64,000 nt of DNA from Verrucomicrobiaceae bacterium E54 (GTDB lineage: Bacteria > Verrucomicrobiota > Verrucomicrobiia > Verrucomicrobiales > Akkermansiaceae): assembly GCA_022548915.1 (NCBI GenBank), contig JAKZES010000017.1, forward strand, positions 1-64,000, written 5' to 3'. The notes beneath the pieces were generated by a model. The model made no database searches and had not been told where the DNA came from. It saw nothing but the letters and a program-made list of their open reading frames with translations. Position 1 is the stretch's first letter; each line of letters begins with the position of its first letter. Shown in pieces: positions 1 to 64,000 of this stretch. The position numbers and the translations under genes are program-made.

Positions 1-30
1 GGGTCCTTTTGCGGACCCTCTCTGTCTTTT
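1..30 (+). terminator. possible terminator hairpin at the window edge
   Basis: Bases 1-6 (gggtcc) and 13-18 (ggaccc) form a perfect 6-bp stem around a 6-nt loop, followed by a T-rich tract ending in four Ts. An open reading frame runs through it. It may therefore be a terminator preceding a gene that starts at the ATG at 36, or simply coding sequence; the left context needed to decide is missing. Confidence 0.25.
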
Positions 31-434
31 CGTTCATGGGGTTCCATTCTCGACGTCACCCCTTTTCCGCGCTAGAAAACGCTCATGAACTGGTGCCACG
101 ACAGGGCATTGGGAGGTTTTTCCCAGAGTGGTTCAAGAATCAACCTTGGAACCTTGTGCCGATCCCGGAGTTGGTTCGTGGCGGAAGAACATACTCAAGC
201 AAAGCCGTGCACTTGGCAGTTCATGGGCGGTCGAGGCAGCTGAGCTTGGCGTGGTATGAGCGGTTTTGGTATGGAACGCCGAAGTGGTTTATGAACCTCA
301 ATATCAATCTCGGACTTCGGGCATCTTCAACGTTCTCAAAAATCGGAGATCCACCTGAGAACGTCGCCATCTTTATAGAGGAGGACGGAACCACCACGAC
401 GGTTGATGTAAGCACTGGGAAAGTAGTCGAGTGA
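3..434 (+). CDS. possible HNH-like nuclease toxin tip or small hypothetical protein (left end open)
   Basis: The frame is open to the left edge, so this may be the C-terminus of a larger protein. A TTG at 9 or an ATG at 36 could also start a self-contained gene of about 132-141 residues. The protein contains AHELVPRQ, then NLVPIPEL, then AVHLAVHG. That order (His near a VP motif, an Asn-x-x-Pro strand, a final His-rich helix) resembles HNH/endonuclease VII-like toxin tips of RHS and other polymorphic toxins. This is inference from spacing and motifs, not a firm family match. The region is visibly less GC-rich than the rest of the window. A small gene follows after only 4 bases, as toxin tips are usually followed by immunity genes. 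Confidence 0.5.
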   Translation, partial: VLLRTLSVFSFMGFHSRRHPFSALENAHELVPRQGIGRFFPEWFKNQPWNLVPIPELVRGGRTYSSKAVHLAVHGRSRQLSLAWYERFWYGTPKWFMNLNINLGLRASSTFSKIGDPPENVAIFIEEDGTTTTVDVSTGKVVE

Positions 435-438
435 TCTG

Positions 439-909
439 ATGTCAGCCAGAAATCCAGTCATGTGGAAGGTGGTTGCCCCGGTCTTGTTGCTTAATGATCG
501 TCATGTGACGTATTGCTCTAGCGTGGAGAATTTGACGCAGACGTTTAAAGGCCTCATGGGGGTTAATCTCGGAGCGAACATGCTCGATTCAAATGGCAAT
601 TTCTGGAAGATTCGCGGCATCTCTTCTTATGAACGGCTAGATCCTTGGTGGCTTCGCTGGGCACGGGGGGCTTCGGCACCCGTTAGAGTGTGTTATGAGT
701 TCGAAGATTTGGGGCCATGCTCTATTGAGTCTGCTTGTGAAGAGCTCAAGAGGGCGCTTAAGAAAAGGGGGGCAACGTGCGCAATTCTTCAAGGAGCGAC
801 CGTTGAGGAGTTGGATGGCAAGCAGGCAAGTAGCGTATTGGGATCCCTAGAAGAGATTAAGGACTTCAACGAACTAGCCTCACGCTTTGGAGGTCTATCA
901 GAGATATGA
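439..909 (+). CDS. hypothetical protein, candidate immunity partner
   Basis: A 156-residue protein starting with ATG four bases after the stop of the preceding frame, so the two are probably co-transcribed. No signal peptide or membrane segment is visible, and I recognise no family. It has a Trp/Arg-rich central part (DPWWLRWARG) and a helical, charged C-terminal half. Its size, predicted cytosolic location, lower GC content and position directly behind a possible nuclease tip fit an immunity protein, but nothing in the sequence proves that. No convincing Shine-Dalgarno lies at the start, so translational coupling is possible. Confidence 0.5.
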   Translation: MSARNPVMWKVVAPVLLLNDRHVTYCSSVENLTQTFKGLMGVNLGANMLDSNGNFWKIRGISSYERLDPWWLRWARGASAPVRVCYEFEDLGPCSIESACEELKRALKKRGATCAILQGATVEELDGKQASSVLGSLEEIKDFNELASRFGGLSEI

Positions 910-1031
910 AAGAATAGTTGCAGCCAACCGCATTGGACGTGCCAACCGGTATGCATGCCAAGTTTCGGATCGAAGCTTCTCGTGCGCAGTGGCCCACTCG
1001 CGTGTTTCGGGTCTGTTTCGGGTCATGTTTC

Positions 1032-1058
1032 GGGTCAGGTGCTGCATTTAAACATTTT
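1032..1058 (+). repeat. 27-bp direct repeat, copy 1
   Basis: Begins gggtcaggtgctgcattt and matches the copy at 1132-1158 at 24 of 27 positions. The pattern 'gggtcaggtgct.cattt.aacattt' looks like a terminal or REP-type sequence of a mobile element. No transposase accompanies it here. Confidence 0.55.
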
Positions 1059-1131
1059 CAGCCTCCGGACCGCCTACCTCACCGTCACCGCCGACGTGGG
1101 TACCGTCTGGGGTCAGGTGGAGTCTTGGATG

Positions 1132-1158
1132 GGGTCAGGTGCTTCATTTCAACATTTC
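1132..1158 (+). repeat. 27-bp direct repeat, copy 2
   Basis: Begins gggtcaggtgcttcattt, in the same orientation as copy 1 and 100 bp downstream of it. The two differ at three positions. Confidence 0.55.
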
Positions 1159-1245
1159 TGCTTGAGTTGGCCTTCACAGGCAACTGAAACGCAGGGCAAG
1201 CCCGGGCTTGAAACATGCCGAACAGTGACAGCGTAGCCGACGATT

Positions 1246-4038
1246 ATGTTACGAAACAGACTCTTGGTGGCCCTGGGACTGGCCGGGACGGTTTCGGCTT
1301 CCGCCAACACCTTCGAGGAAGCCCGGGTTCCGCTGGAGACCCGCTGCCTCGAATGCCATCACCCGGAAAAAGCCAAGGGCGGGTTGCTGCTGACAACGCG
1401 CGAGCAAATGCTCGCCGGCGGCGACACCGGCCCAGGCATCAATATCGGGGATCCGGAATCCTCGTTGCTGCTCGGGAGAATTCTTCTCGATGCGGATCAC
1501 GACGACCTGATGCCGCCCAGGGGAGGCCCGCTCGCCGCCGGAGAGATCGAGGCGATCCGCGCCTGGATCTCCGAGGGCGCCCCGTGGCCGAACGGAGTGA
1601 CGCTGGCACCGCGGGCCGACACCGCCCTGCCCGGATGGAATGCCCCGCCTGACCCGGACATCGCCTCGATCGAAGCTTTCCCCAAGATGGTCACTCTGGA
1701 GACCGCCGCCGACTTCCACCGCGTCGTGGTCATCGCCCACATGAAGGATGCCGCCACCCACGACGTGACACGCCAGGTGCGGGCCCGCCTGGCCGATCCG
1801 GCGATCGCCTCGCTCACCGACACCCGGCTGGATCCCCTTGCGGATGGAACCACCACGCTCGAGTTGGAATACCGGGGCCTGACGACGTCGGTGCCGGTCG
1901 TGGTGAAGAACGCCGCTCAACCCCGCCCGGTTTCCTTCCAACTCGACGTGATGCCGGTGCTCACATCGGCCACCTGCAACACCGGCTCATGCCATGGATC
2001 GGCACGGGGCCAGGACGGCTTCCACCTCACCCTCTACGGCTACGACCCGGAGGGTGACCACTTCCGGCTCACCCGCGAAATGGCCGGCCGCCGGGTCAAC
2101 CTGGGACTACCCGAGGAATCCCTGCTGCTGACCAAGGCGATCGGCGCGGTTCCCCACACCGGCGGCAAGCTTTTCGACGAAAACAGTCCGGAATATCAGA
2201 CCCTGCTGCAATGGATCCGGGATGGAGCCGGCTACGACGAGGGTGAGATCCCCCACCCCACCGGCATCGAGGTCGAGCCACCCCAACTCGTCCTCAAGGG
2301 CGGCGACCTTGAGATGCCGATGACCGTTCGAGCGACCTACTCGGACGGGACCGACCGCGATGTCACGGCTCTTTCCAGCTTCTCCACCTCGAATGACCAC
2401 GCGGTCGAGATCGATCCCCGCACGGGCACCGCCCGGTCCAAGAACCGCGGCGAAGCCTTCCTGCTCGCCCGCTTCCACACCTTCACCGAGGGCTCCCAAG
2501 CCATCGTGATACCCCGCGAGGTCGAGTACACCCGGCCATCGCTCCCGGAGTTCAACGGGATCGACCACCACGTCCACGAAAAGTTGCATCGGCTCCGCCT
2601 CATTCCCTCGGAGCTTTCCACCGACGAGACCTTCGTCCGGCGGGTCTACATCGACATCATCGGGCGCGTGCCAAGCGTCGAGGAAAGGGCGGCCTTCCTT
2701 TCCAACAAGTCGGCCGACAAGCGCGCCGAACTCGTCGAGGCGCTCATCGCCCGCCCGGAGTTCGCCGAGATGTGGGTCATGAAGTGGGCCGAGCTGCTAC
2801 AGATCCGCACCATCAACAACGGCCCGAACCAGGTGTCCTACAAGGCCGCCCTCGGCTACCACGGCTGGCTGCGCGAGCGCATCGCCTCCAACACCCCGTT
2901 CAACGAGATCGCCCGCGAGCTCCTCGCCTCGGAAGGCGGCACCTTCGACAACCCGCCGACCAATTTCTTCCAGATCGAGCAGGACGTGCTCAAGCTCACC
3001 GAGAACGTCGCCCAGGTCTTCATGGGCACCCGCATCCAGTGCGCCCAGTGCCACAACCACCCCTTCGACCGGTGGACGATGGACGACTACTACGGTTTCG
3101 CCTCGTTCTTCGCCCGGGTGAAGCGGAAGCGCGCCGAAGACCCGCGGGAGCGCGTGGTCTTCGAGGGCGGAGGCGAGATCCGGCACCCGGTCAGCGGGGA
3201 AAACGTCGCACCCCGCTTCCTCGGATCGACCGCACCCGCCGAACTCGGCCGCGAAACCCGGCGCAAGGCCGTCGCCGACTGGCTCGCCTCGCCCGACAAC
3301 CCCTGGTTCGCCCGGAACGTCGTAAACATCGTCTGGGCGCACTTCTTCGGCGTCGGCATCACCGATCCGGTCGACGACGTCCGCATCTCCAACCCGCCAT
3401 CCAACCCCGCACTCCTCGACGCGCTGGCGCGGAACTTCACCGCCTCCAACTACGACATCCGCAGTATCGTTCGGGAGATCTGCAACTCCCGCACCTACCA
3501 GCTCTCCAGCCGGACCAATGCGACCAATGCCGGGGACGAACGGAACTTCTCGCGGTCGCTGATCCGGCGCATGCGGGCGGAGGTGCTGCTCGATACGATC
3601 TCACACGTCACCGCGACCCCGAACAAGTTCAAGGGCCTGCCCCTCGGCTCGTCCGCCGTCGAGATCGCCGACGGCAACACCTCGACCTACTTCCTCACCA
3701 CTTTCGGCCGCGCGAAGCGGGCCACGGTCTGCTCCTGCGAGGTCAGGATGGAGCCGAACCTGTCCCAGGCACTCCATCTCCTGAATGGCGACGCCACGCA
3801 CCGCCGCATCAAGCAGAGCCCGGTCGTGCGCACCCGCCTCGACGCCGGCCAGGAGCCGATGGAGATCGTGCGGCATCTCTACCTGCGCGCACTCGGCCGG
3901 GATCCGACGGCCAGGGAATCCGAAGCCCTGGCCGAGCACCTCAACGAGGCGAAGGGCAGTCCCGCCAGAACCCGCGAGATCCTCGACGACATCTTCTGGG
4001 CGCTGCTCAACTCCAAGGAATTTCTCTTCAACCACTGA
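1246..4038 (+). CDS. exported PSCyt/DUF1549-DUF1553 cytochrome-like protein
   Basis: A 930-residue protein with an N-terminal signal peptide and a c-type haem motif CLECH at residues 34-38, followed by the planctomycete-type cytochrome c domain. The middle has an Ig-like (Big_2-type) domain. Then follow DUF1549 (PSCyt2), with the signature CAQCHNHPFDRW, and DUF1553 (PSD1) at the C-terminus. A second Cys/His cluster (CNTGSCHG) lies between. Such proteins are abundant in Planctomycetes and Verrucomicrobia, often beside sulfatases and DUF1501 proteins; their biochemical role is unknown, though periplasmic redox chemistry is likely. The ATG at 1246 gives the signal peptide directly. Unlike the copy at 28936-31347, no DUF1501 gene follows. 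Confidence 0.92.
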   Translation: MLRNRLLVALGLAGTVSASANTFEEARVPLETRCLECHHPEKAKGGLLLTTREQMLAGGDTGPGINIGDPESSLLLGRILLDADHDDLMPPRGGPLAAGEIEAIRAWISEGAPWPNGVTLAPRADTALPGWNAPPDPDIASIEAFPKMVTLETAADFHRVVVIAHMKDAATHDVTRQVRARLADPAIASLTDTRLDPLADGTTTLELEYRGLTTSVPVVVKNAAQPRPVSFQLDVMPVLTSATCNTGSCHGSARGQDGFHLTLYGYDPEGDHFRLTREMAGRRVNLGLPEESLLLTKAIGAVPHTGGKLFDENSPEYQTLLQWIRDGAGYDEGEIPHPTGIEVEPPQLVLKGGDLEMPMTVRATYSDGTDRDVTALSSFSTSNDHAVEIDPRTGTARSKNRGEAFLLARFHTFTEGSQAIVIPREVEYTRPSLPEFNGIDHHVHEKLHRLRLIPSELSTDETFVRRVYIDIIGRVPSVEERAAFLSNKSADKRAELVEALIARPEFAEMWVMKWAELLQIRTINNGPNQVSYKAALGYHGWLRERIASNTPFNEIARELLASEGGTFDNPPTNFFQIEQDVLKLTENVAQVFMGTRIQCAQCHNHPFDRWTMDDYYGFASFFARVKRKRAEDPRERVVFEGGGEIRHPVSGENVAPRFLGSTAPAELGRETRRKAVADWLASPDNPWFARNVVNIVWAHFFGVGITDPVDDVRISNPPSNPALLDALARNFTASNYDIRSIVREICNSRTYQLSSRTNATNAGDERNFSRSLIRRMRAEVLLDTISHVTATPNKFKGLPLGSSAVEIADGNTSTYFLTTFGRAKRATVCSCEVRMEPNLSQALHLLNGDATHRRIKQSPVVRTRLDAGQEPMEIVRHLYLRALGRDPTARESEALAEHLNEAKGSPARTREILDDIFWALLNSKEFLFNH

Positions 4039-4429
4039 GCCGGGCGGAATGCCCGCCCCTTCCCGAATGGCACTTCCTTAAGCCATGGGGTCGGGCGTCC
4101 CGAAGGGACGAAACATCCGTAGCCGGGGACTTCGAGTCCCCGGTGGTCGCCGAGCGAACTCCCTCGTCGAAAACCGACGATGCAGTTTCTGCAGGGCGCG
4201 CTCCTGCTGTTCCGTCGGTTTCCGACGGGGGAACATCTCTCCCCGGTTCCGGGCGCTGAAGCGCCCGGCTATCCATGTGTGGCCCCTTCGGGACCATCGA
4301 GAGAACCGCTCAAGGAAGCGCCATTCGCCCTAGCCGGATGATCCGGGCTTACCCCCGTCAGCCCCAAGACCCTGGAAACCCAGGGAATTTTTCCAATTCC
4401 ACCTCAACACTGACAATCCAGGGTCGCGG
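4039..4429. repeat. intergenic region rich in short perfect hairpins
   Basis: No gene is supported in this 391-bp stretch. It holds at least five small perfect inverted repeats: 4096-4110 (6-bp stem), 4123-4143 (9-bp stem, 3-nt loop), 4164-4180 (6 bp), 4212-4228 (7 bp) and 4249-4268 (8-bp stem, 4-nt loop). There are no T-runs, so they are not ordinary terminators. The clustering suggests a REP-like intergenic repeat family. Confidence 0.55.
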
Positions 4430-4861
4430 ATGTTCAATATTTTTGAAATTTTTATTGAGCACCTACGCGATCCCGTGTATCCCAAGCGCATGCTGTCCCA
4501 ATCCCATGTGTCGTGTGCTTCGGTCGCGCCGAAGCAACTCCACTTCAAGGTCGCCGCCGAGCATGCCATGGTGTTCCTCCGACAGATCCCGGGCTTTCTG
4601 AAGTCGTGCTATGTCGACGGCTTCAAGGCGATCATTGCCGGTCGCTACAGTCGCCGGCAGGCCTTCCTGATCATTGCCGCCATGCTCCCGGTCCTCCTGA
4701 CCACGGCGGTCATCACCGTTCCTCTGGTGCTGTTCCCGACCGAGGGGCACAAGGCCTACTTCCAGTTCGCCAGCATTCTCAATACCGATCCGGCCTCGCT
4801 GGTGCCCCTGCTGATCGGCTCGATCACCGCCACCCTCGGACTCAGGGTCCCGGTGGGTTGA
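4430..4861 (+). CDS. small hypothetical membrane protein
   Basis: A 143-residue frame from ATG. The N-terminal half is soluble (PVYPKRMLSQ and following). Two hydrophobic stretches follow, at about residues 84-102 and 122-139, and the protein ends just after the second. I recognise no family. It stands alone between a hairpin-rich spacer and a strong terminator at 4892-4926, which argues for a real transcription unit ending here. Internal ATGs at 4490 and 4565 are alternative starts. Confidence 0.5.
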   Translation: MFNIFEIFIEHLRDPVYPKRMLSQSHVSCASVAPKQLHFKVAAEHAMVFLRQIPGFLKSCYVDGFKAIIAGRYSRRQAFLIIAAMLPVLLTTAVITVPLVLFPTEGHKAYFQFASILNTDPASLVPLLIGSITATLGLRVPVG

Positions 4862-4891
4862 AGAAGAATTTGTTCGTGGTTCGATGCCATA

Positions 4892-4926
4892 GACCCGCAC
4901 CGGCGACGGTGCGGGTCGCTTCTTTT
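4892..4926 (+). terminator. strong rho-independent terminator
   Basis: Bases 4892-4902 and 4907-4917 form a perfect 11-bp stem closed by a GCGA (GNRA) tetraloop, followed by gcttctttt. It ends the transcript of the small membrane protein and insulates the next gene. Confidence 0.85.
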
Positions 4927-4982
4927 CCCGCGACAAGTGCGACCCCGCCGCCGCGTAGTCAGGAGAACCACCTTCCGCCGAC

Positions 4983-6839
4983 TTGCACCGCCTTCTGCCC
5001 CTCATCGCGCTCGCCCTCCCCGCTCATGGAGCGGGCAAGGTGACCTATGACGAGCATGTCCTTCCCATTTTCGAGCAGTCCTGCCTGAACTGCCACAACC
5101 CCGACAAGGCCAAGGGTGGCCTCGACCTTTCCACCTACCAGGGGACCATGAAGGGTGGCTCCGGCGGCAGGATTGTCGAACCCGGCGACACCTCCTCCAC
5201 CCTCCTGGCGGTCGTCCTGCGGACCGCCGAACCGATCATGCCGCCGGAGGGCGACGCGATCTCCAAGGACCACGCCGCCACCCTCCGGGCCTGGATCGAA
5301 GGAGGGCTCCTGCAAAACCCCGGCTCCAAGGCGCGCCAGGCCTCCAAGCCGAAGTTCGACACCAGCCTCCGCGAAGCCACGGCGGACGCCCACTCCGGTC
5401 CTCCGCCGATGCCCCGGGATCTGCTGCTTGAACCGGCGGTCGTGGCCGCGCGCCCCTCGCCCATCCGGGCGATGGTCGCCTCGCCGCGCGCACCGCTGCT
5501 GGCCGTCACCTCGCAGCGTCAGGTGCTGCTCCACGACACCCGCAGCCACGAACTCGTCGGCGTCCTCCCCTTCCCCGAGGGCGACCCGGTATCGCTGGCC
5601 ATCACTCCCGACGGCCGCTACCTCATCGTCGGCGGTGGCCACCCCGGAAAATCCGGTCTTACCGTGAGCTTCGACCTTATCAGCGGGGAGCGGGTGCTCA
5701 CCGCCGGCCGCGAGTTCGACTCCGTCCTGTCCGCCGACCTACGGCCCGATCTGGCAGCGGTGGCCACGGGTTCGCCATCCCGATTGGTGAAGCTCTGGGA
5801 CACGGCGGATGGCTCGCAGACGGCCGCGATCCGCAAGCACACCGACTGGATCACCTCGCTCGACTACTCGCCCGACGGCATCCTGCTGGCGAGCGGCGAT
5901 CGCAATGGCGGCGTGTGGGTCTGGGAAGCCCTCACCGGCGCCGAGTTCCACACGCTCAGGGGGCACCAGGCGGCCATCAGCTCCGCGAGCTTCCGCTCGG
6001 ACTCGAACCTGCTCGCCACGGCATCCGAGGATGGCAGCGTGCGCTTCTGGGAGATGAACGGCGGCCGCGAAGTCCGGAAACTGGACGCGCACAAGGGCGG
6101 GGTGCTGGCTTTCACCTGGGCCCCCGACGGGCGCTTCGCCACCGCCGGCCGCGAGCGTTCCGCAAAGATCTGGAAGGCCGACTTCTCGCCGCTCCAGATC
6201 ATCAGCGATCTGCCCGATCTCGCCACCGGACTCGCCATCGATCCCGCAGGAACAAAAGTCTTCATCGGTGACTACCAGGGCCGGATCCATGTTCACCGGA
6301 TCGCCGACGGCGCGCACGTCGACACCTTCCACAACAACCCGCCACCCATCGCCATCCGTCGCACGGAAATCGCACAGGCCTTGAGCGGACCCGACCCGGA
6401 AGAAGCCGGGCGCCGAACCGGTCTGCTCCGGCAGCAGCGGCGCTGGTACCGCGCCCACCTCAATCTCTCATCACGAACGACCCGCGCCGCCGCGGCCGGC
6501 ATCGATACCACCGCCGAGACGGAGATCGCATCCTTTCGGGACAAGGCCGAGAAGGTCGAGGCCCTGCGCGCGCATCTTGCCGAACGCCGGACCGAACGTT
6601 CCACACTGGAATCCCCGGTGGCGAACGAAGACCCGGCGATCGCCGACGAACGCCGTTCGGTGCTTGAACTTCTCGACCACCGGATCGAGTCGCTGATCCG
6701 GGAACTCGATGTTGCGGCCAGCCAACTGGGCGATCAACGGAACGCGATCGACGAACTCATCCCCCGGGCCTCCGACCGCTACCGGGAGGCCTCCCGGCTC
6801 GAGCGCCTGTATCACGCCTCTGGCGGCACCAGCGATTAA
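4983..6839 (+). CDS. exported cytochrome c / WD40-repeat protein with C-terminal coiled coil
   Basis: A 618-residue protein. A short signal peptide precedes a PSCyt1-type haem motif CLNCH at residues 34-38 in a domain typical of verrucomicrobial/planctomycete cytochromes (KAKGGLDL; ending RAWIEGG). A WD40 beta-propeller follows from about residue 150 to 450, with repeats such as SPDGILLASGDRNGGVWVW and LATASEDGSVRFWEM. The last ~110 residues are highly charged and probably coiled coil. The start is a TTG, since no in-frame ATG precedes the signal peptide; an aggag lies about 20 bases upstream. Function is unknown; the propeller suggests a periplasmic interaction scaffold tied to electron transfer. 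Confidence 0.88.
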   Translation: MHRLLPLIALALPAHGAGKVTYDEHVLPIFEQSCLNCHNPDKAKGGLDLSTYQGTMKGGSGGRIVEPGDTSSTLLAVVLRTAEPIMPPEGDAISKDHAATLRAWIEGGLLQNPGSKARQASKPKFDTSLREATADAHSGPPPMPRDLLLEPAVVAARPSPIRAMVASPRAPLLAVTSQRQVLLHDTRSHELVGVLPFPEGDPVSLAITPDGRYLIVGGGHPGKSGLTVSFDLISGERVLTAGREFDSVLSADLRPDLAAVATGSPSRLVKLWDTADGSQTAAIRKHTDWITSLDYSPDGILLASGDRNGGVWVWEALTGAEFHTLRGHQAAISSASFRSDSNLLATASEDGSVRFWEMNGGREVRKLDAHKGGVLAFTWAPDGRFATAGRERSAKIWKADFSPLQIISDLPDLATGLAIDPAGTKVFIGDYQGRIHVHRIADGAHVDTFHNNPPPIAIRRTEIAQALSGPDPEEAGRRTGLLRQQRRWYRAHLNLSSRTTRAAAAGIDTTAETEIASFRDKAEKVEALRAHLAERRTERSTLESPVANEDPAIADERRSVLELLDHRIESLIRELDVAASQLGDQRNAIDELIPRASDRYREASRLERLYHASGGTSD

Positions 6840-6881
6840 GCGCGCTTGCCAAGCAGTTGCGATTCGGTCGGACTCCCGGGG

Positions 6882-7691
6882 ATGCTGCGTCCCGCGATCA
6901 TCCTCGCCTTGGTGCGTCGCCAGATCCTGCTCTTCACCCGCAACCCGGTGCGGGCCCTCGAGCTTTTCTTCTGGCCCATCGTCCAACTGCTGGTCTGGGG
7001 CTTCGTCACCGTTTTCCTCCAACAGAATGCCGGAGGGGCCGATGCCGGCTTCGCCCGCTTCATCACCTTCCTGATCGGGGCCATCATTCTCTGGGACGCC
7101 CTCTTCCGCTCGCAGCAGGGCGTCGCCATTTCGTTCCTCGAGGACGTCTGGACTCGCAACCTGCTCAACATCTTCGCAGCTCCCATCCGGATGACCGAAT
7201 ACCTCGCGGCCAGCTTCACCGTGGGCCTGCTGCGGGTGCTGGTGACGGCCGTGGTCATGGCCGTCATCGCCTTCGTCTCCTACCGCTTCAACCTTCTGGC
7301 CTTCGAGTGGCTGCTGATCCCCTTCTACGCCAACCTTCTCGTGTTCGGTTGGTCGATCGGCATCATCTCCACCTCGCTGATCCTCCGCTTCGGTCATGCC
7401 GCCGAATCCCTTGCCTGGGCGGTGCCCTTCATGATCCAGCCCTTTGCCTGCGTCTTCTACGACATTTCCGTCCTGCCACCGTGGATGCAGACCATCAGCT
7501 ACGCCATGCCCCCGGCCCACATCTTCGAAGGCATGCGGGATGTCCTCAAGGCCGAGGGCTCCGGCCCCGGGCACCTGATCATCGCTTCAGGCCTCAATCT
7601 CCTCTACCTGACCGCCGCCGGAGCCCTGTTTTCTCGGATGCTGAGCATCGCCCGGGAGCGAGGATTGCTGGTCAAAGCCGCTTCCTCGTGA
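6882..7691 (+). CDS. ABC-2 type transporter permease
   Basis: About 270 residues from the ATG at 6882 (MLRPAIILALVRRQ); a TTG at 6846 would add 12 residues. The protein starts with a basic amphipathic segment, has six predicted membrane helices and carries the ABC-2 permease signature region near PPAHIFEGMRDVLK. It resembles drug, lipid or polysaccharide exporter permeases. No ATPase gene lies beside it, so the nucleotide-binding partner must be encoded elsewhere. It follows the WD40 gene by about 40 bp and may share its transcript. Confidence 0.85.
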   Translation: MLRPAIILALVRRQILLFTRNPVRALELFFWPIVQLLVWGFVTVFLQQNAGGADAGFARFITFLIGAIILWDALFRSQQGVAISFLEDVWTRNLLNIFAAPIRMTEYLAASFTVGLLRVLVTAVVMAVIAFVSYRFNLLAFEWLLIPFYANLLVFGWSIGIISTSLILRFGHAAESLAWAVPFMIQPFACVFYDISVLPPWMQTISYAMPPAHIFEGMRDVLKAEGSGPGHLIIASGLNLLYLTAAGALFSRMLSIARERGLLVKAASS

Positions 7692-7730
7692 GGTCCCGAC
7701 CTCAAAATTACAAAAACGTTCAATAAAAAC

Positions 7731-7759
7731 TTGGAGCGAAATTTAAAAAATGCTAAATA
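7731..7759 (+). promoter_or_regulatory. putative sigma-70 promoter for the two-component operon
   Basis: ttggag at 7731-7736 and taaata at 7754-7759 are separated by exactly 17 bases within a conspicuously AT-rich patch. The histidine kinase ATG is at 7784. This is a match to consensus spacing only. Confidence 0.5.
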
Positions 7760-7783
7760 ATCAGTGCGGTTTCCCCTGAACTG

Positions 7784-9790
7784 ATGAATTTTCGCCCTGC
7801 GATCAGCCTGCGTATTGCGGCCTTCACCCTGGTGTTGGTCGGCATTTCACCCCTTTCCTCACTCGCCCAGGAAGCTCAATCCTCACATCCGATTGGCCGG
7901 GTGGCCCGCCTGATCAACCCTTCGCTGGTTGAGGTGGAAGACCGCCTCACCTGGCTGGAGAACCGCGTCCGGGGCCTCGCCGTCTACTCCCCGAAGCCCC
8001 TCAAGGAGACCTTTGGCTGGCGCGCCGTGCAGGATGGTGACCAGCCGCCGCCGAGCCTGACCCTTGATTTGGGCGACGTGTATCCGCTGGAGGACATCTT
8101 CCTCGTTCCCGCACAAATTGTCTTGGGTGAGTCCCGCACGCTCTTCCCCATGCGTATCCGCATCGAGGCCGCGCTTGATAAGGACTTCTCGGATGCCCGC
8201 GTGATTTACGAGACCCGGCAGAAGATCCATGAGAACCAGGACGGCTACCCGATGCGCATCGTCGCCCGGGATGTCGACGCCCGCTACGTGCGCCTGCGGG
8301 TGCTGCTCGGGCACCACCGGGGATTCCAGTCGATTTCGAGCCTGGCCGAAATGGTGATCATCTCGGGGGGCGAGCCGGTGTCCTTCGGAGCGAAGGTGTC
8401 CGCCCACGGTTCGCTGGACGATCCCGGTTACTGGGATGCCAACTACGTGATCGACGGCCGTTCCCCGCTCGGCACCTGGGAGGGCGGCAAGTGGACGAAT
8501 TCCCGCGGACAACTGCTCAACGTGCGAGCAGGCGAGCAGGCGGCCAGATGGCAGATTGATCTTGGCCAGGAAACCCCGGTCGAACGGATCGTCATGTTCC
8601 CCGTGCGACTCCCGGAACTCGGGGGGGTCTCCGCCCTGCCCCAAGGCCTGCGGGTCAGCCTCTCCAACGATCCGGAAGAAGCCGGAGTGGCCCGGGAATG
8701 GAGACATCAGGGCGGTGAAACCTACACCCCCATCAGCTTCATCGCCGCTCGAACCCCCGCCCGCTTCGTCACCATCCACGCCGAATCCGCCGTCAATGCG
8801 GGAAGGGATCGCTTCCATCCGATCGCCGAGATCGAGGTCTGGTCGCAGGGCCGGAACCTCGCTCCCGAGGCCGACATCAAGGTCCGGCTGTCGGGTACCG
8901 ACGCCGAGGCCTGCGAAAGCCTCGTGGATGGCTATGCCAATGGCCTCCAGGTCTTCCCGATCGGCGTCTGGCTGCGCCAGCTCACCGAGCGCCGCGCCAT
9001 CGAGGATGAACTCTCCGAGATCGTTCCACTGCGCAACAGCATGGCCGCCGAAAGCGAACTCAACGCCACCTGGGGCGCGTCGGTCGCCATCGGGCTGACC
9101 CTGTTGATACCGGTCGCCTTTGTGGAGCGCCGACGCCTGGTCTCCCGCAAGCAGGTCGACAGCCTGCGCAAACGCATCGCCTCCGACCTTCACGACGATA
9201 TCGGCAGCAATCTTGGCAGCATCTCCCTCATCGCGCGCTCCGCGAAAAAGGACCTCGCGCGGCTCCAGGGCCCCAACGAACTGGCCGAGGACCTCGACGA
9301 GGTGGAAGTGATCGCCCGCGAAAGCTCCCTCGCCATGCGCGACATCGTCTGGCTCCTCGAACGGCGGCAGGATACCATCGGCGACTTCGTCCAGCGGATG
9401 CGCGACTGCGCGCAACGCCTGCTCCGCGACATCGACTACGAACTGGTCTGCCGCTCGAACCGCACCGCCTCGAAGATGACCCTCGACGCCAAGCGCCACC
9501 TCTTCCTCTTCTACAAGGAGGCGCTTCACAACGTCCTCAAGCATTCCCAAGCCACCAAGGTCCGCATCCACGTCCGCGACCTGCGCGACAGCCTCGTCAT
9601 GGAGGTCGAGGACAACGGGATCGGCCTGCCCGTCGACGAGAGCGGCACCCCCGCCGCGGTCCGCAAGCTGGCCGACCGGGCAGCGGTGCTGGAAGGCCGG
9701 CTCGAGGTGAACTCCAAGCAGGGTCAGGGCACAAGCTTGCACCTCGAGGTCAAGCGCAGCATTCTCACCACAGCAAATTCCACGGCATGA
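7784..9790 (+). CDS. sensor histidine kinase with discoidin-like extracellular domains
   Basis: A 668-residue protein. Signal peptide (residues 1-28), then a long periplasmic region of about 380 residues with segments typical of F5/8 type C (discoidin) beta-sandwich folds (for example RWQIDLGQETPVERIVMF and ARFVTIHAES). One membrane helix follows at about 428-446, then a HisKA_3 dimerisation domain with the phospho-acceptor His470 in SDLHDDIGSNL, then a HATPase_c domain with N-box EALHNVLKHS and G-box EDNGIGLP. HisKA_3 kinases pair with NarL/LuxR regulators, and one follows with a 4-base ATGA overlap. The sensor region suggests recognition of a carbohydrate or surface ligand; that is inference. 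Confidence 0.93.
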   Translation: MNFRPAISLRIAAFTLVLVGISPLSSLAQEAQSSHPIGRVARLINPSLVEVEDRLTWLENRVRGLAVYSPKPLKETFGWRAVQDGDQPPPSLTLDLGDVYPLEDIFLVPAQIVLGESRTLFPMRIRIEAALDKDFSDARVIYETRQKIHENQDGYPMRIVARDVDARYVRLRVLLGHHRGFQSISSLAEMVIISGGEPVSFGAKVSAHGSLDDPGYWDANYVIDGRSPLGTWEGGKWTNSRGQLLNVRAGEQAARWQIDLGQETPVERIVMFPVRLPELGGVSALPQGLRVSLSNDPEEAGVAREWRHQGGETYTPISFIAARTPARFVTIHAESAVNAGRDRFHPIAEIEVWSQGRNLAPEADIKVRLSGTDAEACESLVDGYANGLQVFPIGVWLRQLTERRAIEDELSEIVPLRNSMAAESELNATWGASVAIGLTLLIPVAFVERRRLVSRKQVDSLRKRIASDLHDDIGSNLGSISLIARSAKKDLARLQGPNELAEDLDEVEVIARESSLAMRDIVWLLERRQDTIGDFVQRMRDCAQRLLRDIDYELVCRSNRTASKMTLDAKRHLFLFYKEALHNVLKHSQATKVRIHVRDLRDSLVMEVEDNGIGLPVDESGTPAAVRKLADRAAVLEGRLEVNSKQGQGTSLHLEVKRSILTTANSTA

Positions 9791-10440
9791 GCGAGGACAC
9801 CAAAACGATCAGGATCTGGATTCTCGAGGACCACTCGAAATTCGCCAAGCAGATCTGCCGCCTCATCGACAGCGAGGACGACATGGCCTGCGAGAAGGTG
9901 TTCACGCATCCGGATGAGTTGAATGCCGAAATCGAGTTTGGCTCCAAGCTCCCCGACCTGATGCTCTTCGATCTCGGACTGCCCGGAAAGGACGGCCTCC
10001 AGGTACTGCTCGAGGTCCGGGCCCGCGCACCCGAGCAGAAGATCGTCATCCTCACCTCTTTCGACGACCGCGAGCGCGTTTATCGCGCCATCTGCAACGG
10101 GGCCTCCGGCTACCTCCTCAAGACCGCCGATCCCGACGACATCGTCAACGGCATCCGCGGGGTGATGAATGGCTCGGCCACCCTCTCCGGGCCCATCGCC
10201 AGCATGATCCTCGAGGGATTCTCAAAGCTCGGCCCCGTCGAGGAGACCGAGCCGCTGACCAACCGCGAGGAGGAAGTCCTCCGGGCCCTGGTGAAGGGCC
10301 ACATCAAGAAGGAGATCGCCGACCAGCTCGACATCTCCCTTCACACCGTGGACATGCACCTGCGCAGCGTTTACCGAAAACTCCATGTCTGCACCCAGAC
10401 CGAGGCGGTCTCCAAGGCGCTGCGCAAGGGCCTGATCTGA
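9787..10440 (+). CDS. NarL/LuxR-family response regulator
   Basis: A 217-residue regulator overlapping the kinase gene by ATGA. The receiver domain has acidic residues E14-D15, phospho-acceptor D62 in LMLFDLGLPG, T90 and K112. The C-terminal LuxR-type HTH contains EPLTNREEEVLRAL and the recognition helix region ISLHTVDMHLRSVYRKL. It should be phosphorylated by the adjacent HisKA_3 kinase and bind DNA. Its targets are not evident; no inverted-repeat operator was recognised nearby. Confidence 0.95.
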   Translation: MSEDTKTIRIWILEDHSKFAKQICRLIDSEDDMACEKVFTHPDELNAEIEFGSKLPDLMLFDLGLPGKDGLQVLLEVRARAPEQKIVILTSFDDRERVYRAICNGASGYLLKTADPDDIVNGIRGVMNGSATLSGPIASMILEGFSKLGPVEETEPLTNREEEVLRALVKGHIKKEIADQLDISLHTVDMHLRSVYRKLHVCTQTEAVSKALRKGLI

Positions 10441-10571
10441 AGGTCTTTCGCCTCCAGGGCCCCCGTCACCCGACGATTTTCCCCTGACGGGTCCGGTGCG
10501 GCTCGACCATCGCGGTGGCCACTCCCGTTTTCTTCCGTTGCGATTTGAAGTGCCAAGGTCGACCCTCGCGC

Positions 10572-11231
10572 GTGCCCACTCCCCTGCCCTTTCTCGACCC
10601 ATCAACGCCCTCCCTGAAGATCTGCGGCGTCACGACCCCAGGCGACGCCCATCGACTCGCGGAGCTGGGTGTTCACGCCCTCGGTGCCAACTTCTGGCCC
10701 AGGTCGAAGCGCTATCTCGATCCCGCCCTCGGCGGATTCCTGCGTGACCTCGCCGGGTCCATCCTGCGGGTCGGCGTGTTCGTCAATGCCGGCACCGGCC
10801 TCCCGGTTTCGCTCTTCAAGGAGGGACTGATCGATGTGGTTCAACTCCACGGCGACGAACCCGAGTCCGACATCCCCCTGATCCAGCGCCACGGCATTCC
10901 CGTCATCCGCGCCCTCGCGGTGGATGAGAATGGCTCGCTGCCCAACGTGCAGGAGTTCGGCGCCGAAGGAGTGCTGCTCGACGCCCACGCACCCGGTGTC
11001 TATGGGGGCACAGGAGAAACGATCGACTGGGACGCGGCGGGAGACTTCGTGAAAGAGCATCCCAAGCTCCCGGTCATCCTTGCCGGTGGCATCACGCCGG
11101 AGAACGCCGAGGAGGCCTTGCAGACCGTCCGGCCCGCCGCAATCGACATCGCCTCCGGCGCGGAGTCGGCTCCTGGAATCAAGGATTTCGCAAAGGTTGA
11201 GCAACTGATGGCCGCGGTCCGGCAGGCGTGA
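10572..11231 (+). CDS. trpF: phosphoribosylanthranilate isomerase
   Basis: TrpF converts N-(5'-phosphoribosyl)anthranilate to CdRP in tryptophan synthesis. The sequence has the N-terminal LKICGVT with the catalytic Cys, then GANFWPRSKRY, VQLHGDE, LLDAHAPGVYGGTGETIDW with the catalytic Asp, and LAGGITPENAEEA near the phosphate site. I chose the GTG at 10572 (219 residues) because the family normally begins shortly before KICG; a GTG at 10515 would add 19 unusual residues. No other trp genes are adjacent, so the pathway genes are dispersed. Confidence 0.93.
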   Translation: MPTPLPFLDPSTPSLKICGVTTPGDAHRLAELGVHALGANFWPRSKRYLDPALGGFLRDLAGSILRVGVFVNAGTGLPVSLFKEGLIDVVQLHGDEPESDIPLIQRHGIPVIRALAVDENGSLPNVQEFGAEGVLLDAHAPGVYGGTGETIDWDAAGDFVKEHPKLPVILAGGITPENAEEALQTVRPAAIDIASGAESAPGIKDFAKVEQLMAAVRQA

Positions 11232-11367
11232 TCCGGGAGCAACCAGGAAAGACGCGCGACCTCCCGATCCCAAGCCGGAGCGATCAAGGGCTTGGGAGAA
11301 ATTTCCCTTTGAGTCCGTAGAAGGCTGAATCGACTTCCTCGCCTTCAACATCTCCAACTCGGATTGG

Positions 11368-11922
11368 ATGGGTGCTGCGATTTCCGCCTCGGTCATCGCC
11401 GCCGGGCTTGGCGGCGGCATCTGGGCCGGCTACCAGGCCGGGCGCGACGGCAGGAAGCTGGCATTCGCGATGGTTCGCGGGGCAGGCAGAAGCGGGCTGT
11501 TGATCATCGCCTGCACTTCGATCATCGCGCTCTCGATTTCTCTGCACGAGCTCCGCTCGGCAAGAGAGCGCTACCTCGTTCATGATCCGGCCGCTTTTGG
11601 CTGCGAGTGCTTCGGCTGCATGGAGTCTGAGCTGATCTCAAGCCCGACTCCGATCACGAGGGCGCACCTCCAGGCACAGCTGCGCGACCCCATCCGGGTC
11701 CTGCTCTCCGCAACCGCTCCAGGTGCGATCTGGGCTTTTCTCGCCCCGGTATTTGCGCTCCTCGGGGCGGTCCCGGCGGCCATCGCCGGCGGCGTCGCGC
11801 ACACCTTCGGCCTGCGGGCAAGGGAGACCGCCCGCGTCCTCGAGCAAATGGCCGACTACGCAAAGTCCCGGGAACAACCCGCACCCCCATCCCGCCACGC
11901 CGAAATCTCACCTTCGCCCTGA
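11368..11922 (+). CDS. hypothetical membrane protein
   Basis: A 184-residue protein starting ATG at 11368. It has a glycine-rich hydrophobic N-terminal segment (ASVIAAGLGGGIWAGY), a second helix near residues 42-58, a central soluble loop with CECFGC, and a third hydrophobic region at about 110-145 (GAIWAFLAPVFALLGAVPAAIAGG). I do not recognise a family. Its last ~66 bp overlap, in convergent orientation, the 3' end of the methyltransferase gene. Confidence 0.6.
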   Translation: MGAAISASVIAAGLGGGIWAGYQAGRDGRKLAFAMVRGAGRSGLLIIACTSIIALSISLHELRSARERYLVHDPAAFGCECFGCMESELISSPTPITRAHLQAQLRDPIRVLLSATAPGAIWAFLAPVFALLGAVPAAIAGGVAHTFGLRARETARVLEQMADYAKSREQPAPPSRHAEISPSP

Positions 11923-12503
11923 TAGATGAGCAGCACCGCTCCCTCGTCGGCCATGTGCGAAAAGAGGCGCGCCATGAACTCCTCCTCGTCCGGCCACGGA
12001 TAGACGAAGAACAAATCAACCTCCGCCGGATCGAGAAATTCGAACATCGGGTGCGAGGAGGAAGGTCCGCCGGGAACCACCAGATCCTTGCCGCCCATCC
12101 CTTGGACCACTTCGAAACCCTCCGGCAGATAGCTGTCGTGGTGCACCAGGTAGTCGAGTCCCTGGGCGTCGCGAAGCGCCCGGGCCCGCCGGCACAGCTC
12201 CTCCTCCCACTCGATTCCCTCGGCCTGAAAGCCCAACAGGTTCGCCAGCCCCGAGGCCACGCCAAAACCACAGCCAAGCTCGCAGAAGCGCCGTCCGCGC
12301 AGCTCGTGACCCACCACCAGGGCCTCAATCGAGCGGTAGACCACCACCGGATCGCTCGGCACGTAGCGGTAGTAGCGCCGGCCCAGCCCCTCTCCGTAGA
12401 ACTCCTGCGAAACTTCCTCGCTGGCATCGAGCCAGCCATGCACCTCGTCCGGCAGATCCCCGTCCGCCCGTTTCAGCGGAATCTCCTCGAGCCCGTCGAT
12501 CAC
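11856..12503 (-). CDS. class I SAM-dependent methyltransferase
   Basis: About 215 residues from a GTG at 12503. The SAM-binding motif I is recognisable as FCELGCGFGVASGLANLLG, followed by an acidic motif II (AEGIEWEEEL). A later EVDLFFVYPWPDEEEFMARLF region corresponds to the catalytic-domain core. The substrate is unknown. The GTG overlaps the stop of the ROK gene as GTGA (12500-12503), so the two are translationally coupled. Confidence 0.8.
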   Translation of the reverse strand: MIDGLEEIPLKRADGDLPDEVHGWLDASEEVSQEFYGEGLGRRYYRYVPSDPVVVYRSIEALVVGHELRGRRFCELGCGFGVASGLANLLGFQAEGIEWEEELCRRARALRDAQGLDYLVHHDSYLPEGFEVVQGMGGKDLVVPGGPSSSHPMFEFLDPAEVDLFFVYPWPDEEEFMARLFSHMADEGAVLLIYQGEGEISAWRDGGAGCSRDFA

Positions 12504-13534
12504 GTCGCGCCCCGCTGTAGAAGCACCACCAAGGCCGCTCCGATGGCCTGGGAAAGTTCCCCCAGCTCCGCCTCCACAATATTGAGGCGTTTCCGCTGCA
12601 CCGGCCACAGGTATTCGAGCGCCGTCTCGCGCATTCCTCCGAGATAGCGCGCCCGGAACTCCGGCGTGGTGGCATCCGGATCGATCAGGCCGCCACCGAC
12701 GACAAACACGTCGGGGTCCACGGTCATCGAAAGGGTCCCGATCAGCAGGCCCATGGCCTTCGCCTGAAAATCGAACAACTCGAGGGCGAGTTCGTCGCCC
12801 TCCTGTGCCAGGCCACGCAGGGGAAGGATGCGCTCCTTCGGGGTGCCATCCATCTTCGCCAGCGGGTGGTCGGGATAGCGCTCCAGCGCCTCCTCGAACA
12901 GATACGGCAGCCCGGCGAGGCTGGTATACATCTCGAAGCAGCCCCAGTCCCGGCCGCAACCGCACCGGTACGCCTTGGCACCAAGCACCTGCAGCGGAGC
13001 CGGGATGTGCCCGATCTCCATGCCCGAGATTGTCGATCCTTCCAGCGGCAAACCGGTGGCATCGACGAAGGCCCCACCCAAACCGGACCCCGGTGCCAGC
13101 AGGGCGACGCTGCCACCGCCCTTCTCCCGAACCCGCGCCGCCTCGGCCACTCCGGCAAAGTTGCCGTCGTTGCCCATGACCATCGGAAGCCTGCGGCCGA
13201 TCCGCTTCTCCACCGCCGCGGTCATGTCGTCGATGATCCTCCAGCCGTCGAAGGAAGGCGGCAGGTTCGGCGATGCGCCCATGACGCCATACTCGAGATA
13301 CGGACCCGGAACGGAAATGCCGATCCCCTGAACCTGATCCCAGCCCAGGCCGTTGCGCTCGAGGAACTCGTTCGACCCCGCCAGCCAGCCGTCGATCACC
13401 CCGGACGGACCGCCCTCCGATCCGGTCGGCTGCTGCTGCAGATCCATCGAGACGATGGACCCGTCGCCACGCACCGCCGCAATCTTCGAGGTCGTCGCCC
13501 CGCCATCAATACCAATGAAAATCGAATCACTCAT
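12500..13534 (-). CDS. ROK-family sugar kinase (glucokinase-like)
   Basis: A 344-residue protein from the ATG at 13534, preceded by a good Shine-Dalgarno (gggagggg about 9 bases upstream). Features: N-terminal phosphate loop GIDGGATTSKIAAV, catalytic region VMGNDGNFAGVAEA with the ROK Asp, ISGMEIGHIPAPL, and the zinc-binding CGCGRDWGCFE motif typical of ROK kinases. No HTH is present, so this is a kinase rather than a NagC-type repressor. It probably phosphorylates glucose or a related sugar. It is coupled to a methyltransferase gene, which is an unusual partner. Confidence 0.9.
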   Translation of the reverse strand: MSDSIFIGIDGGATTSKIAAVRGDGSIVSMDLQQQPTGSEGGPSGVIDGWLAGSNEFLERNGLGWDQVQGIGISVPGPYLEYGVMGASPNLPPSFDGWRIIDDMTAAVEKRIGRRLPMVMGNDGNFAGVAEAARVREKGGGSVALLAPGSGLGGAFVDATGLPLEGSTISGMEIGHIPAPLQVLGAKAYRCGCGRDWGCFEMYTSLAGLPYLFEEALERYPDHPLAKMDGTPKERILPLRGLAQEGDELALELFDFQAKAMGLLIGTLSMTVDPDVFVVGGGLIDPDATTPEFRARYLGGMRETALEYLWPVQRKRLNIVEAELGELSQAIGAALVVLLQRGAT

Positions 13535-13634
13535 TCGGTCATACCCCTCCCGGGACTCCCTTCCGGGAACACGGCCCGGAGTCTGAAAGTGTCGATCCGG
13601 CACCACAAGCCGATTTTTGGAAGCTTCCCGGCAC

Positions 13635-14309
13635 TCAGCGGGTTTCCTCTATCGGCTCGGGCGAAACAAGAAACTCATCAACCGCCCGGTAGGTCACCCG
13701 CTTCTTCACTGGATCCATGTAGAAGAACACGTAGTTGCGCGTCGTTTTCGACGATGGCCATTTCATGGATTTGATGAGCTTGTTCTCGCCGCCGTCCCTC
13801 ACGCCGAGCATGGCATGATAGTATCTTTCGTCGCCGAATCCCCGTGGCCGCACCACCTTGCCACGCTTGGGCTCAAGTGAAAACTTGGCAGTGCCCAGGA
13901 TGCCCACCACGGTTTTATCGGCATTGTTATAGAAGTAGATATCGCCGGCCCTGAAGCTTGGGTCACGAAATGGAATGACCACGGGTCTGTAACCGGGCTC
14001 GGAACCGGGCAGCAGCAGCAGAACAATAAACGAGTTGCCCTCTTCGGGCAGTTGGATGCTGGCAATGGAAACATTCCTGTCGACCGACCATACACTGAAT
14101 GCTCTCGCCGGTGGCTTAAGTGGTCTTGACAGGTTGTTCATGGGCAGATCGGCGGGCTCCGACCTCGCCTCATTCGTGGCGAGGACCACCTTGCCCAGGT
14201 CTCTGGGAATTCTCTCCGCGAGCAGACGGACCTCGACTTCACCTTCCTTGAGAGGCGCGGCGCCGGCCACCGAAAGCAGAAAAACACAGATGAAGCCCAG
14301 TCGAATCAC
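13635..14309 (-). CDS. secreted hypothetical protein
   Basis: About 224-227 residues, starting from GTG at 14309 or TTG at 14318. A clear signal peptide (VIRLGFICVFLLSVAGA) precedes a beta-rich mature region of about 205 residues. No catalytic motif or known family is recognised. It begins only a few bases after the stop of the giant pseudopilin-like gene (14322), so the two almost certainly form one operon. Confidence 0.7.
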   Translation of the reverse strand: MIRLGFICVFLLSVAGAAPLKEGEVEVRLLAERIPRDLGKVVLATNEARSEPADLPMNNLSRPLKPPARAFSVWSVDRNVSIASIQLPEEGNSFIVLLLLPGSEPGYRPVVIPFRDPSFRAGDIYFYNNADKTVVGILGTAKFSLEPKRGKVVRPRGFGDERYYHAMLGVRDGGENKLIKSMKWPSSKTTRNYVFFYMDPVKKRVTYRAVDEFLVSPEPIEETR

Positions 14310-14321
14310 GCACAGCAATGT

Positions 14322-17300
14322 TCAAACTTCACGGGGGTTTAGCCAGCGAAATGAAACGATCCGGAATTGCCGACCAAACTCGCGGTTCACCGCCTCGGTG
14401 AGGTCGGCCGCCTCCGTTTCAGGAGTGTCGGCGCCGTCGATGTAGTCGCTCTGGCGCTCGACCACGGCCTCGCACCATGCTCGGGCAAGCACCTTCCCGC
14501 CGGCGTCGACCGATTCCCCATAGCTGCGGATGATGAAGCTGTCGGAGCGGACCGAGAGAACCGGAGCAATCGGAGTCAGGATGTCCGCCTGCCTGACGAT
14601 GGAGGGAGCGCCGTAGTGCATCACGCCTTGCTCGGCCTCGGGAAACTCAAAACGACCTGCCGTCGCCCCGGAGACGCTGCGGCCGGAGTTCTGTCTCCTG
14701 TTGACGGTAACCTCATCGGAGTCGAGGGCGCTCTGGATCGCGCCGGAGCGTGCAAGTTCCTCGTCGCCGCCGATGCGCCGGTTGACAAAGTCGGCGAGAC
14801 TGAGGAACGGCCCGCGCCTGCGCACCTCCCTGACGATCCCACGGGCAAGGCTGTCGATTTCGTCGTCACTCAACGTCCGGCGACCGTTCCACTGTTCGGG
14901 TTGCATCGCTGCCTGGTCCTCGATGATCTCGGCGAACGGGCCAAACAGGCTGGCGACAGGAGTGTCGCCATCGGCGTCGTCAATCGTTTCCGCGCCGGAG
15001 TCGCTCCGAACTACGACCTCTCGATCCTTCAGGGCTCCGAGCACCGCCTTCCACGCCTCCACGGAGGTCGAGTTCACATTGAACATCCCATCGACCCGCA
15101 GGTAGCCGGCGACCTCGCGGATCGAATCCTGGGTCGGTCGACCACCTGAGAACCAGGAATCGACCAGTTCTTCCGGGTCGCGCCCGCCGAGGTCAGGCAG
15201 ATAGCGTGCCGTGGGCAGTTCCTTTTGTTCCCCGAAAAACTCGCGGGCGACCGTCTCCTGGTCTTTCGCCTCGCTGAAAGCCGGGGTAGGCTGGGGTGCG
15301 ATGCCCGACAGGAAGTAGTCATCCCAGAGCTCGCGGTTGGCGAGGTACGAGTGGTCTGCGAGCGGGTGTGGATAACCGCTTATGTTGTAGGTTGTCTTGT
15401 CCGGCGGAATCACGGACGGAGCCAACGAGTTTCCGATGGCGTGGGAAATCTGTGGCTCCAATGGGTAGATTCGATTCGTATGATCAGGTTTTCTGCCATC
15501 AAAACAAGGCAATCCCCTGTTTGGCATGTTGAACCCGTTGGCACACGAATGCTGCAGCGCAGCGAGCGAGATGATCGGCTGCCGCGGCACACTGTGGGTG
15601 GTCACGAAGTTCGAGCCGAATTCGGCACCGAGACTGGATCCGAAGTACCCCTGGCCGGAGAGCGACTCGTCCAACGGGGCGTCCAGCCAACTCGTCATCC
15701 CGATGGTCGTTGTCTCGAAGGGCATCATGTCGCGCTCCCTCTTCGACAGATCGTAAAAATTAAGACTGTAGGCCCGCGGATTGAACCTCGCCATCGTCCT
15801 CGACCCCGACAGATTCTCCTCCTCTGTTTTCACAAAGTAGGAATGGAGCATGAACGGCACCTTTTCACTGATCAGTGCCCCCACCGGAAGATCACGTGTC
15901 ATACTTGGGCCGTCGATCACCGGAAACACCTCGGGATGCTCATCGGCCCGAATATCCAGAGGGTTCGGCCCCCAGTACTGCCCGTATCGCCTCTGCTCGC
16001 CGACTTGAACACGCGAATAGCCCACTCGGCTGTCCACGGACATGAAGCTTTGAAGGCTCCCTCCCCTGCCACCGAGATTCAACCAGACGTGCGTGAGCGC
16101 GAACTTTGGTGAATTGCCCGACTCGGCCCTCTGCCTCGGAGTAACGCTGTAGGAGATCGTGTCATTCGGCGACACGACGACGCGATCCACGTCAGCCGCG
16201 TTGGTGAGAGAGCTGGTTTCGGCAACCAAGGGCACGCGGGCACCACCTCCGTAGTTGAAACCCTTCTTGCCGTTGAAGCCCTCCCAGCCACCGACACTCT
16301 GCCCCCGCTGGTCGCTGGACAGATCGCCATCCTGAGAAATCTTAACCACTTCCCCGGGCTTCAGGGTCAAGGTCTCCGCCACTCCGGCATTCAGCTTCAG
16401 GAAATTTCCATCATTTTTCCAATTTGATGACTTGAGAATGGAACAGCGGATATCCGGTCCACCATTGATGGAAATATTGATGTCATATGGAATCATCCAG
16501 AAAGAGTAGAGATAATTCCATCTCGGACTGCCGTTGACCAAGTGTCTCGGAATGTCCACCGCGACGTCCAGCGGGTTCCAAAGCGTCACGACCGGATCAA
16601 AGTTCAACCAAATAACATATTTCCCGGCCTCACTAGGGTGTGGATCGGCCTCAAATGAATAGATCGTCTGATAATTGATGGTGACAGGGTGCTTGAGCCG
16701 ATCCCAGGGGTCGGTGTTGAGTTCATCCTCGGTGCGCTTGGTCTGCAAGTATGGCGCGGTCGAAGGAAGATTGCCGCCCGTGGTGTAATTCAAGCCACCA
16801 CCGTAGTTGAGCTCCTTGTAGAGATGGTAATAGCTCCAGAGCTCCATGAAATTGACACCCACCTCATCGTTCCCTGTCATATCACTCCTCACCGTGTAGA
16901 GGATGTTCTCGGGATCGGATAGATCCGGAGGGTCCGTGTAGGTCTCCATTTTCATCGACAGATCCTTGCGGAAGCCCCCTGAACGGACATTCGTCAGCAT
17001 GCCGGTGGAAAATGCCGACAAGTCATGAAACAGCGGACGGGGCCCGTCTGGGTCGGCAACCAGGTGCGCACTTTGCTGCCAGCTGGTCACTTTCGGCAGC
17101 CTTGGATCGTCCGTGGCCAGCAGCGAGAACGGTCTCGTATCTGCAACTTCCGCCAGCTCGACCGCATTGCGTGGCGCAGCTTGGATGTTGTTGCGGACGA
17201 CAGCCAGGGTGTCGCCTTCGGCGGGCGCCGGCGTGCCGAGCGCGGCTTTCACACCCTGGTCGCCGACCCACCACGCCAGGCGACCACCGGGTGACCCATC

Positions 17301-17837
17301 ACGAGCAAGATTCACGGCGGGAACTTTGACTTGCCCCGTCGCGGTGGTTCCCAGCGTTCCACTACCGACCAGCTCGATGGAATTGCTTGAAGCGAGTTCG
17401 GTCTCAACCGTCTCCAACTCCGAGGTGGCATTCGGTTGGCCGGACACAATCCACGAACGGAACGTGGGGTCGGGCCGGTCGACGGAAGTCGATGACCAGG
17501 CATCGTAGACTCCCGTCCAGTGGAGATTGCCGGCAGCGGCCCGGTTCGCTTCGCCATCGCTGCCGGGCTTTGCAAGCTGACCGGCCGTCATGGAGATTCG
17601 TTGATCGGGCCCGAGTTGCTTCTGCAATTGGGCCACAGCCATCACCAATGCCATTCGGGCATTGGACCGGGCCTCGGCCTGGGCGAGCTGCTTGGCCGAG
17701 CTTCGGAGCGTCACCGAAGACAATGAAAGCAACCCGATCGCCAGCAGGGAAAGCAGCACCATCAGCGAGACCGTCACAACCAGCGCAAACCCCTGCCGCA
17801 TCAAGGTTTGTTGAACCTTTTTTCTCCGAAGCTCCAT
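14322..17837 (-). CDS. giant prepilin-like protein (Verru_Chthon cassette A type)
   Basis: A 1,171-residue protein from the ATG at 17837. A basic leader ends in RQG, followed by FALVVTVSLMVLLSLLAIG, a prepilin-type hydrophobic helix without Glu at position 5, then a pilin-like helix (AEARSNARMALVMAVAQLQ). The rest is a large soluble region with beta-rich segments and a C-terminal helical part (DFVNRRIGGDEEL). Architecture and length fit the lineage-specific Verru_Chthon cassette protein A family, as I remember that family. The other cassette members are not adjacent. TTG at 17891 is an alternative start but ignores the better ATG. Confidence 0.75.
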   Translation of the reverse strand: MELRRKKVQQTLMRQGFALVVTVSLMVLLSLLAIGLLSLSSVTLRSSAKQLAQAEARSNARMALVMAVAQLQKQLGPDQRISMTAGQLAKPGSDGEANRAAAGNLHWTGVYDAWSSTSVDRPDPTFRSWIVSGQPNATSELETVETELASSNSIELVGSGTLGTTATGQVKVPAVNLARDGSPGGRLAWWVGDQGVKAALGTPAPAEGDTLAVVRNNIQAAPRNAVELAEVADTRPFSLLATDDPRLPKVTSWQQSAHLVADPDGPRPLFHDLSAFSTGMLTNVRSGGFRKDLSMKMETYTDPPDLSDPENILYTVRSDMTGNDEVGVNFMELWSYYHLYKELNYGGGLNYTTGGNLPSTAPYLQTKRTEDELNTDPWDRLKHPVTINYQTIYSFEADPHPSEAGKYVIWLNFDPVVTLWNPLDVAVDIPRHLVNGSPRWNYLYSFWMIPYDINISINGGPDIRCSILKSSNWKNDGNFLKLNAGVAETLTLKPGEVVKISQDGDLSSDQRGQSVGGWEGFNGKKGFNYGGGARVPLVAETSSLTNAADVDRVVVSPNDTISYSVTPRQRAESGNSPKFALTHVWLNLGGRGGSLQSFMSVDSRVGYSRVQVGEQRRYGQYWGPNPLDIRADEHPEVFPVIDGPSMTRDLPVGALISEKVPFMLHSYFVKTEEENLSGSRTMARFNPRAYSLNFYDLSKRERDMMPFETTTIGMTSWLDAPLDESLSGQGYFGSSLGAEFGSNFVTTHSVPRQPIISLAALQHSCANGFNMPNRGLPCFDGRKPDHTNRIYPLEPQISHAIGNSLAPSVIPPDKTTYNISGYPHPLADHSYLANRELWDDYFLSGIAPQPTPAFSEAKDQETVAREFFGEQKELPTARYLPDLGGRDPEELVDSWFSGGRPTQDSIREVAGYLRVDGMFNVNSTSVEAWKAVLGALKDREVVVRSDSGAETIDDADGDTPVASLFGPFAEIIEDQAAMQPEQWNGRRTLSDDEIDSLARGIVREVRRRGPFLSLADFVNRRIGGDEELARSGAIQSALDSDEVTVNRRQNSGRSVSGATAGRFEFPEAEQGVMHYGAPSIVRQADILTPIAPVLSVRSDSFIIRSYGESVDAGGKVLARAWCEAVVERQSDYIDGADTPETEAADLTEAVNREFGRQFRIVSFRWLNPREV

Positions 17838-17842
17838 GGATA

Positions 17843-17863
17843 GTGTGTTGGCATAATACACAC
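17843..17863 (-). promoter_or_regulatory. possible promoter/operator ahead of the giant prepilin-like gene
   Basis: gtgtgt at 17843-17848 and acacac at 17858-17863 form an inverted repeat with a 9-bp spacer. It overlaps a TATTAT -10-like hexamer on the minus strand (17858-17853), close to the ATG at 17837. No good -35 is seen at the usual distance. Confidence 0.3.
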
Positions 17864-17990
17864 ACAATCGTTTGCAACCTGAAATTCTCAAGCACTTCGG
17901 TTGAGCGATCCCCCTCGAACTCGAGGTCCCCGTTGCCTGCCCTAGATCCCTCGATAGACGGATCCGGTTTCCCCGCGTAAGACAGCTTCA

Positions 17991-20900
17991 ATGATCCGCT
18001 GGTTCGCGCGCAACCACATCGCCGCCAACTTCCTGATGCTTGCCATCATGTTGGCCGGGGTGTGGTCGTACATGAAGCGCGTTCCGCTGGAGGTCCAGCC
18101 CTCGCTGCTCTTCAACGAGGTCCGGATCGAGGTCGAATACCGGGGTGGCAGCCCCGCCGATGTGGAAAAGGCCGTGGTGATCCCGGTCGAGCAGGCCCTC
18201 GAAGGCCTGCCCGGCGTCAAAGTGATCGAATCCGACGCCCGCTCGGGCTCCGGCCAGATCACGCTCGAGGCCCGCGACAACACCGACGTCCGCGACCTGC
18301 TCGACGAGGTCAACCTGCGGATGGAGCGCATTCCCGCCCTGCCGCCCGAAACCGAACCGCCACGGGTCTACATCCCCGACACCGCGAAATGGTTCGACGT
18401 CATCAAGGTGGCCGTGACCGGAGAAATGGACGAGCCGGACCTGGTCAAGGCCGCCCGCAGGATCCGCGACGACCTGCAGGAACTGCCGGGAATTTCCCAG
18501 GCCCTGATCCAGGGCGAAACCCGTCCGGAGATTTCGATCGAGGCGGACCTCGAGCGACTCCGCGACTTCGGACTCGGCTTTGCCGACCTCGCCGACGCGG
18601 TGCGTCGCAGTTCGGTCGACCTCCCCGCCGGCAACATCATCACGGACGAGGGCAACATGATCATTCGCACCAAGGGCCAGGCCTACGACAAGGAGGGCTT
18701 CGCCGAGATCGTGATCCGCAACGACAAGGGTGCCGACGTCCGGCTCGAGGAGGTCGCCCGGATCAACGACGGCTACGAGGAGAACCGCAAGCTGCTCCGC
18801 TTCAACGGCAAGCCGGCGCTGCTCGTCGAGGTCCTGCGCCTCAACGAGGAGAACGCCCTGCAAATCGCGGATCGGGTGAAGCAGTACGTCGCGCAGCAGA
18901 ACGAGCGCTTTCCGGAAGGCATCGAGCTGTTCATCTGGGACGACAGCTCGGTCGAGCTTCGCGGACGGCTCGGAACCCTCGCGCAGAGCATGCTGCAGGG
19001 CGGGTTCCTGGTGATTCTGGTTCTCGGTCTCTTCCTCCGCCCGAGCCTCGCGTTCTGGGTCGTGCTGGGCATTCCCGTGGCCTTCTCCGGGGGGCTGCTG
19101 GCGCTGCCGGAATTCGACCTCACGCTCAACACGATGAGCATCTTCGGTTTCATCATCGTGATCGGGCTGGTGGTCGATGACGCCATCGTCACCTCCGAGC
19201 ACGTTTACACCAAGCTGAGGGCGGGCGAGGACCCGCTGGAAGCGGCGGTGACGGGGGCCAAGGAAGTGGCGGTCCCGGTCACCTTCGGGGCCCTGACCAC
19301 CATCGTCGCCTTTCTTCCGCTCCTCAGCTTCGAGGGATTCTACGGCAACTACACCCGCCAGATACCACCGGTGGTGGCGGCGGTTCTGATCTTCTCCCTG
19401 ATCGAGACCAAGCTGATCCTCCCGTGCCACCTGAAGAGCATCAAGGTCGGCCGGACCAACCTCGGACCCTTCGCACGCTTCCAGAAGATGATCGCCGACG
19501 GCCTGGAGCAATTCGTCGAGCGCGCCTTCCGGCCGTCCCTCGCCGCGGCCACCCGCCACCGCTACACCACCCTGGCGGTCTTCATCGCGGTCGGCATCAC
19601 CTGCTTCGGCTACGTTGCCAGCGGCCGCATGGGCTTTGTCAACATGCCCTCGATCGACCGCAACCGGATCACCGCGATGCTGCGCCTGCCCCGCGACACG
19701 CCGCTGGAGGTCACCGACGAGCACGTGCGCCGGATCGAGGGCGCCCTCAATCAAATCAAGCGCGAGTTCGTCGACCCGGGGACCGGCCAACCCCTCATCC
19801 TCGACGTGCTCACCAGCACCGGCGGCTATCCGGCATGGTCCGAATCGGAATCCGACGAGGGATTCATCCTCGCCTCCATTCTCGATCCCGGCGACCGCAG
19901 CGAACCCGGCCCCCGCAACAGCGACATCGCCAAGCGCTGGAAGGAACTGGTCGGCCCCATCCCGGAGGCCCGATCATTCTGGATCTCCGGCGATCGCGGC
20001 CGCCGCTACGGCGGCGGCGACGAGCTCGAGTCGATCGAAATCAAAATCCGGGGCCCCAACAACGACCTCAAGGCGGAACTCGCCGAGCGTGTCGAGGAAA
20101 CCCTCGAATCCTACGCGGAGATCTCCAGCGCGTGGTCCGACATCGGCCGCACCCGCAACGAGATCCACCTCAGCCTCAAGCCGGAGGGTGAGTCGCTCGG
20201 GCTCACCCAGCGCGACCTGGGCCGGCAGGTCCGGGGGGCTTTTTTCGGGGAGATGGCGCAGCGGGTTCAGCGCGACCGCGACGACATCCGGGTGATGGTC
20301 CGGCTCCCCCGCGAGCAGCGGGAATCGCTCCAAACCCTCGAAGACCTGCGCATCCGGACCCCGGATGGAGGGACTCCCCCGCTGCACAGCGTGGCCAATG
20401 TCGAACTCGTTCCCGCCAACGCGCGGATCCGGCGGATCGACGGCGCCCAGGTGACCTCCGTCGCCGCCACTCCGGTCGACGAGAACGTCAACGTGATCCA
20501 GATCGCGGAAAGCGTGCGCCCCCGCATCGATGCCATCATCAACGAATACCCGGAGTATTCCTGGGTATTCGATGGATACGTGCGGGAGCACGAGGAAACC
20601 GGCAACACGGTGTGGCTCACCAGTGTCGCCCTGTTTCTCGCGCTCTACGCCCTGCTCGCCATCCCCTTCCGCTCCCTGGCCCAACCTTTCGTCGTCCTGC
20701 TGGCGGTGCCTTTCGGCATCATTGGCGCCCTTGCCGGACACCTGATCCTCGACATCACCCCCTCCTACCTCTCGATCTTCGGAATGCTGGCGCTCGCCGG
20801 CGTGGTGGTGAACGACTCGCTGGTCATGGTCGACTTCACCAACCAACGAAGACGCAACGGCGATGCCACCATGGACGCCGTCGTCGATGCCGGTTCGCGC

Positions 20901-21188
20901 CGGTTCCGCCCCATCATCCTGACCTCGCTGACCACCTTCGTCGGCCTCCTCCCGTTGATGCTCGACCGGTCGCTGCAGGCGCAGTTTCTCATCCCGATGG
21001 CGGTGTCGCTCGGCTTCGGCATTCTCTTCGCCACCTTCATCACGCTTTACCTCGTCCCCTCCGCCTATCTGGTGATGGAAGACATCCTGAGGACGATCAG
21101 CCGGGCCTGGGCCTGGTACAAGCGACCGTTTTCCGACGATCCGGAGCCGGCTCCACGCCTGCCAGCATCCTCGGATCCGCAGTCCTGA
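17991..21188 (+). CDS. RND-family efflux permease
   Basis: A 1,065-residue inner-membrane RND pump, the usual length for HAE/HME-type AcrB-like proteins. Hydrophobic helix 1 is at the N-terminus (RNHIAANFLMLAIMLAGVW). Two large periplasmic loops follow, with duplicated halves and proton-relay acidic residues in helix 4 (GLVVDDAIVTSEHVY). The second-half helices include LALAGVVVNDSLVMVDFTN. No membrane-fusion or TolC-like partner lies next to it, which is unusual because these are normally in one operon. Substrate specificity cannot be read from the sequence. Confidence 0.93.
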   Translation: MIRWFARNHIAANFLMLAIMLAGVWSYMKRVPLEVQPSLLFNEVRIEVEYRGGSPADVEKAVVIPVEQALEGLPGVKVIESDARSGSGQITLEARDNTDVRDLLDEVNLRMERIPALPPETEPPRVYIPDTAKWFDVIKVAVTGEMDEPDLVKAARRIRDDLQELPGISQALIQGETRPEISIEADLERLRDFGLGFADLADAVRRSSVDLPAGNIITDEGNMIIRTKGQAYDKEGFAEIVIRNDKGADVRLEEVARINDGYEENRKLLRFNGKPALLVEVLRLNEENALQIADRVKQYVAQQNERFPEGIELFIWDDSSVELRGRLGTLAQSMLQGGFLVILVLGLFLRPSLAFWVVLGIPVAFSGGLLALPEFDLTLNTMSIFGFIIVIGLVVDDAIVTSEHVYTKLRAGEDPLEAAVTGAKEVAVPVTFGALTTIVAFLPLLSFEGFYGNYTRQIPPVVAAVLIFSLIETKLILPCHLKSIKVGRTNLGPFARFQKMIADGLEQFVERAFRPSLAAATRHRYTTLAVFIAVGITCFGYVASGRMGFVNMPSIDRNRITAMLRLPRDTPLEVTDEHVRRIEGALNQIKREFVDPGTGQPLILDVLTSTGGYPAWSESESDEGFILASILDPGDRSEPGPRNSDIAKRWKELVGPIPEARSFWISGDRGRRYGGGDELESIEIKIRGPNNDLKAELAERVEETLESYAEISSAWSDIGRTRNEIHLSLKPEGESLGLTQRDLGRQVRGAFFGEMAQRVQRDRDDIRVMVRLPREQRESLQTLEDLRIRTPDGGTPPLHSVANVELVPANARIRRIDGAQVTSVAATPVDENVNVIQIAESVRPRIDAIINEYPEYSWVFDGYVREHEETGNTVWLTSVALFLALYALLAIPFRSLAQPFVVLLAVPFGIIGALAGHLILDITPSYLSIFGMLALAGVVVNDSLVMVDFTNQRRRNGDATMDAVVDAGSRRFRPIILTSLTTFVGLLPLMLDRSLQAQFLIPMAVSLGFGILFATFITLYLVPSAYLVMEDILRTISRAWAWYKRPFSDDPEPAPRLPASSDPQS

Positions 21189-21322
21189 GGCCCCGGCAAT
21201 CCAAGCCTGGATGCCGCTTCCCCACCCAGACATCTCCTTTAGGAAACTGAAATATTTGTCTGGAAGCCATTGAAGGCTCCGGGTAAAAAGCGTGCGGCTG
21301 TCCCGCCACCTTCTCCCACAGA

Positions 21323-21937
21323 ATGCCCTCTGCCAGCGAGCACACCCACCACATTCGCGTCCGGAACACGCAGCTCGAAATGGATCACGACCGCCCGACC
21401 TCGGGTGGTGAGGATGTCGACGGTCGTCTGCGCCTCGCCCAGACCCAGCTCGAGGAATTGCAGGCTCAGCGCGAGGAACTCGAGCGCCTCAAACAGGAGA
21501 CCGAGATGCTCAACGCCCGCCGACGCGACCTGATCGCCTCGCAGGTGGAAATGACCGAGCGCCTGTCCTCCTCCGCGACCCTGATCGACCGGCAGATTTT
21601 CGAGATGCGCCAGGAAATCGACGACCTCGAACAATGCCGCGCCTGCTTCAACGGCCACCTCACCAAGATCGAGAAACTCAATCCCGAGGGATGGTCCCGT
21701 GAACAGATGGAGACGAATCTCGACCGGGCCCAGGCCATCGTCGAGCACGCCGAGGACGAATACGGCCAGGCCGCCGACCACTTTTCGCGCACCCGCAGCG
21801 CCTCGATCTTCTCCGGCATCCGCAGTGCCCGCAGCCATCGCGGCGAATTCGCCCAGCACTTCATCCGCGGACTCGCCTTCAATCTGCCGATCCTCGTGCT
21901 CGGAGGCGCGGCGATCGCCGTCTATCTTCTCCGTTGA
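21323..21937 (+). CDS. hypothetical coiled-coil protein with C-terminal membrane anchor
   Basis: A 204-residue protein. Residues ~35-95 and ~115-150 are heptad-rich coiled coil (QLEELQAQREELERLKQET). A single hydrophobic helix lies at the extreme C-terminus (FNLPILVLGGAAIAVYLL), giving a tail-anchored layout. No family is recognised. It is followed after 6 bases by another coiled-coil, tail-anchored gene, so the two probably act together at the membrane. Confidence 0.75.
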   Translation: MPSASEHTHHIRVRNTQLEMDHDRPTSGGEDVDGRLRLAQTQLEELQAQREELERLKQETEMLNARRRDLIASQVEMTERLSSSATLIDRQIFEMRQEIDDLEQCRACFNGHLTKIEKLNPEGWSREQMETNLDRAQAIVEHAEDEYGQAADHFSRTRSASIFSGIRSARSHRGEFAQHFIRGLAFNLPILVLGGAAIAVYLLR

Positions 21938-21943
21938 TCCACG

Positions 21944-22261
21944 ATGACCCTGACCCGCAGTCGAAAGCCCGGCGAGCTGGATGAGCTGGAGCTTCGCCGC
22001 CGTGAGCTCGACGAGCGGATCGCCGAGCTTGAAGGCATGCCCGAGCAACTCGAGTTGGAGATCCGGGAGCGTGAGGAAACCCTGCCGCCCCCGGAGGATC
22101 TCGCCGAGCGTGAGCGCCAGCGGCACTTCGAGGAGCAGGCCGCGCGGGGCCAGATCCGCAACGAGCGCCGCACCCAGGGCCGCAGCCTGCTGCTGATGTT
22201 CCTCCTGCTGACCGCCACCGCTGCGGTGATTTCCTGGATCGTCCAACTCGCCAACGGCTGA
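21944..22261 (+). CDS. small coiled-coil tail-anchored protein
   Basis: A 105-residue protein: a very acidic/basic coiled coil over residues 8-75 (ELDELELRRRELDERIAEL) and a C-terminal membrane helix (LLLMFLLLTATAAVISWIV). It shares its layout with the upstream gene and probably forms an operon with it. No family was recognised. The repeated Glu/Arg heptads suggest homo- or hetero-oligomerisation with the neighbour. Confidence 0.75.
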   Translation: MTLTRSRKPGELDELELRRRELDERIAELEGMPEQLELEIREREETLPPPEDLAERERQRHFEEQAARGQIRNERRTQGRSLLLMFLLLTATAAVISWIVQLANG

Positions 22262-22308
22262 GCTTTCGATCCTTGCCCGGAAACCAAACGAGGCCACACT
22301 CACGGCAA

Positions 22309-23253
22309 ATGAACTGCCAGCTTATCGCCTTCACCGGCCTCCTGTCCCTCGCCAGCGTTGCCGCTGAGTCGCTCGCTGTGGAGCAATTCGAGTCGATCGA
22401 GGAGACGAAGGGAATGGACATCACCCAGTTCATCGACGTGCTCTCCACGCGGGTCGTCCACACCTCCGGCATGGAGTTCGACGGACCGACCCGTGGCGAC
22501 GCGGACTTCACCTCCGCCGGTGTGTTCGCACTGCTGGGCCTCAACGAATTCGCCCCCGACTGGTTCTGGGTTCCGGCTTTCCGCTACGAGTACTCCGACC
22601 TCGACATCAACGCGGCTCCCTTCGGCGCCAACCCAGCCGCGCCCGCCCTCGACAACGATCTGCACCGGCTTTCGCTCCAGAGCTTCATCATCAACACGCC
22701 CGAGGACTCGAAGTGGATGCATGGCGCCTACCTGATGGCAGGGGTAAACTCGGACTTCGCCGGGGTCAGCTCCCGCGACATCGACGTGGCGGCAGCCATC
22801 GGTTCCGGCTACCGCTTCACGGATCGGTTCATGCTGGGTTTCGGCGTATTCGGTTCCAACCTGCTCAACGATCCCTTCATCATTCCCGCCGCGGTCTTCT
22901 TCTGGATGCCCACCGACGACTGGCTGGTCAGCTACTACGGACCACGCTTCGTCGCCCGACGCGAGTTCGGCGACAACATCCGTTTCGGCTTCGAGGCCGG
23001 ATGGAACGGCGGCTGGTGGGGCATCGACGCCTTCGGCAGTCGCAGTCGGCTGGATGTGAACTCACTCCGCACGGGCCTCTACTACCGCCAGCGCATCGCC
23101 GGCGAGGCATGGTTCGAAGTGGGCGCGGGCTACACTTTCCTCAACGAGATCCAGATCCTCTCTCCCGGCGGCCGCGAGAACTTCCCGGGTGTGCTCGGAG
23201 AAACCGATCCGGCCCCATACGTCTCCGTCGGCTTCAGTCTGCGCCGCTGGTAG
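22309..23253 (+). CDS. outer-membrane beta-barrel protein (DUF6268-like)
   Basis: About 314 residues from the ATG at 22309, which puts a signal peptide first (LIAFTGLLSLASVAA); an upstream TTG at 22273 would spoil it. The mature protein has alternating aromatic beta-strands and ends in FSLRRW, with a C-terminal aromatic residue as in outer-membrane barrels. Repeated phrases such as WFWVPAFRYEYSDLDI and GYRFTDRFMLGFGVFGSN support a barrel of the DUF6268 kind. The function is unknown. Its 3' end overlaps the convergent SET-domain gene by 20 bp. Confidence 0.78.
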   Translation: MNCQLIAFTGLLSLASVAAESLAVEQFESIEETKGMDITQFIDVLSTRVVHTSGMEFDGPTRGDADFTSAGVFALLGLNEFAPDWFWVPAFRYEYSDLDINAAPFGANPAAPALDNDLHRLSLQSFIINTPEDSKWMHGAYLMAGVNSDFAGVSSRDIDVAAAIGSGYRFTDRFMLGFGVFGSNLLNDPFIIPAAVFFWMPTDDWLVSYYGPRFVARREFGDNIRFGFEAGWNGGWWGIDAFGSRSRLDVNSLRTGLYYRQRIAGEAWFEVGAGYTFLNEIQILSPGGRENFPGVLGETDPAPYVSVGFSLRRW

Positions 23254-23794
23254 CGAGTGCCTTCCTGAGTTCATCCCACTGATCGCGGCTGACGATGTAG
23301 CCGACGCAGTTGTCGCTGCCACAGCGGCAGGGGTGATCCTCGTAGCACTCGATGTCGAAGCCGTAGTCGAAGCCCAGCTCCTCGCCCTTGGAGATGTCCC
23401 GCAAGGCGTAGATGAAGATCTGCTTGCCCTCGATCCAAGCCTCGCAGTTCGGGTCGCAGGAATGGTTGATCAGCCGGGCCGTGTTCCAGGGGACGTTGCC
23501 GTCGATGTCGTAGCGCTTGCTCAGCGTGAAAATGTAGACCGCCGCATCGCCCGTCTGCTCGGCATGCTCATGCTGCTTCCAGGCGCGCTTCTCGCTCTCC
23601 TCCTTGTCGATGAGTTCCCCGACGTATTCGATGATCCGGGTGCCCTCGGGAATGTCCTCGGCGGCATAGACCCCGTGACCGTGGATCTTCGACCCCCGCA
23701 CCTCCACGAGAGGGCTCTGGCCGCGCTCCCACAACTCGGTGAGCTTGCGGCGCAAACGTGCCTCCTCCTTCAGCTTCCTGCCCTTTTTCCCCAT
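23234..23794 (-). CDS. SET-domain protein-lysine methyltransferase
   Basis: A 186-residue protein. After a basic N-terminus come the SET motifs: GHGVYA (residues 39-44), the SAM/active-site pseudoknot strand RLINHSCDPNC (~108-117), catalytic Tyr144 in ELGFDYGF, and a post-SET-like cluster CRCGSDNC (156-163) that can bind zinc. Bacterial SET proteins are scattered and resemble eukaryotic ones. Targets are unknown; ribosomal or DNA-binding proteins are possible. The gene overlaps the end of the barrel gene and sits 15 bp downstream of a secreted-protein gene on the same strand. Confidence 0.92.
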   Translation of the reverse strand: MGKKGRKLKEEARLRRKLTELWERGQSPLVEVRGSKIHGHGVYAAEDIPEGTRIIEYVGELIDKEESEKRAWKQHEHAEQTGDAAVYIFTLSKRYDIDGNVPWNTARLINHSCDPNCEAWIEGKQIFIYALRDISKGEELGFDYGFDIECYEDHPCRCGSDNCVGYIVSRDQWDELRKALATSGAD

Positions 23795-23809
23795 CGTCTT
23801 CTGAAAATC

Positions 23810-24406
23810 CTAGTCGGCAACCTCGCGCTTCACCGGTGGCAACTCCATGTTCGCCGGGAGGCTGGCGAAGAGCGAACGCAGGTCGGAGACCGACACGTCC
23901 GACCCGTTGATGAAGCTCCAGTTGTTCCGCCCCTTGTCGGCGATCGCCACCTGGAATCCGTGGCTGTTGATCACGTAGGTCTGCGGGGGATCCCCCTGCA
24001 TGATCCGGAACTGGGTCACGGTCGGGATCAACAGCAGCCACTTGTCGAAGACCGGAGCCGCCTCCGCATCGCCGTCGTCCAGCGGCTTGCCGGGCCACAC
24101 CTCGTAGACCCGGGGAGCGCCCTGCGTCTTGAAGGAAATGATGCCCACTCCGTTGCGGGCCATCTCCTCACCGATCCCCTCGAGTTGCTCCTCGAGCTTC
24201 TCGATGCCACCGAACCTCTTGGCCATCCGCTTCTTCCACTGCGGATACATGCTGTCGATCGCCGCCTTGTGGTCGCCGAGGACCACCCGCTTTCCGAGGG
24301 CCTCCACCGCAGCGATCGCCGACGTCGTGACCTCGCGTGGAGCCACGGTCTGCGCACCGGCCGGAGTGCCGGCGGCGAGAAGCACGGCGGGCAGGATCCA
24401 TCTCAT
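23810..24406 (-). CDS. secreted hypothetical protein
   Basis: About 198 residues from the ATG at 24406 (GTG at 24412 is two codons earlier). A signal peptide (WILPAVLLAAGTPAGA) is followed by a helical domain (AAVEALGKRVVLGDHKAAIDSMYPQWKKRMAKRFGG written in parts over residues 35-70) and a mixed C-terminal half. No family name is supported. It lies upstream of the SET gene in the same direction and divergent from parB. Confidence 0.7.
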   Translation of the reverse strand: MRWILPAVLLAAGTPAGAQTVAPREVTTSAIAAVEALGKRVVLGDHKAAIDSMYPQWKKRMAKRFGGIEKLEEQLEGIGEEMARNGVGIISFKTQGAPRVYEVWPGKPLDDGDAEAAPVFDKWLLLIPTVTQFRIMQGDPPQTYVINSHGFQVAIADKGRNNWSFINGSDVSVSDLRSLFASLPANMELPPVKREVAD

Positions 24407-24527
24407 CAGCACCGATGCTCGCCTTCCCTCCGCCCGCCGTCAAGTGCGCCACCCGGGCGGGACGAATCAATTTCCGGATCAAATCGGCTTGGCTTCCATG
24501 AGCCGACTCTGCCAACCTCGTTCCCCA

Positions 24528-25424
24528 ATGGCAAAGCAAGCACTCGGCAAGGGACTCGGCGCACTGATCCGGAAGCAGGGTGACTCTGCATCTGCCGCGG
24601 AATCGGCAGGCGATGAAAGCGCACGGGTGCGCGAGGTTCCCGTCGACCAGGTGATCGCCAGCCCGCTCCAGCCGCGCACGCATTTCATCGAGAGCCCGCT
24701 GGACGAGCTGGTCGAATCGATCCGCCAGCACGGAATCATCCAGCCCCTCATCGTCCGCAAGGTCGACGGCAAGCTGGAGTTGATTGCCGGCGAACGACGC
24801 TGGCGGGCTTCGAAAAAGATTGGTCTTTCGACCGTTCCGGTCATCGAGCGCGAGGCATCCGACCGCGACGTGCTGGAGATGGCGCTCATTGAGAACCTCC
24901 AGCGGGAGGACCTCAATCCCATCGAGGAAGCAACCGGCTACGTCCGCCTGGTCCGCGAATTCTCGATGAAACAGAACGAGATTGCCGGACGCGTCGGCAA
25001 GTCCCGCGCCAGCGTCGCGAATGCCATGCGGCTTCTCGAGCTCCACCCCGATGTGCAGGTGCTCGTCGCCCAGGCGAAGCTCAGCGTCGGCCACGCCAAG
25101 GCCATCCTCGCGATCAAGGACAAGGAGACCCAGCTCGCCGCCGCCGGCAGGATCCTGAAGAAGTCCCTCACCGTCCGCGCCGCCGAACAACTCGCCCGCG
25201 ACCTCGCGTCGCCCGACAAGGCCACTCGCGGCGGCCCGGGGAGGAAATCCGGCACCGGTGAGAACGACCCCCATATCCGGGCCCTCCAGAACAAGCTCCG
25301 CGACCACTTCGCCACCCACGTCAAGGTCCACCATGGATCGACCAAGGGCCGCATCGAGCTGGAATACTACGGCGACGACGACCTGCAGCGCATTCTCGAG
25401 TTGCTGGGCATCGGCGAAATCTAG
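24528..25424 (+). CDS. parB: ParB-family chromosome partitioning protein
   Basis: 298 residues from the ATG at 24528. The start MAKQALGKGLGALI is the classical ParB N-terminus that contacts ParA. The CTPase/nuclease-fold domain carries QPLIVRK, GERRWRA and ENLQREDLNPIEEA. An HTH follows (QNEIAGRVGKSRASVANAMRLL), then a C-terminal dimerisation domain. ParB loads at parS and slides as a CTP-dependent clamp. No parA gene is adjacent and no parS-like palindrome was seen, so the locus is split from the usual parAB pair. Confidence 0.94.
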   Translation: MAKQALGKGLGALIRKQGDSASAAESAGDESARVREVPVDQVIASPLQPRTHFIESPLDELVESIRQHGIIQPLIVRKVDGKLELIAGERRWRASKKIGLSTVPVIEREASDRDVLEMALIENLQREDLNPIEEATGYVRLVREFSMKQNEIAGRVGKSRASVANAMRLLELHPDVQVLVAQAKLSVGHAKAILAIKDKETQLAAAGRILKKSLTVRAAEQLARDLASPDKATRGGPGRKSGTGENDPHIRALQNKLRDHFATHVKVHHGSTKGRIELEYYGDDDLQRILELLGIGEI

Positions 25425-25436
25425 ATTTCTTGGCTC

Positions 25437-26411
25437 GTGAAGAAAGCCGTTGCCATTCTGCTGCCGTGCCTTCTCGCCGTGGCGGCGATCCTGCTCTTCG
25501 CCAATCGCGAAGACAACCCATCCGCCGGTGCCGGGCCCGGGCAGCTGGAGATTCAAAACGTCGCGCCCGAGCTTTCCGCACAGCTCTCCGGTGCCAGGGC
25601 CTACGCCCACATCGAGGAGATCCTCAAGTTCGGCCCCCGCCCGCCGGCCAGCGAGGGACTCGCCCGGACCATCGAATACCTGGAAACCACGCTGGCCGGG
25701 TATGGCTGGAAAACGGAGCGACAGACCTTCAAGGCCGCGACGCCGGATGGCCCGGTGGACTTCACCAATCTCATGGCGCGGCACGAGTCCGCGGACCCGC
25801 TGCCGGCTTCGCTGCCGTGGATCGTCGGTGGCCACATCGACTCGAAGATCCTCCCGGAACCCTTCGTCGGCGCGAACGACGGCGGCTCCTCCACCGGCAT
25901 CCTGCTGGATATGGCACGCGTGCTTTCCACGGATCCCAAATCGGCCTCGAAGATCGAAATCGTGTTCTTCGACGGAGAAGAGGCCTTCCGGCCGGGAATC
26001 ACCGCGACCGACGGTCTCTACGGATCGAAGTACTTCGCCCACGTCATGACGACCAAGCGAAGCTCGTGGCCCGGCGGCGGCATCATCCTCGACATCGTCG
26101 GCGATCCCGACCACGACCTCCTCTACAGCCCGGAGGCGCCCGAGCACTTTGTCAGGACCATCGAGAGCTGTGCCGGACGACGCTCGTTCACCAAGCCGTT
26201 CCGGATGTCGCCGTTCCCCATTCTCGACGATCACGTCCCGCTCCAGAATGCGGGAATCCCCTGCCTCCACGTCATCGGCGAATTCGGCAGGATGAGCTAC
26301 TGGCACACGCCGGACGACACAATCGACAAGGTCGATGCGGGCATGCTGGAGAAGGTCGGGCGGATGACGCTCGACTTCCTCGCCGAAGTGCCCGCGCCCG
26401 AAGCTCCGTGA
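25437..26411 (+). CDS. M28-family zinc enzyme, glutaminyl-cyclase-like
   Basis: 324 residues from a GTG at 25437, 12 bp after parB. An N-terminal hydrophobic segment acts as signal or anchor. The M28 fold shows its metal and catalytic residues: H133 and D135 (GGHIDSK), D148 (GANDGG), E181-E182 (FFDGEEAF), D219 and H290 (YWHTPDD). FDGEEAF plus YGSKYFA resemble animal and bacterial glutaminyl-peptide cyclotransferases more than aminopeptidases. If so, it makes N-terminal pyroglutamate on exported proteins. The distinction from an aminopeptidase is inference. Confidence 0.85.
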   Translation: MKKAVAILLPCLLAVAAILLFANREDNPSAGAGPGQLEIQNVAPELSAQLSGARAYAHIEEILKFGPRPPASEGLARTIEYLETTLAGYGWKTERQTFKAATPDGPVDFTNLMARHESADPLPASLPWIVGGHIDSKILPEPFVGANDGGSSTGILLDMARVLSTDPKSASKIEIVFFDGEEAFRPGITATDGLYGSKYFAHVMTTKRSSWPGGGIILDIVGDPDHDLLYSPEAPEHFVRTIESCAGRRSFTKPFRMSPFPILDDHVPLQNAGIPCLHVIGEFGRMSYWHTPDDTIDKVDAGMLEKVGRMTLDFLAEVPAPEAP

Positions 26412-26448
26412 GCTGGTGCCCGGGGCGCAATTTCCGGACATTTTTCCG

Positions 26449-26477
26449 TTGTCAAAACCGGGCTGGCCTCCCTAAAT
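26449..26477 (+). promoter_or_regulatory. putative promoter of the tRNA-Phe gene
   Basis: ttgtca at 26449-26454 and ctaaat at 26472-26477 lie 17 bases apart. The tRNA starts at 26503, about 25 bases downstream of the -10, as expected for a stable RNA promoter. Confidence 0.5.
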
Positions 26478-26502
26478 CCCCGCCCACCTCCCGAGGTCAT
26501 CA

Positions 26503-26578
26503 GGCTCGATAGCTCAGTTGGTAGAGCAGCGGATTGAAAATCCGCGTGTCGGCGGTTCGATCCCGTCTCGAGCCACCA
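26503..26578 (+). tRNA. tRNA-Phe (GAA)
   Basis: A perfect 7-bp acceptor stem (ggctcga / tcgagcc), D-arm with agctcagttggtagagc, anticodon stem gcgga/tccgc with loop ttgaaaa giving anticodon GAA, T-arm with ggttcgatccc, and an encoded CCA at 26576-26578. It is the only RNA gene seen in the window. Its 3' end is duplicated downstream at 26730-26758. Confidence 0.96.
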
Positions 26579-26758
26579 CCTCACCTCTCGGCTTGGCCAC
26601 CTCAGGCACCCCCGCAACCTCGACAGCCGCCGACACGTGTCGGCAATGCACGGCGAGACGAGCGCAGCGAGTTGAGCGGATCCTCCCCCGGCGCAGCCGC
26701 AAGACGCATGGTGAAGCTCCGCTTCACAATTCGATCCCGTCTCGAGCCACCACCTCAC
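26556..26758 (+). repeat. duplicated 3' tail of tRNA-Phe bounding a 145-bp insert
   Basis: A perfect 29-bp direct repeat (26556-26584 and 26730-26758) covers the T-loop, acceptor stem, CCA and six bases beyond. The 145-bp interval holds a 16-bp perfect palindrome at 26629-26644 and a 7-bp hairpin gtgaagc/gcttcac at 26711-26727. It contains no gene. It looks like a small tRNA-tail element or a tandem duplication rather than a full integrative element. Confidence 0.8.
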
Positions 26759-27502
26759 TGCGGCGTCACTTCCTTGAGCCACGCCTCGTGCATGACCCGC
26801 AACCGGGTGACGAGTCCGGGCTTTTCCGCGGAGTAGTCCTTCACTTCCGGCTTGGCATCCGTGAGGCGATGCAATGACACCCCGGATTCCCCCCCATCCC
26901 GCGCCCCCTTGCCGATCAGCTTCCACTCACCGTCCCGGACCATCCAGTCCTGGCGCCACGCAAGGTGGAGCACCTCGCCATACAGACAAGTGGCTTCCGC
27001 CGACTGGACGATGGGCAGCAGGCTGTGCCCGTCCAACTCCGGCGACCCGGGCGTCCGCTCGATTCCACAAAGTTCGAGCACGGTCGGATACCAGTCCATG
27101 GCGGTCATGATCTGATCGCGCACCTCTCCGGACGGAAGCTTTCCGGGATAGCTGATGATGGCCGGCACCCGGATGCCGCCTTCGAAAAAAGTCCCCTTGT
27201 GGCCGATCCACTTGCCGGTGTTGCCCGCCCCGCTGGCCCCGTAGAAGTATCCTTCCATGCGGCCACTCGAGTGCCCGGCCCGCCGGATCCGGAGAGAGGT
27301 CTCCTCCGAATGCCCGTTGTCGCTCATGAAGATCACGACCGTGTTCCTCCGCAACCCGAGCTCGTCCAGCTTGCCGACAATCTCACCAATGTAGTGGTCG
27401 GTGGCGGTGATCATCGGCCAGGAAGATCACCACGTTCGGTCGGGCGTCGAGCGGGAGCCCGCCCAGCCCCAGCAACAGTAGCGTGAAGATGATGCCCCTC
27501 AT
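26755..27502 (-). pseudogene. sulfatase pseudogene with internal deletion and frameshift
   Basis: The N-terminus starts at the ATG at 27502 with a signal peptide and RPNVVIFLADD, the canonical sulfatase start. It then runs out of frame and stops at 27383. The C-terminal part reads from about 27414 (MITATDHYIGEIVGKL, then VVIFMSDNGHS) to the stop at 26755. Everything between, normally about 200 or more residues including the Cys/Ser-x-Pro-x-Arg formylglycine site, is missing. The C-terminal piece (219 residues) is otherwise well preserved, so the loss seems recent or is an assembly artefact. It is the third gene of the DUF1549-DUF1553/DUF1501 operon. Its stop codon lies inside the tRNA-tail repeat. 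Confidence 0.88.
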
Positions 27503-27508
27503 CACTTC

Positions 27509-28939
27509 TCAGGCCAGCGCCTTCTTGATCAGACTCCCATGCACGTCGGTCAGCCGGTACTGGCGGCCCTGATACTTGAAGAGCAGCCTCTCGTGGTCGA
27601 TCCCGAGCAGGTGCAGGATGGTCGCGTTGAGGTCGTGCACGTGCACCGGATCCTCGAGGATGTTGTAGCTGTAGTCGTCGGTCGCTCCGATCGTCGTGCC
27701 CTTCTTCACCCCGGCCCCGGCCATCCACATGGTGAAGCATCGCGGATGGTGGTCCCTGCCGTAGTTCTCCCGCGTCAGCTTTCCCTGCGAGTAGATGGTT
27801 CGGCCAAACTCACCACCCCAGATCACCAGGGTGTCTTCCAACAGGCCGCGTTGCCTGAGGTCCCGCAGGAGCCCGGCGGTGGCGTGGTCGGTATCGTAGC
27901 ACTGCCCCTTCAGCGCCTTCGGCAAGCCGCCGTGGTGATCCCACCCCTGGTGAAACAGCTGCACGAAACGCACGCCCCGCTCCGCCAGCCGGCGCGCCAG
28001 CAGGCAGTTGGCCGCGTAGGTCCCGGGCTTCTTCACCTCCGGACCGTAGAGACCCAGGACCGACTCCGGTTCACCGGACACATCGGTCAGTTCCGGCACA
28101 CTCGCCTGCATCCGGAAGGCCATCTCATACTGCGCGATGCGGGCCTCGATCTCGGGGTCTCCGACGATGGCATGCCTGCGTCCGTTGAGCCGGGCGAGAT
28201 CATCGAGCATGTCGCGGCGGCGTGAGCGGTCGATCCCCGCCGGGTCCGAGAGGTAGAGCACCGGGTCGCCGGTGTTGCGGAACTTCACCCCGCTGTGCTG
28301 GGTCGGCAGGAAGCCCGGCTCCCAGTAGCGATTGGCCAGGGGCTGGTCGTCCGGGCGACCCGTCCCCCTCGAAGTCAGCACCACGTAGTTCGGCAGGTCG
28401 CGGTTGATACTACCCAGGCCGTAGGACACCCACGAGCCGATGCTCGGGCGTCCCGCAAGCTGCGAGCCCGACTGGAAGAAGGTGACCGCCGGGTCGTGGT
28501 TGATCGCCTCGGTGTGCATCGAGCGGATGATGCAGAGATCGTCCACCACCTTCGCGGTTTCGGGCAGCAACTCACTGACCCAGGTCCCGCTCTTGCCGTG
28601 CCGGGCAAAGTCGAAGATCGAGGGAGCCACCGGCAGCGTCTTCTGGCCCGAGGTCATGCCGGTGATGCGCTGGCCCATGCGGATCGACCCGGGCAGTTCC
28701 TCGCCGAAGCGCTCCTTGAGGCCCGGCTTCGGGTCCCACAGGTCCATCTGCGACGGACCGCCCGACTGGAAAAGGTAGATCACCCGCTTGGCCTTGGCCT
28801 GATGATGAAGCGTGTCGATCACCGGTGTTTCGCCGAATGCCTCCGACCCGAGGATGGATCCGAGCGCCGTCAGGCCGAAGCCGTGCGCCGAGGTCTTGAG
28901 GAAAACCCGGCGGTTCACGCTGTCTCTGAATGCGTTCAT
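27509..28939 (-). CDS. Tat-exported DUF1501 protein
   Basis: 476 residues from the ATG at 28939, which overlaps the stop of the upstream gene as ATGA. The N-terminus NRRVFLKTS is a twin-arginine signal. The DUF1501 fold, related to alkaline phosphatase/sulfatase, shows [42 protein letters not shown] and YGRDHHP, the His/Asp residues expected to bind metals. Members occur next to DUF1549-DUF1553 proteins and sulfatases in Planctomycetes and Verrucomicrobia, probably in polysaccharide or sulfated-glycan utilisation. The exact reaction is unknown. Confidence 0.92.
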
Positions 28940-31347
28940 TCCTTGGTAATCACTTCGTCGAGGTTGAGGATGATGCTGGCGGTTGTCGTGAGCGCGGCCA
29001 GCTCGACCGGATCCACACCCTCCATCACCGGCGCTTCGCCGGCCTGCAGCAGGGCCTTGGCCTCGTCGGGATTCGCCCGATAGCCCTCCAGGCGCCGCCC
29101 GTGGCCCTGGATCAGGACGACGAGTTCCTGCGGATCCGGTTCCCGCGAGGTGGCGCAGCGCCAACCCCAGGTCAGTCGCTCCTCAAGGTCGGCCCCATGC
29201 TTCATCATGCGCTCGGCGAACTTGCGGGACGCCTCGACGTAGGTGACGTCATTCATCAGCGCGAGCGCCTGGAGCGGCGTGTTGCTGCGCGAGCGCTTGA
29301 CCACGCAGACCTCACGACTCGGCATGTCGAAAAGGGTCATTCCCGGCGGCGCGGCGGTGCGTTTCCAGATCGTGTAGAGGCTGCGCCGGTACTGCCCGCC
29401 ATCGGTGTCGTGGGAGTAGTTCCGGAGGTTTCCGTAGAAGTTCGTCTCACTCCAGATGCCCTTGGGCTGGTAGGGATAGACGCTGGGACCTCCCAGCTCG
29501 GGATTCAGCAGCCCGGCAATCGCCAGCGCCTGGTCGCGCACGGTCTCGGCCTGCACCCGGAAACGCGGCCCGCGGGTGAGCAGACGGTTCTCCGGATCGC
29601 GCTCGAGCCGCGCGGCATCGACCTTGCTGTCCTGCCGGTAGGCCCGGGTCATCACCATTTGCTTGAGCAGCGCCTTCACATCCCAGCCGCTCTCGATGAA
29701 CTCCGCCGCCAGCCAGTCGAGCAGCTCCGGATGGCTCGGCCAGTCGGCCTGCACGCCGAGGTTCTCGCTCGAGGCCACCAGCCCGGTGCCGAACAGCAGC
29801 TCCCACAGGCGGTTCACCTGCACCCGCGCAGTCAGCGGGTGTTCCCGGCCGACCAGCCACCGCGCCAGCCCGAGACGGTTCATTTCCTCGCCCTCCGGAA
29901 GCGGCGGCAGAAAGGCCGGCAGCCCCGCCTGAACCTCCTCGCCCGGCTGGTCGTACTCGCCGCGATTGAGCACGAAGGTCCGGCGCGGCTTCTCCATCTC
30001 GGCCATCACCATCACCGACTGGATCCTGCGCTCCAGCCCGGCGCGCTTCTGGCGCAAGGCCAGCACCTTGTCCTTCAGCTCCCGTGCCTCCGGCTGGGCG
30101 AGTTTCCGGACCTCCCGCTCAAGCCGCGCGTCCCCGTTGCCGTTCCTCTTCGTGAAGGGCTGCTTCGCGATTCCGTGAACCCCGCTTGGCAGCCACTCCA
30201 TCAGACGCTTCTCCCCCTGCTCGATTTCCCGGGTGATCCGATTGAACTCGGCCTCCTCTTCCGGCGTGTGCAGCTTCAGCACCGGCTTGAAGTTCCCCTG
30301 CCGGCCCGGCCCCTTGCCTTCCTCGTCGACATTGTGGAAGAAGGCGAAGAACTGATAGAACTCGCGCTGGGTGAGCGGGTCGTACTTGTGATCGTGGCAG
30401 CGGGCGCAATTCATCGTCAGGCCCAGCCACACCGCCCCGACGGTGTCCACGCGGTCCATCACGTTCTCGATCAGCCATTCGTCGGCCAGTGCCCCGCCCT
30501 CGGTGTTGATCCGGTGGTTGCGGTTGAAACCGGTGCCGAGGATCTGCTCGGGCGTGGCATCGGGCAGCATGTCGCCGGCGATCTGCTCGATGGTGAACCG
30601 GTCGAAAGACTTGTTGTCGTTGAAGGAGCGGATCACCCAGTCGCGCCAGGGCCACTGGTAGCGCTCCCAGTCGGCCTGAAATCCATGGGTGTCGGCATAG
30701 CGGGCCCCGTCCAGCCACCACATCGCCATGCGCTCTCCGTAGTGCGGCGAGGCGAGCAGTCGATCGATCTGGCGTTCGTAGGCATCCGCCCTCTCATCCC
30801 GCAGAAAGCCCTCGATTTCCTCGACGCTCGCCGGCAGCCCGGTCAGGTCGAGACTGAGGCGCCGAAGGAGCTTCCCCCGGCTCGCCTCGGGCATCCCCTC
30901 CATTCCGACTTCGGCCCGTCGGCGGTCGATGAAGGCATCGATCGCCTCGGCACCCCGTTTTCCGCCCGGCACCGGTGGCCGCTCGATTCGCTGAAACGCC
31001 CAATGCGCTTCGTACTCGGCGCCCTCTTCGATCCACTGCTCAAGCAACTTCTTCTCCTCCGCCTCGAGCTTGAGCGGATGCCGCGGCGGCGGCATCACCA
31101 GGTCGGGGTCGCTTGAAAGGATCCGGCGGATCATTTCGCTGGCCCCGGGATCACCGGGGACGATCGCCCGCGCGCCATCGCGCCCGGCGAAGGCACTCGC
31201 CGGATCGTCGAGGCGCAGATCGGCCTCGACCGCCGCCTCGTCCGCCCCGTGGCAGGCCAGGCAACGGTCCGAAAGGATCGGCCGGATGTCGCGGTTGAAG
31301 CGCACCTCGCCGGTGACGGCGGGAGCAAGTAGTAGCGACAGGACCAT
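28936..31347 (-). CDS. exported PSCyt/DUF1549-DUF1553 cytochrome-like protein
   Basis: 803 residues from the ATG at 31347, which gives a signal peptide ([13 protein letters not shown]); an upstream TTG at 31416 is less likely. Haem motif CLACH at residues 29-33 (PSCyt1 domain), then DUF1549 with [14 protein letters not shown], a coiled segment at about 430-490, and DUF1553 with [19 protein letters not shown] near the end. It heads the operon with DUF1501 and the broken sulfatase. A periplasmic electron-transfer or oxidoreductase role is assumed from the haem site only. Confidence 0.93.
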
Positions 31348-31558
31348 GGGTCCCGCCCTATGGATCGAGCGTCGACTGATCCGCCCCCTACGAAGCCCGG
31401 CGGCCTCGCCTTGCAAACCTCCTTGAAGCCGCGGGCTGGACTTCCAGCTCGGCTGGACCGAGGATTTCGGGCGGAAGGGCGCAATAAACCTGCCTTCCGT
31501 GCGTAAAGGGACTAGCCAATCCAGCCGATCGGCACCCGTTCAACCAACCCACCAATCT

Positions 31559-32824
31559 ATGAATACACCCTGGACCCGACGTTCCTTCATCGAAGCCTCC
31601 ACACTGACCGGTGCCGCCCTGGCGGCCTCCCCGCTCATGGCGGCCAACATCAATTCCGGCACCAAGACGCTGAAAGCCGGCCTGATCGGCTGCGGCGGAC
31701 GCGGAAACGGCGCGATCAAGAACTGGATCGAAGCCTGCAAACTCCTCGGCATCGAGGGCAAGCTGGTCGCCTGCGCCGACGCCTTCAAGGACAAGGCCGT
31801 CGGGGTCGGCAAGCAGCATGGGCTTTCCGAAGACAAGTGCTACGACGGATTCGACGGCTACCAGAAGGTGATCGCCAGCGACTGCGACTTCGTCCTGATG
31901 GCCACCCCTCCGGGCTTCCGTCCGCTCCACTTCGACGCCGCGGTCGAGGCCGGCAAGCACTGCTTCATCGAGAAGCCCGTGGCCGTCGACCCGGTCGGTG
32001 CCCGTGCGGTCATCGCCACCGGTGAAAAGGCCAAGGCCAAGGGTCTCGGCGTCGCCACCGGCACCCAGCGCCGGCACTCGGCCGGCTACCTGATGAACAA
32101 GGCCCGCATCGACGCCGGGGCGATCGGCGAGATCAAGGGTGGAATCATCCAGTGGAACGGCCGCATCCCGTGGATCAAGCGCCGCCAGGACGGCGACACC
32201 AACGCCTCCTACATGGCGCGCAACTGGCTCAACTTCACCGAGCTCTCCGGAGACCACATCGTCGAGCAGCACGTCCACAACATCGACGTCGCCATCTGGT
32301 ATCTCGGCCGGATTCCCGTGTCGGCCCTCGGCTTCGGTGGCCGCGCCCGTCGCGAGACCGGCAACCAGTTCGACTTCTTCAGCGTCGATCTCGACTTTGG
32401 CGACGACGTTCACATCCACAGCCAGTGCCGCCAGATCGCCGGGTGCTACGACCGGGTCGGCGAGATGTTCACCGGCACCGAAGGCTCCTGCCTCGGCGGT
32501 GGCAAGATCAACGGCAAGGAGGTCCAGGTGCCGGAAATCAAGCTTGAGTCCGGCAATGGCCAGGTGCAGGAGCACGTGGCACTGATCAAGAGCATCATCG
32601 CCGGTGAGCCGCTCAACGAATCCAAGCAGATCGCCGAGTCGACCATGGTGGCCATCATGAGCCGGATGTCCGCCTACACCGGCCAGATGGTCCGCTGGGT
32701 GGACGTGATGGAGAACGAGAAGTCTCCGTTCTACAACTACGCCTGCACTCCCGGCGCCCTCGCCTTCGAGAAGGGCGAAATCGAACTTCCCGAGGAAGTG
32801 CCGCCGGTCCCCGGCAAGGCCTGA
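31559..32824 (+). CDS. Tat-exported Gfo/Idh/MocA-family oxidoreductase
   Basis: 421 residues from the ATG at 31559; an earlier start at 31499 would mask the Tat signal. TRRSFIEASTLTGAALAAS is a twin-arginine signal. The Rossmann motif GLIGCGGRGNGAI is followed by the family's EKPVAVD (Lys of the EKP motif) and an HVHNIDVAIWYLG catalytic His region. These enzymes oxidise or epimerise sugars and related polyols with bound NAD(P). A periplasmic form with pre-folded cofactor suits Tat export. A strong terminator follows. Confidence 0.93.
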   Translation: MNTPWTRRSFIEASTLTGAALAASPLMAANINSGTKTLKAGLIGCGGRGNGAIKNWIEACKLLGIEGKLVACADAFKDKAVGVGKQHGLSEDKCYDGFDGYQKVIASDCDFVLMATPPGFRPLHFDAAVEAGKHCFIEKPVAVDPVGARAVIATGEKAKAKGLGVATGTQRRHSAGYLMNKARIDAGAIGEIKGGIIQWNGRIPWIKRRQDGDTNASYMARNWLNFTELSGDHIVEQHVHNIDVAIWYLGRIPVSALGFGGRARRETGNQFDFFSVDLDFGDDVHIHSQCRQIAGCYDRVGEMFTGTEGSCLGGGKINGKEVQVPEIKLESGNGQVQEHVALIKSIIAGEPLNESKQIAESTMVAIMSRMSAYTGQMVRWVDVMENEKSPFYNYACTPGALAFEKGEIELPEEVPPVPGKA

Positions 32825-32842
32825 TTGGCAGCCGATTCATCC

Positions 32843-32873
32843 AAAGGGCGGGCAGCAATGCCCGCCCTTTTTT
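32843..32873 (+). terminator. rho-independent terminator
   Basis: A perfect 12-bp stem (32843-32854 with 32859-32870) closed by a GCAA tetraloop and ending in six Ts, directly after the oxidoreductase gene. Confidence 0.92.
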
Positions 32874-32875
32874 AT

Positions 32876-32965
32876 GGAGCTGCGGCATCCTGCCGCTGAA
32901 CGCGCCACCGCCCGATTTACACAAACTGCGGCAGGATGCCGCAGCTCCCCATGCCGCAGCTCCCC
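32876..32965. repeat. 21-bp perfect inverted repeat with an extra partial copy
   Basis: Bases 32876-32896 and 32928-32948 are perfect reverse complements (arms with ggagctgcggcatcc) around a 31-nt spacer. The string atgccgcagctcccc at 32936-32950 is repeated directly at 32951-32965. It lies between the terminator and the end of recF and resembles a BIME/REP-type element. Confidence 0.75.
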
Positions 32966-34026
32966 TACTCCACCCTCCCCGCCGTCACGCGGAAGCGCCT
33001 GAGCTTGGCCAGATCCGGCGACTCCTCCAACCAGTCGAGGTGGGTGGTCGTGATCAACCGCTGCGCATCGCCCGGCAGAGCCTTCATCACCGCGTTGCGC
33101 CGGGCCACGTCCAGCTCCCCGAAGACATCATCGATCAGCCAGATCGGCTGCACCCCTCGCGTCTCCGCCAGCACCGTTCCCTGGGCCAGTTTCAGCGCCA
33201 GGGCCAGCGTCCGCTGCTGCCCCTCGCTGCCGTAGGTGCCCGCGTCGAGTCCGTTCAGCCGAAAAATCAGCTCGTCGCGGTGCGGCCCGACCAGGCTCCG
33301 GCGTTGACGCAGTTCCCGCTCCCGCGCCTGCTCGAAGGCGGCGGCAAGGTCCATGCCGCCCTCCGCCCGGTATTCCAGCTCCAGCTTCTCCGGATGCCCG
33401 GCGATGCCCTCCTGCCGCTCCGCCACCGCCGGGGCCAGTCGTTCGGATACCGAGACCCGCACCGAGCGCAGGACCGCCGCTGCCTCGACCATCACACCTT
33501 CGTAGGACCGGATCTCCGCCTCCCGCCGTGCCGGATCCTTGAGCAGGAAATTCCGCGCCTTCAGCGCCCGGCGGTAGCGGGCCAGCGCCCGACGATAATC
33601 CGGCGCCACCTGTGATCCGATGAAATCCAGATACCGCCGCCTCGTCTCGCCGCCACCGCGCACCATCTCGATGTCGTCGTTCCCCATCCACACCAGCAGC
33701 CCGCCATCCTCGAGGTAGGCACCCTGGCTCGCGCGAGTCTCGCCATCGACCCGGAAATCCATCGGCTGCCGCGATCGCCAATCCACCCGCCGCTCGCAGT
33801 TCCACGCCTCGCCCGCCAGCCCGAATCCCCCCGCTCCATCGATCCGCGCCAGCGTCGACATCCGCGCGGTCCGCGGCGAATGCAGCCGGATCAGCAGGCA
33901 CACCGCCTCCAGCACCGAGGTCTTGCCCTGCGCATTGCGCCCGGTGAAGACCGCACCGCTCGCCGGCACTTCCAGCGCCAGGCTCTCGAAGCACCGGAAA
34001 TCCACCGCTCTCAGGGTTCGCAGCAT
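32965..34026 (-). CDS. recF: DNA replication/repair protein RecF
   Basis: 353 residues from the ATG at 34026. Walker A is GRNAQGKTS (residues 29-37), the ABC signature region is YGSEGQQRTLALALKLA, and Walker B is WLIDDVFGELD; GPHRDEL is the RecF lid motif. RecF helps load RecA at gaps with RecO and RecR. It is not next to dnaA, dnaN or gyrB here, unlike in many bacteria. The coding end abuts the 21-bp inverted repeat. Confidence 0.95.
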   Translation of the reverse strand: MLRTLRAVDFRCFESLALEVPASGAVFTGRNAQGKTSVLEAVCLLIRLHSPRTARMSTLARIDGAGGFGLAGEAWNCERRVDWRSRQPMDFRVDGETRASQGAYLEDGGLLVWMGNDDIEMVRGGGETRRRYLDFIGSQVAPDYRRALARYRRALKARNFLLKDPARREAEIRSYEGVMVEAAAVLRSVRVSVSERLAPAVAERQEGIAGHPEKLELEYRAEGGMDLAAAFEQARERELRQRRSLVGPHRDELIFRLNGLDAGTYGSEGQQRTLALALKLAQGTVLAETRGVQPIWLIDDVFGELDVARRNAVMKALPGDAQRLITTTHLDWLEESPDLAKLRRFRVTAGRVE

Positions 34027-34082
34027 CCGCGCACAGACTGACGCCTTTCCGCCTCCAGCCAAACCCGAATCTCAAGCCTGCG

Positions 34083-37000
34083 TCAGGGGGTCACCACCAA
34101 CCGGGCGAACTTCCTGACATCATCGCCCAGCGGAAGAGTCAATGTCACGGTGTCGGTGCCGGGGACCGGCAGATCTTTGACGACGGTCACGCCGGGGTTG
34201 TTGACGGACGCACCGTCGGGAACCGCCCGGCTGTCCGACCAGTCGGTCATGTCCGGGCTGATTTCGATGGCGACGAGAGTGGACCCGTCGATGGATTCCT
34301 GATCACGGAGGAAGCTGAACACCATGTCGCCGCCGATGCGGGAAAGGCTTGGAAGCTTGGCGAGATCGTTGGTGTCCGTGTCACCGCCTAGGACGTATTC
34401 GATGCCGTTCGACACGCCGTCCTCGTCAAAATCGTCGCCCGGGGCTCCACCCGGAGCATTGATCGCGGCCCAGACGGCGTAGCCGGTCAGCTCTGTGGCA
34501 GTCAGGAAGCCGCTGTCGTTCAGCGCAAAGTCGGAAAAGCCGGTGGCGGAGATCCGCGCGAGTTGGGCCGCGGTGAGGCCGTTGGCATCGATGCCGAAGC
34601 GAAGGGATGCTCCGGAAATGAAGGCACCGGTGAGATCAAGCGTGCCACCGGCCCAGTCGATGGACCGGCTGTCGGCAAAGGCCAGCGAGGAACCGGCTCC
34701 AAAATGGATGGTGGCCGAATCCGTGACGTCGAGGCGGCCCATGATTTCCGAGACGGAACCGGCATCGAGGATGGCGTTGCCGATGACAACTTCGGTCCCG
34801 TCGGGCAAAACGCCGGCGGCTCCGAGGGTGAGCGTGCCTGCCTCGATCACGGTCGGTCCGATGTAGCTGTTCGCCAGCATGAGCACCGTGTTTCCGGAAC
34901 CGGTTTGCACGAAGCCGCCGTCGCCGCTGATCGGAGCCGGAAACGGATCCGAACCCTGGGTCACGGTATCGGCGCGGTTCACCGCGAGGGTGGCGCCGGC
35001 CTCGACGATGATCTCGGCCGAGTTCTTCGAGACTCCGCCCGAACTGCCGCCATCGCCGATCATCAGCGTCCCGGCACTCACGATGGTGTTCCCCCAGTAG
35101 GAATTCTGGGCGGTGAACGCGAGCGTGCCGGGGCCGGTCTTGTTGAATCGATTGTTGGTGTTGGCGCTGGTGCCTCCGGCCACGATCCCGCTCATCTTCG
35201 CGTCGATAAGGGCGGATCCGTCTTCGACCTGGATGATGCGTGTGCTGCCCGCGAGGGAAATCCGGTGCTGCCAGTCGATCGTGGCGTCGGCCGTTTCGTG
35301 GCCCAGGATCAGCACCTGCCCAGCCCCGATGAAATTCGGGGCGTTCCAATTGATCGAGCTGCTGCCGGAGGTTTCCTGTTCCGGGGAGAATCGCACCACC
35401 CGATCCGCGCCAAAGGCGGCAAAGCCACCGTCGCCTGACCAGCGGAGCTGGTTGATGCCGGCGCCGATGGTTCGGTCGACGAGATCTCCGGCACCAAGCC
35501 CGAGGAGCCCGCCCCCCTGGAGTGTGAGGTTGCCCCCCGGCAAGGCACCGGCGTCCTCGAGGCGAAGCATGCCGCCCCTGACGATCGTGGCGCCGGTGTA
35601 GTCATTCGACGGACTGGAAATCGAAAGCACACCCGCACCGCTCTTGATCAAACCACTGGAGTTCCCGCCGGTCAGTTTGCCGGCAAGAACGGCATCCACG
35701 TCAGCCAGGCCGTCCTTGACCATGACCGTTCGTTGGCTTCCGGCGAAGCTGATGCCGTTCCTGAAACGCAGCGTGTGGGTGGCCTCCGGGTCGCCAAGAA
35801 CGAGGGTCTTCTGGGGCCCGATGATCCCGGTTTGCCAGGAAAATGCCCCCGTTCCGTTGTTGAGCCGCACCTGCCGATCCGCGCCGAAAGCGGCAAAACC
35901 GCCGCTGCCCGCCCCTCCCGTGCCGGGATCCCAATTCAGTTGGCCGGGACCGGTGCCGAGTTGACGCGTGAAGTCGCCGTGAAGCCCGAGCACGCCGCCC
36001 TTGAGGAAAAGCACGCTTTCACCCGGCCCCGCCGTATCGTCGATGCCACCGGGAAACCCTTCGGAATCATCGAGCCTCAGCAGGCCGTCGGCGAGCGTGG
36101 TCGCACCGGTGTAGGTGTTGGGCCCGCCAAAGACGAGGGTGCCGGCTCCGCTCTTGCTCAGCGAACCGCCGCCCCCGATCCCACCCGTGAATTCCAGCGT
36201 TCCGGATGCGGACTGGTTGATATCCAACGGCCCTTCCAACGATAGCGGCACCGAGATCACATCGTCGGCGCCGGTCGTCCTGCTCAGGCTCGAGGCACTG
36301 CCGGAGTTGTCGAACACCAGCGAGCCTCCACCGGAGGCGAGCGTGAAGGCATGGGTGCCGTTGGAGTCCCCGAGGGTCAGTCTTCCGAGGGCGGTGGGGC
36401 CGGCAAGCAGGACCGTCTGGTCGCCGGAGATGTTGTGGTTCATCCGCACGGTCGCGCCGGCGCCGCCCGGCACGCTGCCGGCCACCCAGTTGGACGCATC
36501 GCTCCACGGATACGTGCCCGCCGTCACCGGCAGCCAGGTGAAGCCGAGCGGGACCACGCCGGAAACCACCACCTCATACTGACCGAGGCTGGCATAGTCG
36601 GTGTAGCCGGTCGTCAGCGGGTCGCCGTTTCCGATGCCGTCCACGGAGAAATAGTACGAGCCGCCAGCCACGGTTCGGGTCAGGATGACCGGCTGGGTGC
36701 CGGCGCTGGTGTCTTCGGACGTCGCGGTCTCCAACAGCGCGCCGGCCGCATCATAGAGTTTCACCTCGATCCGCAGATTGGCACCCCTGGGCGCGGGATC
36801 GGCATTCACCTCGAGCAAGCCACCCGCCGCCTCGATTCGGAAGAAGTCCACATCGGTGCGCTGCTCGATGACCCCGGCGACCGAGGCCGTTCCGGAATCG
36901 GCACCGAGCTCGGTGGCGCTGGCGAGGGTCCCCCCATGGTCGTCGGGGCGGTAAACCGCACCCTGGGTGAGCATGACGGCCAGATCGTCCTGCGTGTTGT

Positions 37001-38009
37001 TCGCGTCGGCGTATTCCCCCTTGCTCCACTGGCTGATCGGATCGTCGTAGCTGACGCCCATGATGGTCCCCCAGAACCCCTGGCCGCTGTAGTATCCGGC
37101 TCCTCCCTCGATGCCGTCGTGGATCAGCCCAAGCGTGTGCCCGGCCTCATGCGAGGCCGCTTCCGCGACGTTCTTGGCGGTGTATCCCGAGCCCGCGGGA
37201 AACACCCAGCAGGGAACGTCATTGCCCGCATCGAAGGAGCCCACGTAGGCAACGCCCCCCACCCCGCGACCAAACCAATCCTGACCACTGCCGCCGATGC
37301 AGACGCGAATGCCGTATCGCGCATCGCCGGAATCCGTCTTCCTCAAGTCCTCGATGTCCGGTTCCTCGGTGGTCACGTCGATTTGATACATCGAGAAATC
37401 CTCGGCCACCCTTTGCCAGATCTCGATGATGCGGTTGCGCTCCTCGGTGCTGAACGAGTTGGGGTTGCTGTTGGGAATGTTGTAGGGAGGCGCGTAGGCC
37501 CCCTCCTTCCAGTTGCCGGGGGTGTCGTCGACGTGGCCGTCGAAGTCCAGGTAGATCACCCGGTCGGCGCCGGGGCGGCTGTGGAGCAGGAAGGCCTGCG
37601 AGGTGTCGAACGGCCCCGGATCGGTGGGACCGATTTCGAGCACCCCGTCGCCTTCCGGGCCATGCTCGGGTCCGCAATCCGTGCACTGGGCCGGACAGGC
37701 GTAGAAAAGCTGTCCGACTTCATCCACCCAGAGGGAGGGGTCCGCACGAAAGACCGAGCGGAGCTGCCGGGCGGACCGCCCATGAAAAGCCGCGACCTCG
37801 GGGAGACGACCGCCCAACGCCGCGACGGCCGCTTCACCTCGCGCCGGTGCCGCCATCCGGATGCCCGCGGGAAAGCCCGGTTCCGCGGGATCCTTGGCTT
37901 GGCTCACCCCCGGGCATGCAAGGAGCAGGGCGGGCACCCCTACCGAGACGTGAAGCGTGCGCCTGAGTGTTTCCGCGACCTTGGTTCGGGTGGGTTTCAC
38001 GTCGGCCAT
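34083..38009 (-). CDS. exported metalloprotease / PATR autotransporter-like protein
   Basis: 1,308 residues from the ATG at 38009. After a signal peptide (VGVPALLLACPGVSQA) comes a protease-like domain with YLDFDGHV, IWQRVAEDFSMYQIDVTTEEP and the zinc motif HEAGHTLGLIHDG. A PPC-like beta domain follows (DVDFFRIEAAGGLLEV), then several passenger-type PATR repeats (SKSGAGTLVFGGPNTYTGAT and similar). A C-terminal DFDEDGVSNGIEY calcium-type motif and a final beta domain end the protein. There is no outer-membrane barrel, so despite the repeats it is not a classical autotransporter. It is probably a secreted or surface protein. Confidence 0.88.
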   Translation of the reverse strand: MADVKPTRTKVAETLRRTLHVSVGVPALLLACPGVSQAKDPAEPGFPAGIRMAAPARGEAAVAALGGRLPEVAAFHGRSARQLRSVFRADPSLWVDEVGQLFYACPAQCTDCGPEHGPEGDGVLEIGPTDPGPFDTSQAFLLHSRPGADRVIYLDFDGHVDDTPGNWKEGAYAPPYNIPNSNPNSFSTEERNRIIEIWQRVAEDFSMYQIDVTTEEPDIEDLRKTDSGDARYGIRVCIGGSGQDWFGRGVGGVAYVGSFDAGNDVPCWVFPAGSGYTAKNVAEAASHEAGHTLGLIHDGIEGGAGYYSGQGFWGTIMGVSYDDPISQWSKGEYADANNTQDDLAVMLTQGAVYRPDDHGGTLASATELGADSGTASVAGVIEQRTDVDFFRIEAAGGLLEVNADPAPRGANLRIEVKLYDAAGALLETATSEDTSAGTQPVILTRTVAGGSYYFSVDGIGNGDPLTTGYTDYASLGQYEVVVSGVVPLGFTWLPVTAGTYPWSDASNWVAGSVPGGAGATVRMNHNISGDQTVLLAGPTALGRLTLGDSNGTHAFTLASGGGSLVFDNSGSASSLSRTTGADDVISVPLSLEGPLDINQSASGTLEFTGGIGGGGSLSKSGAGTLVFGGPNTYTGATTLADGLLRLDDSEGFPGGIDDTAGPGESVLFLKGGVLGLHGDFTRQLGTGPGQLNWDPGTGGAGSGGFAAFGADRQVRLNNGTGAFSWQTGIIGPQKTLVLGDPEATHTLRFRNGISFAGSQRTVMVKDGLADVDAVLAGKLTGGNSSGLIKSGAGVLSISSPSNDYTGATIVRGGMLRLEDAGALPGGNLTLQGGGLLGLGAGDLVDRTIGAGINQLRWSGDGGFAAFGADRVVRFSPEQETSGSSSINWNAPNFIGAGQVLILGHETADATIDWQHRISLAGSTRIIQVEDGSALIDAKMSGIVAGGTSANTNNRFNKTGPGTLAFTAQNSYWGNTIVSAGTLMIGDGGSSGGVSKNSAEIIVEAGATLAVNRADTVTQGSDPFPAPISGDGGFVQTGSGNTVLMLANSYIGPTVIEAGTLTLGAAGVLPDGTEVVIGNAILDAGSVSEIMGRLDVTDSATIHFGAGSSLAFADSRSIDWAGGTLDLTGAFISGASLRFGIDANGLTAAQLARISATGFSDFALNDSGFLTATELTGYAVWAAINAPGGAPGDDFDEDGVSNGIEYVLGGDTDTNDLAKLPSLSRIGGDMVFSFLRDQESIDGSTLVAIEISPDMTDWSDSRAVPDGASVNNPGVTVVKDLPVPGTDTVTLTLPLGDDVRKFARLVVTP

Positions 38010-38263
38010 GAAGCTGCCATTGTTCCCATAATTCCATGGGGATGTCGATTTGATCGGCACCCCCCTTTCGGGTGACGAGAAGTCCGTTCCCGGGATCGCG
38101 TGCATGAAAATCCCACCTCCATCATCCATCCTCTTCATCCATCTTCATCCCGTCGATCAAGCAATCCACCGCCCGAGCCCTCTCCGGCCCCCAATCCCGC
38201 CTTGAATTGCCTCCGGCACCATGCATCCTCCCGCCCCGCTTCCGGCGCCCGGCGCCGCTTCCC

Positions 38264-39559
38264 ATGGCCTCTCGAACCTTCCAAGCCCTGCCGGGATTCC
38301 GCGACTTCCCACCGCGGGAGTGCGCCGTGCGCAATTATCTCTTCGAGACTTGGCGCCAGGTCGCCCGCACCTACGGCTTCGTCGAGTACGATACGCCGGT
38401 GCTCGAGGACACCGGACTCTACCTCAAGAAGTCCGGCGGCGAGCTCTCCTCCCAGCTGTTCCGCTTCGAGGACCAGGGCGGGCGCGACGTCTGCCTGCGC
38501 CCGGAGGTCACCGCCTCGCTGGCCCGCATCGCCGCCCAGCACCAGCGCGAGTTTCCCAAGCCGCTCAAGTGGTTCGAGATCGGCCAGTGCTACCGCTACG
38601 AAAAGCCGCAGAAGGGCCGCGGCCGCGAGTTCTACCAGTTCAATGTCGACATCCTCGGCGAGGCCGGCCCGCGCGCCGATGCCGAGCTGATCGCCCTCGC
38701 CGTCGACACCATGCGCGCCTTCGGCTTCGGCGACGGCGACTTCGTCGTCCGCGTCTCGGATCGCCAGGCCTGGCTCGACTTCGCCTCCGGGCGCGGCATC
38801 GACGAGGAACGCATCCCGGACTTTCTCCAGATCATCGACAAGCTCGAGCGCGACAAGCCCGAGAACTCGGCCGCCAAGCTCGCCGACTTCGGCCTCACCC
38901 TCGACGAGATCCAGTCCTTCATCCGTTCGCCGGAAAATGCCTCGCTCGCCTTCGAGGCGATCCGCGAGGACCTCGCCGCGCGCGGACTGGAAAGCTTCGT
39001 GGAACTCGACCTCTCCATCGTCCGCGGCCTCGCCTACTACACCGGCGTCGTCTTCGAGGTCTTCGACCGCAGCCGCTCGATGCGCGCCGTCGCCGGCGGC
39101 GGCCGCTACGACACGCTCGTCTCGACCATCTCCGACGGCTCGGTGGACCTGCCGGCCACCGGCTTCGCGATGGGCGACTACGTCATCCGCAACTTCATCG
39201 AGGAGCACACCGACGCCCGCATGCGGATGGAAGTGTGGCTGCAGCGTCAGGCGGCCGCCTGCGACGTCCTGCTGGTGCTCGCCGACGAATCGAAGCGCCC
39301 GGAGGCGCTCAAGATCCTGACCGAGCTGCGCGAGGCCGGCATCTCCTGCGACCTGCCCTTCGCCACCGGCAAGCTCAACAAGCAACTCAAGCGCGCCGAG
39401 CAATCCGGCGCCCGCTTCGCCCTGGTCATCGGCAGCGAGCTCCCCGAACTCCAGCTCAAGATCCTCGCCTCCCGCGCCGAGGAGACCTGCCACGTCCTCG
39501 GCCTCGCCGAATGGCTCACCGACCGCCTCCAGCAACCCGACGGCCCGCTCCTGGCCTAG
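38264..39559 (+). CDS. hisS: histidyl-tRNA synthetase
   Basis: 431 residues from the ATG at 38264. Class II motifs are clear: motif 1 near YDTPVLEDTGLY, motif 2 in FEIGQCYRYEKPQKGRGREFYQFNVDILG (read as adjoining segments), His-specific DLSIVRGLAYYTG, motif 3 AGGGRYD, and the C-terminal anticodon-binding domain from about residue 340. It charges tRNA-His. aspS follows with only a GxxExxY cassette between them. hisS-aspS is a common gene order, which shows where the insertion occurred. Confidence 0.96.
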   Translation: MASRTFQALPGFRDFPPRECAVRNYLFETWRQVARTYGFVEYDTPVLEDTGLYLKKSGGELSSQLFRFEDQGGRDVCLRPEVTASLARIAAQHQREFPKPLKWFEIGQCYRYEKPQKGRGREFYQFNVDILGEAGPRADAELIALAVDTMRAFGFGDGDFVVRVSDRQAWLDFASGRGIDEERIPDFLQIIDKLERDKPENSAAKLADFGLTLDEIQSFIRSPENASLAFEAIREDLAARGLESFVELDLSIVRGLAYYTGVVFEVFDRSRSMRAVAGGGRYDTLVSTISDGSVDLPATGFAMGDYVIRNFIEEHTDARMRMEVWLQRQAAACDVLLVLADESKRPEALKILTELREAGISCDLPFATGKLNKQLKRAEQSGARFALVIGSELPELQLKILASRAEETCHVLGLAEWLTDRLQQPDGPLLA

Positions 39560-39564
39560 ATTCC

Positions 39565-39586
39565 GGACCAGGATGGATAGGATGGA
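39565..39586 (+). repeat. left inverted repeat of the GxxExxY cassette
   Basis: A 22-bp arm (contains ggaccaggatgg) that is the reverse complement of 39970-39991 at 21 of 22 positions. It starts five bases after the hisS stop codon. The outer flank is attcc. Confidence 0.75.
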
Positions 39587-39962
39587 TGTGATGAATTTGA
39601 AGGATGAGACCGGAACGATCATCGGCATTGCCTATGAAGCGATGAACGAACTAGGTTATGGATTCCGGGAGAAGGCCTACGAGCGGGCGATGGTCCGCGA
39701 ATTTCAGCTCCAATCGATTCCCTACGACCAACAGCGCCAGTTCCCACTGAACTACAAGGACACCCTCATCGATACGCTCATTCCCGACCTGATTGCCTAC
39801 GACTCAGTGATCATCGACACCAAGACCATCAAAAAGATCACCGATCGGGAACTCGCCCAGATGCTCAGCTACCTCAAGGCCACCCGACTGCCGCTCGGAC
39901 TCATCATCAACTTCGGCAACCCAAAGGTCGAAGTGAAGAGAGTCTATCCTCTTTCAAGATAG
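39573..39962 (+). CDS. GxxExxY family protein (PD-(D/E)xK fold)
   Basis: 129 residues from the ATG at 39573; ATGs at 39582 and 39591 are equally possible because the start lies in a ggatgg-type repeat. GFREKAY (G30, E33, Y36) is an exact GxxExxY signature. The nuclease-fold strand follows: D72 in PDLIAYD and D82-T-K84, where the family usually has E-x-K. The function of this family is unknown. The reading frame starts inside the left inverted repeat and ends just before the right one, so gene and repeats form a unit inserted between hisS and aspS. Confidence 0.9.
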   Translation: MDRMDVMNLKDETGTIIGIAYEAMNELGYGFREKAYERAMVREFQLQSIPYDQQRQFPLNYKDTLIDTLIPDLIAYDSVIIDTKTIKKITDRELAQMLSYLKATRLPLGLIINFGNPKVEVKRVYPLSR

Positions 39963-39969
39963 AATCCAA

Positions 39970-39991
39970 TCCATCCCATCCATCCTGGTCC
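39970..39991 (-). repeat. right inverted repeat of the GxxExxY cassette
   Basis: A 22-bp arm (contains catcctggtcc), reverse complement of 39565-39586 with one mismatch. It ends 13 bases before the aspS ATG. The outer flank is atttcc, close to the attcc on the left. Confidence 0.75.
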
Positions 39992-40004
39992 ATTTCCACG
40001 CACG

Positions 40005-41804
<1,800 letters not shown>

Positions 41805-41835
41805 GGCCCGCGTCGTTCCCGCTCCCCCCCGGCCG

Positions 41836-43482
41836 ATGGAACCTGCCGACAAAAATCCGGTGCCGACGTCCGGAACCGGTCGCTTCACCCGGAAGCACTG
41901 GGTGATCCTCGTGCTGTCGTTGATCCCGCTCGCGGCACTGCCGTGGACGGTCGACTACTGGCCCGGACAGGACGACCCGAACCACCTCGCGCTGACCCAT
42001 ATCGTCCAGCAGTTTAACGAGCCCGGCTCACCCTTTCCCGACTACTTCACGGTCAATCGGGACCTGAGCCCCTACAAGCTCTACTACTTCCTGCTGATCT
42101 TCCTGTCGCGCTTCATGGAAATCGACGCCGCCAACCGCGTCGTCGTCTCCACCGTGATCCTCGGCCTGCCGCTCGTGATGCTGTTCTGGCTGCGCCGCTT
42201 CGCCCCGGATCGCCAGACCCACGTCTTTCTCGTCTGCCTGCTCGCAACCACCCTGCTGCCGCTGATCGGCTTCCACGCCTACATGCTCAGCCTGATCTTC
42301 GGGATCGCGGCACTGGCGATGGCCTCGGGGAAACCCGACGCCGAAGGGCTCCGGCAGCCCGCCGGCTGGGGCGGACTGCTCGCGGCCTCGGTGCTGCTCT
42401 TCATCGGCGCCATCGCCCACCCCGTCGCACCGGTCATCATCGGCGCGATTCTCTTCTTCATCGAAGCGCCCGGCCGCAAGCTCGTGCCGTGGCTGCGCCT
42501 CGCCGTCGTCGGCACCCCCGCGGTCATCCTGCTGGGTGCCACTTCCCTGGCTTCTCCGCCCAACGACAACCTCGCGGCCTTCGCCCCGAACTTTCCCGGG
42601 ATCCTGCCCAACATCCGGGTGCTGCTTTCCAATGTCATTGCTTTCGATCGCACCGAGTTCCTCATCCGCCTCCCGGTGCTCATCGCCCTCCTCAGCGCCG
42701 GCATCCTCGCGCTGCGGGGCATCGGCATTCGCGGCCAGGGCCGGGACCAGTGCCTCGCCCGGGTGTTCGTGGTCATGCTGGTGGCCCTGTTCACCCTGCC
42801 CAACTTTCCCGCGCTCAACTTCCTTCCCGAGCGCTTCGCATTTCTCGCGCTCCTGATTGCCGCAATGCTCCCGCTGCCGTCGTGGATCGCACGTCGTCCC
42901 CGCGCGCTGCTGGGCTTCACCCTGGTGGCCAGCCTCACCCTTTTCTTCGTCCAGCACCGTGCCGCCAAGAGCCTCAGCTCCGAGGTTGCCAAGGTCGTCG
43001 AAGCCGGCCAGGACCTTCCACGTGGCACCAAGGTCCTGCCCCTCATGTTCGGCAGCCCGGAGCACGGCGACAAGATCAACCCCCTGCGCCACGCCTGGGG
43101 CCACCTCGTTCTCGAGAAGGACATCGTGACGCCCTATCTCTTCGCCAACAGCAGCGGCTTCACCATCGCCGGCGGCGGGTGGCGCCCGGTAACCTACCGC
43201 GATCCCTTCGGGCCGGACAACATGCTCTACATGCAGGAGGGCCTGCCCGACACCATGGTCAAGTACGAGCGCTTCATCTCCGAGTCCGCTCTCCGCCTGA
43301 TGAAGGAGCTGATCCTCGAAACCATGGCCAGCTACGACCGGGCGATCCTTGTCCTGCCACCTGAGGATTTCGTGGAGGAGGCCATGGAATCCATGGAAAC
43401 CGTGAGGCGGGTCGACAAGGTCTGGGTTCTCAAGCCACGCGGGGACTCCACCCCGGACGCAGAACCGGAAGACGAGCCCTGA
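41836..43482 (+). CDS. polytopic membrane protein, GT-C glycosyltransferase-like
   Basis: 548 residues from the ATG at 41836; an ATG at 41788 would overlap the end of aspS. There are about 11 membrane helices. The loop after helix 1 carries an acidic pair, WPGQDDPNH (D46-D47), the position of the catalytic acid in GT-C transferases that use polyprenyl-phosphate sugars. The C-terminal ~150 residues are soluble. A Dpm1-like polyprenyl-phosphate mannosyltransferase lies 23 bp away on the other strand. Assignment to GT-C is inference from topology and neighbour. Confidence 0.75.
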   Translation: MEPADKNPVPTSGTGRFTRKHWVILVLSLIPLAALPWTVDYWPGQDDPNHLALTHIVQQFNEPGSPFPDYFTVNRDLSPYKLYYFLLIFLSRFMEIDAANRVVVSTVILGLPLVMLFWLRRFAPDRQTHVFLVCLLATTLLPLIGFHAYMLSLIFGIAALAMASGKPDAEGLRQPAGWGGLLAASVLLFIGAIAHPVAPVIIGAILFFIEAPGRKLVPWLRLAVVGTPAVILLGATSLASPPNDNLAAFAPNFPGILPNIRVLLSNVIAFDRTEFLIRLPVLIALLSAGILALRGIGIRGQGRDQCLARVFVVMLVALFTLPNFPALNFLPERFAFLALLIAAMLPLPSWIARRPRALLGFTLVASLTLFFVQHRAAKSLSSEVAKVVEAGQDLPRGTKVLPLMFGSPEHGDKINPLRHAWGHLVLEKDIVTPYLFANSSGFTIAGGGWRPVTYRDPFGPDNMLYMQEGLPDTMVKYERFISESALRLMKELILETMASYDRAILVLPPEDFVEEAMESMETVRRVDKVWVLKPRGDSTPDAEPEDEP

Positions 43483-43505
43483 TCGGGCTTCCAGGCGCTT
43501 CGCGC

Positions 43506-44243
43506 CTACCGGCCCCGCAGGTTCTGCCAACCCAGCTTCAGCACCACGCCAAGCGCCTCGGTGATGATGCCGCCGGACATCTTGCTCTGTCCAACCTCGC
43601 GATCCTTGAAGACGATGGGCACCTCGACCACCCGGGCGCCTGCCCGGGACGCAAGATGGGTCATCTCGATCTGAAAGACGTAGCCGCCCGAGTGGACCCC
43701 GTCCCAGTCGATGGCCGCGAGCGTCTCCCTCTTCCACGCCTTGAAACCACCGGTCAGGTCGTGTGGTTCGAGCGCCAGCATCGTGCGGGCAAAGATCGAA
43801 CCACCCCGTGAAATGAGCCGTCGGTGGAGTCCCCAGCCCTCGACGCCGCCGCCGCGCACGTAGCGGGACCCGATCACCAGATCCGCTCCCGCCTGAATGG
43901 CATCGACCAGCGATGGCAACGCCTCCGGCGCATGCGACCAGTCGGCATCCATCTGGACGACGCACCCGGCCCCGGCCTCGATCACCACTTCAAACCCGGC
44001 GAGATAGGCTTTTCCCAGGCCCTCCTTGCCGGCCCGGTGCAGCACCCGCATCCGCGGTTCGTCCGCCGCCAGTTCGTCCGCCAGCCTGCCGGTTCCATCC
44101 GGCGAGGCATCGTCCACCACCAGCAGCCTCGCACCCGGCAGCGCCGCGAGGATCGCCGACGAGATTCCCGGAAGATTCTCCGCCTCATCGTAGGTCGGGA
44201 GCACCACCCAGGTGCCGTCATACCGCTCCTCGCCGTCTATCAT
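43506..44243 (-). CDS. polyprenol-phosphate mannosyltransferase-like GT2 enzyme
   Basis: 245 residues from the ATG at 44243. GT2 motifs: LPTYDEAENLPG at the N-terminus, VVDDASPDGTG (42-52), metal-binding QMDADWSH (D99, D101) and the Dpm1-type DLTGGFKAWKRETL. It lacks a C-terminal membrane domain, so it is the short Dpm1 form. It transfers mannose or a related sugar from the nucleotide donor to a polyprenol phosphate. It converges on the GT-C-like gene, a plausible user of its product. Confidence 0.9.
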   Translation of the reverse strand: MIDGEERYDGTWVVLPTYDEAENLPGISSAILAALPGARLLVVDDASPDGTGRLADELAADEPRMRVLHRAGKEGLGKAYLAGFEVVIEAGAGCVVQMDADWSHAPEALPSLVDAIQAGADLVIGSRYVRGGGVEGWGLHRRLISRGGSIFARTMLALEPHDLTGGFKAWKRETLAAIDWDGVHSGGYVFQIEMTHLASRAGARVVEVPIVFKDREVGQSKMSGGIITEALGVVLKLGWQNLRGR

Positions 44244-44586
44244 CGCGCGGACCCTACCGGCACTCCCCCCGGCTTGGCGAGAACCCGTGTCAAGGATCGC
44301 CCTGGCCCTGTCCTCGCCGCCCCGGTTTGGCGCTTGTCGCCCGCTGGCGCCTTCCCCTAGTGTCCCGCGCATCAAGTTCGTCACCTTTCGAAGAAATGGA
44401 GGAGTTTTTGAAGTTTGCTCGCTACGCTCGGTCCCCGAATGGGGCGCGGGTCTTTTTCCCAACTGCTGCGTTGTTCGTCGGTCACGAATCTCGATTCGCT
44501 TCCTCCTCACGCCTTGCATTTGGAAAAAATCTCGCGCGCGAAAGGCAACGCTCTTTCCGCGCAGGACACTAGCCTTCCACCCAAGA
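44244..44586. other. intergenic region containing a MITE-like element
   Basis: A 343-bp divergent spacer. 44357-44572 is a 216-bp repeat-bounded element, described separately. I see no gene in the rest; promoters for both flanking genes should lie here, but none is obvious. Confidence 0.6.
44357..44572. mobile_element. 216-bp MITE-like element
   Basis: Terminal inverted repeats ctagtgtcccgcgc (44357-44370) and gcgcaggacactag (44559-44572) match at 13 of 14 positions, with weaker inverted similarity further in (cctttcg near both ends). The same six bases, ccttcc, flank both sides (44350-44355 and 44573-44578), consistent with a target-site duplication. There is no coding capacity, so movement would need a transposase encoded elsewhere. 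Confidence 0.6.
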
Positions 44587-45081
44587 ATGATCGTATCTCC
44601 GAAGATGGCCGCAAGTCTGCTGGCCTGCCTCGTCCTCTGCCAGTGCGCCGGCTCTTTCGGTTCCGGAAACATGGGCGGGCCCACCCTCGAGGAGCGCAAG
44701 GCCGCGATCGCCGCCGAGCCGACCGGTGACCACTTCATCGGTCGCCGCTACTACGTCGAGAAAACACGCTTCTGGGGATACGTCCGGAAGCCGCGGGAGT
44801 CGTGGAACAAGGCCAAGCTGGTCGTCGTGCGGGAAGACAAGAAGCGCCAGCCCGACCGGCTCCCGGAGAGTGGCGCGGACCGCGTTTACGGCTACGACCA
44901 GAATTACGAATACAAGCTCCGGGGATACCTGACCGGAAACAAGGTTTACGACCCCAACAGCAATCAGATCCTCCCCGAGTTCATGCTCACCGGCTACGAG
45001 GTGCTCAACCGGAATCCGGGCTGGCTTTTCCGCCCCGACGACCGCTATGATCGCTACCGGATTACCCTCTACCCCCGTTGA
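44587..45081 (+). CDS. putative lipoprotein
   Basis: 164 residues from the ATG at 44587. A short signal (MAASLLACLVLCQCAG) contains LLAC, a possible lipobox, though the region after it is still hydrophobic. The mature part is charged and Tyr-rich (VYGYDQNYEYKLRGYLTG) and ends LYPR. No family is recognised. It starts 14 bp after the MITE-like element and is followed after 6 bp by another gene in the same direction. Confidence 0.75.
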   Translation: MIVSPKMAASLLACLVLCQCAGSFGSGNMGGPTLEERKAAIAAEPTGDHFIGRRYYVEKTRFWGYVRKPRESWNKAKLVVVREDKKRQPDRLPESGADRVYGYDQNYEYKLRGYLTGNKVYDPNSNQILPEFMLTGYEVLNRNPGWLFRPDDRYDRYRITLYPR

Positions 45082-45087
45082 GCGCGG

Positions 45088-46152
45088 ATGGCGAAGATTC
45101 CCGACAAGTCCGGCCGTTCCCATGGCAGCGTGCAGACCCGCGTCGCGGGTCCCTCCCGGGGCGAACTCGGACGGGTCGGAAGGATCACCAAGGACACGCG
45201 TGACCCGGCTCGCCGCCGCCGCCGGAGGCAGGGCGGCGGGCGGGACGCGCGCTATGGGGCGGCCGGCGCGAACCATGGCGCCGTGCTCCGCCGGTGGCTG
45301 ATGCTGGGCCTGATCCTGGCGGGTTTCGGCATCTCGGGGCTGCTGGTGTGGACCCTGCTCCGCCAAAACCCGCAATCAGGGGCCGCAAGCCCTTCGAACC
45401 GGCCCGACTTGAATGATCCCGAGTCGATCCCCGCCCTGGCGGCAGACGAGGCGCTCGAGATGGTGTCGGCGATGCTCGACGCCGACACCCCGGAGGCACT
45501 GGAGCCACTGCTCCACCCGGGGAAAATCCGTCCCACCGGCGCCCTGGCCCGGCTCCGCACCATCGAGGAGGAGGAGGCAAAAGGATTCCGCACCCCTGCC
45601 TGGCTCGGTGCGTTCGATGCGATCTGCGAGCCCGTCAGCTTCGTGATGGTCCCCAAGGAGTCCGGGCCACCCCTGCTCGTCACCTTCACCGTGAATCAGG
45701 AGCGCGACTGGAAAATCGATTTCGATGCCACGGTCGGCCACTGCGACCCTCCCTTCCATGACTGGCTGAAAGGCACCGTCCGGCAGGGAATGGTTCGCGT
45801 CACGGGCAAGGAAGACAACTACTTCAACGGGCCGTTCCGGGACGACGACATCTGGGCCTGCTTCGCCCTTTCCCATCCCGGGGGCGATGCCAGCCTCTAC
45901 GGCTACTGCCGTCGCGACGGACCGCAATTCGGCGCCATCAGGGCGATCCTGCGCCGCAATCTGCTTGCGGCGTCGGAGCCGGACAAGCTTTCGGGCAAGG
46001 CGGGGTCCTTCCGGACCACCCTGCGGCTTCGCAACGCGGAAGACGGCGTGTCCCGCCAGTTCCTGATCACCGAAGTGATCGCGGACGACTGGGTGATCGG
46101 CGACGAATCGCTGGAGACGATTCTCCAGCGGACCGAGTCCGGCATGGAGTAA
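45088..46152 (+). CDS. hypothetical membrane-anchored protein
   Basis: 354 residues. A very basic cytoplasmic N-terminus (PARRRRRRQGGGRDARYG) precedes a single membrane helix at about 71-90 (MLGLILAGFGISGLLVWTLL). An extracytoplasmic domain of about 255 residues follows, with mixed alpha/beta character. No family is recognised. It lies in an operon with the preceding lipoprotein candidate (6-bp gap). It converges on the T2SS-linked TPR gene. Confidence 0.75.
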   Translation: MAKIPDKSGRSHGSVQTRVAGPSRGELGRVGRITKDTRDPARRRRRRQGGGRDARYGAAGANHGAVLRRWLMLGLILAGFGISGLLVWTLLRQNPQSGAASPSNRPDLNDPESIPALAADEALEMVSAMLDADTPEALEPLLHPGKIRPTGALARLRTIEEEEAKGFRTPAWLGAFDAICEPVSFVMVPKESGPPLLVTFTVNQERDWKIDFDATVGHCDPPFHDWLKGTVRQGMVRVTGKEDNYFNGPFRDDDIWACFALSHPGGDASLYGYCRRDGPQFGAIRAILRRNLLAASEPDKLSGKAGSFRTTLRLRNAEDGVSRQFLITEVIADDWVIGDESLETILQRTESGME

Positions 46153-46163
46153 CGGAGCGCCCT

Positions 46164-47561
46164 TCAGTCTCCGCCGTAGGACGACTCCACCCGCTGAGCG
46201 ACGTCCCGGTAGCCGTAGTCCACTTCGTAGATTTCCTTGAAGCACTCGATGGCCGCTTCCTTGTCGCCCATCTCGTCGTGCAGAAGACCCTTCTCGTAGA
46301 GGACCTCCTTCTTGGTCGCATCCATCGCCACAAGGTCGGAAAGCGCCGTCTCCAGCTGCTTCACACCCATGTCCCGCATCCCCTTGGCCTTGAAGGTCCG
46401 TCCGAGCAGCAGCAGCACCTTCGACTGGATGTGGGGATTGCGCTTCGCCTGCTGGAGCTGCGGAATCGCCGCGCTGTAGTCACCGGCGTTGTAGAGCGCC
46501 CGACCCAGCTCGAAGCGGAGGAGCGGATCGGTGGGGTTCTGCTCGACCCGCCGCCGGGCATCGTCGACCGACTCCTGAACCCGCTCGCGCTGCCGTTCCT
46601 CCAGCATCGCCTTGATCTCCGGATCGTCCGGGTTCTCCGCGGCCCGGGCCTGCAATTCCAGAAGTTCCTGCTCCTTGAGCCGGTCCTGCATCTTCTCCGC
46701 CTTGGTTCTCAGGGCGCTGTCACCATTGCTCAGGGAAAAGGCCCAATCGAAATAGGCGTGCGCCTGTTCCCAGTCCTCGAGGCGCTCGAACACCGAAGCC
46801 AGTTCCTTGACCACCTTCAGGTTGTTCTGATCCTGTGAGTATTGCTCGGCAAGCTGGTCCCGGCGCTCTTCGAGTTGTTCGCGGGTCAGCCCGGTACGGG
46901 CCTGCTTCTCGATGTCCTCGAACTCCTCCTTGTTGCGCATCAGGTCGCGCATGCTCGAATCCTCGCTCCACTTCTGCTTCTCCATCGAAGCCCGGGCCGT
47001 GGCATCCTTCTCGCCCTTGATCGCCGCCGAGTCGGTCGGGTGGTGCTTGATGATGTCGCGATAGACCTCCGCCGCCTTCGGGCTATCCCCCAGCGAGTGA
47101 TAGAATTCGGCCAGCTTGTGCAGGTACTTCGCCTCCTCGGGGTGTCCCTTGCGGATCGTCTCGAGGGCAAATGCCGCGCTCTCGGTCCATTCGAGAACCT
47201 TGAAGGCTTCGAAAAGCAGGTCGTTCAATTCGGGACTGTAGGGATCCTTGGCCAGCTCGGCCTCGATCGCCGGCAGGGTGGCCAGCGGGTCCTTCTTCAC
47301 CTGGCCCGACAATTTCATGGTCCCGAGACCGCCGCCGGTCTTCATCCCGAACAGGCCCGACCGCTTCTTGGGACCACCGGACTCGTGACCCGCGCACTTG
47401 CGCAGCAAGCGGCGGGCATCCAGGAACCCCGGAGCATCCTTCAGGACCGACTGGAGCAGCTTGATCGCGTAGCCAAAATTCTTGGTCTGTACCGCCGTCA
47501 TGGCCTTGAGCCACACGGGTTTGACCTTCGGATCGAGTTCGCCTTCTGAAATCTCTGACAT
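46164..47561 (-). CDS. TPR-repeat protein at the end of the T2SS operon
   Basis: 465 residues from the ATG at 47561. Tetratricopeptide repeats occupy most of the protein: LHKLAEFYHSLGDSPKAAEVYRDII (split here as a repeat at about 140-165), EDWEQAHAYFDWAFSL, LRFELGRALYNAGDYSAAIPQL and the final LYEKGLLHDEMGDKEAAIECF. A coiled linker lies in the middle. No signal peptide is seen, so it is probably cytoplasmic. It is the last gene after gspD, 167 bp downstream; whether it shares the transcript is uncertain. It may be an assembly factor. Confidence 0.88.
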   Translation of the reverse strand: MSEISEGELDPKVKPVWLKAMTAVQTKNFGYAIKLLQSVLKDAPGFLDARRLLRKCAGHESGGPKKRSGLFGMKTGGGLGTMKLSGQVKKDPLATLPAIEAELAKDPYSPELNDLLFEAFKVLEWTESAAFALETIRKGHPEEAKYLHKLAEFYHSLGDSPKAAEVYRDIIKHHPTDSAAIKGEKDATARASMEKQKWSEDSSMRDLMRNKEEFEDIEKQARTGLTREQLEERRDQLAEQYSQDQNNLKVVKELASVFERLEDWEQAHAYFDWAFSLSNGDSALRTKAEKMQDRLKEQELLELQARAAENPDDPEIKAMLEERQRERVQESVDDARRRVEQNPTDPLLRFELGRALYNAGDYSAAIPQLQQAKRNPHIQSKVLLLLGRTFKAKGMRDMGVKQLETALSDLVAMDATKKEVLYEKGLLHDEMGDKEAAIECFKEIYEVDYGYRDVAQRVESSYGGD

Positions 47562-47728
47562 GGTTGGGTCTTGGTGTTCTCCGGTCGATCCTCGCGAACC
47601 ACCGGCACCCACCGAAATTGCTCGCTGCCCCGCGGCTTGGCAAGTCCGCGCTCCAATTGTGTCGGCGCGCCGGGATCTCCGGCACCCGGCAACCCGTCCC
47701 CCACGGCGCGGATCCCCGCAACCTCAGC

Positions 47729-50140
47729 TCAGTGCCGCCAGCGGGAGCCGGGACGCCCGAGCAGCCGACGGGCCGAACTTTCCTCGTCATCCTCGACGGG
47801 CTGCGCCACCGGGACACTGCGGCTTGAGGAAGCACTTCCGCTCGATGAATCACGCTCCGGCAGCACGCCCGGCCCATTCGAGAACTCCCGAGTCGACCCC
47901 GAAACATCATAGCGGCTGTCCATATCGGCCTGAGCGTCATACAGCGATGCTGCTCCATCAACGATTCGCGGCTGAATGAAGATCATCAACTCCTGGCGAT
48001 CGTCCTCGGTCGAAGTCCGCGAAAAGAGTTTGCCGAGGCCAGGGATGTCGCTGAGCAGAGGCACTCCGGTGACCGATTCCCGCTTGGTCGAAGTAATCAA
48101 GCCACCCAACACGATCGTTGCTCCATCCGGCACCGTAACCGTCGTCAGCACCTCACGCCGACCAATCGTCGGAACCAAGCCCACGTTCTCGATCAACTGC
48201 TCGCCGATCACCTCATCGTTGATAAGCGCGATCTCAAGCGTCACCTCGTCATCCGAGTTGACCAAAGGAATGACTTCGAGACTGAGCAGGACGTCCTGGT
48301 ATTCGATATTGGTGGTGAAGCTGTTGTTGAACTGGTTGCTGTTCGTCGGGACGGCGATCCGCTGGCCGGCTGAGATCAATCCCTTCCGGTTGTTTGCCGT
48401 ATAGATGGTCGGTCTCGACATCACCTCGAAGCGGCTGTCCGACTGGAGTGCATTGAGGTAGACGTTCCAGTGATCTCCGATCATCCCGTAAAGACTGAGG
48501 CCCGCGGAGCTTGGAAAAGCGGCCGGGTTCAGCAGCGTGAGCGGATCCACGAGGGAACCCGCACCGGGGCTCGTGCGCAGTTGGCCGGGAAGCACGCCAT
48601 TCCCCCTTGCCGCCTGATTTTCGTCGATGGTCCTGAGGAAATCCATTCCGAAATCGAAGTCCTCTCCCAAAGCCAACTGCCCGAACACGGCCGAGATCAT
48701 GACCTGTTCGGCCTTCACATCGATCTCATCGAGCAGGTTGTTGACCACCTCGACGGCCGACGGTGGCCCCTGAACCACCAGCGAGTTGGTGATGTTGTCG
48801 GCGACCAGCAGGGTCCGTCCTACCAGCCGTGCCTCGGGAGCGCTGTTGATGTTCGGGTCGCCAAGGCTGCTTCCTCCACCGGAACCGCCGAAACTTCCCC
48901 CGCTGCTTCCTCCGAAACTACTGCCGGAGAAGTTGTTTCGCGAGCTGTTGCTTGAGGTGCTGTTCCGGTTGCTGCTCGAAGTGTTGTTGCCGAAATTCGC
49001 GCCAGTGCTTCGTCCGCCCGATCCCCCGCCACCGGCGCTGGTGGAGTCGCTCGAACCAAAGGTCCGCTGCAAGGCAGGCTCGGCGATTTCGAGGAAATCC
49101 GCCACCGCCACGAAGCGGAGTTTGCGACGCAGGAAGTTGCGCTCGTCGGTCTTGCTGTCGAACTCGCGGACCAGGCCCTCGATGAAGACGATGTCCACCG
49201 GGCGACCCATCGCGAAGATCCGGTTGGTGCGGGTGTCGGGCACGATCTGGATCGGCACGTCCTCCGCCGCGCTGCTCGCACCACCGGCTGCGGCAGCGGC
49301 CGCCGCCGCATTGGCCGCCGGATTCGGCAGTCCCGGGATCACCGGGGTGTTGGGATTGTTCTGCACCCGCTGGGTGCGCGCCGTGCTCTGGGCCTGCTGC
49401 TGGCTGTTGAAGATCTCGTTGAGCGTGTCCGAAAGTTCCTGGACGTCCGCATACTGCACCTTGATGAAGCGGGTCGCGACCGAGGCCGAGACGTCGATCT
49501 CGTCGACCAACTCGATCAAGCGGCGGATCAGCGAGGTTTTTTCGGTGATCACCACCGCACCCGCGTTCGGGATCGGAGTGATCGACCCGTAGGCACCAAA
49601 CTGGCCGATCACGGTGGTGAAGGTCCGGACGATTTCCTCGGGCTTGATGTACTTGAGGTTCATCACGTAGCTCACCACCCGGTCATCCTGGGGCAGGTCC
49701 GCCGGATCGATGATCACTTCCAGGCCTTCCCCCTTCGGATTGGCCCCGCCGGTGGCGATCACCAGCACGTCGTGGCCCGCCATGTTGGCGTCGGGCACGA
49801 ACACGAAGCCCTCCAGCAAGGCGGCCTTCTTGATCAACTGGGCCGCCTCGCCGTAAGTGAGCGGCGGTGGTTGGACGAAACGGAACTCGGCGTCGGCGGC
49901 GGCGACGCTCACCGTCACGCGGCGTCCGGTGAACTCCCGGTAGAGGTCGGCCAGCTGGTCGCCGTTGATCTTGGGGAAAATCATCGGCTTTTGCACCGGC
50001 TGATTCCCATCCGGCGCGTTCGCCGCGGCGGCCGCCGGATTGTTGGCGGCGGGAAGACCCGGCAGGCCCGGGGGCGGAGCGGGATCCTGTGCCACGGCGA
50101 TGCCGGACAGCAGGAGGCAGAGGAAAAGAAAACGTGACAT
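47729..50140 (-). CDS. gspD: type II secretion outer-membrane secretin GspD
   Basis: 803 residues from the ATG at 50140, starting with a signal peptide (LFLCLLLSGIAVA). Domains in order: N0-like region, N1-N3 (KYIKPEEIVRTFTTVIGQFG; AVVITEKTSLIRRLIELVDEI), a Ser/Asn/Gly-rich linker at about 390-440, then the secretin core with VPTIGRREVLTTV, LGGLITSTKRESVTGVPLLSDIPGLG and a final LMIFIQPRIV. The Ser/Gly linker inside N3 is unusually long. It forms the outer-membrane channel for the pseudopilin machinery encoded upstream. The C-terminal ~90 residues are disordered. Confidence 0.95.
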   Translation of the reverse strand: MSRFLFLCLLLSGIAVAQDPAPPPGLPGLPAANNPAAAAANAPDGNQPVQKPMIFPKINGDQLADLYREFTGRRVTVSVAAADAEFRFVQPPPLTYGEAAQLIKKAALLEGFVFVPDANMAGHDVLVIATGGANPKGEGLEVIIDPADLPQDDRVVSYVMNLKYIKPEEIVRTFTTVIGQFGAYGSITPIPNAGAVVITEKTSLIRRLIELVDEIDVSASVATRFIKVQYADVQELSDTLNEIFNSQQQAQSTARTQRVQNNPNTPVIPGLPNPAANAAAAAAAAGGASSAAEDVPIQIVPDTRTNRIFAMGRPVDIVFIEGLVREFDSKTDERNFLRRKLRFVAVADFLEIAEPALQRTFGSSDSTSAGGGGSGGRSTGANFGNNTSSSNRNSTSSNSSRNNFSGSSFGGSSGGSFGGSGGGSSLGDPNINSAPEARLVGRTLLVADNITNSLVVQGPPSAVEVVNNLLDEIDVKAEQVMISAVFGQLALGEDFDFGMDFLRTIDENQAARGNGVLPGQLRTSPGAGSLVDPLTLLNPAAFPSSAGLSLYGMIGDHWNVYLNALQSDSRFEVMSRPTIYTANNRKGLISAGQRIAVPTNSNQFNNSFTTNIEYQDVLLSLEVIPLVNSDDEVTLEIALINDEVIGEQLIENVGLVPTIGRREVLTTVTVPDGATIVLGGLITSTKRESVTGVPLLSDIPGLGKLFSRTSTEDDRQELMIFIQPRIVDGAASLYDAQADMDSRYDVSGSTREFSNGPGVLPERDSSSGSASSSRSVPVAQPVEDDEESSARRLLGRPGSRWRH

Positions 50141-50203
50141 CGAAGGGCGGGCTTGGGGCGGAAGCATCAGGATTGGGGAAGGTCGGGCAAGGCGAAAGCA
50201 GGC

Positions 50204-50752
50204 TTACTTGTTGTTGGTGTTCGGCCGCGGCGTCGGCGGGCGGACCACGCGGGGGCGCGGCGTCCTTACACCCGGTTGGGCCGCCGGGTTGGGCTGGTTG
50301 AGTCCCGGAATCACCGGCCGTCCCGGCTGGGCCTGCGGCGGCTTCTGCTGGGCAGGTGGCTGCTTCACCGCCAGCACCTGCTCATCGAATCCGATCTCCT
50401 TGGTGTGGGCGCCGGATTGGATCTTCGCCACCGTGTCCTTCCAGGTCTCCTCGCCCCACTGCACGTCGAGCACCTTGAATCCGGAATCGTCCCCGGAGCG
50501 GATGATCTTCCGTTCGTCGGGCTTCTTCTTGTTGATCAGGACGACGTAGTAGCCGTCCTTCAGCTCGGAAATCCCGCTCAGGGCGAAGTCGTCGAGGGGG
50601 CTCTCGACCTCGCGCACCTCGCGCTCGATCACCGGCTTGCTGGTGAAGGGCGAATCGGTCCAGAGCTTCGAATACTGGGTCAGGTTCGGCTTCAAGGGCA
50701 CGTCCGCCATCGCGGTCGCGGCGGCGAGCATCGGAATGAGGAAACGGATCAT
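50204..50752 (-). CDS. periplasmic T2SS component, GspC-like
   Basis: 182 residues from the ATG at 50752. A signal peptide or anchor (MIRFLIPMLAAATAMA) is followed by a small beta-rich domain (GISELKDGYYVVLINKK, GFKVLDVQWGEETWKDTV) and a Pro/Gln-rich tail (QQKPPQAQPGRPVIPGLNQ and on). In position between gspM and gspD it stands where a GspC or PilP-like link protein would be. I do not see the full GspC HR/PDZ architecture, so the assignment is by context only. Confidence 0.7.
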   Translation of the reverse strand: MIRFLIPMLAAATAMADVPLKPNLTQYSKLWTDSPFTSKPVIEREVREVESPLDDFALSGISELKDGYYVVLINKKKPDERKIIRSGDDSGFKVLDVQWGEETWKDTVAKIQSGAHTKEIGFDEQVLAVKQPPAQQKPPQAQPGRPVIPGLNQPNPAAQPGVRTPRPRVVRPPTPRPNTNNK

Positions 50753-50762
50753 CGGTCGGAAA

Positions 50763-51326
50763 TCAGAGGGCTTGGGGAACGTACCACTGCTGCACGCGCA
50801 CCACCGCATCGATCCGGGTGTCATCCTCGCGGTTCGGCGAGAGGCGGAGCGAGGTCACGGCACGGAACGAGGAGGGATCGTGGAGCTGGACGAGCCAGCG
50901 GTAGAGCCCGTCCTCCATGCCCGTCGCCTTGAGCTCGAAGATCGCCTTGTGGTAGTAAACGCCCTCGGTGTCGTTGGGCAGGATTTTCGGCCGGTCGGTG
51001 GTCAGCCCGGCGGCCCGGGCCTGATTGGTCACGAAGCTCTCGAGTTTCGACTGCACCGCGCCGCCCTCCTCGGGATCGGGTTCGTTTTCCGCAAGCCACG
51101 CCATCTCGCGTTCCTTACTCTCGCGCTCGGCGAGATTCTGCTCGGCCAGCGCGATCTCGCCGATCAGGCCGGTCGCCGGCTTGCCGAGGATTTCGTTGCC
51201 CTCGGCTCCGATCTCCTGCTCCAGCGAGTTCATCTTCTGCGCATACAGGTTGTAGCCGTAGAAGTTGAGCACGGCGAAAATCACCACTCCGAAGAGGATC
51301 AGCAGTCTTTTCTCCCGGGTGTTCAT
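50763..51326 (-). CDS. gspM: GspM/PilO-like inner-membrane component
   Basis: 187 residues. A single N-terminal helix (LLILFGVVIFAVLNFYGYNLY) is followed by a coiled coil (EQEIGAEGNEILG...LAERESKEREM) and a compact alpha/beta domain of about 90 residues. This is the GspM/PilO layout. It should bind the GspL-like protein encoded just upstream and, in the periplasm, the link protein downstream. Confidence 0.82.
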   Translation of the reverse strand: MNTREKRLLILFGVVIFAVLNFYGYNLYAQKMNSLEQEIGAEGNEILGKPATGLIGEIALAEQNLAERESKEREMAWLAENEPDPEEGGAVQSKLESFVTNQARAAGLTTDRPKILPNDTEGVYYHKAIFELKATGMEDGLYRWLVQLHDPSSFRAVTSLRLSPNREDDTRIDAVVRVQQWYVPQAL

Positions 51327-51383
51327 GCTCGGTCTGTGCCCATGAAAAGCCGGAAGAGGGTGGATTTGTCGGTTTTCATCGGT

Positions 51384-52643
51384 TTAGTAGGTTTCCTCGC
51401 TGCCTTCGGGGAAGCCCCTCACGCGGAAATCCCAGCCCTTGGCGGACTTGGAGGGTGGCTCCACTTCCCACTCGAGCCACTTCAGGTCGCCGCTGTTCCG
51501 CAGCGAACTGTAGAACTGCGTCGCGGGTGCCGACTGGGGCGCGGTGCCGATCAACTGAATCTCGCCCCCATCGACGTTGAGATCCGCCGTTCCCAACCGC
51601 AGCCCGCTGTTTCTCGGGATCGCCTGTTGCACCGCGCGCATGATTTCCATGGGACTCAGCCGCGATTCAACGACCGGCCCCAGTTCCGTCCAGCGCGCGT
51701 TGTGCTCCTGGAGCACCCCTGCGGTGCCGCCCTGCAATTCCACGAGTTCTGCCGCCAGTATCTTCTTTACCCGCTGCTTTTCCCAGATCTGGTAGCCGAA
51801 CCAGCCGACCACGCCGAGGTAGGCGAGAATCAGAAGCGTCACCAGGGTGGTCCGCTGGTTGCGGCGCTTGCGGGCCACCCGCGCGGCCCGCACGTCCTCG
51901 GGCAGCAGGTCGCTGAAGGGATCCGGCATCACCGGATCGGGCCGCGCCTCGACCCGCGGCCGGGTCGGGAAGGCATCCGCCAGCGCCCCGGCCTCGCCCA
52001 GCTCACCTTCCGGCGGCCACACGCGGATCAGGCCGGGCTTGCAGGGCAGGCCCTGCATCGCGAGTTGGCTGAGCACGAGCTGGACTTCCCGCAACACCGC
52101 TCCATCCGGGGCCTCCGTGCTGGAGGAGGTTGCCTGCGAATAGAGCAGCCGGCCTCCGACGTAGAAGCCGAAGACCCAGCGTCCGAGTTCCTTCCACACG
52201 CACAGCGTGTCGCCTTCCACGGCGTAGGCCCGGGGCGAAAGATCGAATTCCTTCGGCGTCCGCAGCGGCAGGTCGCCCTCGCCCGGCGTCTTGAGCACCG
52301 CGTGCAGCAGCACGGTGGACTGGTCGTCGGCCAGCACCTTGAAGTGATCGCTGAGCTGCCCGGCCATCGGGTCGGGCCGGATTCCGAGCCGCTCGGCATG
52401 CATCGTCGCCAGGTCGTCGAACAGGGAATCATCCTTGCTCTCGGCGCGGAACGGCAGGGCGTGAAAGGCCCGGACCGGAAACAGCAGGGCGAGATCCCCG
52501 CCCGGCAACGCACCCACCTCGGAGACCTTCATCGGCTCCTCCGCGCCATCCCGGCGCTGGAAGGCACCATCGGGCCCGCGTTTCCACAACTCCCAACCGA
52601 GGGGGCCGGGAACCAGCATCGACCATTCCGACTGTTTGCTCAC
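51384..52643 (-). CDS. gspL: GspL-like inner-membrane scaffold
   Basis: 419 residues from a GTG at 52643, overlapping the gspK stop by 4 bases. The N-terminal ~240 residues form a soluble domain of GspL/PilM (actin-like) character (VRAFHALPFRAESKDDSLFDD in parts). A linker (DPFSDLLPEDVRAARVARKRR) leads to a membrane helix (TLVTLLILAYLGVVGWFGYQI), then a periplasmic PilN-like coiled coil and a ferredoxin-like domain. GspL recruits the GspE ATPase, which is not encoded in this window. Confidence 0.85.
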   Translation of the reverse strand: MSKQSEWSMLVPGPLGWELWKRGPDGAFQRRDGAEEPMKVSEVGALPGGDLALLFPVRAFHALPFRAESKDDSLFDDLATMHAERLGIRPDPMAGQLSDHFKVLADDQSTVLLHAVLKTPGEGDLPLRTPKEFDLSPRAYAVEGDTLCVWKELGRWVFGFYVGGRLLYSQATSSSTEAPDGAVLREVQLVLSQLAMQGLPCKPGLIRVWPPEGELGEAGALADAFPTRPRVEARPDPVMPDPFSDLLPEDVRAARVARKRRNQRTTLVTLLILAYLGVVGWFGYQIWEKQRVKKILAAELVELQGGTAGVLQEHNARWTELGPVVESRLSPMEIMRAVQQAIPRNSGLRLGTADLNVDGGEIQLIGTAPQSAPATQFYSSLRNSGDLKWLEWEVEPPSKSAKGWDFRVRGFPEGSEETY

Positions 52644-53569
52644 GGCACCACCTCCTCGGTTCGTTCAAGAATCGCGGGCTGCCCCGTGCGGTTGCGCACC
52701 ACCAGGATGATCCGCCGCTTGGCACCGACGGAAATGCCGGTGCTCTCGATGCGGGTGGTGGTCTCGTTGGCGCTGAATCGGTTCAAAATGTCTGGGCGGA
52801 GACTGCCGTCCACGCCGATCAAGGCAAGCGCTTCCTGCGGCGATTGGAAGGGAGTGTCATCCTCGGTATCCCGCTCCCCGTCAGGCCCCCGCACCATCTC
52901 GGGGATGATCGCGGCCTCGTCGACCCCGACCTCCGCCGCGACCGAGATCATTTCCGCCGACGCCTCGTTCACGTCCAGGCCGCCGCCGCTCCAGACGGTG
53001 AACCATTCGCGCCAGTCCGGACGCAGGGCCTCGACCAGGTCCATGCCCCGCACCAGGCGCATCTCATCAAGGTTGTAGAAGGGGCGGTTGAAGGGCTGGT
53101 TGATGCGGCCGATCTCCTCGTAGTAGGCGACTTCGGCGCCGTTGAGGGACTCCTGATCATTGGCGTCGACCCAGTCCGCCAGGCCGTCGGCCACCGCCGC
53201 CGCCTGATCGATGTCCATGCCCCAGTCGATGAACATGTTCTGCAGCAGGTTCATGTCCTCCTGCATGAGGATCTGGTTGATGTTGAACTTGCCGCCCTCG
53301 GAAATCAGCCGGACCTCGAAGCCCTCGCCGTCGGACCACTGGCTGAGAATGGGGTCGATCCGCTCGACGGCAGGATTGGCCCCCACGGCGATGCCCATCT
53401 CGGCGAGCTGCTTGGCGCGGAAGCCATGGATGTTCGACGACGCCACGTCGAGGTCGAAGCCCACCACGCGGATCGTCGCCACCGCGATGAAGGACAGCAG
53501 CATGATCAGCCACAGCACCGCGATCAGGGCGACCCCGCGCCGTTTTCCGGAAGCACCGCGGACTTTCAT
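52640..53569 (-). CDS. gspK: T2SS minor pseudopilin GspK
   Basis: 309 residues from the ATG at 53569. Leader KRRG then VALIAVLWLIMLLSFIAVA, a pseudopilin helix lacking Glu5 as in GspK proteins. The large globular domain carries DWVDANDQESLNGAE and the helix-hairpin-helix-like SPQEALALIGVDG, also typical of GspK. It caps the pseudopilus tip with GspI and GspJ. Both ends overlap neighbours by 4 bases (gspJ and gspL). Confidence 0.9.
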   Translation of the reverse strand: MKVRGASGKRRGVALIAVLWLIMLLSFIAVATIRVVGFDLDVASSNIHGFRAKQLAEMGIAVGANPAVERIDPILSQWSDGEGFEVRLISEGGKFNINQILMQEDMNLLQNMFIDWGMDIDQAAAVADGLADWVDANDQESLNGAEVAYYEEIGRINQPFNRPFYNLDEMRLVRGMDLVEALRPDWREWFTVWSGGGLDVNEASAEMISVAAEVGVDEAAIIPEMVRGPDGERDTEDDTPFQSPQEALALIGVDGSLRPDILNRFSANETTTRIESTGISVGAKRRIILVVRNRTGQPAILERTEEVVP

Positions 53570-54423
53570 CGTCCACCTCCTCTCGATCCGCCCGGCACCG
53601 GCGTCACGGCACCTCCGGGAATGGTGACCGTCGGAGGATTGCCGGTGCTGCCTCCCGTTTCTCCACCGGGAGTCGCTCCGTCCCCTGCTCCACCTGGCTG
53701 GTTTCCACCCTGTCCGCCCTGCTGGAGCTGGCGCATCATCACCTCGGGATTCTGCTTCGGCGTGATCCAGAAGACGTGCCGGATCGGTGTTTCCGCATCC
53801 AACTGGTCCTTGGCGAAGAGAAGCTCCATCTGGAGTGGCAGGCGCCCGACCAGATCCCAATCGTAACTCCACTCCATCGTCCGGCCATCGAGCACCCGCC
53901 ATTCGAAGATGTAGACGTCTTCCATCAGGACGACCTCGGCAAAGGGCTCGTTGTCACCGAAGCGGTTCGTGGTCTCGCCGATCTCCTCGGTCTCCTCGAG
54001 GATCGGCTCCTCGAAGTAGCGGAGAACGATGTCGAGGAATCCGTCGCGCCGCCGCACGGTCGAAAGCTGCACCGCCTTCGCCACCCGGTCCATGCCGCCC
54101 CAGTTGAAGGTCATGGGCACGTTCTGGATGGTCAGGTCCGAAAGGTACTGGGCGCCCGAGTCCTCGGACTCCAGTTCCAGGCGGGCGTTGCCGGGCATCG
54201 AGGAGAACTGGTTGCCCAGAAGTTCCAGGAACGCGCTCTGCTCGCTTACCTCCGCCTGCTTCTTCACCACCTCGTTGCCGAGGCCGATGTTGGTCGTCGC
54301 CAACAGAAACACCCCGCCGATGAGCAGCGCGAGCATTCCGACGGAGATCACCAACTCGAGCATGGTGAAGCCCTGCGGAGCCGCCGGAGCCCCGGCACCG
54401 GATCTGAAAGTGGACGGCTTCAT
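53566..54423 (-). CDS. gspJ: T2SS minor pseudopilin GspJ
   Basis: 285 residues from the ATG at 54423. Prepilin motif QGFTMLELVISVGMLALLIGG with Glu5. The globular domain is about 190 residues, followed by a Gly/Pro-rich tail (GGQGGNQPGGAGDGATPGG). It is longer than most GspJ because of that tail. It overlaps gspK by ATGA and gspI by 4 bases, so the operon is tightly coupled. Confidence 0.85.
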   Translation of the reverse strand: MKPSTFRSGAGAPAAPQGFTMLELVISVGMLALLIGGVFLLATTNIGLGNEVVKKQAEVSEQSAFLELLGNQFSSMPGNARLELESEDSGAQYLSDLTIQNVPMTFNWGGMDRVAKAVQLSTVRRRDGFLDIVLRYFEEPILEETEEIGETTNRFGDNEPFAEVVLMEDVYIFEWRVLDGRTMEWSYDWDLVGRLPLQMELLFAKDQLDAETPIRHVFWITPKQNPEVMMRQLQQGGQGGNQPGGAGDGATPGGETGGSTGNPPTVTIPGGAVTPVPGGSRGGGR

Positions 54424-54845
54424 GGCTGGTACAACCTCCCGTATCGCCAGGTTTCCGCCATTTCCTCCTGCCACTCGCCATCGGCATACCAGTGGGCGGT
54501 CACCTCGATCCGGTACATCTGCTGGAGAAGCTGGCCGTCCATGTTCTCCATCTCGTCGAGCAGCTCGATCTTGGTGTCGACCTCCACCGAAGAGCCGGCG
54601 ATCTCCTCCTTCAGGCTCACCGACTCCACCCCCTCCTCGAGCACCGGCAGGGAAACCGCCTCGTCCAGCGCGCTCTCGAGGATGCGGTTGATCTGCATCC
54701 GGCGCTGCGAGAGCTGGGCGGCATCGGAGGTCTTTGCCAGAGCCACGGCGAAACCGGTCGCGGCGATCACGAAGATCCCGAGCGCCAGGACGACCTCCAT
54801 CATGAGGAAGCCCCGGGGTCGTGCAGCATGGATCCGGCCCCTCAT
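54420..54845 (-). CDS. gspI: T2SS minor pseudopilin GspI
   Basis: 141 residues from the ATG at 54845. Leader with ARPRG then FLMMEVVLALGIFVIAATGF, with Glu at position 5. The short globular domain ends in WRYGRLYQP. Length and place between gspH and gspJ fit GspI. It overlaps both neighbours by 4 bases. Confidence 0.83.
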   Translation of the reverse strand: MRGRIHAARPRGFLMMEVVLALGIFVIAATGFAVALAKTSDAAQLSQRRMQINRILESALDEAVSLPVLEEGVESVSLKEEIAGSSVEVDTKIELLDEMENMDGQLLQQMYRIEVTAHWYADGEWQEEMAETWRYGRLYQP

Positions 54846-55420
54846 TGAATCTCGGATTCGACCTCGGTGATTCCTGCGGTCAGCGGATGGAAAAGCGCGG
54901 CAATCCAGCTGCCGTTCTCCATCTCGATCCTGACCCCGAACGGCTCGCAGATCCCCTGCGGATCGAAGCGCCAGACGTGGCGGTCGGAGCGCTTGAGGAG
55001 CTCCCATTCGCCCACCGACCATCGACGCACCAGCAACTGCATCTCGGCATCGAGCGCCCAGCTTTCCCGCTTGTTGGGGCTGATCGTTCCCTCGCTTTGC
55101 TTGAGCGCGATCATTTCCTCCCCGATCAGCGCCTCCCGCTCGCGAGGCTCGAGCGTTGCCTCGCCGTAGGGCATGAGCGCGACGCCCTGACGCGTGAATT
55201 CCAGGGCGTAGGGCTTCTGCTGCAGGCTAGCCAGCATGCGGGCCCGCTTGGCCATCACCTCGATTTCACCCATTCCGTCATTCAGCCGCGCCTCATCACG
55301 ATTGAAATACAGCGCCGCGACGCCGCCACCGATGAGCAGCATGAAGATCGAAAGAACCATCACCATCTCAAGGATGGTGAAGCCCCGGCGATCACTCGTC
55401 TGTCTGGCTGCTGATGTCAT
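54842..55420 (-). CDS. gspH: T2SS minor pseudopilin GspH
   Basis: 192 residues from the ATG at 55420. Prepilin motif RRGFTILEMVMVLSIFMLLIGGG with Glu5 (split at the cleavage site after G). The globular domain has the GspH/FimT-type order of strands (YALEFTRQGVALMPYGE). Its start lies 29 bp inside the end of gspG. It overlaps gspI by 4 bases. Confidence 0.85.
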   Translation of the reverse strand: MTSAARQTSDRRGFTILEMVMVLSIFMLLIGGGVAALYFNRDEARLNDGMGEIEVMAKRARMLASLQQKPYALEFTRQGVALMPYGEATLEPREREALIGEEMIALKQSEGTISPNKRESWALDAEMQLLVRRWSVGEWELLKRSDRHVWRFDPQGICEPFGVRIEMENGSWIAALFHPLTAGITEVESEIQ

Positions 55421-55841
55421 CCTCGGTGCCCTCGATTCCGTCCGCGCCCTTGCTGATGATCTCGAACATCGACGGATCGCTGGAACCGGGGAACTTGTAG
55501 CCGTACTGGTTCTGCCAGGGATCCAGCGGCACCTCGTCGAGCAGCTTGACCCAGCGCTTGGGTCGCGGCTCTCCGGTCGGCTTTTCGACCAGGGCCTTGA
55601 TCCCCTGCTGGGTCGTCGGGAATCGCCCGTTGTTCGTCTGATACATCCGCAGCGCGGCACCGATCGAGTTGAAGTCACCGCTGACCCGCGTCCGCTTCGC
55701 ACCGTCTCCCACCCGGCCCATGACCGTGATGGCGCCACCGATGATCACGGCGATGATGCCGAGAACGATGACCATCTCGAGGAGCGAGAAACCGGAGCGG
55801 AAGTGAACGGAGCGGCGTTTCTGATTTTTCATGGATTTCAT
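55392..55841 (-). CDS. gspG: T2SS major pseudopilin GspG, copy 2
   Basis: 149 residues from the ATG at 55841. FRSGFSLLEMVIVLGIIAVI with Glu5, then the GspG signature GRFPTTQQGIKALVEKP, VPLDPWQNQYGYKFPG and the calcium-site tail KGADGIEGTEDD. This builds the pseudopilus shaft. It is the second of two GspG-type genes in the operon. The 130-bp gap upstream has a possible terminator, so the two may be expressed at different levels. Confidence 0.92.
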   Translation of the reverse strand: MKSMKNQKRRSVHFRSGFSLLEMVIVLGIIAVIIGGAITVMGRVGDGAKRTRVSGDFNSIGAALRMYQTNNGRFPTTQQGIKALVEKPTGEPRPKRWVKLLDEVPLDPWQNQYGYKFPGSSDPSMFEIISKGADGIEGTEDDISSQTDE

Positions 55842-55903
55842 ACGCTTGTTTGCTTGCGGAACCCTTACGCGGGAAGAAACCCCATGCGACCCTAAAGTTG
55901 TCG

Positions 55904-55927
55904 GAAAATTCCGCCGTCCCTGGCGGA
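55904..55927 (-). terminator. possible attenuator between the two gspG genes
   Basis: On the minus strand, tccgcc and ggcgga (55927-55922 and 55915-55910) form a 6-bp stem with a 6-nt loop, followed by a run of Ts (opposite aaaa at 55905-55908). It is weak but placed where it could reduce read-through from the first gspG. Confidence 0.4.
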
Positions 55928-55971
55928 TTTCATCTTCCAAGCTGGAGCTCTCCCGCCATTCCCACGGGCTT

Positions 55972-56406
55972 CTACGGGTCCTGACTACTGAGATCGTCCT
56001 CCGTTCCCACGATGCCGTCCCGCCCCGCACTGAGGATCTCGAAGTCCTCCGGATTCCGCGCTCCCGGGTAGCGGTAGCCGTATTCGCTCCCCCATGGGTC
56101 CCTCGGAACCTCGTCCATGACTCTCGTCCAACGCCGTGGCACCGGCGCCTGAGCGGGCTTGTCGACCAGGGCCCGCAAGCCCTGCTCGGTGGTCGGGTAG
56201 CGCCCGGTGGAGATCTGGTACTTCATCACCAGCGACTGGATCGTGGTGAAGTCGCTGCGTGCCTTGTCCTCGCGCACACTGCTCATGATGCCCCTCATCA
56301 CCACCACCGAACCTCCGAGGATCACCGACATGATCGACAGCACCACCACCATCTCCAGCAGGGTGAACCCTCCCGGTTCTGGACAAATCCGACGGCATTT
56401 CCGCAT
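55972..56406 (-). CDS. T2SS major pseudopilin GspG, copy 1
   Basis: 144 residues from the ATG at 56406. GGFTLLEMVVVLSIMSVI with Glu5, GRYPTTEQGLRALVDKP, VPRDPWGSEYGYRYPG and AGRDGIVGTEDD are all GspG features. It is the first gene of the T2SS operon, divergent from the carboxynorspermidine synthase gene. It is clearly paralogous to the next gene but not a recent copy. It could form a separate or mixed shaft. Confidence 0.9.
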   Translation of the reverse strand: MRKCRRICPEPGGFTLLEMVVVLSIMSVILGGSVVVMRGIMSSVREDKARSDFTTIQSLVMKYQISTGRYPTTEQGLRALVDKPAQAPVPRRWTRVMDEVPRDPWGSEYGYRYPGARNPEDFEILSAGRDGIVGTEDDLSSQDP

Positions 56407-56497
56407 GCCGGGAAAAGTTCACCCCACCATCGATTTGTCCCTGTTTCTCAGATTTGACTTGGCGGGTTCGCACCCGTGACGATTCCCTTCATTCATC

Positions 56498-57721
56498 GTG
56501 AACAAAGTCCTCATCATCGGCGCCGGAGGCGTCGGCAACGTCGTCGCCCACAAGTGCGCCATGCTCCCGGATGTCTTCGGGGAGATCACCCTCGCCTCGC
56601 GCACCGTTTCGAAGTGCAAGGCGATCGCCGCCGATGTGAAAGCCCGCACCGGCCGGAGCATCGAGACCGCCGCGGTGGATGCCGACGACGTCGCCCGGAC
56701 CACGGAGTTGATCCGGGAGACCGGCGCCCGGCTCGTCATCAACGTCGCCCTTCCCTACCAGGACCTCTCGATCATGGACGCCTGCCTCGAGGCGGGCGCC
56801 GACTACCTCGACACCGCCAACTACGAGCCCAAGGACGTCGCGAAGTTCGAATATTCATGGCAGTGGGCCTACCAGAAGCGTTTCCTCGTCGCGAAGCGCT
56901 CGGCCCTGCTCGGATCCGGATTCGACCCCGGCGTGACCAACGTTTTCACGGCCTGGGCGCTCAAGCATCACTTCGACGAGATCCACACGCTCGACATCAT
57001 CGACGTCAATGGCGGCGACCACGGCCACGCCTTCGCGACGAATTTCAACCCCGAGATCAACATCCGCGAGGTCACCGCCGAGTGCCGCCACTGGGAAGAC
57101 GGCCAGTTTGTCGAAACCCCGCCGATGTCGGAGCACCGCGGCTTCACCTGCCCCGAGGGCGTCGGCAGCTACGAGATCTACCGGATGTACCACGAGGAAC
57201 TCGAGTCGCTGACGAAGCACATCCCGACGATCCGCCGCGCGCAGTTCTGGATGAGCTTCTCGCCGAACTACCTCAAGCATCTCGAGGTGCTCCAGAATGT
57301 CGGCATGACGCGCATCGACGAGGTTGAGTACGGCGGCCAGCAGATCATCCCGCTGCAATTCCTCAAGGCGGTGCTGCCGAATCCCGGCGATCTCGGCAAA
57401 CGGACCAAGGGCCGGACCTGCATCGGCAACGTGATCACGGGCGTGAAGGACGGCCAGCCGAAGGCGGTCTACATCTACAACATCTGCGACCACGAGAAAT
57501 GCTTCGAAGAGGTCGGCAGCCAGGCGATTTCCTACACCACCGGGGTGCCGGCGATGATCGGTGCCAAGCAGATGCTCGAGGGGGCCTGGCGCAAGGACGG
57601 CGTGTGGAACATGGAGCAGCACGATCCCGACCCCTTCATGGCCGACCTCGATCTCCACGGACTGCCCTGGACCTGCGTCGAGCTCACCCCCGAACAGGCC
57701 GCCGCCTTCGAGGTGGCGTGA
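56498..57721 (+). CDS. carboxynorspermidine synthase (saccharopine dehydrogenase family)
   Basis: 407 residues from a GTG at 56498. Rossmann motif VLIIGAGGVGNVVAHK at the N-terminus, then VINVALPYQDLSIMDACLEAG and LLGSGFDPGVTNVF, typical of the carboxynorspermidine/carboxyspermidine dehydrogenase clade. The enzyme condenses a diamine with aspartate semialdehyde using NADPH. The decarboxylase needed for the next step begins at 63494, so this assignment is supported by context. The 14-bp hairpin at 57737-57783 follows. Confidence 0.92.
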   Translation: MNKVLIIGAGGVGNVVAHKCAMLPDVFGEITLASRTVSKCKAIAADVKARTGRSIETAAVDADDVARTTELIRETGARLVINVALPYQDLSIMDACLEAGADYLDTANYEPKDVAKFEYSWQWAYQKRFLVAKRSALLGSGFDPGVTNVFTAWALKHHFDEIHTLDIIDVNGGDHGHAFATNFNPEINIREVTAECRHWEDGQFVETPPMSEHRGFTCPEGVGSYEIYRMYHEELESLTKHIPTIRRAQFWMSFSPNYLKHLEVLQNVGMTRIDEVEYGGQQIIPLQFLKAVLPNPGDLGKRTKGRTCIGNVITGVKDGQPKAVYIYNICDHEKCFEEVGSQAISYTTGVPAMIGAKQMLEGAWRKDGVWNMEQHDPDPFMADLDLHGLPWTCVELTPEQAAAFEVA

Positions 57722-57736
57722 CTTGCGGGGAATCGA

Positions 57737-57783
57737 CATTCCTGTCGATCATCACCCCCCGGAAATGGAGATCGACAGGAATG
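57737..57783. terminator. perfect 14-bp hairpin after carboxynorspermidine synthase
   Basis: cattcctgtcgatc (57737-57750) and gatcgacaggaatg (57770-57783) are exact reverse complements around a 19-nt loop. There is no T-run, so it may act as an mRNA 3'-end stabiliser or repeat rather than an intrinsic terminator. Confidence 0.5.
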
Positions 57784-57841
57784 CCGATGCTCCACAAGCC
57801 GCGTCCTTGCCCTGGTCCGAGCCACGGGCTAAACTCCCCCC

Positions 57842-58075
57842 ATGAAACCTTACCGCCCGTCCATTCTCCGGCTTCAGCAGGAGTGGTCGATGCGGATCGC
57901 CCGCGACGTGATGAAGCGCCGCCGCAAGCCGGTCCCGCCGTCGAAGATCACCGACAACAGCGTGCCTTGGATGGAGAACCCCTCGTCGGTGGCGGACTAC
58001 CTTGAAATCTCCCGGCAAGTCGAAGAAAGCAAACGCCAATGGCTGGCGAGATTCCAGAGTTCATCGAGTGTCTGA
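57842..58075 (+). CDS. small basic protein upstream of a nucleotidyltransferase
   Basis: 77 residues from ATG. Basic N-terminal half (RDVMKRRRKPVPPSK), then an acidic helix (VADYLEISRQVEESKRQW). Its last 37 bp overlap the start of the next gene in another frame, a layout common in toxin-antitoxin or other tightly paired genes. No family is recognised. Confidence 0.55.
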   Translation: MKPYRPSILRLQQEWSMRIARDVMKRRRKPVPPSKITDNSVPWMENPSSVADYLEISRQVEESKRQWLARFQSSSSV

Positions 58076-58731
58076 CGCGCGACCACCGGGTGCTTATCCT
58101 CGGAGGGCTGGCCGTCATCGCGCACGGCAGGGATCGGCACACCAAAGACGCCGACATCTGGCTGGAGCCGATGGAATCCTCCAGCGTCTGGGCCTCGGTC
58201 GTCGCCCGCACATGTGGCCGATTCAATTCCGCCACGATTCATCGTCTGCCGGGCTGGAGCGAGATCTCCGGAGAGGAAATCGCCCAAGCCGTCGATGACA
58301 CCGGCGTGATCCGAATCCTCGGCCTCGGTCAACCACTCGACATTTTTCGGCGTCCAAATGAGTTCGACGAACTGGCCTTCGACGACGTGATCGGTCGCGC
58401 CCAGAAGAGCGAAGACGGAACGTACCTTCCAGATCCGCTCGACCTGCTACAGAGCAAACTCGATACGACGCGCGACAAGGATCAACAGGACATCTTCCAC
58501 CTCGAGCACGTCACCCGCCGCCGCTACTTCGACCGCCTCCCCACCGCCACCCTCGCCGAGGCCACCGAAATGCTCGACCGCTTCGCCGACTGGCAGGTGC
58601 TGCGCGTCGCACTCGGCAACCCCGACCCCGCCGTGCAGGCCCTGGCCCGCCGCCATCTCGAGGAATTCGCCGAGGCCGGCGATCCCTTTTCCCAGGCCAT
58701 CCTCGCCGGCCGCCCGATCCCGGGCGAGTAG
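58039..58731 (+). CDS. nucleotidyltransferase-like protein (AbiEii/DUF6036 type)
   Basis: 230 residues. LILGGLAVIAHG followed by HTKDADIWL gives the GG...DAD signature (D37, D39) of minimal nucleotidyltransferases. A C-terminal helical region begins at about 145. Such proteins occur as toxins of type IV-like systems or in accessory loci. The gene overlaps the small gene before it by 37 bp. It lies between the two norspermidine genes. No evidence shows that it is toxic. Confidence 0.8.
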   Translation: MAGEIPEFIECLTRDHRVLILGGLAVIAHGRDRHTKDADIWLEPMESSSVWASVVARTCGRFNSATIHRLPGWSEISGEEIAQAVDDTGVIRILGLGQPLDIFRRPNEFDELAFDDVIGRAQKSEDGTYLPDPLDLLQSKLDTTRDKDQQDIFHLEHVTRRRYFDRLPTATLAEATEMLDRFADWQVLRVALGNPDPAVQALARRHLEEFAEAGDPFSQAILAGRPIPGE

Positions 58732-58751
58732 CCGCTCCCGGAGAATCAAAA

Positions 58752-58783
58752 GGCCCTCCTCCCGCGGGTGCGGAAGGAGGGCC
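58752..58783 (-). terminator. terminator for the exported nucleotidase gene
   Basis: ggccctcct (58752-58760) and aggagggcc (58775-58783) form a 9-bp stem. Read on the minus strand it is followed by TTTT, placing it as the terminator for the gene ending at 58823. It may also serve the nucleotidyltransferase gene on the plus strand. Confidence 0.7.
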
Positions 58784-58822
58784 CGGCCCGCTTTCACGGG
58801 CACAGCCATGGTTCGCAGCAGA

Positions 58823-61800
58823 TCAGGGCTGGTCGGCGTTCAGGCGGTAGAACTGCTTCCCTGGCGGAGCCGGCACGGTGACCGCTTGCGTGCCTTGCTT
58901 GGTCCAGCCGGACGGGAACGCAGCGCCAAGGTCGGCGGTGCTGAATACATCGATGTTCAGCGTCGCGGTTCCGGCACCCGTGTCGACCGCACCCATCACC
59001 CCGTTCATCCTCAGGTCGAGGATCGAGGTCTCGGTGTAGAGGTCGAAGGCCGCCGGATCGCCGGTGACATTGTCTTCGCCGCTCTGGATATCGGCCGCCT
59101 CCTTGGCCGCAATCGCGGCAAGCTGGGCGGCGGGATCCTGCTCGTTGACATCCGGATCGGTGCCAAGCGCCTCTTCAACCTGGTCGAGCAGGCCGTCCGA
59201 GTCGCGGTCGGAGAGGGTCAGGATGCGACCGTCCTTGATCGACTCGTTGTAGGCGTTGTTTCCGTCGAGCGCCGGACCGGTACCGTTGGCGGTGCCGTCC
59301 AGGGCGATGATGTGGTCGGCCAGCGCCTGCTGGTCGGTCACGCCCAGCGCGGTGTAGGGATACTGGACGCTGGTGTAGTATTCGGTGCCGTTGCTTTCGT
59401 AGCGGAACCACTGGTCGCCACCGGCGGCGGTGAAGGCGGGCATGGCGATGTCGACCGTCACGCCCGGGACCGGTTGACCGTCGACGATCAACTCGGTGCC
59501 GTCTTCGAGCTTGGCGGAGACGATCCGGGTGCCCCGGGTGCTCACCGAGAACGGGGCGGCGACTGGAAGCACCATCGCCGTTTTGGAGATGTCGTAAACG
59601 ACCTCCATGCCGGCGATCTGGGCGAAGCGCCCGGTGCCGGCGCCGCTGCGGACCGGATCGACGCCGTTGGTCGGATCGTTGTCGATGGTCTGCGAATAGC
59701 AGTTCTCCAGCAGGATCTTCAGGTCCGCCGTGGTCACGTCCTCCACGACGGCGACGAAGTTGCCGAAGGGCGAAACGTTGAAGGTCGTCTGCAGGGTGAT
59801 GTCGCCGGCGGGCACCGCGGCACGGATGCCACCGCCGTTGGCCATCGCGACCTGCGGGCTGTCGACGCCGAAGGAGGCGGCGAGTTCCTGAGCCTTGGCG
59901 AGGTAGGCGTCGGCCACCAGGTTGCCGACCGCGCGCTCGTCGGAGCGGACCAGGTCGGAGCTCTGCGGCAGCGTGGTGGCGGTGTTGCCGATCACCGTCG
60001 CGGCCAGCGCGTCCAGGAAGATCTGCACCGGAGCGATGTCGGAGGCGACATCGGCATCGGCGGCATAGCCATTGGTGCCTTCGGCGGAATCCGAAACGAT
60101 CAGGGCCGGATTCGAGGTCGACTCGACGCTCACGCCGCCGCCGCTGAAGTTCAGGGTCACGCGGTTGAGGTAACCATAACTGCCGGCTCCGGTGACGATC
60201 GGGATGTTGTTTCCGCCCAGGTCGGTCGCGGTGCTGACGGTCGGGTAGGTGCCCTCGATGGTGTCACCGGCGAAAACCGCGGTATCGATGACGCTGGCGG
60301 GAGCCGAAGGGCCATAGACGCTGCGCGGCGAAACCGCGGTCTGGTTGACCAGCAGTTCGTCACCACCCCCGGCGACAATCACATCGATGCCGGCGGCGAG
60401 GTTGGGAACCAGGTCCTGGTCGGTGGCGAGCCCCTGCAGGTGGCTGACGAGGACGATGGCGTCGACATCCTGGCCTTGCAGGCTGGCGAGTTCCGAGTTC
60501 ACCGAAGCGGCCACCGCATTGATGATGGTGTCACGCGGCGAGGTGATGAAAGGAAGGTTCTCGGTGGTGGCGCCGATGATCCCGACCTTCTTCGCGCCAC
60601 CGTCGGTGGGAACCTCAACAATGGCACTGCGGGCGACGTTGCCAGCGGTCTGCTGGGCAAGCATGTCGGCCTCGTTGGTGAAATCGAGGTTGGCGCTCAG
60701 GTAGAGCGACGGGTTGGTCGTCTGGGCGTCGCCGATGAACTCGGCCAGCACGTCCGGACCGAAGTCCATTTCGTGGTTGCCGATGGCAAAGGCGTCGTAA
60801 CCGATGCGGCTGAGGGCCAGCGCATCGTAGAAGGTGCGGCTGCCCGGCGCTCCGCTGTCGAGGCTGGCTTGGAATTCCGGACCGGCGAGCAGGCTGTCAC
60901 CGGCGAAGACCTCGACCACCCCATGACCGATATTGGTGTAGAAATCGTGATGGGCGTCCATCGCGGTCTTGAAGCGGGCGATGCCACCGTGATCGGCGCT
61001 GTCCTTGTATTTGAACAGGTCCGACTCACCGTCGTTGTTGTGGAGGATGGTGAGGTTGAAGCTGTCGCTGTTCTCGAGGTTGTAGATCCCGATGCCGCCG
61101 GAGATGCCGCTACCGACGCCGTCGCCCTCATAACCGAAGATGGCGAGTTCGGAGCCGGTCGGGCTGTCAGCCGCCGCAATGGTCTGAACGGTCTCGGGAG
61201 CGAAGAGACCGTTGTCGCGGTTGTTGATGTAGCTGATCGGCGCGGGGTTGGCCGGGTCGGTGATGTCGACCATCACGACGCTGTTCTGGCGTTCATTGCC
61301 GACCACGGCGATGGTCTTGGCACCGAGGGTGATCACGCTGACCGCCTCGGGCTCGGGACCCTTGTTGTCGGAGCGAGCGTCGAATTCGCCCGGGTCTCCG
61401 CCGTCGTTGGCGTTGTGACGCTCGGGGTCCTGCTGCGCGAGGTAGCTTTCGAAGGGCAGGTGCGAAACGCGGGTCAGACTGGAAGTGACCGGGTCGAACT
61501 CAAGGATCGAAATCCCGCGGGTGCCGAGGCCGACGATGTCTTCCAGTTCACCGCTGCCGTTGGTGGACTGGTCGATCAGGACGTCGATGCGACCCAGCTC
61601 GTCGTTGTCCTGGAGCAGGGCATCGAAGGCGGGCTGGCTCAGCGGACCGCTGCCCGCGTCGTAGAGCGGCGTGGCGGCGACCAGATTGTCAGCATCGCTG
61701 GCAAAGCTTCCGGCACGCGCGATGTCCGAGTCGTCCGGACGGGCATCGCCCTCGTCGGCGGTGACGACATAGGTCGTCCCGCTGATCTCGAAGGTCGCAA

Positions 61801-63256
61801 TCGCATCGGGCATGGACAGGCCGGTGATCGGGTCGCTGATGTCGAGTCCGTCGCGGTCCGAGGCATCGGTGGTGTAGCTCACCCGGCCGAGGTCGTTGAC
61901 GATCCAGCTGGGGGTGGTGGTGCCGGCGAGGATGCCGCTGACATCGGCGAGGTAGGCGACCGCGTTGTTCTCCTGGCAGCCGACGAAGATGCCGTCGCCG
62001 GCATCGAAGACGATGTATTCCGGCTCCATGCTTTCCACGGTGCCGTAACGAATGCCGGTGAGGTCGGCGCCGATGAAGTCGACGTTGACTTCGGTGATCG
62101 AAGCGGCCGGCGCGAGGTTGCCGGCGGTCACGGCGGTCAGGTCATAGAGCGAGACCGAGCCGTTCTGGTTCTGGGTGGGAAGACCGGTTTCAGTCGCGGT
62201 GTCCCATGCGTACTCGCCCTCGTTGGCCACGGCGCAGATGCCGCCAGGGCTGAAGGTCACCATGTCCGGGTGGTAGCCGGTGGTGGCTTGGCCGATGACC
62301 GTGCCGGTGGTGGCATCGAAGAAGACGATGGCTCCGATCTGCGGGATGCTCAGGCTGCCCGAGGTGTTGATCGCCGGGTCGTCCACCTGGACGGCGGCCG
62401 CGCCGAGTCCGGTGCCGCGCGGGTCGAGGGCGACGGAGCTGACCTCCTTGCCATTGGTGACGGCAGCAAGGACGTCGATGGAAAACTGAGTCTGGTATTT
62501 CTGGTTGCCATCGACCCAGTTCAGGATGGTCACGCCCCCGTTCGGGTTGTCGGTGACGGCAAGAACGAAGTCGCTGCCGATTTTCGCGTGCGAAACCACT
62601 TCCCCGGACCCTTCACCCGTGAGAATGGCTTGGTACAGGCTGACTTCCTCAGGCGCGGCCGGAGGCACCGGAGGCGCGGACGTGTAGGTGCCGATCGGGA
62701 AAGGAGTGGCGGCCGTGGCGTTGGTGGTTTCGCCAACGAGGGCACCAACTCCGCTGAAGCTCCAGCTGCCGATGGCGAACGTCGTTCCATCAGGACCGGT
62801 TTCATCGTTGCGGTAAGCCCACCCGTCCTCGTAGTCCCATGCACCCGGAACAGCATTGATGTCACCGAAGACATCGATCACCGAGCCGTTCTGAAACAGC
62901 TCGATGGCGTCGTCGCCATTGATGCCTGCGGCACTGGTAGTGAAATCGGGATCAAAGCCGAAGAACGCGTTGAACTGGGGCTGTTCGCTCGCGACGTAAA
63001 GAAATTGCCCGGCGGTCGCACTGCCGGAAAGCGTGAATTCCTCACCGTCAGATCCCCCGCCATTGTTGGCGGAGCCGATGCCATAGATACTCAGATCCGC
63101 GATGGCTTCGGTGGCATAAAGCTCAATGGCTTTCGGGGTGCCGCCCGACAGCGGCCCGTCGACAACTCCGGTGATGATGAGGTCGGCGTCGGCAATACCG
63201 AGACCCACGAGGGGTGTCGCCGCCGCCAGGCGCAAGATTGTTCTGATGTGGTTCAT
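58823..63256 (-). CDS. exported 5'-nucleotidase / choice-of-anchor I multidomain protein
   Basis: 1,477 residues from the ATG at 63256. Signal peptide, then a lamin-tail-like domain (LIITGVVDGPLSGGTPKAIEL written in parts), then a beta-propeller-like choice-of-anchor I region (EPEAVSVITLGAKTIAVVG). A metallophosphatase of the 5'-nucleotidase type follows: LTILHNNDGESDLF, GDSLLAGPEF and GNHEMDFGPDVL. Next is the 5'-nucleotidase C domain (NGGGIRAAVPAGDITLQT). The C-terminus carries a DRDSDGLLD motif and a domain ending FYRLNADQP. It probably releases phosphate from nucleotides outside the cell. A T2SS substrate role is speculation. Confidence 0.9.
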   Translation of the reverse strand: MNHIRTILRLAAATPLVGLGIADADLIITGVVDGPLSGGTPKAIELYATEAIADLSIYGIGSANNGGGSDGEEFTLSGSATAGQFLYVASEQPQFNAFFGFDPDFTTSAAGINGDDAIELFQNGSVIDVFGDINAVPGAWDYEDGWAYRNDETGPDGTTFAIGSWSFSGVGALVGETTNATAATPFPIGTYTSAPPVPPAAPEEVSLYQAILTGEGSGEVVSHAKIGSDFVLAVTDNPNGGVTILNWVDGNQKYQTQFSIDVLAAVTNGKEVSSVALDPRGTGLGAAAVQVDDPAINTSGSLSIPQIGAIVFFDATTGTVIGQATTGYHPDMVTFSPGGICAVANEGEYAWDTATETGLPTQNQNGSVSLYDLTAVTAGNLAPAASITEVNVDFIGADLTGIRYGTVESMEPEYIVFDAGDGIFVGCQENNAVAYLADVSGILAGTTTPSWIVNDLGRVSYTTDASDRDGLDISDPITGLSMPDAIATFEISGTTYVVTADEGDARPDDSDIARAGSFASDADNLVAATPLYDAGSGPLSQPAFDALLQDNDELGRIDVLIDQSTNGSGELEDIVGLGTRGISILEFDPVTSSLTRVSHLPFESYLAQQDPERHNANDGGDPGEFDARSDNKGPEPEAVSVITLGAKTIAVVGNERQNSVVMVDITDPANPAPISYINNRDNGLFAPETVQTIAAADSPTGSELAIFGYEGDGVGSGISGGIGIYNLENSDSFNLTILHNNDGESDLFKYKDSADHGGIARFKTAMDAHHDFYTNIGHGVVEVFAGDSLLAGPEFQASLDSGAPGSRTFYDALALSRIGYDAFAIGNHEMDFGPDVLAEFIGDAQTTNPSLYLSANLDFTNEADMLAQQTAGNVARSAIVEVPTDGGAKKVGIIGATTENLPFITSPRDTIINAVAASVNSELASLQGQDVDAIVLVSHLQGLATDQDLVPNLAAGIDVIVAGGGDELLVNQTAVSPRSVYGPSAPASVIDTAVFAGDTIEGTYPTVSTATDLGGNNIPIVTGAGSYGYLNRVTLNFSGGGVSVESTSNPALIVSDSAEGTNGYAADADVASDIAPVQIFLDALAATVIGNTATTLPQSSDLVRSDERAVGNLVADAYLAKAQELAASFGVDSPQVAMANGGGIRAAVPAGDITLQTTFNVSPFGNFVAVVEDVTTADLKILLENCYSQTIDNDPTNGVDPVRSGAGTGRFAQIAGMEVVYDISKTAMVLPVAAPFSVSTRGTRIVSAKLEDGTELIVDGQPVPGVTVDIAMPAFTAAGGDQWFRYESNGTEYYTSVQYPYTALGVTDQQALADHIIALDGTANGTGPALDGNNAYNESIKDGRILTLSDRDSDGLLDQVEEALGTDPDVNEQDPAAQLAAIAAKEAADIQSGEDNVTGDPAAFDLYTETSILDLRMNGVMGAVDTGAGTATLNIDVFSTADLGAAFPSGWTKQGTQAVTVPAPPGKQFYRLNADQP

Positions 63257-63493
63257 GTTTGGTTTGGTTGGGTGATCCGCACCTCGGCAGGATCGCCGCG
63301 AAAATGCCTGTCGAACCGGACGACGCAACGCCCCCTCGGCAAACAACTCGTCACATGACTCTTTCGTCACGTTCGCGAACACCTTCCATGCAGCGACACC
63401 GCCGGTTCGGATGCCCGATTCGCGGGACCACGGATCGGAAAATTGTCCAAACATTCGCGTTCATTCGCGTCCATTCGCGGTTAAACACAACCC
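63257..63493. other. divergent spacer with three 10-bp tandem repeats
   Basis: No gene is seen in these 237 bp. At 63451-63480 the 10-mer xcattcgcgt occurs three times in a row, with small variations. The promoters for the nucleotidase (minus strand) and the decarboxylase (plus strand) should be here, but none was convincing. Confidence 0.5.
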
Positions 63494-64000
63494 GTGGCCC
63501 GCTACGTCGTTTCCATCGCCGCGCTCAGGCGCAACACCGCCATCCTCCGCGAAGTCAAGAAGGCGGCCGGCTGCAAACTGGTCCTCGCCCTCAAGGGCTT
63601 CTCGTGCTGGAAGGCCTTCCCCTTCATCCGCGACGACCTCGACGGCTGCTGCGCGTCGGGCCTGTGGGAAGCAACACTCGCCCACGAGAAGTTCGGCAAG
63701 GCGGTGGTCACCTACTCACCCGGATACATCGAACCCGAGATCGACGCCCTGCTCGAGTTCACCACTCATCTCGACTTCAACTCGCTCTCCCAGTGGTTCC
63801 GCTTCCGGGAAAAGGTGATCGCCCATCCGCGCTTCCGGAGCGGTGACCTGCACTGCGGCCTGCGGGTGAATCCCGAGCACTCGACCGGATCGACCCCGCT
63901 CTACGATCCGTGCGTCCCGGGTTCGCGACTTGGAATCACCGCCGATCAACTCGAAGGCGCCGATCTCGACGGCCTCTCGGGCCTTCATTTCCACACCCTC
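63494..64000 (+). CDS. nspC: carboxynorspermidine decarboxylase, 5' part
   Basis: 169 residues from a GTG at 63494; the frame runs off the right edge. It begins with ARYVVSIAALRRNTAILR. The PLP-binding Lys34 in LVLALKGFSCW and the NspC-typical SGLWEATLAHEKFG and LRVNPEHSTG follow. The enzyme is a fold type III PLP decarboxylase that removes CO2 from carboxynorspermidine or carboxyspermidine. The synthase is at 56498-57721 in the same direction. In many genomes these two genes are adjacent; here 5.8 kb separates them. Confidence 0.93.
   Translation, partial: MARYVVSIAALRRNTAILREVKKAAGCKLVLALKGFSCWKAFPFIRDDLDGCCASGLWEATLAHEKFGKAVVTYSPGYIEPEIDALLEFTTHLDFNSLSQWFRFREKVIAHPRFRSGDLHCGLRVNPEHSTGSTPLYDPCVPGSRLGITADQLEGADLDGLSGLHFHTL

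Follow-up and report, generated by a model that had tools for sequence, protein, structure and literature searches.

Between the genes hisS and aspS of Verrucomicrobiaceae bacterium E54 lies a 427-bp cassette which we consider, with a probability of about 60%, to be a mobile unit whose nuclease recognises the cassette's own arms. The cassette is probably one copy of a widespread element type of about 430-500 bp, composed of one PD-(D/E)XK nuclease gene and two inverted arms. Each arm of this element type has an ACC-containing leader, followed by about three copies of a short word at fixed spacing. The gene and its arms go together, words and spacer lengths agree within a cassette, and arm features follow the protein; at slots between genes the cassettes are gained, lost and exchanged as whole units. 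From these sequence patterns we infer that the nuclease probably recognises the arms. The window, meaning the whole stretch of 64,000 nucleotides that was analysed, belongs to a 5.9-Mb genome of 255 contigs. The cassette arrangement is not an assembly artefact, since two cassette-bearing members of the genus (G003 and G004) are single-contig genomes.

Anatomy of the cassette and its protein

The features of the locus, in window coordinates, are as follows.

38207..39559, + strand: hisS, flanking gene (open reading frame; name from an earlier sequence-only reading and from our reading of the translation)
39565..39991, + strand: whole cassette, 427 bp, with inverted arms; present, absent or replaced as a unit within the genus
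39565..39592, + strand: left arm, GGACC plus A, then three 9-nt words
39571-39579, + strand: left-arm word 1, GGATGGATA
39580-39588, + strand: left-arm word 2, GGATGGATG
39589-39597, + strand: left-arm word 3, TGATGAATT, degenerate, extending beyond the 28-nt arm
39573..39962, + strand: GxxExxY protein gene, 129 aa, predicted PD-(D/E)XK nuclease fold (open reading frame, profiles, residues, model)
39964..39991, - strand: right arm, which reads GGACC plus A, then three words
39985-39977, - strand: right-arm word 1, GGATGGATG
39976-39968, - strand: right-arm word 2, GGATGGATT
39967-39959, - strand: right-arm word 3, GGATTCTAT, degenerate
40005..41804, + strand: aspS, flanking gene (open reading frame; one match each in 17 of 18 genus genomes)

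The 22-bp core of the left arm (39565-39586, GGACCAGGATGGATAGGATGGA) and the reverse complement of 39970-39991 are identical at 21 of 22 positions, just as the sequence-only reading had described them, and the pair goes even further: a repeat finder extends the arms to 39565-39592 and 39964-39991 (28 nt with 89% complementarity), and among the non-overlapping inverted pairs that it lists in 1.6 kb this one is the longest. Absent from that reading was the design of the arms, which consist of GGACC plus one nucleotide (GGACC+N) and then three tandem 9-nt words (GGATGGATN; the third degenerate). The start codon does lie inside the left arm, as had been noticed, where the first ATG of the open reading frame at 39573-39962 is found, with further in-frame ATGs at 39582 and 39591. 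The similar outer flanks that had been pointed out (attcc and atttcc) are too short to carry meaning. The inverted-repeat score of the cassette is 41, versus 32 for the top of 488 control intervals from the same set of loci. The gap between hisS and aspS is 445 nt in the cassette-bearing source genome and 30-57 nt in six of the eight genus genomes that have no GxxExxY gene at this position; in the remaining two it is 100 and 143 nt. The hisS open reading frame as called starts with TTG, and its true start is probably further in.

GxxExxY proteins are, to our knowledge, a common family without a known function. That the cassette gene belongs to this family, as first read from its letters, is confirmed by profile matches above the curated cut-offs of both TIGR04256 GxxExxY (E 1.1e-35, 122.5 bits, cut-off 35) and PF13366 PDDEXK_3 (E 6.5e-34, 117.2 bits, cut-off 22). 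Among Pfam and NCBIfam profiles at E<=1, no families other than nuclease families match the gene, and in Pfam the only match is PF13366. The D, the K, the acidic residue two before the K ((E/D)xK) and the GxxE glutamate are kept in all 123 of 123 aligned proteins. A structure model of the protein (mean pLDDT 94.8) resembles, by structure comparison, PD-(D/E)XK DNA nucleases of the Cas4/lambda-exonuclease type, the best solved match being Cas4 SSO0001 (Z 9.8, rmsd 3.5 over 101 residues); a search for sequence relatives with a solved structure gave no convincing match (best E 0.5). With the catalytic residues placed on the modelled core fold, the protein is predicted to belong to the PD-(D/E)XK superfamily. 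The dN/dS ratio is 0.03-0.13 in 12 pairs of GxxExxY genes, several of them with near-saturated dS. The idea of a plasmid- or phage-borne element was dropped: with one GxxExxY protein as query at E 1e-5, matches were found in 6 of 72,556 plasmid records and in no phage record.

Arms and protein within one genome, the genus and other phyla

There are nine PF13366 genes in the source genome, and all nine have inverted arms visible by eye; eight of the nine score above every control, and the copy at C179:58218 is marginal with a score of 26. The nine cassettes have nine different arm sequences (for example ACCGCAAAGACGCGAAG, ACCACGGATGAACGCGGATGG and GGACCAGGATGGATAGG) built on a common plan, a leader with ACC and then about three word repeats with a period of 9-11 nt. 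By the names read from the translations, one of these cassettes appears between pheS and pheT, and another between the genes of a histidine kinase and a response regulator. Several cassette sites are beside aminoacyl-tRNA synthetase genes (hisS-aspS, pheS-pheT, and after an apparent asnS in Flavobacterium), which may be chance, the names of these neighbours (loci L001, L005 and L221/L229/L236) coming in part from reading the translations. At another locus (L009, about 3064-3093), a cassette arm seems to provide the stop codon of the upstream gene.

Across the genus, TIGR04256 is matched in 17 of 18 genomes by 49 rows, 46 of which could be scored, leaving out two matches at contig ends and the second fragment of a broken gene in G013. 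Clear arms (score >=34) are present at 37 of the 46 copies versus 0 of 488 control intervals, although at two of the 37 (G007_C14 and G016_C142) the score rests on arms in another register or on alignments into the flanking genes; nine copies are without clear arms at this score. The controls for the genus, like those for the wide set below, were chosen outside the element region, replacing an earlier pool that contained inverted-repeat loci themselves. Comparison of the flanks sorts the copies into shared sites, and the orientation is identical at every shared site. On a tree of 45 proteins, each of at least 100 aa, arm type goes with the protein clade and not with the site. The proteins at the hisS-aspS site come from at least two clades and have two arm types, and of the four with ACCGCAGATG arms one (G012_C110) is not placed with the other three; the metH site carries proteins of two clades, one of which groups with the proteins of site S05, including one with nearly identical arms; and at site S00 (ten genomes) all proteins belong to a single clade, whose three subclades each have a distinct arm type, G014 being a variant. 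Between different sites, the mean arm score is 43.2 for pairs with a protein similarity of at least 0.7 (5 pairs), 21.2 at 0.5-0.7 (39 pairs) and about 12 below 0.5 (509 pairs). Over the 37 armed loci minus one with a protein shorter than 100 aa, the Mantel correlation of arm with protein similarity is r 0.70 within sites (0 of 1000 permutations as high), and between sites it is weak and depends on few close pairs (r 0.17, equalled or exceeded in 1 of 1000 permutations).

A wide scan of the LGPGLLES clade against a species-genome collection returned at least 559 relatives, and the best 80 loci of this one clade were kept, including one genus locus (L180, the same as L049). They come from Verrucomicrobiota, Planctomycetota, Pseudomonadota, Bacteroidota, Cyanobacteriota, Chloroflexota, Acidobacteriota and others, and include one MAG titled as an archaeon. 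Two of the 80 were too short to score. Arms are present at 56 of the remaining 78 with a score >=34, versus 5 of 902 controls, and at 67 of 78 with a score >=28, versus 12 of 902; 22 of 78 are without clear arms at a score of 34. The arm grammar of the wide set is ACC and then CRCNRAG three times, and 41 of the 78 loci have three exact CRCNRAG words in both arms. In these 41, the left and right arms have spacers of equal length in 98% of cases (46% between cassettes) and agree in 83% at the variable word positions (45% between cassettes), and their spacer letters agree in 59%, with a background of 46%. Equal spacer lengths combined with unlike spacer letters are what would be expected of a protein of fixed geometry that reads the words, and selection on base pairing is disfavoured because pairing would also keep the spacer letters complementary. 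Arm differences in the sense RNA likewise give no excess of G.U-compatible changes (101 compatible, 110 not), and the idea of an RNA stem under selection finds no support from either the spacer letters or this comparison.

For the 61 loci with three words in at least one arm, with the spacing read from one arm, we mapped the arm features onto the protein tree. Spacing class (1-1, 1-2, 2-2 or 2-3) requires 14 changes versus 31.5 when shuffled, with 0 of 200 shuffles as low; word position 5 requires 7 versus 19.5-19.6 (0 of 500 as low), word position 2 requires 13 versus about 19.1 (0-1 of 500 as low), and host phylum requires 25 versus 39.8. All 18 proteins of one supported block, drawn from many phyla, have spacing 1-1; class 2-2, considered by itself, shows hardly any clustering (9 changes versus 11.2, 22 of 500 as low). 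Among the comparisons listed, similar cassettes of the wide set are mostly at shared sites within a family or class. One Flavobacterium cassette (L221) has two tandem right arms where its close relative (L229) has one. The sequence-only reading had suggested that the nuclease perhaps acts on its own ends; this gains indirect support from arm words and spacing that follow the protein across phyla and from catalytic residues that are intact in 123 of 123 aligned proteins, and cleavage or transposition would be a candidate activity.

Slot turnover and arms without the gene

The junction of hisS and aspS could be read in 17 of the 18 genus genomes, our own included. A cassette with GGATGG arms is there in five of the 17 (with the gene broken in one), a cassette with ACCGCAGATG arms in four, and the remaining eight are without a GxxExxY gene at this place. 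The sequence-only reading would have been refuted had all relatives carried the same cassette here with diverged arms, and they do not. Among the eight, one slot contains an element of 100 nt whose inverted arms are built on another word, three contain single arms like those of S23-type elements, and four are gaps of 30, 39, 46 and 143 nt, the longest with a possible arm remnant. With slot states assigned by eye, and on a midpoint-rooted species tree from aspS, hisS and metH (in which G007 fills 41% of the alignment), slot state requires 10 changes versus 10.2 when shuffled, 128 of 200 shuffles being as low; all four sister pairs on the tree differ in slot state.

A second slot is found in metH, which could likewise be read in 17 of 18 genomes and is one gene in six of them; in 11 it is split so that the first domain is separate from the remainder. 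The split is always at one place, and the split junction is the cassette slot (L254-L270). It contains a GxxExxY cassette in five genomes (of two types), a gene-less arm pair in one, a decayed remnant in one, gaps of 16, 18 or 68 nt in three, and in one (G013; L262, about 990-1510) an S23-type cassette, so called from reading its four-helix-type protein and not by profile.

At such slots the gene and both arms are exchanged while the flanking genes stay. The supposition that the gene and its arms move as a unit is therefore well supported: the hisS-aspS slot holds different GxxExxY genes, each with matching arms, slot state is scattered over the species tree, and similar proteins at different sites have similar arms. 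Exchange of the gene and arms as a unit is thus strongly supported. The alignment of junctions with and without the cassette that had been proposed as a check yielded the cassette-less slots; we found neither an empty site exact to the base nor a target-site duplication, the intergenic junctions of relatives being too diverged for base-level alignment, nor did we find recent, near-identical copies at two different sites. Homologous recombination between alleles may account for some of the exchange and simple inheritance for some of it, since orientation is constant at shared genus sites and similar cassettes of the wide set are often at a shared site.

Arms also occur on their own. The GGATGG core (<=2 mismatches) is found 27 times in our genome versus once for the control, and two of the 27 are in the cassette. 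There are seven facing core pairs within 1 kb, one of which is the cassette, and five gene-less pairs of 68-144 bp in which 17-21 of the 22 outer bases match; the repeat finder lists one of these five (L012), and we recognised the other four by eye before scoring them. Gene-less pairs of this kind are what non-autonomous derivatives would form. An 863-bp pair at C192 was considered as a larger cassette and rejected, as it reads as separate arm elements around another gene. Two gene-less arm pairs (L018 and L024, about 1400-1680) are near copies with partly similar outer flanks, and a longer repeat may have been copied; in G006 (C135:1767-4193), three inverted pairs of GGATGG arms lie about 1.1-1.2 kb apart, possibly by tandem duplication.

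In a sample of the class comprising 141 genomes, an exact CRCNRAG arm occurs in 62, a GxxExxY gene in 82 and both in 54 (Fisher p 2.8e-10, odds ratio 12, the genomes not being independent), and with two large gene-poor groups removed the association has an odds ratio of 5.75 (p 1.2e-4). The 62 genomes contain 1487 exact arms, 337 of them in one genome, versus 3 for the reversed pattern. Eight of the 62 arm-bearing genomes are without a GxxExxY match, and 28 of the 82 gene-bearing genomes are without an exact CRCNRAG arm. Within the genus, GGATGG arms are frequent (18-33) in G001, G006, G007, G008 and G011, all without a GGATGG-type cassette at hisS-aspS, and the core is near absent in some other genomes; a second arm type is likewise loosely tied to its cognate gene. 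For these two arm types, the notion that an abundance of gene-less arms requires the cognate gene is not strictly borne out. The sequence-only reading had counted arms found mostly without GxxExxY genes as evidence against itself, and taken literally this is what we find.

Known systems, rival explanations and a possible mechanism

RAYTs are tyrosine transposases, and insertion sequences and MITEs have terminal inverted repeats around one gene as well as gene-less derivatives. The GxxExxY cassette shares with insertion sequences and MITEs the inverted ends around one gene and the gene-less forms, but it contains no transposase (Pfam and NCBIfam, E<=1), no target duplication was seen at junctions too diverged to be aligned base by base, and its arms are repeated words, with each gene copy having its own. 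The nucleases Cas4, RecB, lambda exonuclease and Hjc appear similar in the PD-(D/E)XK fold and catalytic residues, as judged from the model, and we know of none among them that is packaged between cognate arms. Compared with REPIN/RAYT, the cassette has a PD-(D/E)XK nuclease of about 130 aa in place of the tyrosine transposase and hence no REP-associated transposase, about three tandem words per arm with a spacing code, several gene copies per genome each with its own arm sequence, and slots that turn over fast. The likeness is in the logic: REP doublets are inverted repeats dispersed extragenically, and a specific enzyme gene has been proposed as the agent of their spread (PMC3116915); inverted doublets dispersed beyond a dedicated enzyme gene are also what the cassette arms form.

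In anatomy the closest system is the 23S rRNA intervening sequence (IVS) with its S23 protein (PF05635). The Coxiella IVS is 428 nt long with a 28-bp stem (one mismatch and a bulge), has one small open reading frame in its loop and is cut by RNase III in vitro (PMC4990558). The resemblance extends to about 430 nt, inverted ends of about 28 bp, one small open reading frame, sporadic occurrence and preferred sites. Unlike an IVS, our cassette lies between the protein genes hisS and aspS and not in rRNA, encodes a nuclease instead of a four-helix-bundle protein (PF13366 and not PF05635 at E<=1), and has arms without a sign of selection on RNA pairing. The cassette thus resembles REPIN/RAYT in logic and the 23S IVS in anatomy, and it lacks a defining feature of each. 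Our own genome (G000) also has ten S23 / 23S_rRNA_IVP genes (PF05635; L038-L047), six of them between clear inverted arms of other words, and an Rfam search at two of these loci (L038 and L044) found no rRNA.

This likeness in anatomy (PMC4990558) could point to an RNA-level element, whose arms would pair in the transcript; RNase III would cut the stem, and the insert would be tolerated through its removal from the mRNA, with no need for the protein to act on the arms. Such removal may explain why inserts of this kind are tolerated in operons, and many insertions are between co-oriented genes; the S23-family genes give 6 of 10 between clear inverted arms versus 0 of 150 controls, an S23-type cassette occupies the split-metH slot of one genome, and S23-like single arms occupy the hisS-aspS slot of three. 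We nevertheless think this explanation unlikely, as spacer letters hardly match though spacer lengths do, the sense RNA has no G.U-compatible excess, and base pairing by itself gives no reason for words and spacing to follow the protein. Nor did the cassettes searched contain any Rfam family at threshold, the window giving one match below its gathering score and 14 loci giving a single tRNA.

Somewhat better placed, yet still improbable, is the possibility that the arms are an independent dispersed repeat family (REP- or MITE-like, moved by something else), with GxxExxY genes as passengers between two copies and the slot differences arising by homologous recombination between species. The abundance of arms without a gene, arm numbers that do not strictly track the cognate gene and the constant orientation at each genus site are all in line with it. 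But a passenger would not be flanked, at different sites and in different phyla, by a matching pair of arms with the word and spacing class of its own clade. The arms of S23-type cassettes use other words, and nine genes with nine arm sequences in one genome are unlike capture by one repeat family. The strong purifying selection indicated by dN/dS, together with the wide spread of the gene, could also point to a nuclease with a host or defence function, whose arms are regulatory (terminators or mRNA-stabilising hairpins) and whose turnover is the horizontal exchange of a useful gene; we regard this as very improbable, given that the same slot is commonly decayed, gene-less or short in members of the genus and that hairpins need no word-and-spacing code tied to a protein.

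We therefore favour a mobile unit whose nuclease recognises its own arms, which might function as follows. The nuclease would bind the three-word arms as DNA and nick or cut at them, and repair of the cuts would insert, remove or swap the cassette and spread the gene-less pairs, with slots between co-oriented genes being what selection tolerates. The cassette would then work like the REP/RAYT system with an unrelated, small enzyme. More tentatively, and with the balance of our judgement still short of it, GxxExxY cassettes could be autonomous mobile elements of a new class and among the smallest known. A lone PD-(D/E)XK nuclease would drive them, reading as DNA an arm that is coded by three words and their spacing; protein and arm would co-diverge as a specificity code across bacteria and archaea, and S23-type cassettes and 23S rRNA intervening sequences would be a parallel line of the same architecture. 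The newness in this proposal rests on the comparisons with known systems above and on the putative mechanism. A search of the open-access literature (subscription papers and preprints being outside it) found no description of the GxxExxY cassette, and searches for arm-like words of 15-18 bases returned unrelated papers only; the name GxxExxY itself is mentioned in passing in PMC8934634.

If the nuclease does act on its own arms, this would give a function to a large protein family and explain the origin of a large class of dispersed repeats, and the naturally occurring pairs of protein and arm would be a ready specificity code, of word and spacing, for a small nuclease. The movement of single-ORF intervening sequences of about 430 nt would also become directly testable, since S23-type cassettes share their anatomy and at least one slot with GxxExxY cassettes.
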